64,000 bases of DNA, taken from NCBI GenBank assembly GCA_030248295.1, contig JASANH010000484.1:218330-282329 (forward strand), read 5' to 3'. The translations under genes were made by a program, and so were the position numbers. Below, piece by piece: positions 1 to 64,000 of this stretch; position 1 is the stretch's first letter; each line of letters opens with the position of its first letter. The stretch comes from Mesodorylaimus sp. YZB2_4 (Eukaryota; Nematoda; Enoplea; Dorylaimida; Dorylaimidae). Below the pieces are notes generated by a model. It searched no databases and was not told where the DNA came from. It saw only the letters and a list, made by a program, of their open reading frames with translations.

Positions 1-495
1 TGAAATCAGAGAACAAATCAGGTTTGGTCTCCTTCGATTCGACATTCAGAATGCAGTTTTGCGTAGCAGCCTAGGAAGTGGATATTTCGAGCAAAATGTA
101 ACAGAAAAAGACTTGGCCAGAAAAGCGATTACTGCAGTACGATGAATGATCCGTGAAAAGTGGGGTTATGGTTCTGTTTGTACTTGCTAGAGCGGCAGCA
201 GGCAGCAGCCAGCAGGTGCGGGTACATACAATTAACTTGCACAGCATTTGCATCGTATTCTCTAGCGTACACTGTCAGGACACTGTATAACCTCACTGCC
301 TAGCGGGCCACGGCGATTGGGAGTGCTCCTATGGCTAGGAATCGGCTCCCCTAAGCGGCAAACATCAACCCGAGGAGTAGATGTTTCAGCCGCAGGTATA
401 GTCGCAAGACTTGCCTTGCCCCAGTTGGACCGTTTGTCCCATCGACTTCGGTCGGTCGCAATCTCTCCCAGACCTGCCAGGCATGGTTGCAATAC
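1..495. other. left edge, no gene seen
   Basis: Downstream flank of the PAN-domain gene, whose stop lies at 496-498 on the minus strand. Short reading frames on both strands show no family motif and no consistent splice chain. Part of it is probably 3' UTR. Confidence 0.5.
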
Positions 496-2024
496 TCATG
501 TCGTCTTATCAGCATACGACTGTGTGTGATGGCTCTCACAAGTTTTCCTGTACTGCACAAACGAGGCACACTGTATCTGCCTGTGTATGGCCCTCATTTT
601 CAGTCGTTTCACACATAACTTACCAGAGGGAAGAACTGAGCTGAATTACAAGTAAATGCAAAATCTCGTTTTGCCTTTAAGCAATGAAGAAAACAGTCTT
701 GAACTGATGTAGCATCGATCGTCTGTTTGTTTAAGCCGACGAGAACTTTTTGTAGATCTTCTTCCATGATGTCATCGCAAAATGTCACCAAATCAGCTAA
801 AATAAGAAACCATGATTTTCATTATTGGCATGTTTAATTAAACAGGCTTACAATCAAAGCAAAATTTTTGGAAAAATGCATTGTCTGAATCTTGTTTCAT
901 ATTATCAATGTTCTCGCCAGTGGCCACTCTACTCGAAACAAAGCATTGACCTGAGCGAAATTCGGCTGTTTGGCATTCGACTGAAGTGCCATCTGGCAGC
1001 TGAAAGTAATGCAATCTCCGCTGAGTGTCATTTTCTGCCCTCTTCAACATACTGTGTTTGACAAACAAGCTTGAGCGCATTCAGCCTCGCCTGAAGAAAA
1101 CTGATGCTCGAAGTTTATGCCCCCACGATACGAATGATTATCAATCGCTACGATCTTTGCGGTTTGACCAGGAGGGCAGCTGGGAGCTAAAATAAATCCG
1201 GTATAAGCTGCGCTATTATAATTGCTCAATGACATGACTAAGTACGGATACACTGCCCCAGAGCGTAGGCGCAACCAGCACAGTCTTATATTAGTCACAG
1301 CCTTATAGTCACAGCCTTATAGTCACATTCTTATAGTCACAGTCTTATATTAGCTGTCATCATAATAACCTTTGGCTGTGGCAAATCGCGCATTTTCCTT
1401 GCAGTGAGACAGGAAAATGACACGATGCACGGCTAACAGAAAAATAGCCTGAGAACAGAGCTGTCAGACTCACTTAATGATCCACCTTCAGTCGTCGATC
1501 GTGACGACTCTGTTGTCGTGACAGGACAATTTTCGATTGAATATCTACAATTTCGATAGCATTCTGTCTTTCTGGTGTTCGACCTATGACTCACCTCAAA
1601 TATATGGAGTGGTCATCAATAGCCAGTTTGCCATGGCCAGTATCATCATCGCAGAACAAGTTGCACGTCTGCGTATCGCAGTTGTACACAATCGATTTGC
1701 AAAACAGTGGAATTGGAGTCGTGGGTTCACTGTCCGTGGTCATAACCAGAAAATCTTCAAATTCATTCGACTCCCTCGTGTCCTGTTCTTTTTCGCACGC
1801 ACTGACACACTGATCACAAGTCACATTATTCAAAGTCTTGTAAGGCGAGCAGCCAGTCAGGGTGCATCCATTTGTGTAATAAAAGCAAAATGGATCTATG
1901 TGATAAGAACTGTGATAATCAGGTGATAACATAATCGTGATCAATACTTACCAAAAGTGCAAGTTGGACGTTTGGATTGGCATACTGATAACAAAATCAC
2001 TACCAAAAAAGTACGACAGAACAT
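496..2024 (-). CDS. secreted protein with three PAN/apple-like modules (325 aa)
   Basis: Probably an extracellular or cuticle/mucus protein; PAN/apple modules bind proteins or sugars. Seven exons rebuilt on the minus strand: 1952-2024, 1595-1895, 1474-1544, 1053-1186, 852-1020, 624-796, 496-552. Lengths sum to 978 nt in frame, giving 325 aa. Exon 1 starts MFCRTFLVVILLSVCQS, a signal peptide. Module 1 lies in exon 2 (CDQCVSAC, later CNLFCDD). Module 2 spans exons 4-5 (CAQACLSNT, then ECQTAEFRSGQCFVSS). Module 3 spans exons 6-7 (DCFLHCL, FTCNSAQFFPL, then RKTCESHH). The module calls rest on cysteine spacing typical of PAN domains. Intron 4 is only 32 nt; without it the frame meets TGA. No membrane segment follows the signal peptide. 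The exact function is unknown; a second PAN protein lies at 28.9-31.4 kb. Confidence 0.72.
1280..1353. repeat. tandem repeat, about 15 bp unit
   Basis: About five imperfect copies of a unit close to CTTATAGTCACAG stand head to tail. They lie inside intron 3 (1187-1473) of the PAN gene, so they carry no coding load. Confidence 0.85.
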
Positions 2025-3777
2025 TTTCTTGGATCTCTACACCTTGCATTAAACTCCTCCGAATCCTCTGCACCCTTCGCCTCCTGCCACTTGACATTGT
2101 TTTCGAATTTTCTAAAATCCTGTCCTTTGATCAGGAGTGCATAAAAATGTCTTCGGGCATTTTCGTTTCCAATCTCACGTCAGATAAACGACACGCTCTG
2201 ATTGAGACCATTCCGTGAATCCGTCGACGACATCTTACAGGTTCATAAACTACGAAAAAACTTTTGTTTATAAAATTTTACAGCGCATCAGAGTAGAAAA
2301 CCTTAAAATTGCTGTTCAAATTCGCCAGTGTTTAAGGCTCGAACATTTGATAAACTTGTCACAAAAGGCACCCTGGTCATAGTTTCGCAAATCGACCTTG
2401 TATGAAAATTCTTGGCACACATAGATCTTCTTTACGATTCACTGTCTCCTTGCACACGTAAGTGCACGACTTGCAGTCGAAACCATTCTCGATGAACAGT
2501 TGTCGCAGTGCGTCTGAAACAAGGAACACAGAACTGACTATATTCTACAATACAGTAGGGCTCCAGTGCAAGCTAACGATAAGTCCCGTCAGGTCCATTT
2601 CTGCAAGCAACACCAGGAATCACGCCCTATGTTATATTAGGTTTGATACAAGCGCTGGACGCGGGTGCGCGAGCTCAAGGGCATAGGAACACTGTAAAAT
2701 ATACTTTTTACGCAGTCGGGAGTCGAGTGCACCCTGCGTACCTACAGTATGTAGCGTCAGAGGAATACGTCTTACCCACTAGGCCACATTGGGATTGTGC
2801 CTAACCAGGCCCCAGTGTCCTGTGGACAGGCGACCAGGTGAGATGGCGACACAGGCGGTCACGTGAGAAATCTAAGGCTACCATGGTATTCCCATAACTA
2901 CTCGCAAAAATTTGCCCTTAGCCAGATACAAAAGATTAGTCTTCAAGTTTCAACCCAAAGATTGCCAAGGTCACCAACCCACGACCCCCACCCCCCCCCC
3001 CCCCCCCCCAAGGAGCAGCAGCAATAGACTGGTATCAGTCCACTTCTCTGAACAGTCGGTTCTACAGTGCATGGCACAACCGAGTTTTCAAATAATATAA
3101 GTTCTCTACTAAATCGTGACTTGACCGCAGGGTCAAAATTTGTTTGCCTTTAGAAAAATCATCCTGAAAAAGGTCGTCAAGCTACTCTTTACTGCAGCTG
3201 TCAATCACTGTGCAGGCAAGCCTGGTGAGACGTTTTTTCCTACATGGTCCGCACTAATTATCGGTTAGGCGGACAAATGCGACACAGCTTGATGCATCTA
3301 GAAACATCACGGTGCTGTAACCTGCAGCAAGAATGCCTATCGACACCTTAGCTCAGGTCCACTAGCAAAATTGGTTTAAACATTTCAAATCTACAGCAGA
3401 AAATTCACCTTTCTCAGGTTGAAATGTCGATCAACATTCTTACAGGTGGCATTTCTTGATGCATCTAAAGGCGGCTTTCTCGGACCATCCGCCTCACCCG
3501 CCCTACTAGCAAGTCCGTTCTATAAAATTTTGGATCCCATGTTACCAACATCCAATCCGTGCCTCTTCCGCCTGCGGTACTCATCGCAAGCTACCATCAG
3601 AGAGCTGGATTCAGCATCATTGACTCAGTGAGGCTGGGTGGACGGCGTGCGCCCATAGTCAGCCTGAATCTCAATCGCCCCACCCTTGGCACTTGCCACC
3701 TCCAGGCCTGACTAAGGCAAGATCAGCCACCCCTGACCCAGACCTCAAGTCCATCCAACTAAAGGTACAGTCCCTAC
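2025..3777. other. intergenic, between PAN gene and METTL6
   Basis: Upstream flank of the PAN gene and 3' flank of METTL6. The missing last exon of METTL6 should lie here, but I found no frame with the expected family motif. A GATGCATCTA word occurs twice, near 3292 and 3460. A C-run is at 2985-3009. No other gene is supported. Confidence 0.5.
2985..3009. repeat. poly-C run
   Basis: About 25 bases, almost all C, broken by one A near 2990. One of several C- or G-runs in the window. Confidence 0.9.
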
Positions 3778-5602
3778 CTTCCGAGAAGTAATAGCTCCTG
3801 GTCCCATCCTGCCGCACATAAGCATTCTCTGCTAATTTGTGGCCCGGTTCGAATCGGATCATTGCGTAATCGTACAAGCCGTAATCTCGCACAATAACAC
3901 TGCCTCCAGGTTTCATCACCTGCAAGACAAGTCAGTCAGTCAGTCAGTCAGTCTGTCAAGATGAACAACCTTTGCGTACTCCGTGCAAATTCTTGACGGC
4001 AAAGTGCATTTTCTGTTCACTAATCGCTGATAAGACGAAGATTAGAGTACATAAATCGATTGAACATGGTTCGACTTGAGGAACAAGACTGTCTTCGCAC
4101 GTCAGATCACACACAAATGCACTGCATCGACTCGTATCGTAGGAAGTGTGAGTCTACAAGCATCGAATTCGGAATCAGCTCAAAACAGGAAGCGCAGAGT
4201 ACCTTTAGAAGATCAACCGCGCGTTTTGAGAAATCACATGCGTAGGCGAATGTGATATTGGGGAAGGCCTCGAGGAATGGGAAAAGCATGTTTCCAACTC
4301 CGCATCCCGCTTCTAACATGGTCATCGATTTCTGAAAATACAGTCCATGTTAGTTCAACTTCAGCCACTTCTGCAGTCTGCAATGAATGTTCTATAGCAT
4401 AGACCTAGCAGGCCCACATTATACACTGTAGAGGGGACACCCCGATCTGCCTTCGCCGTTTCCCAGCCAAGACATTACACACTAGACACTCCACGAACGC
4501 CATCTGCCTGCAGCACGAGTACCAGCCTGACGCAAGGTGTTATATGACTGATTAGACTGGACAGAAGTCTAAAGCTGAGTGATGAAATAACTTTGTCAGT
4601 TTCACTGCCGCATTTGCATCGACTGCGTGGCTGTGCTCGGAAATCTCTCTCATAACGTAACGTATCAAATTCAGTGTCTAATTCTGCCTTCCATACAATA
4701 ACCTTTCGCTGCGACAATGATCGACAGGGCTTACATAGCACTCATATTCAGACCCGCGAGGTACGAGTAAACCCTCGGTCATCTTATCCCGCCACTGAAA
4801 GTAATCCCCTATGCCATCTTTTTTTACCCATCCTGGCCGGTCCACGGAAAAGTCGATTTTTAGCCCTTTACCCGCGGGCTAGAGGGCTAGTTAACTGACC
4901 CTATCTTGCCATCGACTAGGGTCAATGCGGGATGCATGCTGGTCAAGTGTGCGTGTTGTCGCTACCCCGCGATGTCGGCGGTTACCCCATGGGCTAAACA
5001 TACCCAGCCCGTGAGGGGACCCGGATTGGAGAGCCTCCCGCCCCACAAGGCCTCTCCTCGTTTATCGAGCCTGGAGGGATCAAGGGTGGATAACCCACTG
5101 CCAGGCGTGCAAGGCGCAGAGAGAACTTCACCAAGTTCTCAGACGGCCAGAGTTAAACTCGCAGCCGAACGGTTTCCAGCTCTGCCAAGCAAAGACATGC
5201 ACATGCCTTTCACCGCACACCACCCAGGTGGCTCCCCTATCCCGCCTGCTTGGTTCATCCCTCCATCAATAGCAAACCCTTGCCTACCTCCCAATCCAAA
5301 TCCGAACACAATTCCTTGAACTCGTCCTTCGTCCAATGCCTGTCTTTAAAAAATCGATTTTCATTCCTAAGATAAAACTTATCCCAATTCTTCATCGCTT
5401 CCGCCTCCAATTTGTCTTTCTTGAATGCCGTCACCAACCGACCATCTTGCCGTTTCAATTTTTCCACTTCTTCTTGCGTCAGTTGTCGCGCATAGTGGCC
5501 CACCTCATTTCTACCTTTGTCCTTATATGACGCACTAGAGCTCGCCTTCTGCGCACAATCACAAGTGTCTGAATTCGTTCCAGTATCCTTGTTTTCGTTC
5601 AT
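3778..5602 (-). CDS. METTL6: tRNA N3-methylcytidine methyltransferase METTL6 (C-terminus not found)
   Basis: METTL6 family enzymes use S-adenosylmethionine to make m3C at position 32 of seryl-tRNAs. Exons on the minus strand: 5288-5602 (start codon at 5602), 4203-4331, 3980-4153, 3778-3919, all phase-consistent, 253 codons so far. Exon 1 has [19 protein letters not shown], the family N-terminal signature. Exon 2 carries SAM motif [10 protein letters not shown], then [13 protein letters not shown]. Exon 3 has FVCDLTCED and LIFVLSA. Exon 4 has [20 protein letters not shown] and [11 protein letters not shown]. After that a good donor (GTAGGG, phase 1) leads to a last exon that I could not identify; about 45 more residues are expected. 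Closer to METTL6 than METTL2/8 in the KNWDKFY and KDRHW regions. Intron 1 is long (956 bp) and shows no other exon. Confidence 0.88.
3931..3957. repeat. GTCA tetranucleotide microsatellite
   Basis: About six copies of GTCA within METTL6 intron 3 (3920-3979). On the minus strand it sits just before the acceptor of exon 4, where a pyrimidine tract would usually be. Confidence 0.9.
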
Positions 5603-6054
5603 CTGAAACTCCCAAGATCACGGACGAAAACTGGATCAATTAGAAAGAAAGAAGCTCTGCGAACAGTTTGGCCAACAGGCAAAGACCCACAGGCAGTCAC
5701 ACTTTACTGCCTAGCACATTGCACAACACTTGACTGGAATGACCAATATGCCTGAACGATACACAAAAAGGAATGACAGGTAAGTCAACGACAGCGTCGC
5801 CTTCGCCTAGCTAGATATGTCATACATATGGCCAAGCTTGCATACCGCAAGAATGAGGACAAACACTAGCTACTGTAAGTTGGCGATCTAAAAGTACACA
5901 GACCAAACTGGACCAGTCACTACTACCCACTACGGATACTGCCACGCCCCCTCTTTCCCCTAACAGCCCATCTCCAAGCTCACGTTTTAGCATCTCCCTT
6001 TTCTGGAACCATTCCATAATTCACCAACCCACGCCCAGCCTCACTCAAACATTT
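5603..6054. other. int. METTL6 promoter side / WDR11 3' side
   Basis: The 452 bp between the METTL6 start codon and the WDR11 stop, both on the minus strand. It must hold the METTL6 5' UTR and promoter and the WDR11 3' UTR. No TATA box, poly(A) signal or ORF stood out. Confidence 0.5.
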
Positions 6055-9000
6055 TCACGTCGATTCATTTACAATATCGATCTCCTTCAAAATCGCCTCG
6101 CCGCGCTCCCCGCCAGCATCATTGGCAAACCACCGCGCAGCTTTGACCAATCCTAGCTTGGCCAAGTCTCGGGCATACTCGCTTTTCACAATTTCCTTGA
6201 CCTTATCCGATACTTTCTCCTTGACTTTCTCGAACTCCAACAGCTGGATGGCCGCGCCCAACTGCTTCCACCCGATCAACGCCTCCATAGTCCTCTCCCA
6301 CTGATCGCACGTCATCATCAGCAGCACAGCGACCGTCTTCTTCGCCACTTGCGGTCCTTGCAAAGAGTCAATCCACTTGCCCAACACTTCGTGGCAAGGC
6401 GTCTTGGGCAAGCCAACCCGGGCCAACCACGCCGACTGCTCCCAATGCCCAAACGATTGCAAATACCTGCACGCATCCAATCCTTTCCCGATCATGCTCA
6501 ACAACTGAACACCCTCGCTCAGTCGACCATTGGCTATCAGATTCGTGGCCACCAATTTAACAGTACTGCCAGCCGATGACGAACCAGAATCGTGTCCTTC
6601 TCCACCGTCAGCCGCCGCTTTCACTACGGCCAGAGTCGACAGCAGGCACGCCTTCAAGCAATCGGCGTAATAATCCTGTTGCTGACAGTCCGTGTCCAAC
6701 AGCAGTTGACTAGCCTGCGAGTACAGTCCCAACTGAATGCACTCGTCGATCATCCTGTGCAGCTGCTCGCTGCTGGCCCGTCGACAATCGAACACGGAAC
6801 ACTGCTTCACCTGCCATCGCTTGAAATCATCCGCATTCCAATACGTCTCGTACGAAGTAGACAACAACGACCGACCCCTCTTCTCGTCCAGATAATGACC
6901 AGCCACCGTCCAAAAATGGTATTCCCATTCTTCGCCGAATAGGGAGGCCACCAATAAACATCGTTCCACCACGCTCAACTCGGCCAGCTTATTCGAAACT
7001 TGCTCGTCCAAGAAGGTCAATTGCCGCATTAAAGTCCACTTGTCCTGTTCGTCGACATCTAATCGCTTTACTAGATCCGATAGCACAATCGATTGATCGA
7101 TCGATCCCAAACCCAGCAAATCGACGCCATCATTTCCAGAATAAATACGATTCAAAATGACAGCATCCGTCAGCAGTGTTTTCAATAGGGCCGTCGTTTT
7201 CCACGAGACTTGATATCGACCCACGAAAATCTTCTGACCCAGCAGCGCTTCGATATTTCGATTCGATCCGCTGGTGATCGATCGATCATAAACTCTCAAA
7301 GCCCCATCGCCAGTTAAGAACATGGGCCAATTCTCATCGCCTGCAATGTCGCCATCGATCAATCGCCACGGAAGGGTCAACGACGACAAGAGGCCGGGCG
7401 GGCTGACCACACCGCTCGCCGTATTGATTTGATACAAGCACTCAAATCGTAACGCATTCCATACAGCCGCGCCGTCATTGTGCATTGCGATCAGAGTAAA
7501 ATCAGATGGCGCACGGGCCATATGCAATCGCCTCACAGCCCCGCGCTGATGACCAGTGGCCTTGGATGTCTTCGCTTCCAGATTCCAAACCGACAAACGA
7601 CCATCCACATCCCCAAACGCCAGCAGATCATCCTTCCAGGCCATGCACGTCACCAAACTGTTAGTGGCCCACTGTGTATTCACTTCTTTGCCGTCACGAA
7701 CGTGTATGCCTTAAATGAAATGCAGCCTCGAAAACAGTATGACGAAAAGCCCCACCGCAGAGCAGAGCGCCCTCCAGATTCCTCCAAACCAGGTGTCCCT
7801 AAACTTGATGGCAGTAGTCTGTGAATGATCAGGTCACATGCCAGACCAGCTAGGTTTAACCTGCCCAGATGGTAAGCTGTTAAAATGTCTGCGAGTAGCC
7901 TCGACATGTAGCTAGTCCCAAGATCAAGTTAGCACGTTCACCCGCCGTGTAAGCACTATTTTAACCCCACCCCACCAACGTGTTGTACGTACCCTTGACC
8001 ACGACATGGTACAAATGGTTCTCATTATCCAACACCACCAAATTCTCTCGATAGATCATCTGCTGCGAGTCATCGGACGGGGACACGGGGTTAGGGGTAA
8101 CGGGCGACGTTGCCAATAGAGCGGGCTGTTGTTGCACTTGCTGTTCCCCATCATTCTCCGCACTCGCTGACACGATACGACTCTGATGATGTTTGGTCGA
8201 CCAGGCCATGTCCACAATGACTGGACAATTCTTGGACATTCGACGCAATAACCGAAACTGCTTCAAATCCCAAATTTCCATGGGCTGATCCCGAAATGCG
8301 ATGGCCAAAAAGCAACTGAAATAACTCACGCGAAGCAATTCCACAGGCGACTCATCGCATTCGCCCCTCAGACGACGACTGAATCCAGTTCGAATATCGG
8401 TCAGCAAGATTTCATTCCTGACCACGCTGGACGTGGACAATGTTTGGCAATGTCCACTCGATACCAAGTGATCAGCACCGGACCATTCCAAGCATTTGAT
8501 CGGGCACGAATGCAGACTGAAATCTCGTTCCACTTCGCCCGAATGGATATCGACCAACTGAATGCCACCGTCGCCGAATCCAACCGCGGCCAACTGCCGA
8601 CCGGGTCCGCTCGGTTTAGGGCACGCCCGGACCACAGTCGGATTTGGAGCCAAGCCATTAGCAGCCCCGGACATGACGAATCGTAGCTTTGTCTTTCCAG
8701 GAGCAGGTGTTTCTTGGTTCAGCGTTCCAGGATCCAAGACAATGTCGTCCGCGAGACTCGGTAATAGCACGCTCGGCGACACCGTATCTTCGCCTCCAAC
8801 GGATGCATCCACTCCAGAAGCCAACTCGTAAACCAATAATCGGCCTTGATTCATAACTTGACACGCTTGGCGTTCGGTAACCGGGCACACCGTCCCCGCC
8901 AATATGCGATTCGTCTTCGTCACGCGTAAACTTTCCGACGAGCAGGCCGATTCGTAGACCATCTCGATTGGATTATACACGTCCAACATTTCTTCCAACT

Positions 9001-11098
9001 TCTGAGTCGACTCGGCAGTCGAGGCTGCTCCTCGATATTTTTGAACTCGTAGTGTTACGCAACCGTTTTCCTAAAACACCAAATGGCAGACGTAGCCACA
9101 GACCATGTACGGACAAACCCCAGGCTCGGTAAACTATAAAGCTGAAAAAGGACCCCTGCACATGTGTCAACCAGCCTAGTCGTAAGATCAGCCCTTACCT
9201 GGAAGAAGTAGATGGCATCTCGTTGCGCGCACGGATACGCATGCACAAATGAAGAGGCCGACTTGTCCAGAATGACCTGCGCCACTGACTGCATACTGAC
9301 CACGTCCAAGACGACCAGCTCTTTCGGATAGAGCAACAACAATCGATTCCTGACCGCCCGGTGGTAGGTCACTTGTAAACAGTGCACATCTTCCATTGTA
9401 CTCGACACAGCCACTCCTGCCGACCCCGCCATCTGTTGCTGCTGCTGACTGAACGACGCCGACGACGATCCACCCAACGATTCTTGGAGATCGATACTGC
9501 CTCCCATGCCCGAAGTGACTGATGTAAATACTAAAACACACTTGGGTGGATCATGTAGATGGCCCGGCTAGTGTCCTAGGCGGTTTGGAGTCTGCCCCGC
9601 ACGTGTAGGTGGAGTCCGCACACCCGCGGGTGTTCAACTCTCAGCTGGGTAAATTATATGTCCCTTCATCCTCAGGTGATCCTACCCATGTTTGGTGATG
9701 CGGTCAGATATGAACACGAAAACGTCTCTGTGGTAGGCCTTATCTCCCGATACAGCTTCGACGACAGGAGCTTCGACGCGGCAGTGTTGTATCTCACGAT
9801 CAGCTGTCACTAAGTACTGTAGGTGCAGTGGCCACCCGTTAGACCCCAAGCACTTACCCTTCACCAGTGGTTTCTTCACCAATCGATGGGCCAGGGCCGC
9901 AGCGGTTTGTTTCTTCACTCCCGTACCACTGATCAAGTCTGGTTCATTCTCCATGCCAGCCCCGGTCACTGCAGCCACTCGGAACTGTTGCCCATTACTA
10001 CTAGGAGTCTTGGCCGTCGAGAAATCGTCCACTAACATGACATTGCCGGCTTGAGTCAGAAAAGCAGCGTGCGCCGTTTGGAATGGATCGAGGGTGAATC
10101 CGATCAAGGTTTCCGTATATCCTTTCTTCCACACCTTCGTCCCTTCTTGGGCGTTCCACAATATGAAGTTGTAGGGAGCGTGCAGAGCCACCAGCAAGTC
10201 GACACTCAGGTCTTGACTGGCCAACCACTGCATCTCCAAAACGGGTTTGTGACCGTCCGAGAACTGGCACAAGGCTCGCCCTTTCAACACGTCCCAAACA
10301 ATAATTTGCCCCGCACTGTCCGCCGATGCCAACCGTAATGCTTGACCGCCTCGCCCACTGCTAGTCTGACGCAATGCCGTAGCCATGACCGTTTCTGAAT
10401 GGGGATAGTTCTCACGAGCCCAGCGCACCTAGAACCGAGGTGAGTGTAATACCGGCATCCTCCACGACGTGCCCCCTCAGTCAGATCCTGAGACCAGGTA
10501 GACGTGAAAGTCCCGTGCACGGGTAACAAGCACCAAGGGGGTTCGTGAGCACACAGTCAAGAGTTCAGCCGACATTGAAAAGCCAAAACAGATCTTTTCG
10601 TGAGTAGTCCCCCTAGTCATTTTCTGCGGCCTTCTCTATGGCCTTCCGTGGATTTCGTGAATATTCTGAATTTTTATAATTTTGTAAGGGCTTTGTGATT
10701 GGAACACCAGAGGCGAACAACAATCAGTGATAATCGATCATCTACTGATCACAGGTGATCAATATCAACCAATGTTCATATTAATCATCTGCAATCAGCG
10801 ATCGCTTATCCTGGTCACACCGAGATGCTCGATGAGCACCAGCTAGATCAGGGGACCCAGACATCTACTCAGAATAAACACAGCCTTTCCTCCCCGCATC
10901 CCCACCATCCATGTCCTCGAACCGTCTTACCTTGACCACATTATGCCTGTGACCATCCAACGTGTTCACTCGCTCCATGCTGGTCGGATGCCAGACCACC
11001 ACCAACGACTGGCACCCGTACGCCACGAACCCTTGCCATCCCCAATCGATCGCCTGGCGATTCCCAGCGGCCAACGATCCCGAAACAACGCACGGCAT
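6055..11098 (-). CDS. WDR11: WD repeat-containing protein 11 (1267 aa)
   Basis: WDR11 is a large WD-repeat scaffold. In vertebrates it acts at the trans-Golgi network with FAM91A1 to capture vesicles and is linked to Hedgehog signalling. Five exons on the minus strand: 10931-11098, 9858-10428, 9199-9530, 7993-9070, 6055-7709. They sum to 3804 nt in frame; human WDR11 is 1224 aa. Recognisable blocks in order: AIDWGWQGFVAYGCQSLVVV near the N-terminus, ENGCVTLRVQKY, VRNEILL and DESPVELLRVSYF, MSKNCPVIVDMAWS, and a C-terminal helical part with STVKLVATNLIANGRLSEGV and DACRYLQSFGHWEQ. The start is the first ATG after an upstream acceptor-like site (TTTTGCAG at about 11107), so a non-coding first exon is possible. 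A Gln/Ser-rich insert near the start of exon 3 (FSQQQQQMAGSAG) is lineage-specific. Confidence 0.96.
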
Positions 11099-12068
11099 AA
11101 CTCCCTGCAAAAGTCCACATCGGCCTCAATCCGAGCACTTCAACATAACAATATGAACAGGATTGCTCCTGCATAGACACCAACCGTCCACCCCACCTCG
11201 CTTTATCTTATCACAAACAATATGTGAACATCAACACAATCCTGACACTGATTTCAAAGCTGTTCCTGCTAAAGCCATCGGATATAAATCCTAAAATATC
11301 ATCAAACTACAAACACAACTAAGCACACAAGTATAAGAATATCATCGATCAACGTCACGGCCATATTTTTGGTATTTATCAACACGAGGCTAGGCAACAC
11401 AAAAACTCTTAACACCAAACAACAAACGCACGTGTCACTTTGTACTCATACAACCAGAGTCGTCGGTGCTTTGCCTTTATTCACCACGTGCTTACTCTTG
11501 ATTTGTGCTTGAGGCTGCAAGCCACTCTGCAAAACAAATCACCCTTTCCATCCGCCTACCATATTCAATAGCACCTATACTCTAGCGGCCTACGGGACTA
11601 GCTTTGTTCGGGACCCGATTACAATAGGTTCCACGATTTACCTTGCTCCTGAACGGAGAAAGTAGCAAAAAAGGGTCGTTTCAAGTTTAGATTGCAAGAC
11701 CCATTCAGATACAGGGTCAACTTACTCAATGACAACATCATCAAGGCAGTGTAAAGTTGATCTCAAGTAATTCTACAATGACTATATGCAGGCAGAAACC
11801 AACCTGACTGTACCGGCATTACAGTGCTTGTAATGCTTCAGCCGTTTCGCTTGCTTGTATGAGCCGTTTCGGTTGGATGAGGCCGGCCAGACTTTTCGCA
11901 TCACAAAGCATTGTCATAACCGCAATGACCCCAATATCTGGCAGAAATAGTCCCGACACCGATCCTGGTCCTGATCCTGATCCCACACACACACACACAC
12001 ACACACCCATCATGACTACGACGGCAGCTCTACTGCATCAGCCCTTCCCACCCCATCTAGGTCTGCAC
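11099..12068. other. intergenic, WDR11 upstream / STT3B downstream
   Basis: About 970 bp. Holds the WDR11 promoter side and the STT3B 3' flank. An AATAAA on the minus strand at about 11476-11481 could end STT3B transcripts, but it is 590 nt past the stop. A CA microsatellite lies near 11982. No ORF with family motifs. Confidence 0.5.
11982..12006. repeat. (CA)n microsatellite
   Basis: About 12 CA units, preceded by a short GATCCTG-type repeat, in the 3' flank of STT3B. Confidence 0.95.
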
Positions 12069-15000
12069 CTAACGTACCATCGGCGGTGGGCGCGACTTCT
12101 TCGATTTGATCTTTCTCTCCGCATACTTGATCGCTGGTCGATTCTGTGGCTTCTTCACTTTAAAGATTCGTACTAGCCAATGCTCCGTTGTATACGCTTC
12201 TTCCAAATGCACCAAATCGAAATTCTTATTCCCGATCTCAGCTCCACGAGTACGATCGAAACCAGGAGCAGTGCGGAAATCGAGCTAGTGAAAAGTCCAC
12301 TTAGGTTAGGAATCACTCCGCGACCTGATCCAACATGGCTTACCTGTACTTCACCAAAGCGGTAGTACGACATCTTATACATAAGGCAATTCAGCAACGT
12401 CTTCGAGCCAGATGAGTCGACCCGGAATTCCCCTTGTTCCGTGAAGTAATCGCTTTCCTGCAACGCACACTGCTTGCCTTGCCCTCTCAGGAATGAGCCC
12501 ACAAAACCCTACACCTCCTTTATCCCCGACTCTCTTTTCTCCTGTAATCAGCGCACTCACGCGGCGGGTGTATAAGAGACCGACTGAGGGAATAAACCCT
12601 TAAAGCCCCACACTTCCTTTACCCCGCTCAGCTCTCTTTTCTTCTGTAACCACCGCACCTGAACAGAGGGAGATATGAGAAGCCTCTACGATAAAAGCTC
12701 CGACTGAACATGGCAAGTAGCTGCACCCCTGAAACATCAACCAAAGGGGTTGACGACGTCTCCCAGGAGGGGGAATATTAATCCTCCGCCCATCCACGAA
12801 TGTTGGTCCCACTCCCCACACGCAATTTTATTTTTAAAAACCGTTTCAGACACCCCCTGAGCCACAGTGTATCTCGGACCGCCGACCACACTCCCCTTAC
12901 CCTAATGTCCTTGGGATGTTCCCCTTCGGCAATTCGAACCATCCACAGGAACTTGTTGATATCGTCGCCAGAATAACCAATAAAGCCACCGAAAATGACC
13001 AGGACATAATCCACGTCCAATGCACGCATTATCTTTATAGCTTCCGTCTCGTTACTGGACATAGCTTTGCCCACCTGCAACGCACTCAAGTCAGCTACAT
13101 AATCCTCTTCTTCCCTATCACCAATCCACGGCTGTACGATCTGGACATCGACAGAGACCCAAGCTGGGATTTCTTCAAGCATACCCGAAAGCATTGGTGG
13201 TTAGGCTAGTTCGAGCAAGTCCCTAACGATAAGCTTCAAACTTGCCAGAAAGAATTTCAAGTAAAGTGACGTTTTTAGAAAAAGGCTCACACTGGAATTC
13301 CTGAAAACCCTCACCCCCCCCCCCTGGTACCACGCAATAAGCAAGCAATTTGCTCCTGAGGGCACAATCGAGCGATAAAGCTGAATTTAATCGGTTTTTG
13401 CAGGTTTCTGGCAAATTATTTTAGTGGCGAACAGGGTGTATTTGCAGCGGGCTAAATTCCTTCTGAAAAGTTTAATCTTAGGGTCGTACCCACCCAGCAT
13501 TAAGCTATCCTCAACGTTTTAGGCAAAGGCCTGTTTGAAGGAGTCGTATTTCGTTTTTGATCGATTTCCAGTTCATGCAGTACTGCCATACTATGCTCGC
13601 ACTCAGGAGTGCAGGACATACTATACCCGAAACGATCACCCTAACCATGTGCGACCGGATCAGCCATTAGCCATAGCCAGACCAAGACTGGCCAGACTGC
13701 CAAATTTTCAAACCGCACAAAACTAGAATTTGTTTGTTACAGGCGCAATGAGGAGCAACTAAAGACCCCGTCAGATTATGTGCTACCTGATGGAGGACAT
13801 GTCGCGCTTTTGATGAATATTCGCACACAAAAGCCTCCAGCAGCACTGCTGCGTGAGAAAAATCTGGCATGCTAGATATTCGGTCGCACGTGGCACCCCA
13901 AACATCTCAAATTAAGCATTCTCCCTCCACTCACCAATGCGATATGACTATTGTTCCAAGTATTATTATCGACCAATGTTGTTCTATTCGCCATTCCGGC
14001 AATCTGGTATCCATAATCCCACCACGACATGACCCGAGCTTTGTCGTCCGTATTACGCCTCAGCCAATAATAAGCTTCACGAAAATCATCCAAAATCGTA
14101 CGCGATCTAAAAGAGATGATCATTTGTCCAAAACCAAGCCCAAACCCTCATTTCTTAAGCGCTAGCATCAACTTTGCTGCCACCTCGTCCCATTAGCGAC
14201 AGCAAAGAAGCTCCGATCCGACTTCAAAAATCTTGAGCGCAGACTTTGTGATCGCAACGGCGACGTCAAAGCACTCAAGGGCTGAAAACTAAGGTTCGAC
14301 TTACCCATCTTGATGATACGAAGCCAAGACGATACTCGGGCTGCTGTAGGCATTGCTCGTCACCCAAGTGCAATGAACAGCGAACATCAGAAGAATCATG
14401 ACCAATGCAATTGACACAACCGATTTCACATTCATGCCGACCCCTTCTTCTTCCACATTCATCGACACTATGCTGGACGGCGAGTCAGCTCCCGCCGCCA
14501 CTGTCTTTAACTCTTTCGCATCCGTATCCGCTTTCGACTTCTTTGCTTTTCCAGGCTAGAACGAGCGAAGTGCTGCTCAACAAAGCATACTATCCCCCCT
14601 GAGGATCATGGATACCTTATCATAGAGATTTTTCAGCTCTACTTCCGTATCCAGCGAATAATTAGCATACGACGAAACCTTGCCACTTCTCCTTTCCGAT
14701 ACGCCCATAGTTGACGGCGATGTCAAGCCACCATTGGCCTGGGGCGGTGTTTCGTCCCGTAAGTAACGCTCGTACGTATGCGAGAATGCAATGCCGGCCA
14801 AAATGCACACGACCGGTGTCAAAGTGAGCATTAACCGAACCATAACTCCCGCAAAATAGACGGCGAAAATGGCGTAGAGGATGACTGAAATGGCCAGTTC
14901 TCACAAGAGTTTGATAACAGTGAAAAGAGTTATCACTTACCGAAAACGCGTTCATCGTTGATATGCTTGAGACAATACCAAGCTCCGACTGGGAATACAG

Positions 15001-16996
15001 CAGCCAGTATGTGAAGATCGAAAAAGAATGCCACCCAAGTTGTCGGTTGATGTTCCGAGACTGAAGCGATAATTGGAATGTGTATTTTCGCGTATCCCGT
15101 ATCCCATAGCGAGTAAAAACGACCGCTCCACGGTGCGATCAAGCCTAAAATATCGAATGCACTCAAAAATATTATTTTAATCAAAAACTTAGTCAACTTG
15201 CCGAAATAAGTCAAAACCGCAACGCCCACAAATCCAACAATCAATACGACGAAAATGGCCAGGGCGAACACATAACGAAATTCGCGACGTGACAAATAAG
15301 TTTGAATGAATTGCAGAAAAGCATAGGCGTTGACCAAACCGAATACGCCTAAAAAGGCAAGAATAGAACACAAGGCACTAATGATAACACAGTCCAGCTT
15401 ACCCGCAGCAGCCATATGCTCGCTCGTTCGGATGGGCTGAAAGCCAACGAATGGTATTTGCATCGAGAATACCAATCCCAAAATGTAGAAAGTCGAATAG
15501 GCTTAAAAAGGAAACACACTTAGCAAGGTCAATGTGAAAGCATATCAAACCTGTGAACCAAAAGATGTTACTTCGGGGATAGACGTAGAACAAAGGACCA
15601 AGGGACGCCGAATGATCAACAGCCCATACCAACTCACGGATCTATTCCTTACCGATATATAACCGAGGAGTGAATCGGCCCATCAAAACCAATACGAAAA
15701 CGTGTAGCGGGATCAGATTGATGATAAATACGTAACCGCCCCAAGCCGAAACCATGTAGAAATAGGAGAGCGATGCCAAGCACGACCAGAATACGCTACC
15801 TGTCTTGACCGATTTTACCCACAGATAATACGTGAATTGTAGTGCAAAGATTGCGATGCCCTCATTGTCGTATGAGCCAGCCACCGAACGACTGATGTAG
15901 CCGGGTACTGAAAGGAGACATGGCAAGATAAACCCTAAACCCTGTTTTCCGATACTGTCACTGGCAACAGCAAAGAAATTCCGTCTTCAGAACATTTGAG
16001 AACGCACCGAAGCGTAAGGCCGCATCAAATTCAGTCGACAGGGTCAAAAGGACTTTGATTTTGCAAGAAATCATAAATTCGGTGCTCTTACCGATTGAAA
16101 TAAAGCAAGCAGCGAATAAGCCGGCGCCAGGAGACCACAATTCGGTTGTCAGCAAATAAGTGGCAATGGCAGTCAAGCCACTAAAAATAGAGTCGATAGA
16201 TCGCAAATTCAAGAAATTTAGAAGAAAAACCTCACCTAAATACGGGCGCCAAGAAAACACATATTTCTCGAATATGAACTTGTATATGCAAGGAGTTGAG
16301 AATGTAATGAATTGCGCCCGAAGTGACCATCAAGCCCGGATAGACCGTGCCGCCAACGATACGACCCAACGGGTACCACGCCCGTTCGTCGAACCAATTC
16401 AGGAACTGGTAGTAGCCATTCTCCACCATGTAATGCGTCGCTCGATAGTTAAACCTAGAAAAAAAAGAGTGGCTCGAAGGTTTGTTACCACATGTGCTGT
16501 TTGTAGGACACAAAAGCCCGTAAAGTCCAGGAGTTTGACAATGTTCAACTCCTTGATAGAAATAGTGTCCCAATCATTCGGAACATAACGTAGCACACGG
16601 CAGGCCCAGTCAATTTACTTCTCGACTACACATCGGTAGAAGAGTACTGATCATCTGATCTACATGATCTATGTAAACGTCGCTACTCTAAATGAGAACC
16701 CCTATTCCTTAATGGGAATCCTCCGGAGAGAACAGAGTCACGAGTACCACCCATTGCTCCAAACCCAACATGTACCACGGATCGAATTCGTGAATGATGC
16801 TTTCGAACCGAATGATAGCAAATAATCGGCTGCTAAATCCGACCACCCAAGCGATTGCCAAAACGAAAAACGTAACTAAACTTTTCCATCCAGCCGGATC
16901 AGTTAATAGCTTCTGAATCTCAGTAGTTGGTTCTTCTTCCTCTTTTGTCGCTGCTGCTGACGAAGGCGAATATGACGATGTCGACGATTTTCCCAT
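12069..16996 (-). CDS. STT3B: oligosaccharyltransferase catalytic subunit STT3B (809 aa)
   Basis: Multi-pass ER membrane enzyme that moves the lipid-linked glycan to Asn in N-X-S/T sites. Thirteen exons on minus: 16776-16996, 16236-16454, 16092-16180, 15653-15907, 15403-15501, 15202-15348, 14941-15144, 14616-14884, 14305-14555, 13935-14106, 12901-13074, 12344-12457, 12069-12284. Sum 2430 nt, all phases agree. Landmarks: [11 protein letters not shown] (exon 1), [17 protein letters not shown] (exon 2), [10 protein letters not shown] (about residue 371), catalytic-site WWDYG (613-617), and [13 protein letters not shown]. The Ser/Thr and acidic N-terminal extension and the blocks [10 protein letters not shown] and [11 protein letters not shown] favour STT3B over STT3A. 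Intron 6 (15145-15201) starts with GC instead of GT and is open in frame. Intron 10 (13075-13934, 860 bp) is the longest and holds a C-run near 13315. Confidence 0.97.
15145..15201 (-). other. GC-AG intron in STT3B
   Basis: The donor reads GCAAGT and the acceptor TTTTAG. Removing these 57 nt joins TYFG directly to [13 protein letters not shown] with one codon between, as in human STT3B. The 57 nt contain no stop in frame, so retention would add 19 residues. Confidence 0.88.
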
Positions 16997-17557
16997 GGCC
17001 TCTGCAAAAAATCAAGATTTCGAGATCATGCATGCAAGTTTTGGGACTATAGCAGAACAACCTATCCTTGCTGGACATCGAAAATATGTATGAAAACAGC
17101 AGACTTACTCAACCAGATTCCCCACCACCAAAACGGTTCGTTCGATCGAAAGAATGAAGACCACCTTGCCTGCTCTCCTCGGCTCGGAAAACAACGGCCT
17201 CCCTCGGCCTTTTTTTCTTTTCTTTTCGCCTCCATTAGGTCATTTTACCGCACTCTCCCAGATCAGCACGTCCAAGCCCACGTACATCACTTGGCGGGAA
17301 TTTAAACTTCGAACGTCAACCCGCCCATGCTTGCCCTACTGTGACTCTGCAACTCATCCAGCTAAACTATCACCCAAAGCAATCAAGCACATTTCTTTGC
17401 CATTACCACAACTACATCAGAAGCGCATAAACTTTGAAAATGGGCAAGGCAAACCAGGAAAACAGTAAATTATTTACCCTCCTCAGCCCTCAGCACCCCG
17501 TACTCGGCCATTAGTACATTACATACACAAGATATCAATGTCCCCATCGCAGCTCGT
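16997..17557. other. intergenic, STT3B promoter side
   Basis: 561 bp between the STT3B start and the FAM114A stop, both minus strand. It should hold the STT3B promoter and the FAM114A 3' UTR. No further gene or clear element seen. Confidence 0.5.
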
Positions 17558-20500
17558 CTATCGCAACCGTTCTCGCACACTGGCTAATTGCACAATGGGC
17601 AGCATGAGCTTTAACGCCTCCTGCACGTAGCCGACGCTGTTGCTGGCTTCGTAGAACACGTTGGTCAGCATACGACCGACCGCGTCGGGGTCCTCGGAAT
17701 CATCAGAGGCCGTATTCAGAGCCGTCGTGTAACGAGCACTCAAAAGGGACAGTTCGTCCGCCAGTGTGCTGGTTATGCTGAAAGTCAGGTCATGTCAGGC
17801 GCAGCCCGTCACCATAGTCACTCGCACTACTCACCTGACCAACGATCGCACTGCCAACGTGTCCCCGCCATCCACCACAACGGCTGACATGGCGTTCGGT
17901 ATCAAGAGCAGCTGACCCAGTTTGTGATACATTTCCACACCAGCCGCCGTGAAAGTGGCCAGGGTGCTCATGCACTTCTCGTAGATCTCCTGCAAAGACT
18001 AGCATGTGCACCTGTCCTAGCCATTCGAATGTTTGCAGCACCCTCGAATGCAGCAAACCCAGTAGTGGCTATGCTCACTTTACCAAAGTCATGGCACCGT
18101 ACTGGTCAATACATAATGACCACACGGCAATTTGAGCACTTTGGCCTGACAGTCGATCAAACCAAACCACCCATGGCATACCTGTGCATCGACTCGAGTC
18201 CCCTTATCCTGCTCCGCGATTCGCTGGCCAATCCAAGTCCTGGCCTCGTCGTCCAATGAGACCAGGCGACTAGGCACGAAAGACGTGAATTTCAGATCTC
18301 GCTTCAGTGACAGTGCCAAATTTTGTTCCGTTGGTTCCTCGTCTACAAAAGGGCAGATTCTTGACTAGGTTCTTCCAACCTACAGTATAAGGGACCGATA
18401 CAGATTTAATTTTGCTTTGTGCGCAAGCATGGCCATTTTTGGCAGTCTCTGACTCTCCCGCAAAATTCAAAAACTGGTGGCTGCCTGATTTTACTGAACT
18501 CTCCCAAGCGGCAAAGAGCGCGAATTAAAAAGGGAGATATCAAGCCTTTTTATTTTTTAAACTCCGCCTCCTTGAGTGGCCGTTTTTGCCTTGAGCTAGC
18601 CAGCAGTCAAACCGTCGAGCGGTCAAACGAGCCTGTGAGGGGACGGGCCACGTCAGCTTCCATCTCTGTGTCTGCACTAGACCCATCTCCACATAAGGGC
18701 ATCCCGGGCTGGACACCGGCTTCCCCACACGATGACAATCCGATCATACGGCCCCCTTCATCTACTACAGGACTTGCACGCACCTACTGGGTCCTCGCGA
18801 GGGTTGCAACTGGCTTCAGTCATTCCTGGACATTACTCAGGGTACATTCCCAAGACATGGTGCCACCGACTCCTACCGTCAGTTGCCCACACACCCCATC
18901 AACTCCATATTCCTCAAACACTTACCAATATTATTCTTTCCCTCCACCGCGTCAAACAGCGACTTCAAATTCTCCATCGAAGTGGCAACTTCCTCGACTT
19001 GATCAGGCGTTAGCAATTCCATCAAACTACGCGTCTGCTGGCAGCACGTCGTCGACAGCAACTCCAACGCCTCCAGGTGCACCAATCCTAAACCAGTGGA
19101 GCCTGTACTTCCTCCTCGACCCCTTCACCCTTCAATTTCTCTCACCTTGGGCATCTTCAAACAAGGCAGCATAATTGCACCGCCTGGCCTCGGCTTCCTG
19201 TTGCTTCTGTTTCGCGTCCGCTTCCGCTTTCTCCTTTAACTCGCGCAGTGCTTGAGACAGGGTGGCCTTCTCAGATCGATTGGCTGGGCTTGGAATTGGA
19301 ATTGGAATTTTCAAACGACGTCGTTGATTTTCACCAGACTGCTCTGAAACGGTCACAGTTTCGAACGTCTTCCTTCCCAACGTTTCCAGAACGTCCAACG
19401 AGCCAGACACGATCGTCCTTCCCTAAAAATGGAGGCACCGAATCAGCAAATAAACAGCCGAGAGTGATCACTTACGGTATTCTCGAAAAGGTGAGAAACG
19501 CCTGAAATCAAGGATGCAAATCCTTGATCTCGTTTTCCCGCAATGTCTGCCCGATGACCCTTCGCTTCATCGGACTGATAACCAGACGACAGCTGCTCTT
19601 CCTTGTCGCTCCGATTCGTGGCTGTATCACTTCCGCCTGCAAACAGAACAGGTCTCATTTGCAGATAGCGCGTGTCTTCAGTAATCCCCTTGCCTTGCTG
19701 GCTACTAGCCCATGACAATAGCGAAACCCCACTCGCCCACGATTAATGATAGGCTTGTGTTCGTGTCTCACCCACCACCACACTCATGTTTTAACAGACT
19801 TCGCAACCTGATACCTTGACCATTCACATAGCCACCGCAGTGACAGTGAGTGCAATAGGTGTACGTATGGCCCTTGGAGAAGTTATGTGGTTGCCTTCAT
19901 TACCCTCTTGATCCGGTCCAGGCGAGGCAGCAACCCGTCGAATTGATGTTTCTGGCTGTTGAACGTGAGAGCGATCAACGAAGGCAGCACAACACTACCT
20001 TCTAGTAACACTGACAACCCTGAGCCAGTGCTCGCCACCATTCCTGCAGCTAACGATAAGACCCCACCCACTTAACTCACCTCACGTAACCTCACTCCAA
20101 CCGAAGTGACCACGACCTCCCGCAACACCCTAACTCGCAAATGAGAGGACACTAGAGAAACCCAAGATCTTGACGGAGATTAGGAGTGCACATTACCCTT
20201 CGGGAAAGCTAATCACCAGAGTGACGCCCATCAGCTCTATGGTCCAACCCATCTCCTCTGCCTCCTCACCGAAATACAGACCAGTGCCTATGATGCAGAG
20301 CAGTTACATAGCCAGAAGTGCTTCCCTCGGTGATCGGGTCTCTGAGGACGGCCGCAGAATGGTCATGTTAATGTTAGACTGGTCTTTACTAGAGTAAGGG
20401 TCGATGCTCTAATTATGGTTTGCGGAAAGTTCGTCCCCCACATTTTTCGTCCCCCACAATTCGTCCCTGCACAGTTCGTCCCCGAGTAGTTTCGTCCCCC

Positions 20501-22302
20501 GCTGTTTCGCCCCCCCCCTTTCCTTCCCCAGAAAATTTTTTGTATTAATTGTCAAGGAAATCGTAGCATTACCCTTATCATAGCAATACAAATATTGTCC
20601 TCAAGAATACGCAAGATATATGTAGAATATAAGGCAAGATACTCAGAACTCGAAATTGTATGCGATACCCCTTACAGCTACATCGGCATGAGCTTCACCT
20701 GCAACAGTGGCAATGATCTGTTGTGGTTTCTCATGCGTTGCGGTTGCTCGTTCTTTTATTTCATCGATCATTCGATGTCGACGCATTCGAAGATCTGGTC
20801 GAGAACGCAGATTTCCCAGATGATGCACGCCCAATCGCCAATTATTCCGAGTACACCTACATCGGACGAAGGTTGCGACGTGGACGAAAAGACCCGCAGT
20901 TCCCTATCGCTCTATGGGATGTTCATCAACGCACACTGGACGGCCAACATCGCACAAACAACGAGGTGGAGGGATGGCACCGTGGATTTCAAGAAACGTG
21001 TGGTGCGATATTTCCGAATATCTACAGATTTATCGACGCTCTCAGAAGTCAGCAAGGCGTTCATAATTACGAAATCGTTCATATGATCGCTGGTAACCCA
21101 GGCAATCTGAGGAATAACAAATACGCTGCTATTTCGGCTAGAGTCGAACGGACTTGTGAGGACTTCGATAATAGAAATGTGATCGATTTTGTTAGAGGTA
21201 TCGCATACAATTTGAGTATCTTGCCTTATATTCTACATATATCATTGCGTATTCTTGAGGACAATATTTGTATTGCTATGATGAGGGTAATGCTACGATT
21301 TCCTTGACAATAAATACAAAAATTTTTCTGGGGACGAAATATGAGGGGACGGAACAGCGGGGACGAAACTACTCGGGGACGAACTGTGCAGGGACGAATT
21401 GTGGGGGACGAAATGTGGGGGACGAACTTTCCGTATGCCCTAATTATGGATCTTATACAGAGTGCCTATTCAGACCTGCGACCCCTACCAATGATAAATC
21501 TCCGGCTCGGACAGCATGTTACATCCCATACACCCTCTACTTACCTTCAGAGGACACCTCCTCCGACGCCGAATCACAATCATCCTTTTCTCCCGTCGGT
21601 GCCGGCTCTTTCACTTGATCAGCTTTCTTCCTCAACGCATCGCGTTCTTGGGACGACAGCTTCACTAGTTCTTCGGGCGTCGGCGCCCCCAGCGTGGTCT
21701 CGACCGTTTCCAGCACGCTCGTAAAACTTTCGCCTGCAAGAGTAAAACATAGCTACGGGTACACCCCAAACCCATGTTCGAATCGAAATGACCTTACCAA
21801 CAGTATTGGTCAGCGTGTTGATGGAATCCGTCGCCAGCGACAGCAGCTGATGGCCCCAACCACCCCACAGGGACGATGGTTTCTGAACATTGGCCATCGC
21901 CCCATCGTCCATCGTCGGCGGCACTTGCGGGAATGGCGGGGGTCTTTCACAGGACGGCGTGGCCATAACTTCCACATCCGACTCCCCACCTCCATGATCA
22001 TCATCCGTCGCATCCCAATCGTCAAGATCCCATCCATCGGCCCCCGCCTCTTCCACCTTCGTTTCCTTACCTTGCACAGATTGAGCGACGACTGCAACCT
22101 GCTTCTCAGGCAACGCATGGACGGGTCGTGGAGATTCTACTTCAACGGCTGCACTTTGTGCGGGTGGACTTTCCTCCTTGGCATCTGGCGATCGATCTTC
22201 CACCAGGTCGGGCTCATCACCTTCATCCGCACTATGGAATGCCGCTTCCTCATCGTCATCCTCGTCCATGGTCAAGACACGCTTCTGCTTCGAAGTAGAC
22301 AT
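17558..22302 (-). CDS. FAM114A2: FAM114A family protein (609 aa)
   Basis: The family (FAM114A1/NOXP20 and FAM114A2) comprises cytosolic, Golgi-associated proteins reported to bind Rab2. Eight exons on minus: 21798-22302, 21545-21733, 19476-19636, 19146-19422, 18926-19087, 18182-18342, 17835-17989, 17558-17777; 1830 nt in frame. The N-terminus is acidic and disordered with a WDLDDWD patch, followed by SLWGGWGHQLLSLATDS, the family's WGxWG start. Then SGSLDVLETLGRKTFE and LSQALRELKEKAEADAK, then LVHLEALELLSTTC, and a C-terminal helical part ending YVQEALKLMLPIVQLA. I cannot tell A1 from A2; an invertebrate usually has a single copy, so the symbol is only indicative. Intron 2 (19637-21544, 1.9 kb) carries the MULE element, antisense to the gene; exon joining is unaffected. 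Confidence 0.85.
20418..20672 (+). repeat. left terminal inverted repeat of the MULE
   Basis: Outer part is built of spaced TTCGTCCCC words; the inner part holds AAATCGTAGCATTACCC and ATATTGTCCTCAAGAATACG. It matches the right repeat almost base for base in reverse complement, apart from an 8 bp insertion near 20645 and a C-run near 20510. Confidence 0.92.
20723..21307 (+). pseudogene. MULE transposase C-terminal fragment
   Basis: An open frame with DPQFPIALWDVHQRT, RTNNEVEGWHRGFQ and FPNIYRFIDALRSQQ. This is the region that follows the catalytic core in animal MULE transposases, where RTNN..E.W and P.I..FI are typical. The start shown is just the frame limit, and the end runs into the right inverted repeat. 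There is no zinc finger or DDE core, so it is a remnant. Confidence 0.8.
21195..21439 (-). repeat. right terminal inverted repeat of the MULE
   Basis: Reverse complement of the left repeat. It carries the same series of GGGGACGAA words, ending ACTTTCCGTATGCC beside the target duplication. Confidence 0.92.
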
Positions 22303-22644
22303 GACGAGCTAAAATACATCCCGTGACTCCGCGCCTACAATCGATACCAACAGTATTGTCGATCGGATCGATCAGAAACCCAATCACGGCCCGTCCATCT
22401 CCCATCATGGTTTACTCAATGCACAATATCCAATACCAAACCAGCCAGTACAAATATAAGCTTACGAGTAAGCCATAAATCCAAAACACTTTTCACAATT
22501 TCCAATATGAAAACGCGAACCATGGCATTGGTAAACAGGTAAGTACAAAATGCACCACGACAACGACTCAATGCAAAATATTATAATATAAATAAAGCGA
22601 GGACACACCTACTCCATTCTAATATCACCATCACACAACCAGCT
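22303..22644. other. intergenic, FAM114A promoter side / CLC 3' side
   Basis: 342 bp between the FAM114A start and the CLC stop, both minus strand. AT-rich toward the CLC side. No ORF or named element. Confidence 0.5.
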
Positions 22645-25600
22645 TTATCCAAAAAGGACGGACGACGGGTCATCGTTCTCCATCTGCTTAATGTGCTTCA
22701 GCACATCCTTCTTCGTGATTATACCCAATAGCTTACCACTTCGAGTAACCAGAGTCTGACGAAGTCCCAACTTCCGGAACATATCGATCACTGTCTCCAT
22801 CGGCGTTTGATCGGTGATCGTGATTGGAGCCTAAACAGAGACATCGATATAGTGTGACTAGGCCCCATGATAATCGCTATTACTGCTATCCATCACGCCC
22901 TCATCGACCAGTCAGACAGGCACCCATTCCAACTTACCAAATCCATCAACTTCCTCAACTTCAACGGCGACGGTCCACCAGGAATTTCTGGCCCGGCAGG
23001 GACGGCGGCTGTGAAATAAACTAACGAGTTCGTAACGATCCCTTCCTGTGTCTTCCTGGCGTTGGCTGAAAACGACTCCAGTAAAGATCACATCACACAC
23101 AACCAAATGGGACACTTACTGATAGCCAAATGCAGGTCTCGTCTCGAAACCATTCCCACTAAACTATGCGATTCCTTCGACACAACCACGGGGAACCCGT
23201 TGTGGTCCGTTTCTCGCAGCAAGTCCTCGAGGTCGCCCACTGTCATGCCTTCTTGATATACCACACGCAACGGAGGGTCGTTCGGCCTGAATCGAACGAA
23301 TATGCTTATTGATCCAGACACGCACACAAGACCTTACCTGGGCCTCATCACATCAGCCGCGACCGTACTATGACTGAATTCTTCCTTGCTGTCCAAAAAC
23401 GGATATCCATTCAAGGCGATGTGCGCATCGTAGATACCCATCGTCTGAATGGCATCCCCGATCCACTTGGCGAACATGACCGCCGCCATCATGGGCACGA
23501 TGAATTCCAGTCTGCCAGTCAACTCGAACATGATAACTACCAGCGAGACCGTCATTCTCGTAACCCCTCCCAGCACGGCCGCCGCCCCTACCATAGCGTA
23601 CAAACCAGGCCGCACGCAAGCAATGTCCCCTTCGCACGCCGCGCTCCACCACCACTCGCCAGCGTATTGTCTAAAACAGAACCCAATCAACACAATAACC
23701 AGTCTTACCTCGTTAGAGCCAGCCTCACCTCGCCATCTGCTGCATCCCAATACCAACCAAACGACCAGCAATCGCACCGATCGCCAAACTCGGAATGAAC
23801 AAGCCGGTTGGAACTTTCATACCGAACGTGAAAATGGTAATGACCAACTTGAAGATCAGAGCCAATATCAATTGCCAAACAGCCGTGTGGATGCCGGAAC
23901 CCAGATTGCCCGATTCCGTATCCGTACTCTCCTTCGCATTCGCGTTGTGACTCAGGTAATCACTAAACACAAGAAACCTCACAGGCTATCCTGCACTGCA
24001 TCTACAGTATGTCTGACCAAGGTCCTGATGTTCCCTAAGTTTAGCTTGCCTAATATGGAAACCTCTATGGACTGGCTCTGAACTGAAGCTCTGGGTCTAC
24101 TAAGCACACTTACCACAGATCCGTTCGGAGATCCAATGTACACCGGCCGAATAAAGCTCGAATCAATGCCGTGCCGCTCATTCTAAATACAAATTCAACG
24201 TCACCCTCCGCCACACATATAATGTCTCTCATCCTACCTGGTGTAAATGTTCGGATAACTGAACACAGCAGTGATTGCCGCGACCACGAGGACTTCAGAA
24301 ATGGGATAATGTCCTAATCGGGAAGTCTTCCTGTACCGACACCACCAAATATTGGTTTTGATAAATAAAGTGCCAACCAAACCCTGAAATTGTCTCCTTT
24401 TAAACCAGACATTGGAGCTGGGCGAATAAAAGACTTACCCCAAATATGCCCAGCAAACTAAAAGGTATCAATTCAATGTATTCCCATTTCATAGCATATT
24501 CCACAGCGAATAGCGATGCTTGTTCGTTTCCAAATGGATTAAAGATTTTTAACACCAACCCAGCGATCAAAGCGCAGAAAAATGAACGCCACAATGTTTT
24601 TAGTGGAAAATAATAGCTGGCTTCTTCTAAACTGAACAAAACTCCTCCAATAGGTGCACCAAAAGCCACAGAAACACCAGCAGCCGCAGATGCGGATAGA
24701 ATCTAAAAATCTCGACACATTAATCAATCTTTTGTTCTAACACTGACCTAATTATTTTACCTCTCGTTTCTTCGCTTCGTTCCGCCCATATTTTGGAAAT
24801 AAATAGGATAAAATGTTACCGATACAACAAGCCAAGTGAACCATCGGACCTTCTTTTCCTAACGATAAGCCGGACGAGGCGGCCAACATTAGACCAACAC
24901 TCTTTATGATCAATGTCCATTTCCCCAAATAACCACGAATGATGAACCCGCTCAGGATGCATTTGATCTAAAAAAAAGACTTCAATGAATCACCGAACCT
25001 GTGGGATAAAAATGAAATAAACACTCACTTCGGTTATACCGGATCCACAGGCGTAAGGAGCAAATACGCGCACCAAGAGAACACAAAGTCCAGCTAAGGA
25101 CAAAGCCCATGCGACGAAGAAAAAATATTCCAAGAAATATGATAATCCATCGTCCGTGTAATGATGAAATAGTTCCGGCCATGTATGCCACTAAGATAAA
25201 CAGAATGGTACATTCGATCAAGACGGGATTCTAGCCATTTCTTACAGCGTGACATTTGTCGCCCGTAAATTTCGTGTCGTTAGCTGACCAACAACAATGC
25301 TCTCTATCCAACCAGAACGAGTCGGCGCATATGCCTTCCTTCAAATCCGACATCCAACGAGTGCCGATATCAATCACACCAGCCAAGCATCCTTAAAAAA
25401 AAATGACGTCATCATCGCCTTCGCAAATTTTTTTTCGATTCTCTTACCGGAAAATATCCCCACCATCAAAACGCAGATCCATCCGGCCCCCGCGTCGACG
25501 AAAGCTGAAACGTAATCCCACAGGGATTCTTTTCGACGTTTCACAATGTACTTGTGCCGTAATCGATCTCGAGCCAAATCGCGTTGCCAATCGATTGTAT

Positions 25601-25970
25601 GAAAGTCTTCATACTGGCCGATTCCGGGCGGCAGTGGTTCGTCGACATCATTTAAATTAGTGTTGCCTAGTCACAAAACATCCATGTTTACAATACGTGG
25701 CACACAGCACGACTCCATAAGCTACACTCTGCTATAGGCTACTGTGCACTTACCAACAGATCGATCAGCCAGTCCGCTCACATCGGGATTGTTACTTATC
25801 CGAATCTCCTCCAAATATTGTTGTTGATCGTCCATTGATGATGTTCGGAATGGCGATCGATGGACATCGACCGTCTCGTCGACATCACGATTCATTATTT
25901 TTCCGCTCATGCTGTAGCTACTCGATGATTTTTTAATACCTTCGGCTAATAATAAATCAGTTTCGGACAT
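22645..25970 (-). CDS. CLCN3: CLC-3/4/5-type chloride/proton exchanger (825 aa)
   Basis: Endosomal/lysosomal 2Cl-/H+ antiporters of the CLC-3/4/5 branch. Thirteen exons on minus: 25754-25970, 25448-25666, 25246-25391, 25029-25190, 24761-24967, 24439-24702, 24238-24383, 24114-24182, 23729-23962, 23338-23670, 23120-23286, 22938-23065, 22645-22830; 2478 nt in frame. Landmarks: [12 protein letters not shown] near the N-terminus, GKEGPMVH with the gating Glu, [19 protein letters not shown] with the proton Glu, [39 protein letters not shown] with the pore Tyr, then two CBS domains ([35 protein letters not shown]). Odd: the usual GSGIPE selectivity motif reads GSGITE at residues 243-248. I cannot choose between CLC-3, -4 and -5; invertebrates usually have one ortholog. 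Confidence 0.95.
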
Positions 25971-26286
25971 CAGTCGTCAATCAACGAAAGCGCGTACCAT
26001 TCAAAAGTACGCTACCACAACCGCGCTAATCGAAAAGAATTTCATACTTCGACCAGCTAATGTTCTCCGGAACTCACTGATGAGCCAGCTGGCTGGTTGA
26101 AAGCCACGAGACAGTTATTTGCGCACCAACTGTATCAATTTGATATAAGCGGTCGACTGAGGGCATATTGTCTGCTAGAAGGCGGTTAATCTGGTATTCG
26201 TATGGGATGAATCGATTCTCTCTCGTCGCTGCTCATTGATTGGGGTTTGAAAACCCGGATTCAAATTACTGCTCACAGTTCCGAAA
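25971..26286. promoter_or_regulatory. divergent promoter region of CLC and MTFP1
   Basis: The two start codons are 316 bp apart and face away, so this stretch must hold the promoters and 5' UTRs of both. I saw no TATA box at a fitting distance; the extent is simply the gap. Confidence 0.6.
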
Positions 26287-27495
26287 ATGGTTATTCTCGA
26301 TGAAACGAAGGAGAAAGACGTGTTTCGAGATACGCCTGTCCGACTTTTGGGTGCGTTGTCTTTGGAGTGATCAATCGATTGTCGTCATCTAAACGGAATC
26401 ATTACAGGATATGCAAACGAAGTAGGCGAATCGTTTAGGTCGTTGGTCCATGTGAACTTGGTCCGACTGTCTTATGTGATCGCCAGTGGATACGTAGTCG
26501 CCGATACTTTCCACAAAAGTGAGAAGGCGTATAATGTAAGTCCTACAATTTTTGTTTAAATTTCTTGCCTGTTCTCACTTTTAGAGTGAGAGTGAGTGGG
26601 GCGGCCTGTGATCCAGAGTAGTCTCGATCGGTCCTCCATCTATGGCCTATACTGTGCTGCAGTACCCTGTAGGATTGTTTCACCATATATTAATCGATGT
26701 GCTGCTGGATCATCCGATGTAAGAGGGGATATTGGCGGTGATATCTTGCGCCTTTCAGATGCAGCATAAGACGAGAGAAATACGACGTCAGCAAGTGACA
26801 CGGGCTGCTGTCGACACGCTCATTTGGCAGGCCTTTGCCTCGGTCATTATACCTGGCTTTACGATCAATCGCATTTGCTGGCTTAGTTTGAAGGTCCTTG
26901 CCAGGTATGCACAGTCGGGTGCCTGTGTATTGTTGAGTAGGCGGGCTCACGGTGTCTAAATTCCTTGCTTCGGACGTATAACACGAGCCACTAGCCTGGC
27001 CGTAGGTCGAGGCCTTGGTGGTACAGTGCGTCGTCAGCACGCTACGCTGAACTGATAATCCGATAGACGCGGGTTCGAATCCCGCCCAGGGATTAGTAAC
27101 TGAATGCCATGCAGCCATGACCACCGTGGTGCCACATCCTGCACTCTTGTGCTATGATCCCCCCGTGAATGTTGCGTTTGGCTTTTTTCTTAGACTTATT
27201 GTCAGGGTATGCAAAGAGAGCACATGCTTTGGGCTTAGGCGGTAAGCCAAATTAAACACTCGTTAGGGCATAGCCCGTTGTTGAATTGAGCATCACCTGT
27301 TTGTGTGGAACCCTTTCTTTCAGATCAGTGCCCAAGTGGCCCTTAGCGATACGTAAATGGACGACAACTGGGATCGGCTTAGGCTCGATCCCGTTCATCG
27401 TGCACCCGATCGATACTGGTGTGCATTACATAATGGATCGCAGCGTTCGCAGATGGTATCAGGAGTTACCAGAAGTGGTCGTGGTGGACAAATAG
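26287..27495 (+). CDS. MTFP1: mitochondrial fission process protein 1 (169 aa)
   Basis: MTFP1 (MTP18) is an inner mitochondrial membrane protein needed for fission and inner-membrane integrity. Four exons on plus: 26287-26350, 26408-26535, 26759-26904, 27324-27495; 510 nt in frame. Human is 166 aa. Motifs: FRDTPVRLLGYANEVGESFR, VDTLIWQAFASVIIPGFTIN, RSVPKWPLAIRKWTTT and PFIVHPIDTGVHYIMD, all typical, with hydrophobic segments in the usual places. Intron 3 (419 bp) holds a tRNA-like element. A poly(A) signal AATAAA lies at 27655-27660. Shares its promoter region with CLC. Confidence 0.95.
27012..27093 (+). other. tRNA-like element (degenerate tRNA or SINE head)
   Basis: An exact RNA polymerase III B box, GGTTCGAATCC (27072-27082), sits in a perfect 5 bp T-stem (GCGGG/CCCGC). 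An A-box-like TGGTACAGTGCG stands about 50 bp upstream. The acceptor halves GCCTTGG and CCAGGGA pair at 6 of 7 positions. The anticodon arm does not fold well, so a working tRNA is doubtful. It lies in MTFP1 intron 3, same strand. Confidence 0.6.
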
Positions 27496-27917
27496 AAATG
27501 CTTCCTACTCTAGGTCAGCTGTTTGCTTCAGGGTTCATCCTAGCGGTGCTCAAGGTTTTCCATGGCGTTGTGAGGCCATAGTATTGGTAGATAGTCGGTG
27601 AGAGTCCTCCTCAATGCTATGCTAGTTTCTGTCCTCCGTGTTCTGGATGCCAGTAATAAATAATCTCTAATTTGAATTTTTGTAGTAAAAGTATAGATCT
27701 GATGGCTTGCGATGCTTGCTTGGTGCAGTTTTACCTGCCCTACTTTGTTGCTAAGAGGTTCTTGGTTATTACCCGTTGGGTATGCGTGCACTCGCAGCAT
27801 GCGAGGCGCCAGTGAAACATCAACCCGCCTGGTTGAGTCCCACTTGTGCTACTTACTTTGTGCATGCACTCTGTATTGTGTTACACGTGGACAAGCGACC
27901 ACTGAAAAGTGTTTCAG
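27496..27917. other. intergenic, MTFP1 3' flank
   Basis: 422 bp between MTFP1 stop and the ATG of the next gene. AATAAA at 27655-27660 is the likely MTFP1 poly(A) signal. The ATG of the next gene directly follows a splice-acceptor-like TTTCAG, so that gene may have a non-coding first exon here. Confidence 0.6.
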
Positions 27918-28557
27918 ATGGCATTCTTTGCACCCATCGACCTGCCTGATCTCTCGGACATGTGTCCGAACTGGCTCGACTCCGTGTTCCGAAAGTACGA
28001 GAATATCGTGGACGAAGAAGTGGCATTGGCTGCAGCTGAAGCAGAGTTGACACATCGAGTAAGTGATGGCGTGCGAGCATAGGCTGGCTAGCAGTGGACG
28101 TGACTGGGGTTTGTTTCAGAGCAAGGGTATCGCCCACCAGTATTCTGACATCACGCCAATCGGTCGTTTGAACGATGTAAGTGACACCTGCTCCAACTGA
28201 TCGAAGGCCGACCAGGTGGTATTCTAGGGTGGCGACAACATGGACGACCACGAGGAAGAGGAGGAGGAAGAAGAAGGCGATCCCGGAGACGAGGAATACG
28301 AGAGCGGGGGCGAGGGGGACATGGACGATATGGACGCGGATGACTATTACATCGAAGATACCACTGGCGCTCTCGAAACGACGGCCACGAGTCCAGTGAC
28401 GGTCAGCGCCACCATCACTTTGCCCCTGCCCACCACCAGCACATCGACTGCCAATGACCATAGCTTAGCCATGGACCCCGAGGACGTCGCGGTCGCAAAT
28501 GAACCTGATCCCGATCCTGTTGTGATTGAGGAAACGACCCCTGGCAGTCAGAGTTGA
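27918..28557 (+). CDS. ANAPC15: probable anaphase-promoting complex subunit 15 (175 aa)
   Basis: APC15 (yeast Mnd2) is a small acidic APC/C subunit that drives turnover of the mitotic checkpoint complex. Three exons on plus: 27918-28058, 28120-28176, 28228-28557; 528 nt in frame. The order of parts fits the family: a short N-terminal part (MAFFAPIDLPDLSDMCPNWL), a helix rich in Glu and Ala, an IAHQYSDITPIGRLND segment (compare IA...LVPIGK in human), then a run of Glu/Asp and MDDMDADDYY. The Thr/Ser-rich tail of about 60 residues ending TTPGSQS is not in the human protein (121 aa). Because the protein is short and acidic, identity is less certain than for its neighbours. Confidence 0.65.
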
Positions 28558-28894
28558 ATGCGTGCACGCGGTGCCCTCACTGTGTTACCGATTTCTATGC
28601 TGATCAGAACATGACCATATGGGTTTCTATGTTTTCATTGTAACAGCTTAGGCCACTCGGGTGCGTGGGGTCTCGTAAGCGGGGCATCAATCATCTGTTG
28701 CTACGTCCATTCCCTCGATGCTCGTCCTCAGAACATGCATTCTGATGCAGGACAGAGTTCACTTAATTCATGAAGGCTGACGTTGCCATGCCGATGCCAT
28801 GGTGGCCGTGGGTTGCGCAGATTTCATTCCCTGGCCGCCTTTGCTGGAGTCATTCTGTTAAAGAATGGGAGGCTGGTAGGTCGAGTCAGTGAGC
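28558..28894. other. intergenic, upstream of mucin-like gene
   Basis: 337 bp between two plus-strand genes; no ORF with a signal. Contains the 3' flank of ANAPC15 and the promoter side of the next gene. Confidence 0.5.
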
Positions 28895-31422
28895 ATGCTG
28901 ACGATGATAGTACTGCTTCCTCTGGCCACTGTGGTCAGTGGCCAGAGTACCCTGATTGCAAATGCTGCCATTACGATGCCTGTCACGAGAGTCTCGAGTG
29001 CAAGTACACCAGCAACACTGGCAAACAGTGGTGCAGCTGCCACAACGGGACCAACCAGTGCCACCCGAACGGGCGCATTGACCACACCCGCCTCGCCAAA
29101 CCACTCAGCGACCACGAGGGCAGCAGCAGCGACCACACAGGCCGCTTCTCCAACACTGACCATGCTCAGTTCAAGGTCCGCTACACCTGCAAATTCCACA
29201 TCGGGTTCGACTGCGTCTACTGTGAAAATATCTTCTGCGAGTCCACTAGAACCCGCAGCGACGTCCCTGCCAAAGACCAGTGCCACCAACCGTGCCTCTG
29301 CGACTCCGACTGCAGTCTCCTCGTCGACACCTCCAATGACTTCGAGAGCACCAACCACTGCTGCAGCCATGCTTCTGACCTCGGCAGCACCCGCGACGCC
29401 AACAACAGTGAGGGCAACCGGTGCAACGTGGGTCAGCTCAGCATCGAATGCGGCGACTATTCCAGGCACAACAAGACTACCATCTGCAATGCCGAGCTCG
29501 GCCAGGCCAGTCTCAGCCGCAGCCACCTCGATGCTAAGCGTTACACTGGGAGTGACCGCGGGCACATTGAGACCAACGACAAAGGCTGCTGGCTTGTCCA
29601 CGGAGCCAATTGTTTTACCAGTTCCAGCCGCCCCTGTACCGAGTAGGCCCGCCATGACCTTACCGCCAGACGTGGCCATATTCACAGGCCCACTGGATGA
29701 AGTAACAGGCGGGACAGGTCCTCGTCGGCCAGTGCCCATGCCTGTCAACGACTCGGTCATGCAGACCATATTCGTCGCCTCCAACACATCCATTCCCGCA
29801 GTCAGCCAACTACCACCAGTCAACTGTCCACCAGCCTCCGCCTGGATCTACAACCGAATCCTGTATCAGTGCTACGGTCCTGAGGACCATATGGTTGGCT
29901 TCCATCCCGTCGGTCAGTGAGTGGCCTGTTCATTTGTGTCCACCCTGCTACCCTTCTTTTCAGCATGCGTGCCAGCCAAGAATGTGCAACTGTCTGTCGG
30001 CTCGTTCTGGAACGATACCCAGTTCAAAGTGCACTGCAAGAGGATCTCGGCCATCAGCCTGGCGCTGACCCCAGTCGGTAAGTGCACTGGCATGCGTGCC
30101 TTCCATGACACCAGCCTGTCCTTGCAGCGTGCATAGTCGACGGAATGGAGGTCCCTGTTGGCGAGGATGGTCGATGTGTCAAGAGCCCCACGAACGAGCT
30201 CATCAACTGGGAGAAGGAAGGCGGGTGCCAGTACGCGAACACTACCTACCACTACAAGGACATATGGTTGTCCCAGGACGGCAAGTACTGGATCAGCTGC
30301 GAGAATGTGAACGGCATGTGGATCGCGGCTGCCCAGGGTAAGCGGTGTGCCGCATCAGAAATACTGTCCCGTCCATGCCTCTGTCGGAGCACACTAGCAG
30401 GGTCAAGCCTGTCTAATCTACCTGCCGAAGGGTTCCGTAAGTGCAATGCAAGCATCAGGCATTGTACCAGCCGTCCCCATACTGCTCTTCCATTTAGCCT
30501 GCATCCTGTCAGACACGCGGTTGGTTCCGGTCGGCAATACTGGCCAGATCGGCATGCAGGCTTACAAGTGTCAACGGGACCACAGCGATTTGAGCAGGGC
30601 AATTCTGATGCCCCTTGCAGGTAAGGAAAGACGGACTACCATCAGAAAATGCATGTCTGCACGTTGCAGCTGATGCCATCGACGTCACCAAGAACAAAAC
30701 GCGTTTGGATGAAAGTTTGGGCGTGGGCCAAGGTGAGCACACTGGTTTATGGCTGCTTCCCACCCTGAAACTGTGACCCTGTGCCGCCGTCGTAAGGTCT
30801 CCCTTATGACCCCAGGTCTGTCCACATTGAAATCCTACAGCATAGCCCCAGCAGCGTTATTATGCGTGTCCTTGTGTACCATGCCGTCTAGTGCGCTTTT
30901 GAGTGCTTGGCATTGGAATAAGTAGAAATAGCAAATAAGGTGAGGATTTACAGTGTGCAAGTTGGATCCCCCCCCCTCCCCCAACGGACGGGATGGACTC
31001 GACCACCACCCACACCCAAATGCAGCACATTTTCAGGCTACCCTCGCTGCCACAAGAACGTCACCTTCTCCCCCATAATCAACTGGAAAATTGGTGGTAT
31101 CCGAGACTATTATATTCCCCGCGGGGTCAAATCCCTGGCCCAATGCCAAGCCGACTGCGCGGCCGTGGACGACTGCTACTTGGCCACGGTGACCAACACG
31201 TCCAATTGCTATCTCCTCACCACCTCCTCATGGACAGCCTGTCAGTACGAGACCAAAGGACACTTCGGGGTCATGCTCGAACGATGCACCACGTTCCGCC
31301 CATGTCCATCGGTCTACAAACGATGCGCAGAGCCCAACTGCTTTCTCCAAAGAATGCTCTCCTCCTTCTGCGAAAGTGGTGGAGACCCTCAGGCCGCATT
31401 GAAATGCAACGATAGACAGTGA
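28895..31422 (+). CDS. secreted mucin-like protein with Cys modules and a C-terminal PAN domain (649 aa)
   Basis: Probably an O-glycosylated secreted or matrix protein. Seven exons on plus: 28895-29912, 29964-30077, 30128-30337, 30401-30436, 30498-30620, 30670-30732, 31037-31422; 1950 nt in frame. It starts MLTMIVLLPLATVVSGQS, a signal peptide. Residues of about 20-300 are almost only Ser, Thr, Ala and Pro (mucin domain). Then follow short modules in a row, each with a Cys, a V.VG or HPVG turn and another Cys: NRILYQCYG, ACVPAKNVQLSVG, ACIVDGMEVPVGEDG, PCILSDTRLVPVGNTG. The last exon holds a PAN/apple domain (CQADCAAVDDCYLATV, NCYLL) and a Cys-rich tail. I do not recognise the repeated module. 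The ATG is the first one before the signal peptide. Confidence 0.75.
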
Positions 31423-31762
31423 TTATTCCCGCACTCACTATCATATGCAATATGGTGTACTGTTATAAACATGGCATCGTCCATTCTGGTCCTACTACAG
31501 TCACACACGAAACATAGGTCACGTAAAGCCCTCGATATATCCCTGCCCACTGTACACACTCCCCGCACGCACCTCTAAGAACGCAATCATAACACGTGTT
31601 ACCTGAATGCACGACTCGCACGACTAATTGAAATCGGAATAAGTAAAACGAGGAACCGATTGTACAAGACGATTCTCACTCACACTGCATTGCATGGTTC
31701 TTGCTCTCCCCCCCCCCCCCCCCCCCCCCATTGCACCACTCCCCAATTATGCTGCGGGCCAG
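31423..31762. other. convergent 3' ends
   Basis: 340 bp between the stops of the mucin-like gene (plus) and LMBR1 (minus). A C-run of about 18 bases lies at 31711-31729. No gene. Confidence 0.6.
31711..31729. repeat. poly-C run
   Basis: About 19 C in a row in the shared 3' flank. Confidence 0.95.
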
Positions 31763-34700
31763 CTACTCCATCTTCAGTCCCTGTTCACCCAACCCGCCAT
31801 CCATAGTCGACAGGCCCACCGTGCTGAACTGTCTTTGTCGTCTTCGACGTAACTGAACGCCCGCTTCGCCAAACCTACAGCGAGTAAATAAAAACGAGTT
31901 GTCAAGGACAAAAGCGACACTTCAAAAGCATCACCTTTTCAGCAACTCCTGTCGAACCGTAGCCGTAAACTTCGTCACCAAGCACAAAGCGGTTGCCGAC
32001 GCAAATATCGCATTGTATGATAAGACCAGTCGAAAATTGCCCAACCAGTTCAATCGACCATAATCACCCAAAAGATCGAAATTGCTTATACCTGAAATCG
32101 AACAGTACCAGCAATCATCTCCAGCCTGACCCTACCTACGTACATTCACACACTTCTTCACTCAATCCTAAACCAGTCCGGCCAATTTGCAAAGCCCCCT
32201 GGCCCCTATCTCCTATTGTCTGACGACACGCTCCATCACAGCGATGAATAAACAGACCCCATCAAGGACTCGTTTAGCCTAGATCCAGTCTACGAAAACA
32301 TGTTTTACACTCTAAAATCAAACATTTCACACGTACCCAGGGTTCTAGCCAAGACAGGCAAGGCGGAGCTGAGAATCAAGACGGCGATACAATTACAAAT
32401 GAGTTTCGTCATTGAAGTTTGCCGTTTCACCGGTTTCAAACGTTTCAGCACTGGCAAGCTGTAGAAACCAACCAACGACGCCACCATTAAGTACCTGCAA
32501 ATAGGATGGTCAGGCAAGGAGATGTGTTATCCAAGCACACGGATAAGTTCTAATCCTGTACGAGTGTATAATTCGATTTGGTGGGAAATTCCCGTTGTCA
32601 CTAATCATCAGATCGGTCACTAACTACCAAAAATTCATCACTTTTCTCTGAATTCCTTGTCCGTGCCACTTTGGATAACCTGCTTGTCTTTTAGGCACAG
32701 TACAGCAAAGTCAGTCACTGAGGTTGGCGAAACACATATTTCCATAACCAAGCACTTCTTGAAGCTCCCCCCAAGGAGACTACAACTTCCTGACCAACCG
32801 ACCCCAGGATGGAGTCGCCCCACGCGACACTCATCCACGATCATAACAGTCCACTGCCAAAAAGGCATGTTTACCCCTGCCTACGAGCAAGATAGGTTCT
32901 TCATGGCCAGACTTACAGTATGATGACCACTTCGATCACAGCACCGAACGGGCCCAAGGCGGACAAAGATGTGTTGCCCAATTCCAAGTTCTAAAACAGA
33001 CACGACTGCTTACTCCCGCAAGCACCCTCCCATTGAACTCCTACCTCAGCCACTGAGGGAAGACTTCTCAAGCCGACAATCAGTTGTAAACTGTTGCTCG
33101 TCACCATAATTACCGAAATTCCAGTCAATGTCAACAGTAAAATCATGACCATGGGATATTTCAAATTATTCAACCAAAGCCAAGATCGACGTTGCCGTTC
33201 CAATTCTTGTTTTAAAGCGTTTAAAACATTCAATTTATCCATGACTTCCGAGAGCGTGCGCCTCGGCGAGATATCATGATTGGACAACATGGCTGATAAC
33301 AGTGACGTGCATCCGATTCGTGGCGACGTGGTCCCGTTGTTTAAGACCAGATCATCGTAACTTCGAAAATTATCTTTGAACCCGTTTGAATAAGAGCGAG
33401 CGCTGGAATTCCCGTTGCTGCCGTTAGCTAAATACAAACATCGTATTGATTAAGAGGCCAGGCCAACTCAAATCCTCCCCAGTCTCACCCTTTAATGTTC
33501 TCTCCAATGTAGCACGTTCAAATTCCACCACAGCCATCTCCGCTTCGATGTCTTTCCGAAACTAGAATTAAAACGTGCCCTTTACATATGGAACCAACGG
33601 TTACCTATTTTCCATGCACTTACCCGCGGCTTCACCACTAATTCGCTCACCACAGCGAACATTCGCGCGAAACCCAACGGCGTACATGCTAAAAACAAAC
33701 ACGAGCTGTTTGCTCGACGTAACACTACTATCCATTAGCTTACTCAACGACATGGCTACGCCAAATAAAGATACGCACGAGTAGACGAAAGGAAGTTGGT
33801 AATTCCAAATATCTAAAAAGGGCACATACCAAATATTTGCATGAATTCCAATGACGCAACAGCTCCGACACAAAATGTGCACCCTACATTGCATGGCATC
33901 CTTTCATAGCCGCCTTTAACGCCTCCACCTTTCGCTAACGATAAGATTTGTGCAGCCGACCTTTCGCAAACGAAAGATAAACACACAGGGACTGATTTTT
34001 TCATCACTGACTTCGCCAAGACAGCATAACTTTACATTGCCAGTTTCGAAAATCCATCAACAAGGAAAGTTATTAGCTGCAAATACAGTCGCGATGAAAT
34101 ATTATACGAGTCCCCAGTCATCCCCGTAAGGCATCGAATCTCCCAAAGCAACGCTCCAGGCGAGGTTGTCAGTCAACAAACTTCGACGCGACTGGCAAAC
34201 TTTGCCAAGACAACAAACTTTACACACCTTGGCTCCATCCTCATTTCTCTTTCCATGAAAAACGATGACATAACGAGTTATCGCCTAGCTGGTGCCAAAT
34301 CGAGGGAATGAGGCAGAGGTGCTTCTCCTGTGCCTGCGGTGCTATTGCCATCTAAATCTACAAGACCCAATTTTTGGTGCAGTGTACAACAAGGTTTCGT
34401 AATCTTTTTGGAAAATTCGACAGTCAGGTTTACTGAGCGGGTTCTAAATGGCATTACCACCCAGTGGGCACAACTACCACCCCAGGTTCATACAAGCTAG
34501 CCACTTACTAAAAAGCGATTCGTTTCTCGATCTGGCATCATTGAACAGTATGGCCGTCAATCGTGCTAAGCACAAGATCAATACGATCGACAATGTCAGC
34601 ACGGCGGCCGATTCGTAGACACGCGTCAATACTCCTTTTCTCAAACCCGAGAATCCTTGCGATTCGATGAAGAAGTAGGCGAATGGTAATAAGAGGAAAA

Positions 34701-35289
34701 GGCATACGTTATTGCATAAGAAAACGTAATTCCATAAACCTAAAAAAAACTCAATTTAAATTTATATGAAAGGTTAGAATTTTACAAAAAAACCAGGCCT
34801 TGTACTTCGAACCAAGGAGCTGTTGAGCCATTGCATGTAATAACTGCGAGGATAAAGAAGTAAGATTTCGTTGCTGAAGATTGAAAATGGAACCAAAAGA
34901 ACGGCTGCGATTGAAACGGCAAGCGAGAATGTACAAATCCATACGCTAAAATAAAAAACCTGATTTAAAAACAAAATAAAATCCAATAATGGAAAAATTA
35001 CTTACGATATTCTATAAACTAAATAGTCTCCTTCATCGCCCGAATATAAATCGTCGTGGACACTTCGTTTCTTCAATTTACGTACGATAGCGTGCGAAAG
35101 ACCATAAAGTCCGAGGAAAATCAGTAAGCATACCTAAAATGGCAATAAGTATCACATAAATGGGCACCAATTCGAAACGATATTCGGAATGATCCTCGTT
35201 TTTGAGTAGGTACTTACCACGTATTCTCGAATAGCGCCGTGAAACGCGCGTTCGCGCTCGTCAACATCGTCATCATTTTTTTCGTTCAT
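31763..35289 (-). CDS. LMBR1: LMBR1/LMBR1L-type nine-pass membrane protein (553 aa)
   Basis: LMBR1-family proteins are multi-pass membrane proteins; LMBR1L (LIMR) binds lipocalin and dampens Wnt signalling in lymphocytes. Twelve exons on minus: 35218-35289, 35006-35133, 34806-34945, 34509-34739, 33744-33812, 33624-33688, 33489-33561, 33045-33427, 32917-32990, 32337-32494, 31935-32091, 31763-31874; 1662 nt in frame. Motifs: LLVPFSIFSNEILLLYPRSY then YMQWLNSSL, FAYFFIESQGFSG, YQLPFVYSCVSLFGV, CTPLGFARMF, ALGPFGAVIEVV, YLMVASLVGFYSLP, LILSSALPVLARTLG, NFDLLGDYGRLNWLGNF. These follow human LMBR1L closely. An Asn/Ser-rich insert of about 50 residues in exon 8 (NGSNGNSSARSYSNG) lies in the cytosolic loop and makes the protein longer than the human 490 aa. 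LMBR1 and LMBR1L cannot be told apart here. Confidence 0.95.
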
Positions 35290-37083
35290 ATTTCTCCTGT
35301 TCTTCGTCGACACCGGCCCATCTCGTTCACAAATTGCCAACTGAATTCGCTCGTCGTCAACACGCCAAACGACAAGGCCGCGTGCAGTCGCAGAGGTAAG
35401 TCGCGGGGTTGCGACCTGTGTGCAGTCGCGCGACTGGTCGCGCGACTGGTCGCGCGCGCGACCGTTGCGCGCTGTGAAGTTATGATGCTCTTCGCCTGCC
35501 TCGTCTTTGTAAGTACTGAACATATGGAAATGTTAGATGTATACATTCAAAGGTGGTGAGGTCTTTTATGGACAATAGATATATATATAAATAGGCTGAC
35601 AAAGTGGATTCAGCAACCATATTTAAATGCAAGAAAGATATTCTGACTGGATGTTATGCTTAAAATTATGCGCAAATTTTAAATTTGATGCTTTTTCATG
35701 CACGCAATGCTGAGAAATGAGGCCTAAAGACAATAAGTGCCATCGGTTAGGTACTCTCACTTTCTTTAATTCCTATGTCAAAACGCGCCAATTTTAAAAT
35801 CCAAAATTCAGTCTTAAAATCACTACATGTGCCCTGCGCCTCTGCTCTCGTATATATTTTTTATGCTTGCGAGGACAGTACTCGATAAAACCAAGAGCCA
35901 AATATCCAGGCCTACAAAGATCCAGGCTGGACCGTGCCTTTCAAGGAGGGACAATGTTGGGGCCTCTAAGCTCATCGTGATTTAATTTGAATTTAATCAT
36001 GGCCTTTTTGAAGATCGAGCATTTAACGTCGTTTATTCGGTTGACTTCAAAAAAATATCCAACTGCGTCTGCTTCGATTTTCATCTGCGGCAGCAGACTA
36101 AGTGGATTCGGCATGGCCTTACAAGCAGCCATGTCAACTTGAAGCCCTCAACGAATCCAGCTTGCAGGACTCGACGGATGGAGGGTAGCAATCAAGGGGA
36201 GCGATCTCTGCAGTGTTGCGGGTGCCTCTTCTTGTCTGGCCGGATCATATGAGCATTTTGCAAACATCAGGCGGCCGTTTATCGTCGATATTATCCAGTC
36301 CGACTGCTAAATACTCCGAAAGTAATCATTACGGATAGGCGCGGGAAATCCGGCCGAATCACCTCTGCGGAAATTATGACAGGTACGAGGGACTCCATGA
36401 AGCATGTTTTCTCACAACAGGAGATTTTACGTTTTAGCTGAAATTTTCTTCGAGGAATCGCGACTTACAAACAGCACACGACCAATTACCACTGTCCAAC
36501 GAGTGATGTCGTTTCGGCAGCAAAGACGCTTTTAGCAGGTTTGAGACAGCTTTCAACCATCAGTCGCTCCTCTCCATGGCTAGTTATATCGGCACTGGCT
36601 CGAGTGCAGCCAACTGCCCAAAGACCTGGCTTGTCGAGTTGCGAAAAAGCTGTCCCTCGCCAGCAAGACTAAATTTGAAATGTGGAAGGCGCGCGCGCGC
36701 AAGCCGCAAGGACCTGCGACTGCGACTACCTCCCGCCCGCCTGCTGGTCACGTGGTTGGAGGGAACGCCTTTTATAGTGTGGTGTCGATCGATTGCCGAG
36801 CAAGCATTGTGTCTAGAATATTCCCTCAGTCTGCGCTTCCTTTTACGGTTTACGGCGGGCGAGGCAGATTTTGACTGACAAGTACGCGTCTGAAACATTA
36901 ACATGATGTCTGCTGGAAGCGCCAATTGTGTGCTACGTCAGCTTTAGTTTGTACGGTGTGCAGTGAAAGCAAAGGCGAGAGTCTGGTTCGGTTGGAGAAA
37001 GAACCGGATTGAGCTGCGTTCAAATACCATATATGCTTGAGTAGCTAGATATATTTGTCCATGCCAGATGCTTCGTTACAAGT
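35290..37083. other. divergent intergenic region of LMBR1 and SLC35B1
   Basis: About 1.8 kb between two start codons that face away. It has a CpG-rich palindrome array near 35425-35462 and a short GC alternation near 36690. Open frames at 36576-36925 on both strands lack any family motif or splice chain. No gene supported. Confidence 0.55.
35425..35462. repeat. three phased CpG-rich palindromes
   Basis: The perfect palindrome GTCGCGCGAC occurs at 35425-35434 and again 12 bp on at 35437-35446, followed by the longer palindrome GTCGCGCGCGCGAC at 35449-35462. They start 136 bp upstream of the LMBR1 ATG, which would fit a promoter element bound by dimers. Function is inferred only. Confidence 0.75.
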
Positions 37084-39531
37084 ATGGTTTCAACTTTTTC
37101 AGAAAAAAATCAGGTTGTGATATCCATGGCCGCGGAGAATTATAAAATGAATGAAAATGGAGGCGGGCACGGATCGACCGATCATCATTCGCATCCCGAA
37201 TACGATACTAAACTGCGCCATGCTCCTACTTTTCGTCGATTGATGATATGTGCGGTTGGTATTTTCGTTTGTTATTTTTATTACGGCATTGTTCAAGAGA
37301 AAATGTAAGTGCTATGTTTGAAATAAGGGAGCAAGAGTCGTAAATTTGGGCACTTTAGAACGAAATCCAAGTATGGAGAAGAAAATGAAGCGTTTACATA
37401 CACGCAATCGTTGGTGTTTGTGCAATGCCTGGTCAATGCCGCCTTCGCTGCGGCTGGTAGGTGATTGAGTGATGAGGGCTCAAAGCCAGAAAGAAGCCTG
37501 TTGTCTGGCCACACACTGTACGTAGTATAAAACGTGTCACATGGTCTATCCTAACAGGTAATTTTCAAATTTCCCCAGTTTCGGGGTCGCTGATTAGCCT
37601 AAACCTAATGGAAGCAATTTGACGGGTTGAACCTGGGCCGGTTATGGGCTTTATGAAGCGCCAGAAAATTTTCTGAGACCGTCCATGATTTCTCCGCTGA
37701 TATCGGCGAAATGGGGATGTCACGTGGTCAAAGGAAGGAGGAGGCGTATGTTTGTTTTGAGACTGTTCCCCGCCCCTGTGATCTCGAGGGTACGTATCTG
37801 TTGTCGCCAAGTTGAAAACAGGTCCTTGGCCCGTAGTAGAATTCGAATAAGAGGGTGAGATAGCTTGTCCTCAACTGAATCAACGTTTTCCTCGTTTCAG
37901 TCATCTTCATGTCGAAACCAGGCTACGATGACACTCCGACCGAGATGTACGCTTTTTGCGCCTTTAGTTACTTGGCTGCCATGATATCGAGTAACCACGC
38001 TCTCCAATTCGTCTCCTATCCGACCCAGGTAACCCACTCGCACTGCATTAGGTGCCTTCATTATCAGTGTAGTTTGCAGGTTCTTGGCAAATCTTGCAAG
38101 CCAATACCGATTATGATTTTTGGTGTGCTCCTGGCCAGGAAACGGTACAAGTTATCCAAATATCTGTGCGTTCTTCTCATCGTCCTCGGAGTGTCCCTGT
38201 TTTTATACAAGGACAATAAACATTCGGCAAACAAGAGTCATTTCGATTTCGGAGTCGGAGAGTTGCTTTTGGTAAGTTCGTGCGTGAGTTCTACTGTTAA
38301 AAACGAATTGTGTGGAATGAGATGCCCATTTTCAGTTATTTTCTCTGGCCATGGATGGAACCACGGGTGCCATTCAAGAGAGGATCCGTGCCCATCACAC
38401 CAGTCGGTCGCATCAAATGATGTTGCACATGAACCTGTGGTCCACGCTTTATCTCTTCGTTGGTAAGCTGGGCTTGACTTGAAGTGTAGGCTGCTGCTAT
38501 CAAGGATAATTTCACTCACCCTATGATCGACCTATCCGACCGTAAGCTTGGATCCCAATCTGATTCACTAAAAATCTAGTAGGGAATATGGCATACCTGG
38601 CAGCCTTCCTTTCTAAATCTGCTGTGTTTCCTCGCCATCACTGGCATCCAAAAGGACACCAGTGATTTGACCAGCACCAACAGGGTTCATATACCGATTG
38701 AAAAATAGGCTCTGGTCTACTCTGCTGTACAGTTGTATTCAAGAAATACAATGGAAATGAGCTCAAACTGGGAATCTTTGGGTGGGTTCGATTCTCACTC
38801 GGGGCTCATTTTTTTTATTCTGTTTTCCCTTGGTTCAATCTAATCTTGGGCCATTTTTTGGTCGGGCTCACTCCTATGTGGCCGGGAGGTCTGCACTATC
38901 TCCCAGAGGTTGAAACATTACGCCGACTAGTCTGATGCTGCAGCCTTCATTCCAGTTCGCTTTTCCAACCTCTGGCTCATCAAAGCTTATCAATTCCAGG
39001 TGTCCCAGAGTCGTCCATCTCTCAAATTTCCTTTTCCAGTCAATTACATTGTACAGCATGTCAGATTTGTCTGCTTTTCTGAGGGCTTACACAGGGCTAG
39101 GACTTGGGCGATGTCAGGGAAATTTGGAATTTTTACCACTGACCATATGCTGTCTCGATTTCAGGCTTGCTGGTGACGGGCGAGATCGTCTCGTTCTTCA
39201 TCTTTGTCCAGAAATATCCAGTCATCCTATTTGATATGGTCTCCTTTTCATTCGCTAGCGCATTAGGCCAAGTAAGCATGTCCGCCTATGATTGCTCGTA
39301 CAGTGTACTGCACTCGTGTTTTAGTATTTTATCTTCATCACCGTCACTGAGTTCGGGCCATTAACGTGCTCGGTCATCACAACCACACGCAAGTTCTTCA
39401 CGATTCTGGCATCCGTTCTTTGGTTCCAGAATCCGATGAACGATCGTCAGTGGATGGGCACGATCTTAGTTTTCGTGGGATTGACATTGGATAGCTTATT
39501 GAGTAAGAGTGCGAAGAAAGCCAAGACTTGA
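37084..39531 (+). CDS. SLC35B1: SLC35B1 ER nucleotide transporter (AXER/UGTREL1; 359 aa)
   Basis: SLC35B1 is a ten-pass ER transporter, described as an ATP/ADP exchanger that feeds BiP and formerly as a UDP-galactose transporter relative. Seven exons on plus: 37084-37304, 37359-37456, 37901-38028, 38080-38271, 38336-38462, 39165-39271, 39325-39531; 1080 nt in frame (human 322 aa). Motifs: [106 protein letters not shown] chose the ATG at 37084 for its context (A at -3, G at +4); an in-frame ATG at 37126 would give 345 aa. The tail is Lys-rich (KSAKKAKT), as in ER-resident relatives. Intron 5 (38463-39164, 702 bp) contains a SINE-like piece. Confidence 0.95.
38785..38830 (+). repeat. SINE-like tRNA T-arm with tail
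   Basis: B-box-like GGTTCGATTCT stands in a 5 bp stem GTGGG/CTCAC. The tail TTTTATTCTGTTTTCC is shared with a second copy near 59.83 kb. It lies in SLC35B1 intron 5. The 5' end is not defined. Confidence 0.45.
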
Positions 39532-39639
39532 TCACTTGCTGAATACAGGCTTTGACGAGACTGTGATCGAAGTAATGTTGGTACGAGATTGTGGGGGAAT
39601 CGTAGGAACCGTTGTTTTATGTTGAACCGGATGTCTGTA

Positions 39640-39645
39640 TTTATT
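39640..39645 (-). other. poly(A) signal candidate of DUF1295 gene A
   Basis: AATAAA on the minus strand, 168 nt past the stop of the downstream reductase gene, inside the 281 bp gap shared with the 3' end of SLC35B1. Confidence 0.5.
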
Positions 39646-39812
39646 TGATAATGCACCATTGGTACTTCTCGATTGAAATGCACCAAGTCTTATGTTTTCC
39701 AGGAACGGGCGGGGATGGGAACTATACAGTGATAACATATGCGCGCAAGGGGATCCGTGTGGCGCGCCAGCAGTGCCACAGGCCGTCGGTCTGTACTGAC
39801 ATCACCCTACTC

Positions 39813-41926
39813 CTACCAAATGAACGGTATCAACTTCTTGGTCTTCAACTTGTACCGTTGGTATTCTTCGTCAGTGCTCCACTTTCTGTCGGCACTGGCC
39901 TCGAGCATGGGTATGCCACTGATGAATATGATGAGCACGGCATCGAATATTGGGCATAGCACGGCGAAAAAGTCGTAGTTGGAGTAGGTCGAGGCGGCTG
40001 AGATGAACATACCGAACCATAGCAGAATTTCGCCCAGATAGTTCGGATGACGACTGATAGACCAGAGTCCAGAACGGATGAATTTGTCCTGAAATGTTGC
40101 TTTTGTAGAGTTCATTAGTTGTACGGCACGGACTCCAGAATGCAGATTATTTATCCACTACGCGCGCAGTCACATTTGGCGCAGGGCTCACTCGGAGGAG
40201 ACTACTCGTGGCTGAGGCCTCAAGATCAAGTTGCTGACGATGAGTGAGCTGCTGGCCTCAAGGCCTAGCTTGTCGCATTATGACTGCTCGCCGGCTAGGC
40301 AAAATGGTCTGGTGAAACTGAGAGATGTGGCGGGGCCTGGCCCATAAAAACCCAGATCTGCTGGTTTATTTGCGATATCTAGTATGCTAAAAGCGTGTAG
40401 GTCTGGTATTCCAAAGTAATTGCAGGCCATCCTTGGACTCACAATCAGCCTTAGGCCCGTGTCCTCGGGGACACGAATCCAAAAGAGCCACCGTGCTCAC
40501 ATAAACTCGAAGCTCGATTGTGCCAATTTAAATCACCACAAGTATTTTTGATCGGTGCGCCACTAATCGTGAGTGCACCCCCAGCAGGTGATTCCGTAGC
40601 TAAAGTATATTGTGCTCCTCATCGAAACAGAGAGTCTGGCAGTGCCAAGGCTGCTCGACCTTTCTCAAGTACTGAATGCCATCGTACACTTTGTCGATAG
40701 ATGGGGCATGTCCATAATGGGCTCGCGTGCGCAGAATATACCTGATCGTGAGGCTAAGCGCGAATCCCCTATGCATGTGTGTTAGGTGACCCTCATTGGT
40801 GAGGGGCAGCCGGTTTTCCCCATAGGCTTACTTGTCAGTAATACAGTGATATATTGAGTCACTAAGGAGGCCATACAATTTGGGTGCCTGATGATGCAAG
40901 GGTGCCCCTAGATGGGCGTAACTGGCGTTTCTTCATTCCCCACCCATTCTGCTGATCGTGAGACAAGGTACCTATTGTACTATTTTAGGTTTAATTAGCG
41001 GTGGAGGTGCAGTGTAGCAGTGGCGACTAATGGTGACTCTCTTTATGTCCAGTGTGATTGGCATGGACCCTCGGTCTCGTGTTGGCCCTGAAAGACCCAC
41101 CTTATTTTCTGGTTTCGCGCGAAAAATTGACTTTTGAATATCTGCCACAGTTTCGGTCAGAAAGCCGATTCCCCATACTATCCAACCAGTGAGGGCCAGT
41201 GGTGAGAGACTAGTGTCCGAATCCAATGTCTTGTGCCACATGAGCAGGCTGGGTAAGAGTGTAACAAAGACCCAGATGCCTGAAAGCCGACAAAATCTTG
41301 CAGAAAAGTCAGACATCTAAAAAAGGCTTACCCTGCAATGTCCAAGTCACAAAAAATTTGAAAGGATTTGTTTTGATTTCTTGAAATCGCCTATCTTCAC
41401 CACTTTTCAGCACACGCCAGAATAGAAAGGAGCCCAATCTAAAAATGCTGACGAATATATAAAAATCTGTGAGGGTAAAGATTACAAGCACCTTAGAGTC
41501 CAAATCAGGACACATATTTCTTGGATGATTTGACTGATTTTCAAAATCGAGCATTGCCTGACCAGAATGTAGACGAGGATGCTGGTGAATGTGGCGCTAC
41601 CTAAAAATCAGGGTTTTGAGGAAGAGAGACAAATTTTTAGGCCCAAACAGGAATCATGAAGAGACTGATAGAAAAAACATGAGCGCTGAGCGTGAATTGA
41701 GCCCGGTCTACGCACCAATCCAGAGATTGGACATAGAACGCAGAACATTTTACCTCCCTATCAGCCTGAGCCACCTTCACACGGTGCCAGCCAAAGAAAT
41801 CAGTACCTTACCAATCAAGTCGTAGAACTTTTCAGTTCGGAAAATCACTGCCACTATCCACGCCACCCATTGAATACCGATAGCGATGCACAATTCAATC
41901 CACACTTCCTCAATTCCAACTGGCAT
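39813..41926 (-). CDS. DUF1295 membrane reductase, copy A (261 aa)
   Basis: DUF1295 proteins (related to the 3-oxo-5-alpha-steroid 4-dehydrogenase C-terminal domain) are multi-pass membrane proteins thought to reduce a lipid or sterol double bond with NADPH. The substrate is unknown. Five exons on minus: 41812-41926, 41492-41600, 41332-41438, 41101-41279, 39813-40088; 786 nt in frame. Motifs: RLGSFLFWRVLKSGEDRRF, LLPSLLMWHKTLD, GWIVWGIGFLTETVADIQK, then the signature GLWSISRHPNYLGEILLW near the C-terminus; the end is KKLIPFIW. Five or six hydrophobic segments. It has the same exon plan as copy B just upstream. The last intron (40089-41100) is about 1 kb with no exon in it. Confidence 0.85.
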
Positions 41927-42535
41927 TTTCCTCCGAAATATTCCTGTCTCCTCCAATGTACCTCTAATTTCAAAGTGAAACCGAAAAGCGAAAAATCACC
42001 TGAAAATCCAAAAGGATGACAAACATTTTTGCTATCGTATTTAAAAGGATCTGAAAGAATGTTTGCACCAGACACACATAAGAGGTAGACCAAATGTGTC
42101 TTGTGCAAACTAGTAATACTAGTTGTATGAGGAGGAATCACGCTAGCTAGCCAGCCAATATACAGCGAAGCCTGAAAACGTGATATTCCGCCAAACAAGA
42201 GGTAGTTCGTGAGTAATAGCAGTACTCGCGTACAAGGCAAACAAGCACGCTCTTATTACCAAGGTAACCCGATGTTTTACTCAAAGCTAGCGCCTACAAG
42301 AACGATGATTCACTTTGTACCGGACAAATTTCTAAAGTTAAATAAGGAATAAAAGTGGCAAACAGCTGTCTTCTTTGGCCATACTATGCGGTGCATGTAT
42401 GGTCAGACCATAGAGACCGCATGGCACGGCAAAGGCGGAGACACTACATAGTGACACGATATATCTATTCCCGGGAACAGCCATTACATAACTGCAATAC
42501 TAGAATTTACTTATCAAACCCAAGCATCGTACGAG
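41927..42535. other. spacer between the two DUF1295 copies
   Basis: 609 bp between the start codon of copy A and the stop of copy B. It should hold the copy A promoter. No ORF or element recognised. Confidence 0.55.
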
Positions 42536-44663
42536 CTACCAGACGAACGGTACCAGCACACTCGTCCTGGCCTTGTACTTCTGGTATTCAATGTTGGTGC
42601 CCCATTTCTTATCAGCGTGCGCTTCGAGTAGCGGAATGCCACTAACATATATGAGCAGTAGGGCATCGAATATCGGACCAAGAACTCCGAGATAGTCCCA
42701 GCCAGAATATGTCGACGCGGCAGAAATGAATAGTCCAAACCATAACAGGATTTCACCAAGGTAGTTCGGGTGACGACAAATGGACCACAGGCCAGTTTGG
42801 ATGAAGTGATCCTGAGAGAAAGAACGCAAATCAGTTGCAATCACCGAAGTCTTAAAACCATTTCCATTTGCCCACCAATAAGACCCAGAATCCCTTCGAG
42901 GAGCGACCCTTTAAAACTAATGGGTCGTCACGCAGTCAGCCATGATCTCCATCCTGAAATCTTCACTCACCTTATTCTCAGGGTCCAATCGAAATTGTGA
43001 TTTTTGGTAATCAGCCAATACTTCAATCACAAATCCGAATGCCCAGATCGACCAGCCAATAATGTCGACGGTGGATATGGGCCTTCCCGATCGCAACGTC
43101 TTGTGCAACATGATGAGGCTAGGTAAGAGCGTCATGAGGACCCATACTCCTAAAAACATAAATCCATAAAGGCAAATGCAGAGAAGGCGATGGCCCGTGA
43201 GTCTATGCACAGTATCTTTGAACCTACAGGGAAATACGATGATTAATCAGATCACATGCTAATGACCAACTCTTCAACTTATGGCAATTCAGCTTACGAT
43301 TATCTGGTGTGGCCTCGACGCGCCACACCAGATTCGATCGACCACATATCCGTATATGTAGAGAGAGAATACACGTGAGCAGAGCTCGGTCAGATGAACC
43401 AGCTACTGTACACCACAAGATGCAAATCAGCTCCTTCAGCGTGCAGTAAATACTGCTTTTTATGCTTTAACACGTTGATTCTTAAAATTAATCTCTTCTG
43501 CATGGCATCAGATTTTAAAAGATAACATAACTTATGTCAGCTTTATGCTGATGGCATTTAACCGATCATGTGAACAGGAGCCGGATGATCCTTCCTGATA
43601 GACAAGTGCTGGAAATCATGCAAGTCTGCTAAAGGAATGCATGATATTGATTTTTTCAATTTGGAAACTTACAAGCAAGCAGCGACAGATCGCGGCAATC
43701 ATCGTCTCAGACTTGAGTTTCATGACGTAAGGCTTACGAATTCGTGCATAAATATGTACGTAAAGCGATCGACCGTCTGACATTACATCGTTCGCTGACT
43801 GATCACACGTTGGAGAGCATCAATCTATCTATCTCCTGTATAGCAGACCTTGAAATTCCCTGTCAGCGTGCTCGCTTCACCACTCCAAGTCACCCACTCA
43901 ACTTCGGCGCACAGCAGAATCTCATAGCCTAAAAATATCGACTCGTACCTTGTATCATCCAGACGACCAGGAAGTGCAAAGGATTTGTTTTAATGTGACG
44001 AAACCGTCTATCTTCCCCGGCTGAAAGCACACGCCAGAATAGGAAGGCACCAAGTCTAAACAGGGTCTGAATCAGATGTCGTTAAATTCAAGTATTCCAA
44101 GCTGACTCACCTGAGAGTCCAAGCTAAAATGCATAGTATTTGGACGATTTGGTTAGCGGTCAATGACCCGCTTCTCGTCCAAAGGATGTAGTGAACAATA
44201 GCGATGAAGGTTAGGCTTCCTAAGAAAAGGCCCCGGAGGTAAGATCAACTTTTGCCCTGGGCAAGAAGCTTATTGGAATGATCCTCTGTTGTCATCAACA
44301 GGAATACCGGTAAAGGTAAAGGTAAAGGGCGTATTAGTCTCATCTTGGGCGACCTGTTGGCAGTGAGTCTGGACTTATTCGCGCCTATTTGAGAACATGC
44401 CCGATAAATAAGGCAGCCCCTCGTTTGCCGGTGCCAACGGGTGAAGAGCGAACCCCCATCACTTGGATCGCGCTCCACGTTCTTTGTCAGATCGCCGTAA
44501 AGCGAGAAAAGTAGCAGCGCAAAATATTTAAGGGAAACAAAGATCAGAATGAGTGAAAAATCATTTTACCCGTCAAATCGTAAAACTTTTCAGTTTGCTT
44601 GATCGTTGCAAAAACCCAGGCAAACACCTGGATTCCAAATGCGAGGTACACTTCTGTCCACAT
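42536..44663 (-). CDS. DUF1295 membrane reductase, copy B (254 aa)
   Basis: Tandem paralog of copy A. Five exons on minus: 44570-44663, 44111-44219, 43949-44055, 42971-43149, 42536-42811; 765 nt in frame. Exons 2 to 5 have exactly the same lengths as in copy A (109, 107, 179, 276 nt); only exon 1 is shorter. Motifs: LGAFLFWRVLSAGEDRRFRH, LLPSLIMLHKTLRSG, GWSIWAFGFVIEVLADYQKS, GLWSICRHPNYLGEILLWFG, ending SVLVPFVW. Fold and role as for copy A; the substrate may differ. Intron 3 (43150-43948) is 799 bp. Intron 1 (44220-44569) includes a GGTAAA triplet repeat and shows no exon. Confidence 0.85.
44309..44329. repeat. GGTAAA short tandem repeat
   Basis: Three and a half copies of GGTAAA in intron 1 of DUF1295 copy B. 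Confidence 0.8.
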
Positions 44664-45089
44664 GACTCCCCGTCCACAGGTCTTCTAAATGATGTAGTTG
44701 CCTAAATGAGCAAAAGACTACACAAATTTAGGGGAAACGCAGCGCCGTAAAGCTAAAATGCGCGCGGTGCTTTGGGCAGAAAGGCTACGAGTGCGACTCT
44801 CTTTGCCCAGAGCCACACAAACACAACCACTGCCGCGACAAAGCTTATCATCAGCACAACATACCCGTATCTGTACTATGGAAGCAACCAAAGTGAACCC
44901 GACAGACTCATTATGCCAAAAGAAGTGATTTTACTCTCATCGCTTCAGGCAAGCATGCGAGGTGAATATGAGCGAGCATCACAACAACAAGTGTAAAGTG
45001 GCATAGAAAACGTCAGTGCCTAAGTTTCCTAATCTATTACTTGGAGGCTTCTGCCTGCTCAACCCACGTTTTAAAACGTCCAGTGCTCT
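44664..45089. other. intergenic, DUF1295 copy B promoter side / MVP 3' side
   Basis: 426 bp. Contains the promoter side of copy B and the MVP 3' flank. Nothing else recognised. Confidence 0.5.
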
Positions 45090-48000
45090 TCACACGCTCG
45101 AATCAGAAGTTTGGTGTTGGATTTGACCACCTATGCCAGCATTCAATGCGCCGATCAAGCCGTGGGCGGTTTGGAACAGATTGATAGGAGTGTGGCCATC
45201 GGTGATCAAGGTCGATTGCAGTCCCAGGGACTTGAGCAGTTTCACCTGAAAAGTTTGGTGGATTGGGATATGGACGCCGGGAATGGTATTGTGGTCCAAA
45301 AGCATGTCTCGTGGGCGGAACATGAAAGTTGGGCCCATGTTGCCCATCTGGCTGGATTGACTTGGGTTATTACTTAAGTAATGGGCACTGTCTAAAAGGC
45401 TGCACTAAAAATCACACATACCTGCATTTCGGGTCCAGCCGTGGCGATAGCGGCAATCGTGTTTTGACCAAGGGCATTGACCGTATTCTTGAATTTCTCT
45501 GTCTCGACATCTGCCATCCTCTTAGACTTGTCCAACTCCAACTCGTTCTTCTCCTTGGTGTATTTCAATTCGGCCTCCCTGGCCGCCGTCAGCCGAGTTA
45601 ACTCCGATTCTGTCTCGATCTGGCTGGCCTCGGCCTTCAATCGGGCCTGTTCGACAGCAGCTTCGCCTTCGATGCGGGCAGCCTCGGCTCGACTCTGAGC
45701 TTCGGCCTTGGCTTGACCAGTCGATTCGACAGCAGCCGAAGCTGCTTGCAATTCCAACAGTGCCTTGCGGGCTTTTTCGGCTTCAGCCTCGTCCAATATT
45801 CTCTGCCTCTCTAATTTGCCCTTGGCCTGCTGCTCCAAGCGTTCAGCCTCGTGCTTGGCAGCCGCCTCTTGCGAGTTAGTCGTGATCTCGATGGCCAACT
45901 GCACTGATTTTTGTAATGCATCACGAGTTCGCTGATCGACTGGTTCTACCGACTGGATATCCACGCTTGTTATTATCAAGTTATTTTGCTTGAAATCGAA
46001 TCGCTCGCGGACTTTTTGATTTTCATCCAGGCCAAATACGGCTGTGCGAATTACTCGAGCGCTGTTCTTATGGAAATCGTCGAACTGAACTTGGGCAACC
46101 ATACCACGAACGCGAGACGCGATGGCCTTGCACGCATCGCCTACAAAGTCGGGCACACTGAACAGCTTGGCGGCCGTGGCAACGCTTTTATCGCCGATTT
46201 CGAATTGCCTGAAACGGAATGGAATCAGTATGTGCTGGGGCACAATTGGAACCCCATGGTGGAACTAACGATAAGCCCTGGATGAATACTCGACTTACCA
46301 CGAGTAGGACAACTGCAACTGCAACCTCGCGTGATCAGCAGTCTCTACCACGATGATGTCCGTGCAGAAATCGGGACCCAGCAGCAGGCACAAAGACTTG
46401 ATAACATTGGGACGTTTGGGCTTTCCACCGGACAAGGACAACTGAGTGAAGTGCTCATCGGGTCCCAACATGACCAAATCGGGTCCGAACACGACCCGAG
46501 CCCTCTTCTCCTTGTAATCGTAGATTTGGACAGCAGCATTGTGCGGGACTCGAAAAGTGACCACTCGAGTCTTGTCCCGTTTCACATTCGCCTTTTCCTT
46601 CTCCTTCTGTTGCTGCTCCTGGCCTTGGGGACGATCGGAGCGATCAGCCAATGGATCGCGACCTGAAGCCAGTAATGATTCGACGGTTGCGGGCAAATCC
46701 TTGGACCAGAGTTCCTCGTCCTAGATATACAAGCATGTGTCACATACCAAAGGTGGCCGGTGATGCGTTCAGAGCTTGGAATGGTTGCATGGCGATATTG
46801 CGGTGTACGCTGGTTGTGCCATACAACAGCTCTTCTACTCTTGCGGGTAAGTCTTTCTCCCAGAGCTCTTCTTTCTAAATCAGTCAGTAGAGGGTATTCG
46901 GGTGCTGTGCTCATGTCCTTCACTCCGTGCCGACAATACTGTACGTGGGGACAGATTTGGTCTTACCTGAGTCAGCAAATAGGTCTGGCCAATCACGGCG
47001 CGGACTTTGCCCGTTTTGATATCACGAACATAAATACCCTCGTTTTCGTCGAGCGGAATGGCCGTCCTGCGAGCGACAACGTCGACCTCGGTCGGGGGCA
47101 CGTATTCTTTGGGACCACGGATCATCCATCGATCCCCAGGTTGGCGTTCGATACCCTGCTCTTCCTCGTCCTTGAATGCCTCATTGGCCGTCAGAATGAG
47201 GCCCTCGTTCTCGCTTAGAATATAAATATTTTGGATGCCGCGTTCCAAACTCTCTCCCGGTTGCAGGAAGAAGGACTTCTCGCCCTGGAAGCAATATCGA
47301 GTTGAGGAAGTGGCCGCAGCTAAGGTCATTTCAGCCAGCAGGATACCTCCCCTATATGATGAATATTGCACTGTGCTGTGTAGCAAGATCTCTGCTCTAA
47401 TTTTTAAAAAGTGGCCTGCGGGCACTTTGTTTTGTGCTAGCTTCAGGTTGATGCCGCCCACCTTGGCTTCCGCTTGTCTCACCGAAGTTCGCTCATTGGC
47501 TGAAGGCAGGTGTAACCGTAGCCAGCAGGCGCGAGAGTGAATATGGCCGACCGATGTCGGCGGGACAAAAACTTCGACTAGAGTGAGGCAAGGCTTGGCG
47601 ACTATACCTGCGGCTTTGATGTTTCCTAGCCAGGGGAGATCGATGATTTTCTCCCGCTCGCCTTGCCCCCCCCCCCATATCGGCAATGGAGGCGAGACGG
47701 CATGATGGTCGATGCGGACTCTCAAGAAAACTCGATAAGAATAATATGGATGCACGAGCGAACGTTTCTCCTGAATCTCACATTACGTTTTTCTGTCGTC
47801 TGATGACATAACATTCCTAATCTAGCCCAGGCCGTATTCGCAGCATAGGATTTGAAAACCTGATTTCGAGATCAGACCGAGCCTTTTACACTTGATTCGC
47901 ATGGATGGATTCCGGATTCCTCCATACGAATGCAGGAATCCGGATAATCCGGATCCTAGTGCACTGAAAAGCAAGAATTTCAGGATTTTATCGTTCGCAC

Positions 48001-50043
48001 CTCAGGACTTGAAGATGTAGTCTCGAGATCCGATCTCTGAGAGAGGTCGAGATCTCGACTCCAAGAGTGGGTTTCGAGACTCGATCTTCGGAATATGCGA
48101 ATTCATTCAATTCCACGCAAGCTTTGTCAACTTATAGCCCCCCCCCCCCCGTTGACAAATGGACTAATGGCCAGAATAGGCACGCCAACCCATCCTACCT
48201 TGACCAGCCGACGTTTTCCCAACTGGGGCTTGCCATCGGTTCCGATTGGATTCAGAATGTAGCAGTATTGGCGATTGGTGAGTGTGGTGATGTTGATGAT
48301 GTCCAGCACTTCCTCGTACACGCCTGGGATGTAGGTCTCGGCATCGGCCATGGTGATCAGCCATTCCTCGCCGTTCTTACGCACAATGTCGAACTGGTCT
48401 TTGAATGTGCGTGTGGCACGCACGTGGAGTGCCTTCTGCAATTAGACTCATGGTCACCACAGCTGGCCTAGCAAGAACTCAAGGAGACGCACCTTCTCGG
48501 TCAGGACATAGGCATCGACAACGCCCACGACTTCCTCGTAAGCTCCGGGCAAGTAAGCGCCGACCTTGGAAACTAGCCATTCTTCGCCAGTCACTCGCGC
48601 CTTGCCATCACGGTCGGTAGTTTCGCGGCGAGCTCGCAACTTTAGGGCTTGATTGGGCTTGATTATGGTGGCCTTGATTGGCTCCTCCACACTCACTTCC
48701 TTGCGAGGAATGTAAGTGCCTGCAATAGAGACCAAAATTTCACTTCAAGAACCAGCGTGAACAGGTGTTTGGCCTGCGAGGAAGGTTGCCTTGATTGGCT
48801 GACTGACTGACTGTATCCTTCGGTATACAGTACAGTACACCTCTCGGGCAAATCATAAACCCGTCGGGTCGATGCTTTCTCCTCCTATCGCTACATCACT
48901 AGTAGGAGCCCTGCTTCTTAGATCACTCTGACCTTGCATCTTTTCTGATGCACGTGCGCAGGGAATACTGCCGTGAAGCCCCCTCAGAAAGTTCTAGCTC
49001 GGAATACCTGCTCCAGAACACAAACAAGTCTCCCAAGAGTAACCAGGCAGTGTATGAAACCAGTCTGTTTACCCGTGTCACACTGCACTGTGGCATTCAG
49101 ACCCCGCCTATCCTTCGGCATTGTTCTCACCTGGTCCCTCGAACAGCCACTCATCTCCCGCCACTCGCCTCTCTCCAGCATCATCATCCGTGAAATCCAA
49201 GACGGCTTTCAGTCGAAGCGCTGAATTGGCCGGGACCACCCGCAAAGAGGTGGGAGGGAGTTTCAGGGCTTCTCCGGGGTACAAAGGAAAGGGTTCTTGG
49301 GCTAAACGAATCTCCAAATCTCCGTGCGCCAACTTTGCCTGACCGCTTTTGTCCAAGACGATAGTCTGATTGTCACGGGCATCGCGAAGGACAGGATTTT
49401 CAATTACTGTGTAGTGACGCGGTGGAATGGTGATCATGCGCTCGGGAGCAAGAACAACCCTGAAAAGAGGCGTCGTGCAATCCTGGTGCAGTCTGCACAA
49501 GTGTGTTGCAGGGAGTTGGTTGAGTGCGTGCAAGCAAGGACCCTCTGCTGACGACGAGAGGAGCAAGTCTGCCATTGCATTACCAGACATAGAGAACAGG
49601 AAGGTGTGCAGTTGCTGTTCTTTCCTCAACCGTGATAATATGTCCTGTTCCCCTCAAACTGTGTCGCGTCATTCATGATCAATCATAAACCACACATTCG
49701 AAGCAGTTGCCACGTCAAAGCAAGGTGAGTCACTGACGACCTATTGCACAACTGCTGGCAACATCCCACTGTCTCAGCATGCAGGGCGAAGGCGAAGCCA
49801 ATCAAGCAAATTGTTATGAAAGAAATCAAGGTAGCTAATATCCTATACGGATGGTCGTCGGAGACTCCCTTACCTTTCATTGTCCTGTCGTATGTAGGTC
49901 TTCGGTCCGATCTCGACCCTTGTCACGTTCGTATTCAGATCCAAGACATGCATATAATAATAGGGTGCCAAGCGGAAGATGGCCTCTCCCTCACTGACCG
50001 GCATTTTGAAGGCGGCTTGTTTCTGCACACCAGAAGTGCTCAT
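45090..50043 (-). CDS. MVP: major vault protein (881 aa)
   Basis: MVP is the shell protein of vaults, 13 MDa cytosolic ribonucleoprotein barrels; 78 copies form the cage. Eight exons on minus: 49874-50043, 49131-49459, 48493-48719, 48199-48435, 46967-47284, 46299-46720, 45422-46208, 45090-45245; 2646 nt in frame (human 893 aa). Exon 1: [30 protein letters not shown]. Then the MVP repeats ([79 protein letters not shown]). The shoulder domain has [20 protein letters not shown] and [18 protein letters not shown]. The cap helix is the long Ala/Glu-rich coiled coil in exon 7. The end has [18 protein letters not shown] second copy of the exon 6 start (46748-46874) lies in intron 5. No intron falls in the coiled coil. 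Confidence 0.97.
46748..46874 (-). other. duplicated exon start within MVP intron 5
   Basis: On the minus strand, after a good acceptor (GATTTAG), the frame reads [19 protein letters not shown]. The normal exon 6 (46299-46720) begins [19 protein letters not shown]. Thirteen of 17 residues match while the DNA differs in many third positions. The piece ends at GTATGT in phase 1, which does not fit exon 6 (phase 0); GTACAC inside it would be phase 0. It may be a mutually exclusive exon, an alternative 3' end or a decayed duplicate. Confidence 0.7.
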
Positions 50044-52702
50044 GTCTACACAATCAGTGGTCTCGTCAGAGTCAGAGCTATCGCGGACAAAATATTTCAT
50101 AGACTAAGGAACGAGGTAGGCAAGACTTCGTAGGTACACAGCACACGAGTATGAATCAGATGGCAGGAGAACGAGGTGACAACTCGCTACAGCGTCACCA
50201 AGGCGAGAACTAACAGCAGGCCTGGACAAGAAGATCGAAACAGCGCCCTCCCAACGAGCCTAGCAACAATGAGAATGAGCACAATTCCCACTTTTATAAT
50301 ACATCGCCAGGAAACTAGATAAATCCGGTTTCAGCAACGTAAACGCAAAACTTACGAAATTTTACGCAAAATAAGGCAAGTTCGACGAAACTTTCACCAA
50401 CTTGCAACAGATCACATAGTGCAGAGCTGCGCAAGGAAAAGAAAATTGTTTGAACAAAACACCAGTGTTATGAAATCCACTGAAAGAAAGTACATCAGCC
50501 AACGACGACCGTGCAGCTGGGTTGGGCAATCGATAGAAGAGGGGTGGGACAACCGGCTGTAAGCAATGACGAAGCTTGACGAGGTGACGTGCAGGCGGTG
50601 ATTTTAAACTATAGAAGTACCGTACGAATGGCATTTTGAAGATAAGTTGAACGAATGACTCCTGCTCTATCACAGTGTTTATTACCACAGCCACCAGTGC
50701 ACGTCTACTGACCTTGTTTATCGTTATATTATCCTGCCAGCATAATACAGTAATAATCGGCATTATAAAAAAAATCGGCATTTCCGTTGTATGTTTGAAT
50801 CGATCTCTCTTCAGTTAGACGCTTGATTAAGCCAAATAGGTCATTCCGATAACTGATATAGATTGTGCCACGGGGATGTGGCTGAGAGACCGGTTGCACA
50901 TAAATTGTCCTCAGAAATCATACAAGTTAGTCATCATTTCCTTCCTCGCTAGCTCGCTGGAACAAGTGGGGATGTGGCAAGCGTCCCCCGGGCCTATTGT
51001 ACGTGCATATGCCAGAGAATCGGTGCCAGTACCCTTGTAATCACTACCATTTGTTATACGTCCGTACCCGACGGAGACACGGCACATACTCCCGCTAGAG
51101 AAAGGCAAGCACCCCGTTATATACTTCCCGACTAGTTTAATTTGCAGGTATCCCCAATATCACTTAGTCTATCACCAGAATCAGTGTTAGGTCTTCTGGA
51201 ATACGCGTTGTACTTCGATCAGGCGATGTTGCTGGCATTGTACCTTGATAACCAGTAGCCGGCCTTGATTTACTGAAATGGGCGAAGGTCGAACACTTCA
51301 CACCTTACACCCTGCCTGCCAAAGGCCATATGGTAGGTGTAGACATTTGCCTATTTTGTGGAGCTTTTTTGCGACTCTGCACCATGAAAGGTTATTCGCA
51401 CAAGCGCTGACCAAACTGGTACAGTATACCTTATTAGAGCGTACACATACTCATATTTCACTCGTCGCCCAGGCAAATACATGCTTTGTAGGAGCGAGAA
51501 AAACAAGATAAACGCACAAACATGAAAAATGCATTGCAGAAATGACGGTTCGAAAGCGTGAAAAGCCTTCAAAAACAGTATCAGCAGACAGCATTTTATA
51601 AAACCGTCGAAGAACACATTAAGCTTTGCTTTATGACTCATCGTCAGTCGAGTGCTTGGGAGCAACCTGATGAATTTTTATTTCACCCAACCCTTTGTTT
51701 ATTATACGCTTCGTAGCATAATATGGCAAGGTGCGATTGGTCCATGGTTATAGCTAAATGCGCCTTCATGTTACAGACCCACAACCATGCGAAAGAAGCA
51801 ATGTCCGAGAGAGAAAAGAGGGCCCCATTCAATCTACCGTATCCCAGGGCGCAAATTGCAGCCGGTTGGACGCGCTTACGCTGACCTCATCAATGTATTT
51901 TCCGAACCAGCACAGAAGATTCAAGCTTGTCTGCAGATTAGTAAGCCCGTGCATAAAACTGTAGTTTACGCATTCCCTCAAATACCGCACTCATTCTATT
52001 TTTTCCGTCGAAGAAAAACCAACACGACGGCAAATCATCTCGCACTTTACATTTCAATCTACCATCTACGGGTCAAGCGAGCTCTGCGCGATCTCGTCCC
52101 TCTGACAGCGGACATAACATCTTGCATCTCGAAGTGGGATGAGAACACGAAATCGCTCTGATTTGTCAGGTTTTCCTTTGACCTTCGAGCGCAACGTCAG
52201 AATGCCAGCGAGACAATGTCATTCCCAGAAGTGCTAAGCTTCAGGCTGTTGCTTCCATCACCAAAGCAGACGACCACCAAAGCGGAAGAAAAATCTGGAA
52301 ATGCACACGTGTCACCCTCAGAAAAATGAGTGCACTGTTTTTTCGAATGTTAGACTAGTGCGGCTCGTTATTCAATCTCGATAAGCGATGTGTGAGCCAT
52401 CGTGACCAGGAAATGCTTACCGCTTATGTATTCCATTATTTCCATTAATGATTTCTCTTAAAACGCGAACTCGATCGTCCATGCATCATAGATTCGATTT
52501 ACAGGTCATTTTCAAAAATAAGAGGGGAGAGCATTATTGTGTGTCCGCCCACAGGACCTCGACCCCGCCAATTTAAAGTAGTGATTGAAAATGACATTTT
52601 AGCTAATAGAATCACTCGGTTGCGGGAACAAGCATTATTTTTCTGGTCTTCAGTCTTTGGGTCCAGCCTCTCATTCTGGCCCGAGGTGACTACGAATGCA
52701 GC
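50044..52702. other. divergent intergenic region of MVP and DEG/ENaC
   Basis: About 2.7 kb. Holds the MVP promoter side. The longest frame (51787-52161, plus, 124 codons) has no family motif or splice support. No RNA gene or clear repeat seen. Confidence 0.5.
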
Positions 52703-54148
52703 ATGGAACATCGGTCGGGCAAACCACTCAACGACCGATATGCCGTATTTGCGCGGGAGACCACGTTCCACGGGTTCCGCGAACTGTGCGAATCGAGCAC
52801 ATGGTGGCAAAGGACCCTGTGGCTTGTCGTTATCATTGCGTGCACGGCCATGCTAGTCACTCATACGAAAATACAAATGAGCAAGTACATGGAAGGTCAG
52901 ACGGGCACCAGGGTCAGCAAATTAACATCGCGCAAGGCATTCAAATTCCCATCTGTGTGGATCGAATTGACCAAGTGGTCGTGGATCGACGTCGATAAAG
53001 TGAAGCGGTTTGGGATCACAGCCGACGAACTGAGAGTGGCCATGGGATATCTCACTCCCGCAGTTCTCGGATACAACTTCAGTGCGACTGTGAACGACAC
53101 TAAGAAGAGTCTTAGAGAGAAGATGGGGAAGCTTGGCGTGAAGGAAGCACTCGCACTCTTCGACCTGATCGCACTTGATGCTTACGATGGGTCGGACAAA
53201 GTGGATACAATTGTGAGGAAGGAGTTCGGCTACGACATGGCCTTCTACACTATCAATACAACCCAAATGGAACAAATGCCTTTCGCTCGATCTTGGGGTT
53301 TCTATTTCTCTTTCTTCTTTTCAACTTATTGGAGCAAAACGAAACGTTATTTGGAATTTATGGGCCACGAAATGAGCGACACCGAGATCCAAGCCCAGTA
53401 TCGACCCTCCCTGTTCAACATCGATACGTACCAAGAGGTTGGCATAGAGCCGAGCGTTTATTACAATCTGAACACCGACAGTCGCATCTATCGCCAGCTG
53501 GGCTCGTGTACTAACCAATACGAAATCGACGATCTCTACTTCATCAAGCCGTGCCAAATCGAATGCGAGCTCCGGGCGAATGCAACGTTGAAGGCCAAGA
53601 GCTGCACGGAATACGTGCCATTCAGCGATAGCCTAGAGCTGACATACAGCTTCCAAAAACGGAATCTAAGTTTGTGCCATCGTGGTATCTTGAACAACGT
53701 CAGTAAGGAAGTAGAGGGGAAGGAAGAACCCGCGTTCAAGCAGTTGACTAAACAAGAAATACGAGAACGGGACAAAGAGGTGGATGCGTGCAGAAAACAA
53801 TGCTTACCAAGATGTGATCAATGGACGACCACGTGGAGTGTCAGTAGTATCCGCAATGGAGAACCCTCGCCCGATATTAGCTCCATCCAAATCATTTTCC
53901 AAGATGTTGAAAGCTTGGTCGTCATTGAGGAAGTGCTGCAGTACGAATGGCACGACTTGGTTAGCGACCTAGGGGGTCTGTTAGGATTGTGGCTGGGAGC
54001 GAGCATGATGTCACTGTTTCAACTGTTCCACCTGTGCTTTTTGTCCAGTCAGAAACACAACCACAAGCAAATCACAGTCAAAGCAACCTGCGATCAACAT
54101 TCGGCAGTGGCAGCGAGAATGAGGGTGAGAACTATGGCGTGGTCGTGA
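52703..54148 (+). CDS. DEG/ENaC-family sodium channel subunit, single exon (481 aa)
   Basis: Degenerin/ENaC/ASIC channels are trimeric, amiloride-sensitive sodium channels with two membrane helices and a large Cys-rich outer domain, gated by peptides, acid or force. One open frame: cytosolic N-terminus FARETTFHGFRELCESSTWW, TM1 (WLVVIIACTAMLVT), extracellular domain with GSCTNQYEIDDLYFIKPCQI and the later cluster DACRKQCLPRCD, then TM2 with LGGLLGLWLGASMMSLFQLF. GAS in TM2 is the selectivity filter; the usual acidic residue a little after it is replaced by FQLFH. The N-terminus is short, and a splice acceptor-like TGCAG stands right before the ATG, so an upstream exon cannot be excluded. Lack of introns is unusual in this window. 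Neighbours give no clue to stimulus. Confidence 0.94.
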   Translation: MEHRSGKPLNDRYAVFARETTFHGFRELCESSTWWQRTLWLVVIIACTAMLVTHTKIQMSKYMEGQTGTRVSKLTSRKAFKFPSVWIELTKWSWIDVDKVKRFGITADELRVAMGYLTPAVLGYNFSATVNDTKKSLREKMGKLGVKEALALFDLIALDAYDGSDKVDTIVRKEFGYDMAFYTINTTQMEQMPFARSWGFYFSFFFSTYWSKTKRYLEFMGHEMSDTEIQAQYRPSLFNIDTYQEVGIEPSVYYNLNTDSRIYRQLGSCTNQYEIDDLYFIKPCQIECELRANATLKAKSCTEYVPFSDSLELTYSFQKRNLSLCHRGILNNVSKEVEGKEEPAFKQLTKQEIRERDKEVDACRKQCLPRCDQWTTTWSVSSIRNGEPSPDISSIQIIFQDVESLVVIEEVLQYEWHDLVSDLGGLLGLWLGASMMSLFQLFHLCFLSSQKHNHKQITVKATCDQHSAVAARMRVRTMAWS

Positions 54149-54466
54149 AAGTGATGCGACATAACTGCAGGTCATGTGCACATGGTGTGGTGAATTATAC
54201 TGTAGCACACTGATTTCCATTGTCTGACTGCTGCTCCTTCGTTCCGATTAGGTATGTCTTCAGCATTGTTTTTCAATACCTTATTTATCTGGTTGGCCTA
54301 AGCAAAGCAAAAACATGCAAAGGGGCGTGGCTACCGCGAAAGTAGCCAATCAGAATGCATCATCAGGCAAGAGCCCGTAATTTACATTGCCACACCTCCT
54401 AATCCGACATCGCTCAGTCGTCGTGCTCATGCACTGAAAATACACTAAATAACCCCTAATCTGCAA
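54149..54466. other. convergent 3' ends
   Basis: 318 bp between the DEG/ENaC stop (plus) and the stop of the unrecognised minus-strand gene. Nothing else seen. Confidence 0.5.
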
Positions 54467-55309
54467 TCATGCATGAGTCGGATCACAATTCCTTTCCACA
54501 TCAACAGGTCCTAATTTCATTAGCAACAAAGTAGTCAAAGCCAACACGACCGCCTTGGATTGATGTTCCGGATGTGGCGCTGACGAAGCGAAACGGACAG
54601 TGTACCCGATTCGATTTTGTATCAATCCCACAATTGGGCGAATTGTGGCCAATTTCTGGGCAGCCATATAAGAACACGAAAATGCAGTTTTCTCGAATGC
54701 CATACCAGTGAAACTGGCCATTTTCGTTAAAAGGGATGTTTTTGGAGCTATTTTCAAATAAGGCGCGGATGAGGTCTCCGCGGCATTGCTCACTTTGATC
54801 ACTTCCAATCCAGTCCTCGTAATTTCTTCAGAATGATCAGATGTGAGTGGCTGATTGATTCGAAATATTTGTACTCCTTGACATTTTATTTTTCCCACAG
54901 GAATTATACGTTGACCAGCCTCCCCAATCACGTTTTTATCTTTTGGAAATCCAACACTAAACAACACTTTCTTGTCGGAATCTCCCATTCGAATAAATTC
55001 TACTTTTCCACCACTCCAATTTAGAATACCACGAATAAGGAACGTTTTTGACGGCTGTTGCTGATCACCCACATCATCGGCGCCACTTAGTATTCGAAAA
55101 CTTACATTAGGTCTATCTTGGCTTAAAGGCGTTTTCAAATATTCGTCCACATTTTCAATCTCTATGCTCAAATTTCGAATGGGTGCCAGAAAAGAACAAT
55201 CATTCAATCGATAAGCGTCCAAGACTGAGCCAACTGCTCGATCGCCCAATTTGTGCAATTCACGCGCCTTCTTACTCAACTTGGTGCTCACTTGTCCCCT
55301 CGAGTCCAT
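54467..55309 (-). CDS. unrecognised protein (280 aa)
   Basis: I do not recognise this gene. It is a single long open frame beginning MDSRGQVSTKLSKKARELHK. The ATG sits ten bases after a splice acceptor-like TTGCTTTAG, so a 5' UTR intron is likely; a donor-like GTAAGA near 55666 could begin it. The first half is polar and predicted helical (RAVGSVLDAYRLND), the middle has beta-like stretches (KVLFSVGFPKDKNVIGEAG), and the end has a hydrophobic stretch (KAVVLALTTLLLMKLG) that could anchor it in a membrane. Codon use looks like the neighbouring real genes. Length, lack of stop and the splice signal support a real gene; function is open. Confidence 0.6.
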   Translation of the reverse strand: MDSRGQVSTKLSKKARELHKLGDRAVGSVLDAYRLNDCSFLAPIRNLSIEIENVDEYLKTPLSQDRPNVSFRILSGADDVGDQQQPSKTFLIRGILNWSGGKVEFIRMGDSDKKVLFSVGFPKDKNVIGEAGQRIIPVGKIKCQGVQIFRINQPLTSDHSEEITRTGLEVIKVSNAAETSSAPYLKIAPKTSLLTKMASFTGMAFEKTAFSCSYMAAQKLATIRPIVGLIQNRIGYTVRFASSAPHPEHQSKAVVLALTTLLLMKLGPVDVERNCDPTHA

Positions 55310-58300
55310 CGCTGGACCTAAAGCAAGAGATATATGCGTAGTCGAAAGCATATGAAGATGGAGACAGGATCTCCCCTCACGTCCCAAGTGCCTGTGTGTC
55401 CTCAGGAGACGGGTAAGTAATGACCTTGAGGACAGATTGCACCCGAGATGGACTCGGGCGAGGGCTAAAGGGGCAAGAGAGCTCACGATCAGAGAGGAGG
55501 AGGAGACTGGAAGGGAGTTGGATTATGGACGCGGGTTCTTTCGATTGTGCAGACACTACAGCACCCTAACGACATTCAGCACACATCCGGGCACTACAGA
55601 ATAAGAAAGGGCACTCGTTTTCTTTGAAAAACCCGCAATGCAAAGCAAATTTAAATTCTTCCATCTTACCTTCTTTGTCGATCTTGGAGAATCACGATTC
55701 TCACTTCCAGTAAATCTGTTATGTCTGTATATTGCAATCGTAATAAACCGCCACGAGCACAAAATGCATCCACTCAACGATGGAATTGTAAAAATGGCAC
55801 GGGCATACTCTATTATGGGCCTAGTGGTTGTGGTGCAAGGCAACAGGCGGCGTGAGAGATCGCAGCAAAGGGAGTAGACGACGAGCCCGAACTAGTAAAC
55901 CAAAGTGGAATGTGTTACGAGTTATCGAATTCGAGTTGGCAAAGTAGCACAACGATGCCTCGTCGCCTCGCTCGTCTTGCCAAAACTCGCGCGAGGAGAG
56001 AGGGAAAGTGCGGGCATGTTTGTAGAGCTGTGTGTACAATGAACATATGGCAGTGGGCATGCGCGTGGAAGAGGTGCTGATGCTGATATGAACTTGGAAA
56101 AGTGCAAACATCATCACATTGGATCACAGGTAGAGTTTGCCGAGAGCTCCGCATCGACCACATCATCAATGTGCAGTTTCAGCCGGAGGAGGCAGGGCCA
56201 GCTCGTTGCGTGGACTTACCCGTTATAAAAGCGTTTCTGCTTCAGAACAACAGAAATATGCAGGATTTTACGTGCACTATGGAAATAGCAAGTGTATTTT
56301 TTTAAAAAAGGGGAGCACTATTGGGCAAACTAATTGCACCTGCTGCCGCAGAAAGAGTTAAAAGCCTTTTAGATCGGGCCACCACTTGTGCCACTATCCG
56401 GGCCATTCTGATGGTGCTATAGCTATCTGACTGCCGTGAGCTTGTAGATCTTTTTATCAGGAGTAAAATCACCAATATAACAACAGATCAGGCACCTCTG
56501 AGGCTGCACTTTAGTAACAGCAGATTCCAGGACCAGAAAGAGGCGAGTTTGACTGGTACTACTTTTATCACAGTAACGTTAACAGCACACGCTCACTTTA
56601 CGTTTAACGTTACAGCCACACACTTCTCCCACCGCCAATTGAGCGTGACCCCACGCTCCTCCTAGACCAGACTAGTTACTCGGAACTGACTAGAGGAAAG
56701 TGGTGTCTCGACTCAATGGCGATCAGGATAGTAAAAGAATTTGGAAGTTCTTCTTGGAAGGTATACACATTTTTTGGAGAGTAGACTTGTCTTTTTCACG
56801 CACCATCTGTATTTCTACATACGGTACAGTATGTATGTATAGTGGGTCAGGTAAATTTTTTTCATGCTTCTCATACTTCAGAACTCTTGGCCGCTTGTAC
56901 AGATTTGAACACTTTATTGGCACAATGCTGATGTGTTTCCTTTTCAATGAAGAAACTAAGAAAATTTTAACGGACTAACGTTAGAGCTTCCAAAATATGA
57001 ACGAGCTTTTGTCAGCCTGGACTGGCCTGCTCCGAAGGCGCATCAAACCACATGTACTACCTTTCCCAGTTTCATTTCATGAATTTTTTGCTAATTTCAC
57101 TCCTTTTTCAGTCCTGACTCTTCTCCACCCACCTAATATACCCTCTCGAGGACTGGCCGCGTTCGAGCACACGCAATCGAGAGTGCAAGTAGAACCATTC
57201 TACAAAATTCGCTTCTACGCATGCGCAAGAAATTAAAATCAGCGGCCATTGTTTTTTCGCTCGGCAACTATGACGAGTCTTCCACTAAATCTCTCTCTCT
57301 GGTTTAGCTTAGGTTAGGCACTCGTTTTCACGTGTCTGAGTACTAGTAGTTCTGGGAAATACAACCTGTCTTTCAGACTAGACGTTGCACTGTAGACTGA
57401 GTCAGCAAACATTAGGTTAGTTCTGTATGTCATGAGGATACCTTTTATTGCAGTCTGATTGACTTCCAACATGTTGGGCCGGTAAATCGTTTCGTGTGAA
57501 ACGTGTCCCTTCACCCTCGAGTGCGCATAAGCGTTTGGTGATGTGGAAAAACGTGAGCATGAACATGATGTGCCCAAGTCAGTTTTGATGGTGAGTGACA
57601 AGCAGTATTCAAATAACCAAATTTTATAAAATACGTGCAGCATTATCTCTAGTCAATTTTTTCACGATGCCATTCACGGCAGAACATTTTAACCTCGTTT
57701 TCAGTGCATCCTCTAGCCATAATTATAACCTGCATTTTCGCCGTTTAATTGCCAAGCTCTTTAATAACCATTCGAAGGGAGAACGCTTGTTTAAACCATA
57801 TCGCTCTTTTTTAAGACATGACAACTTTTGTGGCGGTTAAAAATGATTTTTTGGCTTGATTTTTATTCCCCCATTCAAATGTTGTTCGATGCTACTCCGT
57901 AGTCTTGTGAGTCTCATGCTTTTACTTCTTTTACATAATTTCCATGTACAGGATTTTAGATTCACTCTCCCTCGTATCTACTGTATATTGCGTTTATTGA
58001 AGCTCATGCAGCGAACCAGTTTTGCGCCTAACTCGCAAAAGTATGAGAAAGATGCGAGCTTCCGTAAACCGGTCCCTCTAACGTCCGCTGTTGTTGTCAG
58101 TCACTCTTCATATACACCTTTTCTGTATAAACACCCTTTTCAAAAACAAATTTTCAATTTGAATTTCGCGCCGGTTTTTAAAAGTTTTTAAGTTTCGTTT
58201 CATTCTTCAAGTATAACTGTCATCGTCCTTCTTGCGCAGAGACAGCTTTCAAAATGTGCAAGAAGTGTTGAATCCCACATTTTGGATTTCCTGCCATTTT

Positions 58301-58767
58301 AAAAGCTTGTCGTTTATATATGCTGTGTGGTGAGATAACAGAAATTCCATGAGTCCTATGACCCTGTATCCTCGATGAGCCACCAAGTCATATCCTGCAG
58401 AATTTTCCTGCGTTTCTAAATTTTTTGAGTTTTTCTGTTCATGAACACCAGACAAAAACGTAAACTTCAAATTTTTGTAAAAAGTGACATTTTCTAGTCA
58501 GGAAGTGCTCTCCGCACCTCCCTGATTCGATTGAGCTATAAAAAGTTGCCCTGCACCTCTCCAGACGGTTTTCATAAGGTCCAAAAGTGCAAAAAATAAT
58601 TTTGCCTGAGTGAACCCCCTTCTGACTAACCCTGCAAAAATCTGGGCCAATGCCTGGTAAAAATCAATGCCAAAAGGCACCAGCAGTGATGTTGCCCTGT
58701 CGTTTGAGCATAAAGCTGGATCTCCCGCTCTCACCTAGCTCCAAATCGGCGCTGTGATGTATCGGGT

Positions 58768-58806
58768 CCATACATACATACCTACATACAGGCATACACA
58801 CATATA
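58768..58806. repeat. CATA-type microsatellite
   Basis: Imperfect CATACATACCTACATACAGG run followed by CATACACACATATA, in the gene-poor region. Confidence 0.8.
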
Positions 58807-59739
58807 TGACGCGGCACGTTTCTGCCCATAGAAGAATAACCAGTAAAGATTTTCAAAAGATTTTTGATACACTCCTTCCCCAACTAGTCCCTCATATCCA
58901 TACCAAATTTCATCGGGTTTGACCGCACGGTCCGCGAGTTATAGCGAAAATAAATAACCAGGTCGAAGTTTTCGCCCTCGCACGCCTGATATGAGTGGAG
59001 CCCGAACGGATAGAGATTTTGGAAATTCCTTCAAAAGAACTTAATCTAGTGTAAAGTTACGCTAAGAAACAAAATTTCATTGCCTTATGACATCAGGCTG
59101 TTGAGATATCGTTGTTACTGTGGCACATGTACTACATAGGGGACGCTACCGCGCCCCCATGGATAGAAGGTATGCTGTTGACAGAAGCCACCCTGGCTGA
59201 TACGCATATCACACTGTGTGTCTAGACATACTGTGCAGGTACAGCACAACCACAAATTTCAGGCCCGACGCATGGCAATCAACATGCTGTTATATTGGAT
59301 ATCACTTTTAGATCAACGCACCAGGGCAATTACGCTGCAATCCTACTCATTTCTGAATTTGGTTCTTTCTGGTTGCAACTGATCATTGCTGTTCTGTTCT
59401 GGTGGGGGGGGGGGGGAGAGGGGGAGGGGGCACTCAAAATTGGCAATTATCGTTTCTCCTTGTTCCTTCATTTTTGATTCCCATTGCAGGATGAGCAATT
59501 AGTCCTGACATGCACTGCGCAATCATTCCTCCTGGTTTTCTCACTGTAAAGACGCAGTCACAGCCAGAGGGACAGTACAGTCCTCTAGAATTTCTAAAAA
59601 ACACCAGACAACGAAAAGGTTATGCCAGCCACCCTACTCGAGCCAGGTTGGCTGGGCTCCCTCGGCGGCATATGCTTGCGTGGGTTATACTTATCTAAAC
59701 GTGATATATCTACGTGCATGTTGAGTGCGTTTAGGGCGA

Positions 59740-59852
59740 GGCTCTCAATCGTACTCCCACACTCACCCATACTGCATGCCTCTGTGATGTACTCGGTGTA
59801 TCGTAAAGTCATGGGGTCGACTCCCTGTGGGATTTTATTCTTTCTGTTTTCC
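59740..59852 (+). repeat. SINE-like tRNA-derived element, second copy
   Basis: A tRNA-like 3' half with B-box-like GGGTCGACTCC at about 59815-59825 in a GGGG..CCCC-type stem, followed by the tail TTTTATTCTTTCTGTTTTCC. The same tail follows the T-arm at 38.79 kb. The 5' border is approximate. Confidence 0.45.
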
Positions 59853-61181
59853 ACCAAATGCTAGTGCCCACATGAATATACTTATGCGTATTTTGTAGTA
59901 AGTTTGGAAGTTTGTAGTTTTGGAATACGATTTCCTTCTCTTACCTCGAACTACTTGGGAAACACTGTGGACTTGCTGCAGTAAGGTTGCACCTGTCGTG
60001 ACAGGGCACGAGTACTCTTGATGTGGCACCTACACTACCCAGTGACAAAAAGAATAGGAAATTCAGCTTCTATTGAGCCAGCATACTACTAGCTTTAGGC
60101 GTTCAACCTTTGCAGTAGAACCAATGACCATCGGCCTTTATGTTGCAATCTCTCAATTGCCTGAATGAAATGGCTGAGGTAGGGGACGCCCTGTTACACT
60201 TTTTTTAGTGACAGTGTAGCAATTTTATTTGATCAAAATTTATCTACAAACGCCACCGAGAAAGCCTAGCAGCTTTAGTGGTTATTTCTGTTGACGTGAT
60301 TTAACTTCGTCGTCGTCATCTTTGGAACAGCAAAACGAGCATTTTATATCTCGAGAACAGCAAAGCCGTTTTGAGGGAAATTTTGCACAATCATTGGCCA
60401 TGATAATCATAGCTCACCCGCAAAATTTTGAACATTTTGTTGATTTGCTGCTGACTTATGGACGAGCAAAGTTGTCCGCTTAACATTGCGCGTCTGTGTG
60501 GCTGGACTGAACAGACAACTACCGTGCCTGGATACTGCTGCTCTTACAGCCCTCCTGATTTTGGAGTTCTCCTTTGTCTTTGTCTGGTGTGTTGGGTCTC
60601 TGTGTCTGGATTGAGAGATTTGGGCCGACTGCCTGCGAGGGAGGGTTGTGCATTCCTCACTGCACTGCTGCAGCATGCATTCATGGACTTCCAAACCCAG
60701 AAACCAAAGCGCAGAGCGCACAGTGATGCCAAAAGCAATCTGTATCCAGGCCCATTTCCAGCCAGGTCCAGTCGAGTAACCACGGTACGGCCCTGAGCGA
60801 GGCCTGGCTAATCGTAAGTGGTGTTACATGCACCCGCGCTGATGAAAAGATCTGGCCGAAATACATGGTAGACCTGAATTTAAAATTTTGATCTAAAAGG
60901 TCTGTAGCCTGGAGAATTGAAGAGGTGGGGCACTTACACCAGCGTTTGACTTGCTGCCAGATGGATTATTTCGTGTGCAATATGTTTCTTAGCCTGGATG
61001 AGCACAGCAGCACTTCGTGATGCGGTAAGGCATGAACATGGACGTTTAGCTGACGTCTGATTTGCAGCCCACCTTTACCGACTTCCTGTGATCGGAAGCT
61101 GCGGACATATAAAAAGTATGCTTGCACTCATGATTTCTCAGTAAAGCGAGACTTCGACTAGTCGTCAATCGATGTTACAGA

Positions 61182-61774
61182 CTAGATGCATTTTCGGCAA
61201 GTCTCTTTGTCATCACAAGGGTCATTTATGTTGGCAAGACATGTCTGCCCCGCCTTGCCGCAGGGGAACTTCTGGCAAACCTTTACGATGCATTGGTAGG
61301 GACGACAGCTGGGATCTGGATCCTCCTGGCACCTTGCGGGATCAGGCATGCATGCAAGAAGGTTTGGGCATTTCACGCCGCGACACAGCTCCTGATCTGA
61401 GCTTGCTTCGTCCGCTAGTAAAGTATGGTGGACCTAAAAATGTAGCCAGAAAAGTGGTATGCTAAAAGCTTAGTCTGGTCTTGAAGAGAAAGGGAAAAGG
61501 TCAGAGCATTCCCATGAGGGCAGTTCAGTCAGACCTAATCATAACTCGCGCATTCTGCGGCAAAATGAGTGATGAGAGTGTGATGAGGTACCCACATGTG
61601 ACATTTAACCAAGCAGCAGCTACTGCGAATGAGTCCTAGTTATACTTGCCATGTCCACAGTAGCTAGCGCACACTCAAGTGGAACATGGCCATGGACGCA
61701 ATGATGCCTTAGTCAGGAAAGAACAACTGACTTACCAAGAACGCTCCAAGGATAGCGTACGTCAATGCAACCAT
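61182..61774 (-). CDS. small secreted cysteine-rich protein (96 aa)
   Basis: Two exons on minus: 61736-61774 and 61182-61433, joined in phase 0 (39 + 252 nt). Exon 1 reads MVALTYAILGAFL and, with the start of exon 2 (VHHTLLA), forms a signal peptide likely cut before DEASSDQ. The mature part has 12 cysteines, enough for six disulfides, with blocks LCRGVKCPNLLACMPDPARC, SCRPYQC, CQKFPCGKAGQTCL and CDDKETCRKCI. It could be a protease inhibitor, an antimicrobial or a matrix peptide; the spacing fits no family I can name. The donor is GTAAGT and the acceptor TTTTTAG. The signal peptide and cysteine pattern are the evidence that it is real. Confidence 0.7.
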
Positions 61775-63188
61775 GTCGGCACTCGGGGGACTATAGCTGT
61801 AGCAGCCTTCTGGTCTATTTTATCCCCACCTTGCCCACGCTATGAACTCATGTCGGCCGTTAAGGACAAGCTGCTGTTCCATGTAGACAGCGGGGCCTTA
61901 CGTCTAGGGGGCGACATCTGCCAATGTGAAGGTTGAAAGGCAGTAACCCACAGCCTTACCCAAATCTCAACATCATTCCGCGATTACCCAGTAACTCTCC
62001 AGGGTACCATCGACAATGTGATGAGCTGTATATTTCAATTTTACTGCCGCTTTAGCTACGTCACAAATGTCATAAAACAAGCTTCCACACAGAATTTCAC
62101 ATTGAAAGATTTGGCCAAATTTGGAGCGATGACGAAAAGACACGCAACAAATTTTGTCTCGCCAAGGCAGATTTTCAAATTCAAGTGGTCACCTCAGATA
62201 GTTTCCAAGAAAGGTAGAAAGACTCGCAGAGTTTACTGTGGCTGTGCGCTCAGGACAGAGCTCACTGGCACTCTGTCACGGAGAGGGCTTTTGTACAGTC
62301 TAGAGAGCGCTTAGCCTTGAGTTCATAGAGACTGGGACTCGACAGAGGGGCAGTTCCCTAGAAAAACATTTTTCTCTTAAGCCGGAGAGGCGCGACACAA
62401 ACCTATAGCAAACGGCGGACTATGCACGAAAGAGATCCAATATGATTAGGAGGGACACGGAAACAGATCGATGTGATAGTTAGCTGTACCATTCCCTACA
62501 ATGCATTTGATCAAGGAGACGAGTCAATGTGAAAATGCGGATCAGATGGCCGATACGAGAGTATGAATCGATAAGACCTATAGTGATAAATATCGTGTTA
62601 ATTGACTGAGTGATTGACGGTCGATTGATTGACTGATAATCGGCTGACCTATCCTCTGCCCGATATGATCAGTCAATTGGCAGACTGATCAAATTGATAT
62701 GTCCGTCAGTCAACCGATTGACCAGTCGATCAGTCGGTTGGATAATCGATCGACTGATCAAAATGATCAGACTGATCATATTGGCTGATCGACTGATCAC
62801 TACGGTTAATTGACTAGTCGAATTGATCAAGATTATCGGTAATTCCACCAATGGATCTGAACAGCTCAAAGTGAGTTTTTTTAAATGAAGAAGCTAGGTT
62901 CAGAAAATAAGGAAGTACTGGCCAAAGACGACATCGTATGAGCTGTGTCGGAATTTTGTGGAACTCAAAATTTTTTCTGTTAGCCGTGCGCAATAACTGA
63001 ACCTGCGCGAGTGTGGCACTCCTCAAGTTTGCCCGGCTGTGGCGTGGCTGGCCAAATATGGCAATGACATCCTCGCGTCGCGCCTGGCTCGTTCATTCTT
63101 TCAGTTTTTGAGTTTTTTCAAGTCAAGTTCTCCTAATAGCAATTGCGTTATACTAGCGAACAGCGGATCAATAAATTTTTTTATCATA
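61775..63188. other. intergenic, upstream of kinesin-5
   Basis: About 1.4 kb. Holds the promoter side of the cysteine-rich peptide gene and of the kinesin gene, plus the GATC-type repeat at 62.6-62.8 kb. No further gene recognised. Confidence 0.5.
62600..62835. repeat. degenerate GACTGATC-type tandem array
   Basis: Many imperfect copies of words such as GACTGATC, GATTGACT and GATCGACTGATC, about 4 bp based, over some 230 bp. Rich in self-complementary GATC. Confidence 0.85.
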
Positions 63189-63595
63189 ATGGCCTCAAAC
63201 GCTCATGATATCTCGACTGGTGAAAAAGGAAGGGCGGCACGGACCCGTATCAATTCTGCTGCTTCGAATGCTTCATCTGCAACCTATTCCATGCCGGACA
63301 AAAGATCTGAAAAGGGACAGCATATTCAAGTGGCCGTGAGAGTTCGGTAAGTGAACTTATCCGCTATTCGTAGTGTAGGTATGCACTTTGACGTCAAAGT
63401 AGGTTAGTATTTCTAAATTGACAGTCCAAGACCTACAGCCACTAAAATCTTGGAAAAAACAAGTTTTTTAGACCTCTGAACGAATCTGAAAAGAAACACC
63501 GCGCCCCAAATATTGTGGGGGGGAACTAAGGGGAGGGGGGGGGACTTCGAGAAAAAGCGAACCCTCCGACCACCAAGACTTTCACCTTTGATAAG
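63189..63595 (+). CDS. KIF11: kinesin-5 (Eg5/KIF11-like) motor, N-terminal exons, 5' partial gene
   Basis: Kinesin-5 motors are homotetramers that slide antiparallel microtubules apart in the spindle. Exon 1 (63189-63346) holds the cover region and QHIQVAVRVR, the first beta strand of the motor; exon 2 (63472-63595) continues RPLNESEKKHRAP and ends REKANPPTTKTFTFDK, followed by a GTAAGC donor. The KTFTFDK block and the spacing fit kinesin-5. The P-loop exon should lie past this point, mostly beyond the window edge. Odd: within exon 2 the frame passes through a G-rich stretch (63515-63543) with an in-frame TAA at 63527-63529, yet the frame before and after is the same. Either a sequence error, a very short intron or a broken gene. 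Confidence 0.75.
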
Positions 63596-64000
63596 GTAAG
63601 CAACAAATATCTTTGTAATGGAAAATTTTTCCTGGGATTTTTCATGCAAGAGACATGTAGGCCTAAACCATTATGGGCGCGTTTGATACCTTGCTCGTAA
63701 TAACCATTCCTATCGGGGGGCTTGTACAACAGCACGCAGCCGTATGCCCTTGGAAAATTTGCCTTGCTATTTCGTGGAAAAACCGTTGACGAGATTCAGA
63801 AAAAAATTCGAGGTCTGTATCGATCTGGAACTTGGTCTTTGCATGCATTTATGTCTTTTTAACTGCTCCACTAGGCCTCAGGCATCTGTTTCGAGAGCCC
63901 TTACGGTGCGCCACTATCGGCGAGCCCCCATTTTCACTAGAAATCATAATGGAAAGACTTATCTTTTCTTTCAAAACTATCTAGTATCGCGACCCTGCAA

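Follow-up and report, generated by a model that had tools for sequence, protein, structure and literature searches.

Results

The element and its host gene

The window analysed here is the whole 64-kb stretch of contig JASANH010000484.1 from the nematode Mesodorylaimus sp. YZB2_4. It holds a non-autonomous Mutator-like element between two pieces of a FAM114-type gene, and the features of the locus are given below. Residue numbers refer to the transposase of locus L035 (469 residues, one stop read as X), which was used as the reference.

19135..19422, minus strand: DUF719 match of 59.4 bits, in host exon sequence that lies downstream of the intron
20409..20417, plus strand: left target-site duplication CTAATTATG, shortened to the 8 bp CTAATTAT when the G at 20417 is counted as part of the element
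20417..20423, plus strand: end motif GGTTTGC, of the type that canonical copies carry at their 3′ end
20418..20676, plus strand: left arm, with terminal array, 3′UTR and last transposase codons (RGIAYNFEF), antisense
20430..20520, plus strand: left array of six TCGYCCC words, spaced by 14–16 bp
20670..20681, no strand: junction of residue ~108 with residue ~461, at the same place in copy C48 with one base different
20676..20774, minus strand: transposase fragment, reference residues 76–108
20764..20781, no strand: head-to-head junction of the N-terminal and C-terminal fragments, also at C48
20777..21214, plus strand: C-terminal transposase fragment, residues 322–467, in a 196-codon stop-free frame (20717–21307)
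21190..21439, plus strand: right arm, with last codons, 3′UTR and terminal array
21433..21439, minus strand: end motif GGCATAC (GTATGCC as read on the plus strand), of the type that canonical copies carry at their 5′ end
21440..21448, plus strand: right target-site duplication CTAATTATG
21548..21741, minus strand: FAM114-type host exon upstream of the intron (DUF719 at 21537–21752; limits by eye)

Because pieces of DUF719, the domain of the FAM114 family, were found on both sides and on the minus strand, the element was placed in an intron of a FAM114-type gene. The upstream match of 22.8 bits is barely above the cut-off of 22.4, and three further pieces tested gave no match. The initial annotation had named intron 2 of FAM114A; the intron stands, and its number is plausible. 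When the left flank (window 19900–20417) was searched against its own assembly, a full match was obtained only to itself, along with 11 other matches of 40–57 bp made by dispersed-repeat pieces at the flank start; the search thus revealed no empty site, whether on a haplotig or at a paralogous place.

The element spans 20417/20418–21439, and two copies of CTAATTATG flank it in the window, one on each side. The ninth base of the duplication is a G that can be assigned to the target or to the element: counted as the target's, it gives 9 bp, and with the strict family end motif GGTTTGC taken as the left end the duplication is the 8 bp CTAATTAT. The target duplication claimed earlier is therefore present, with a length of 8 or 9 bp where 9 bp had been stated, inside the 8–11 bp range of Mutator-like elements, and the insertion is supported as a Mutator-like, non-autonomous and target-duplicating one.

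In the interior, residues 322–467 were found on the plus strand with 65.8% identity to the L035 transposase and residues 76–108 on the minus strand with 54.5% identity, so that the two fragments lie head-to-head. The interior had been described as a C-terminus alone; this part, including RTNNEVEGWHRGFQ, is present, and the antisense fragment of residues 76–108 had been overlooked. The window ORF matched no Pfam family, and its assignment therefore rests on homology to fuller copies. Neither the FLYWCH nor the MULE domain is kept; of the three catalytic acidic residues, only the last presumably has its region kept in the frame, which we take to be unable to code for a working transposase.

The inverted arms and their repeated words

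Over 255 aligned columns the two arms were 90.2% identical (13 mismatches, 12 gap columns), and they are therefore similar, not near-identical: of the near-identical inverted repeats of ~250 bp in the initial annotation, the length holds and the near identity does not. Every exact TTCGTCCCC word in the window, nine in all, fell within the two arms, where 100 shuffles averaged 0.45 and never gave more than 3, which bears out the description of the termini as built of repeated words. The left arm carries six TCGYCCC words (2000 arm shuffles gave 0.1 on average and at most 2), spaced by 16, 14, 15, 16 and 15 bp, and those of the right arm are spaced by 14, 14, 15, 16 and 29 bp. Across the arms examined, the main word spacing was 14–16 bp with 3 to 8 exact words per arm, and the first word stood 14–16 bp from the cut edge in nine of ten. 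The words are putative transposase binding sites, and such a role is plausible.

Subfamily copies, their ends and target duplications

When the own genome (145 Mb in 1067 contigs) was searched with the whole element, at least 112 matches were obtained. Among the matches listed, the closest was C48, 90% identical over most of the length, and C80, C396, C155, C173, C386, C21, C44 and C175 were partly matched over the C-terminal half and the right arm at 86–92%. With a 17-base end pattern allowing up to two mismatches, 82 genome matches were obtained (39 forward, 43 reverse) versus 22 for the reversed control; most of these two-mismatch matches are not proven ends, and the ends recur well above chance, so that the expectation of other copies with the same termini was confirmed. 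The full-length partner expected along with them was not found: two DNA probes from fuller copies and a protein search, in which the best 150 of 245 candidates were scored and a miss is possible, recovered no full-length copy of the own subfamily genome-wide. The most complete one, C80, covers residues 167–469, contains stops and lacks residues 1–166.

Fourteen independent end pairs were chosen by eye for comparison; they are not a full census, with 14 further candidate places outside the set. C735 and C199 were merged into one, as were C30 and C189, because their flanks are shared. Loci without a second end (L015, L016, L017, L019, L021, L027, L028, L080 and L081) were omitted before the target-duplication count, as was L014, which has no end. 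In the pairs a 7-bp motif is followed by GGAAAG or similar and next by the words, and by eye a GGTTTGC-like motif stood at one end and a GG[C/G]ATAC-like motif at the other in 13 of the 14, the exception being C43 (L076) with an unclear left end. The GGA core is not independent evidence, since the end pairs were found with the core motif. By strict 9-bp comparison, target duplications with at least 7/9 matches were found in 8/14 own pairs and 0/182 cross pairs; when one base of slack was allowed and the length could vary from 8 to 10, the counts were 12/14 and 4/182, and C4 (L077) and C80 (L010) failed even so. Because GGTTTGC and GTTTGC are both possible readings of its left end, the window pair matched at 8/8 positions under the strict 8-bp comparison and at 2/9 under the strict 9-bp one. 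The dispersed copies with distinct flanks suggest that the family has transposed.

A head-to-head rearrangement present at a second site

Read on the minus strand, which puts the ends in canonical order, the element starts with a 5′-type end and a terminal array, continues with the inverted 3′UTR and C-terminal coding sequence to residue 322, then residues 76–108 in sense, and finishes with residues 461–469, the 3′UTR, an array and a 3′-type end. With respect to the direction in which the C-terminal remnant runs, its two outermost 7-bp motifs have changed places. Of 11 subfamily loci scored by eye for end side (L014, L019, L027 and L028 left out), nine carry the GGTTTGC-like end on the transposase 3′ side, and the swapped pair consists of the window element and C48.

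A 151-bp probe over the head-to-head junction matched 18 places, end to end only in the window and at C48 (98%). The two copies have both inner junctions in identical positions and differ by 2% over the junction stretch, and C48 has other flanking sequence and a 7/9 target duplication. Because C48 combines the same junctions with other flanks and this duplication, the rearranged form probably arose once and then moved at least once, in trans. Each junction shares about 1 bp, and a TCGAATG word occurs close by in both partners, which is compatible with template switching and not specific to it.

The two ends of canonical copies matched each other over 135 bp in C80 (80%), 138 bp in C396 (83%), 80 bp in C155 (91%) and 131 bp in L018 (77%), and over only 40–44 bp in C173. 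Since the 3′ end is present twice in the window element and the two ends of canonical C80, C396 and C155 resemble each other for only 80–138 bp, the 250-bp arms are a by-product, not the native terminal repeat.

Two sites are few for the rearranged form, and this and the C48 duplication of only 7/9 count against the fold-back reading.

Sister families with fuller transposases

Related families with fuller transposases do exist elsewhere in the genome, and their transposases are about 63–66% identical to the window remnant. A young family comprises seven loci, of which L037, L042, L043 and L045 are 97.9–99.2% identical over about 1.9–2.0 kb. L044 is 95–97% identical to these four, L038 95–98% over the matching part, and L041 96–99% in its 3′ half and 88–94% in its 5′ part. 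Perfect 9-bp duplications flank five of the seven, L038 has 8/9, and a target duplication was looked for at L037 and not found. Six of the seven begin with GGCATTCGGACAC, the start being changed in L037, and TTCGTCCCCGCC-type words follow in all seven, with one base changed in the first word of L041. Stop-free frames of 208 and 337 codons occur in L037, L042, L043 and L044, the second being 293 codons in L045; the 208- and 337-codon frames are probably one gene with a short intron.

Another family, with CTCGCCCCC words, consists of L034, L035, L039 and L040; perfect 9-bp duplications were seen by eye in two of the four (L034 and L040), no 3′ end was found for L035, and the flanks of L039 do not match. 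In the Pfam search, MULE (PF10551) was above the cut-off in all three of L035, L037 and L034, and also in L043; for L037 and L043 this was the second frame. FLYWCH (PF04500) was above the cut-off in the first frame of L037, the only first frame scanned. L035 carries both domains. The young and CTCGCCCCC families are the nearest candidates for autonomous partners. The families have a common end layout; within each, one word is shared by both ends, and the word differs between families (TTCGTCCCC-CACA, TTCGTCCCC-GCC and CTCGCCCCC).

A scan of viral contigs for relatives found nothing. A search of solved structures gave two matches with E 0.061, both to methyltransferases, which were taken as chance.

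Age and selection

The insertion had been called recent on the similarity of its termini, which may be so but is not established; in a DNA transposon, arm-to-arm similarity carries no information on insertion age. Other copies are 86–92% identical overall, and the coding remnant differs from its four sister copies (C396, C80, C155 and C386) at 19–26 of 408–411 bases, a relative divergence that yields no date without a neutral rate. Over 137 codons (136 for C386), dN/dS among the four sister copies, all of them deletion copies, was 0.96–2.21, which fits neutral decay after the rest of the gene was lost. Between the window element and the same four, dS was 0.059–0.096 and dN/dS 0.50–0.76, with few changes, and the value below 1 may reflect earlier selection on the gene.

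Discussion

Origin of the fold-back form

The element is very probably a fold-back, non-autonomous derivative of a Mutator-like transposon with FLYWCH and MULE domains, built like Tm1. For its formation, copying in gap repair after excision, or by fork switching, would leave the 5′ terminal array for the inverted 3′ one; it would then run inwards through the 3′ end to about residue 322, switch first to residue 76 and later to residue 461, and the copied 3′ end would lengthen the apparent terminal repeat. The product would retain one 5′-type and one 3′-type end and could be mobilised by transposase from another copy, and the intronic insertion would now be evolving as largely neutral debris. 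Template switching in repair or replication would explain the duplicated inverted 3′ end, a step that we infer, because the junctions share only about 1 bp and the nearby word. The target duplication, asymmetric end motifs, word arrays, head-to-head fragments and second site are read directly, and the single origin of the fold-back form via a copying jump is what we infer.

A plain internal-deletion derivative with native terminal repeats of about 250 bp would account for the long inverted arms, the target duplication and the internal C-terminal remnant, all of which were found. However, it is already largely refuted and very unlikely, as the similarity between the two ends is much shorter in the canonical copies C80, C396 and C155, the inner arm halves are transposase 3′UTR and last codons, and an antisense N-terminal fragment lies inside. 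Less improbable, though still unlikely, is a pair of neighbouring or nested head-to-head insertions that were fused by later deletion and then moved as one: this too yields two inverted 3′ halves with one 5′-type and one 3′-type end, and copies can sit close, as at L020, where a transposase fragment lies about 1 kb from a separate end pair. Such a fusion nevertheless requires two insertions plus deletions that chance to spare one end of each type, and no inner end was found in the window element, whose outer ends matched with 0 mismatches, the other matches being two array words with three mismatches.

Domestication of the open frame, as a gene fragment or a regulatory piece used by the host gene, is extremely improbable. 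The 196 stop-free codons, the frame that is open in the four deletion copies too and the dN/dS of the window element against these copies count in its favour, but among the deletion copies dN/dS is near or above 1, and the frame enters the terminal repeat, has no Pfam match and runs antisense to the FAM114-type host gene.

Relation to known elements

Fold-back elements have odd and variable inverted ends, whose origin is discussed and hard to catch, and Drosophila Foldback has NOF as its partner. By its described layout, the closest known system appears to be Tm1, a Mutator/Foldback family of root-knot nematodes, which is assigned to the Phantom subclass (PMC3169594). As described there, Tm1 shares with the window family 9-bp target duplications, asymmetric 7-bp end motifs that lie outside the inverted repeat and are followed by GGA, and non-autonomous copies without an intact transposase. 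Its words of 13–15 bp (about 14) vary in tandem number, as do the arrays here, and FLYWCH and MULE are combined in a transposase of 496 aa in Tm1-A and of 469 residues in L035 (PMC3169594). In contrast, the word and end-motif sequences differ, the words of the window family being TCGYCCC, and the head-to-head transposase fragments of the window copy are not among the Tm1 features described in that account (PMC3169594).

Drosophila FB4 is described with 9–10 bp duplications, repetitive TIRs of about 700 bp and frequent rearrangement, for which template switching has been proposed, and a placement of Foldback with the MULEs is considered more likely (PMC8277862); the long repetitive inverted repeats are a likeness to the window element (PMC8277862). 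Phantom MULEs of animals are listed with TSDs of 8–10 bp, TIRs of 18–613 bp and FLYWCH in some (PMC6446971, Table 1), and the window family has the same FLYWCH and MULE layout and a TSD in that range (PMC6446971), a domain layout that points to membership of the Phantom subclass. Gain of extra terminal repeats has been discussed for plant MULEs (PMC3310237), and TIRs of 13–1193 bp were reported in an arthropod MULE survey (PMC13359780). Galileo is alike in its fold-back-like long TIRs, in which multiple transposase-binding sites are reported, but it belongs to the P superfamily, whose transposase is of another superfamily than that of MULEs.

Implications

For the host gene, the element looks like ordinary intronic debris. 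It is a real element of a known kind, and root-knot nematodes and fruit flies already have elements of this general design; what is added here is a fold-back rearrangement that can be read in detail and that occurs in a second copy. One may speculate, with considerable doubt, that the FLYWCH–MULE families form a natural series in which the domain and a tandem putative binding word co-evolve, while fold-backs such as the window element extend their arrays by copying the other end and are moved by a sister transposase. Since a young sister family of like end layout is present in the genome, the idea of FLYWCH binding the words becomes testable. One genome contains canonical copies together with two copies of the rearranged form, so that one rearrangement of this kind is legible base by base.

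Directly outside the left target duplication of the fold-back Mutator-like element in the FAM114-type intron, the bases ATGCT (20404-20408) were found to be similar to the element's right end, ATGCC (21435-21439). Counting these bases, the direct repeat would be 15 bp long and contain a single mismatch, an extension that is probably due to chance.

Among the other copies in this assembly, L025 (contig C189) and L026 (contig C30) share both the target duplication GTCCACGAC, one of whose four instances is mutated, and the bases flanking it, and therefore they probably represent a single insertion doubled by segmental duplication. The locus L022 (C735:13500-23400) forms a large inverted repeat with arms of 3.9 kb that are 95.6% identical, each arm holding one deletion-derivative copy; the same derivative is present in two copies on C199.

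In the young sister family, the copy L042 (contig C5) is flanked by a perfect 9-bp target duplication, CTGTAATAC, and at its 3′ end, near oriented position 2060-2085, the word array is wholly absent, with only ~10-15 bp of the end remaining. Either the array was lost after insertion, or it is not needed for transposition.

A more distant MULE group, 43-44% identical, was detected on C26, C87, C104, C393, C254, and C660 by protein search of the same genome (150 of 245 candidates scored), and seven 483-codon frames without stops were found among the matches listed. This group is perhaps another young family.
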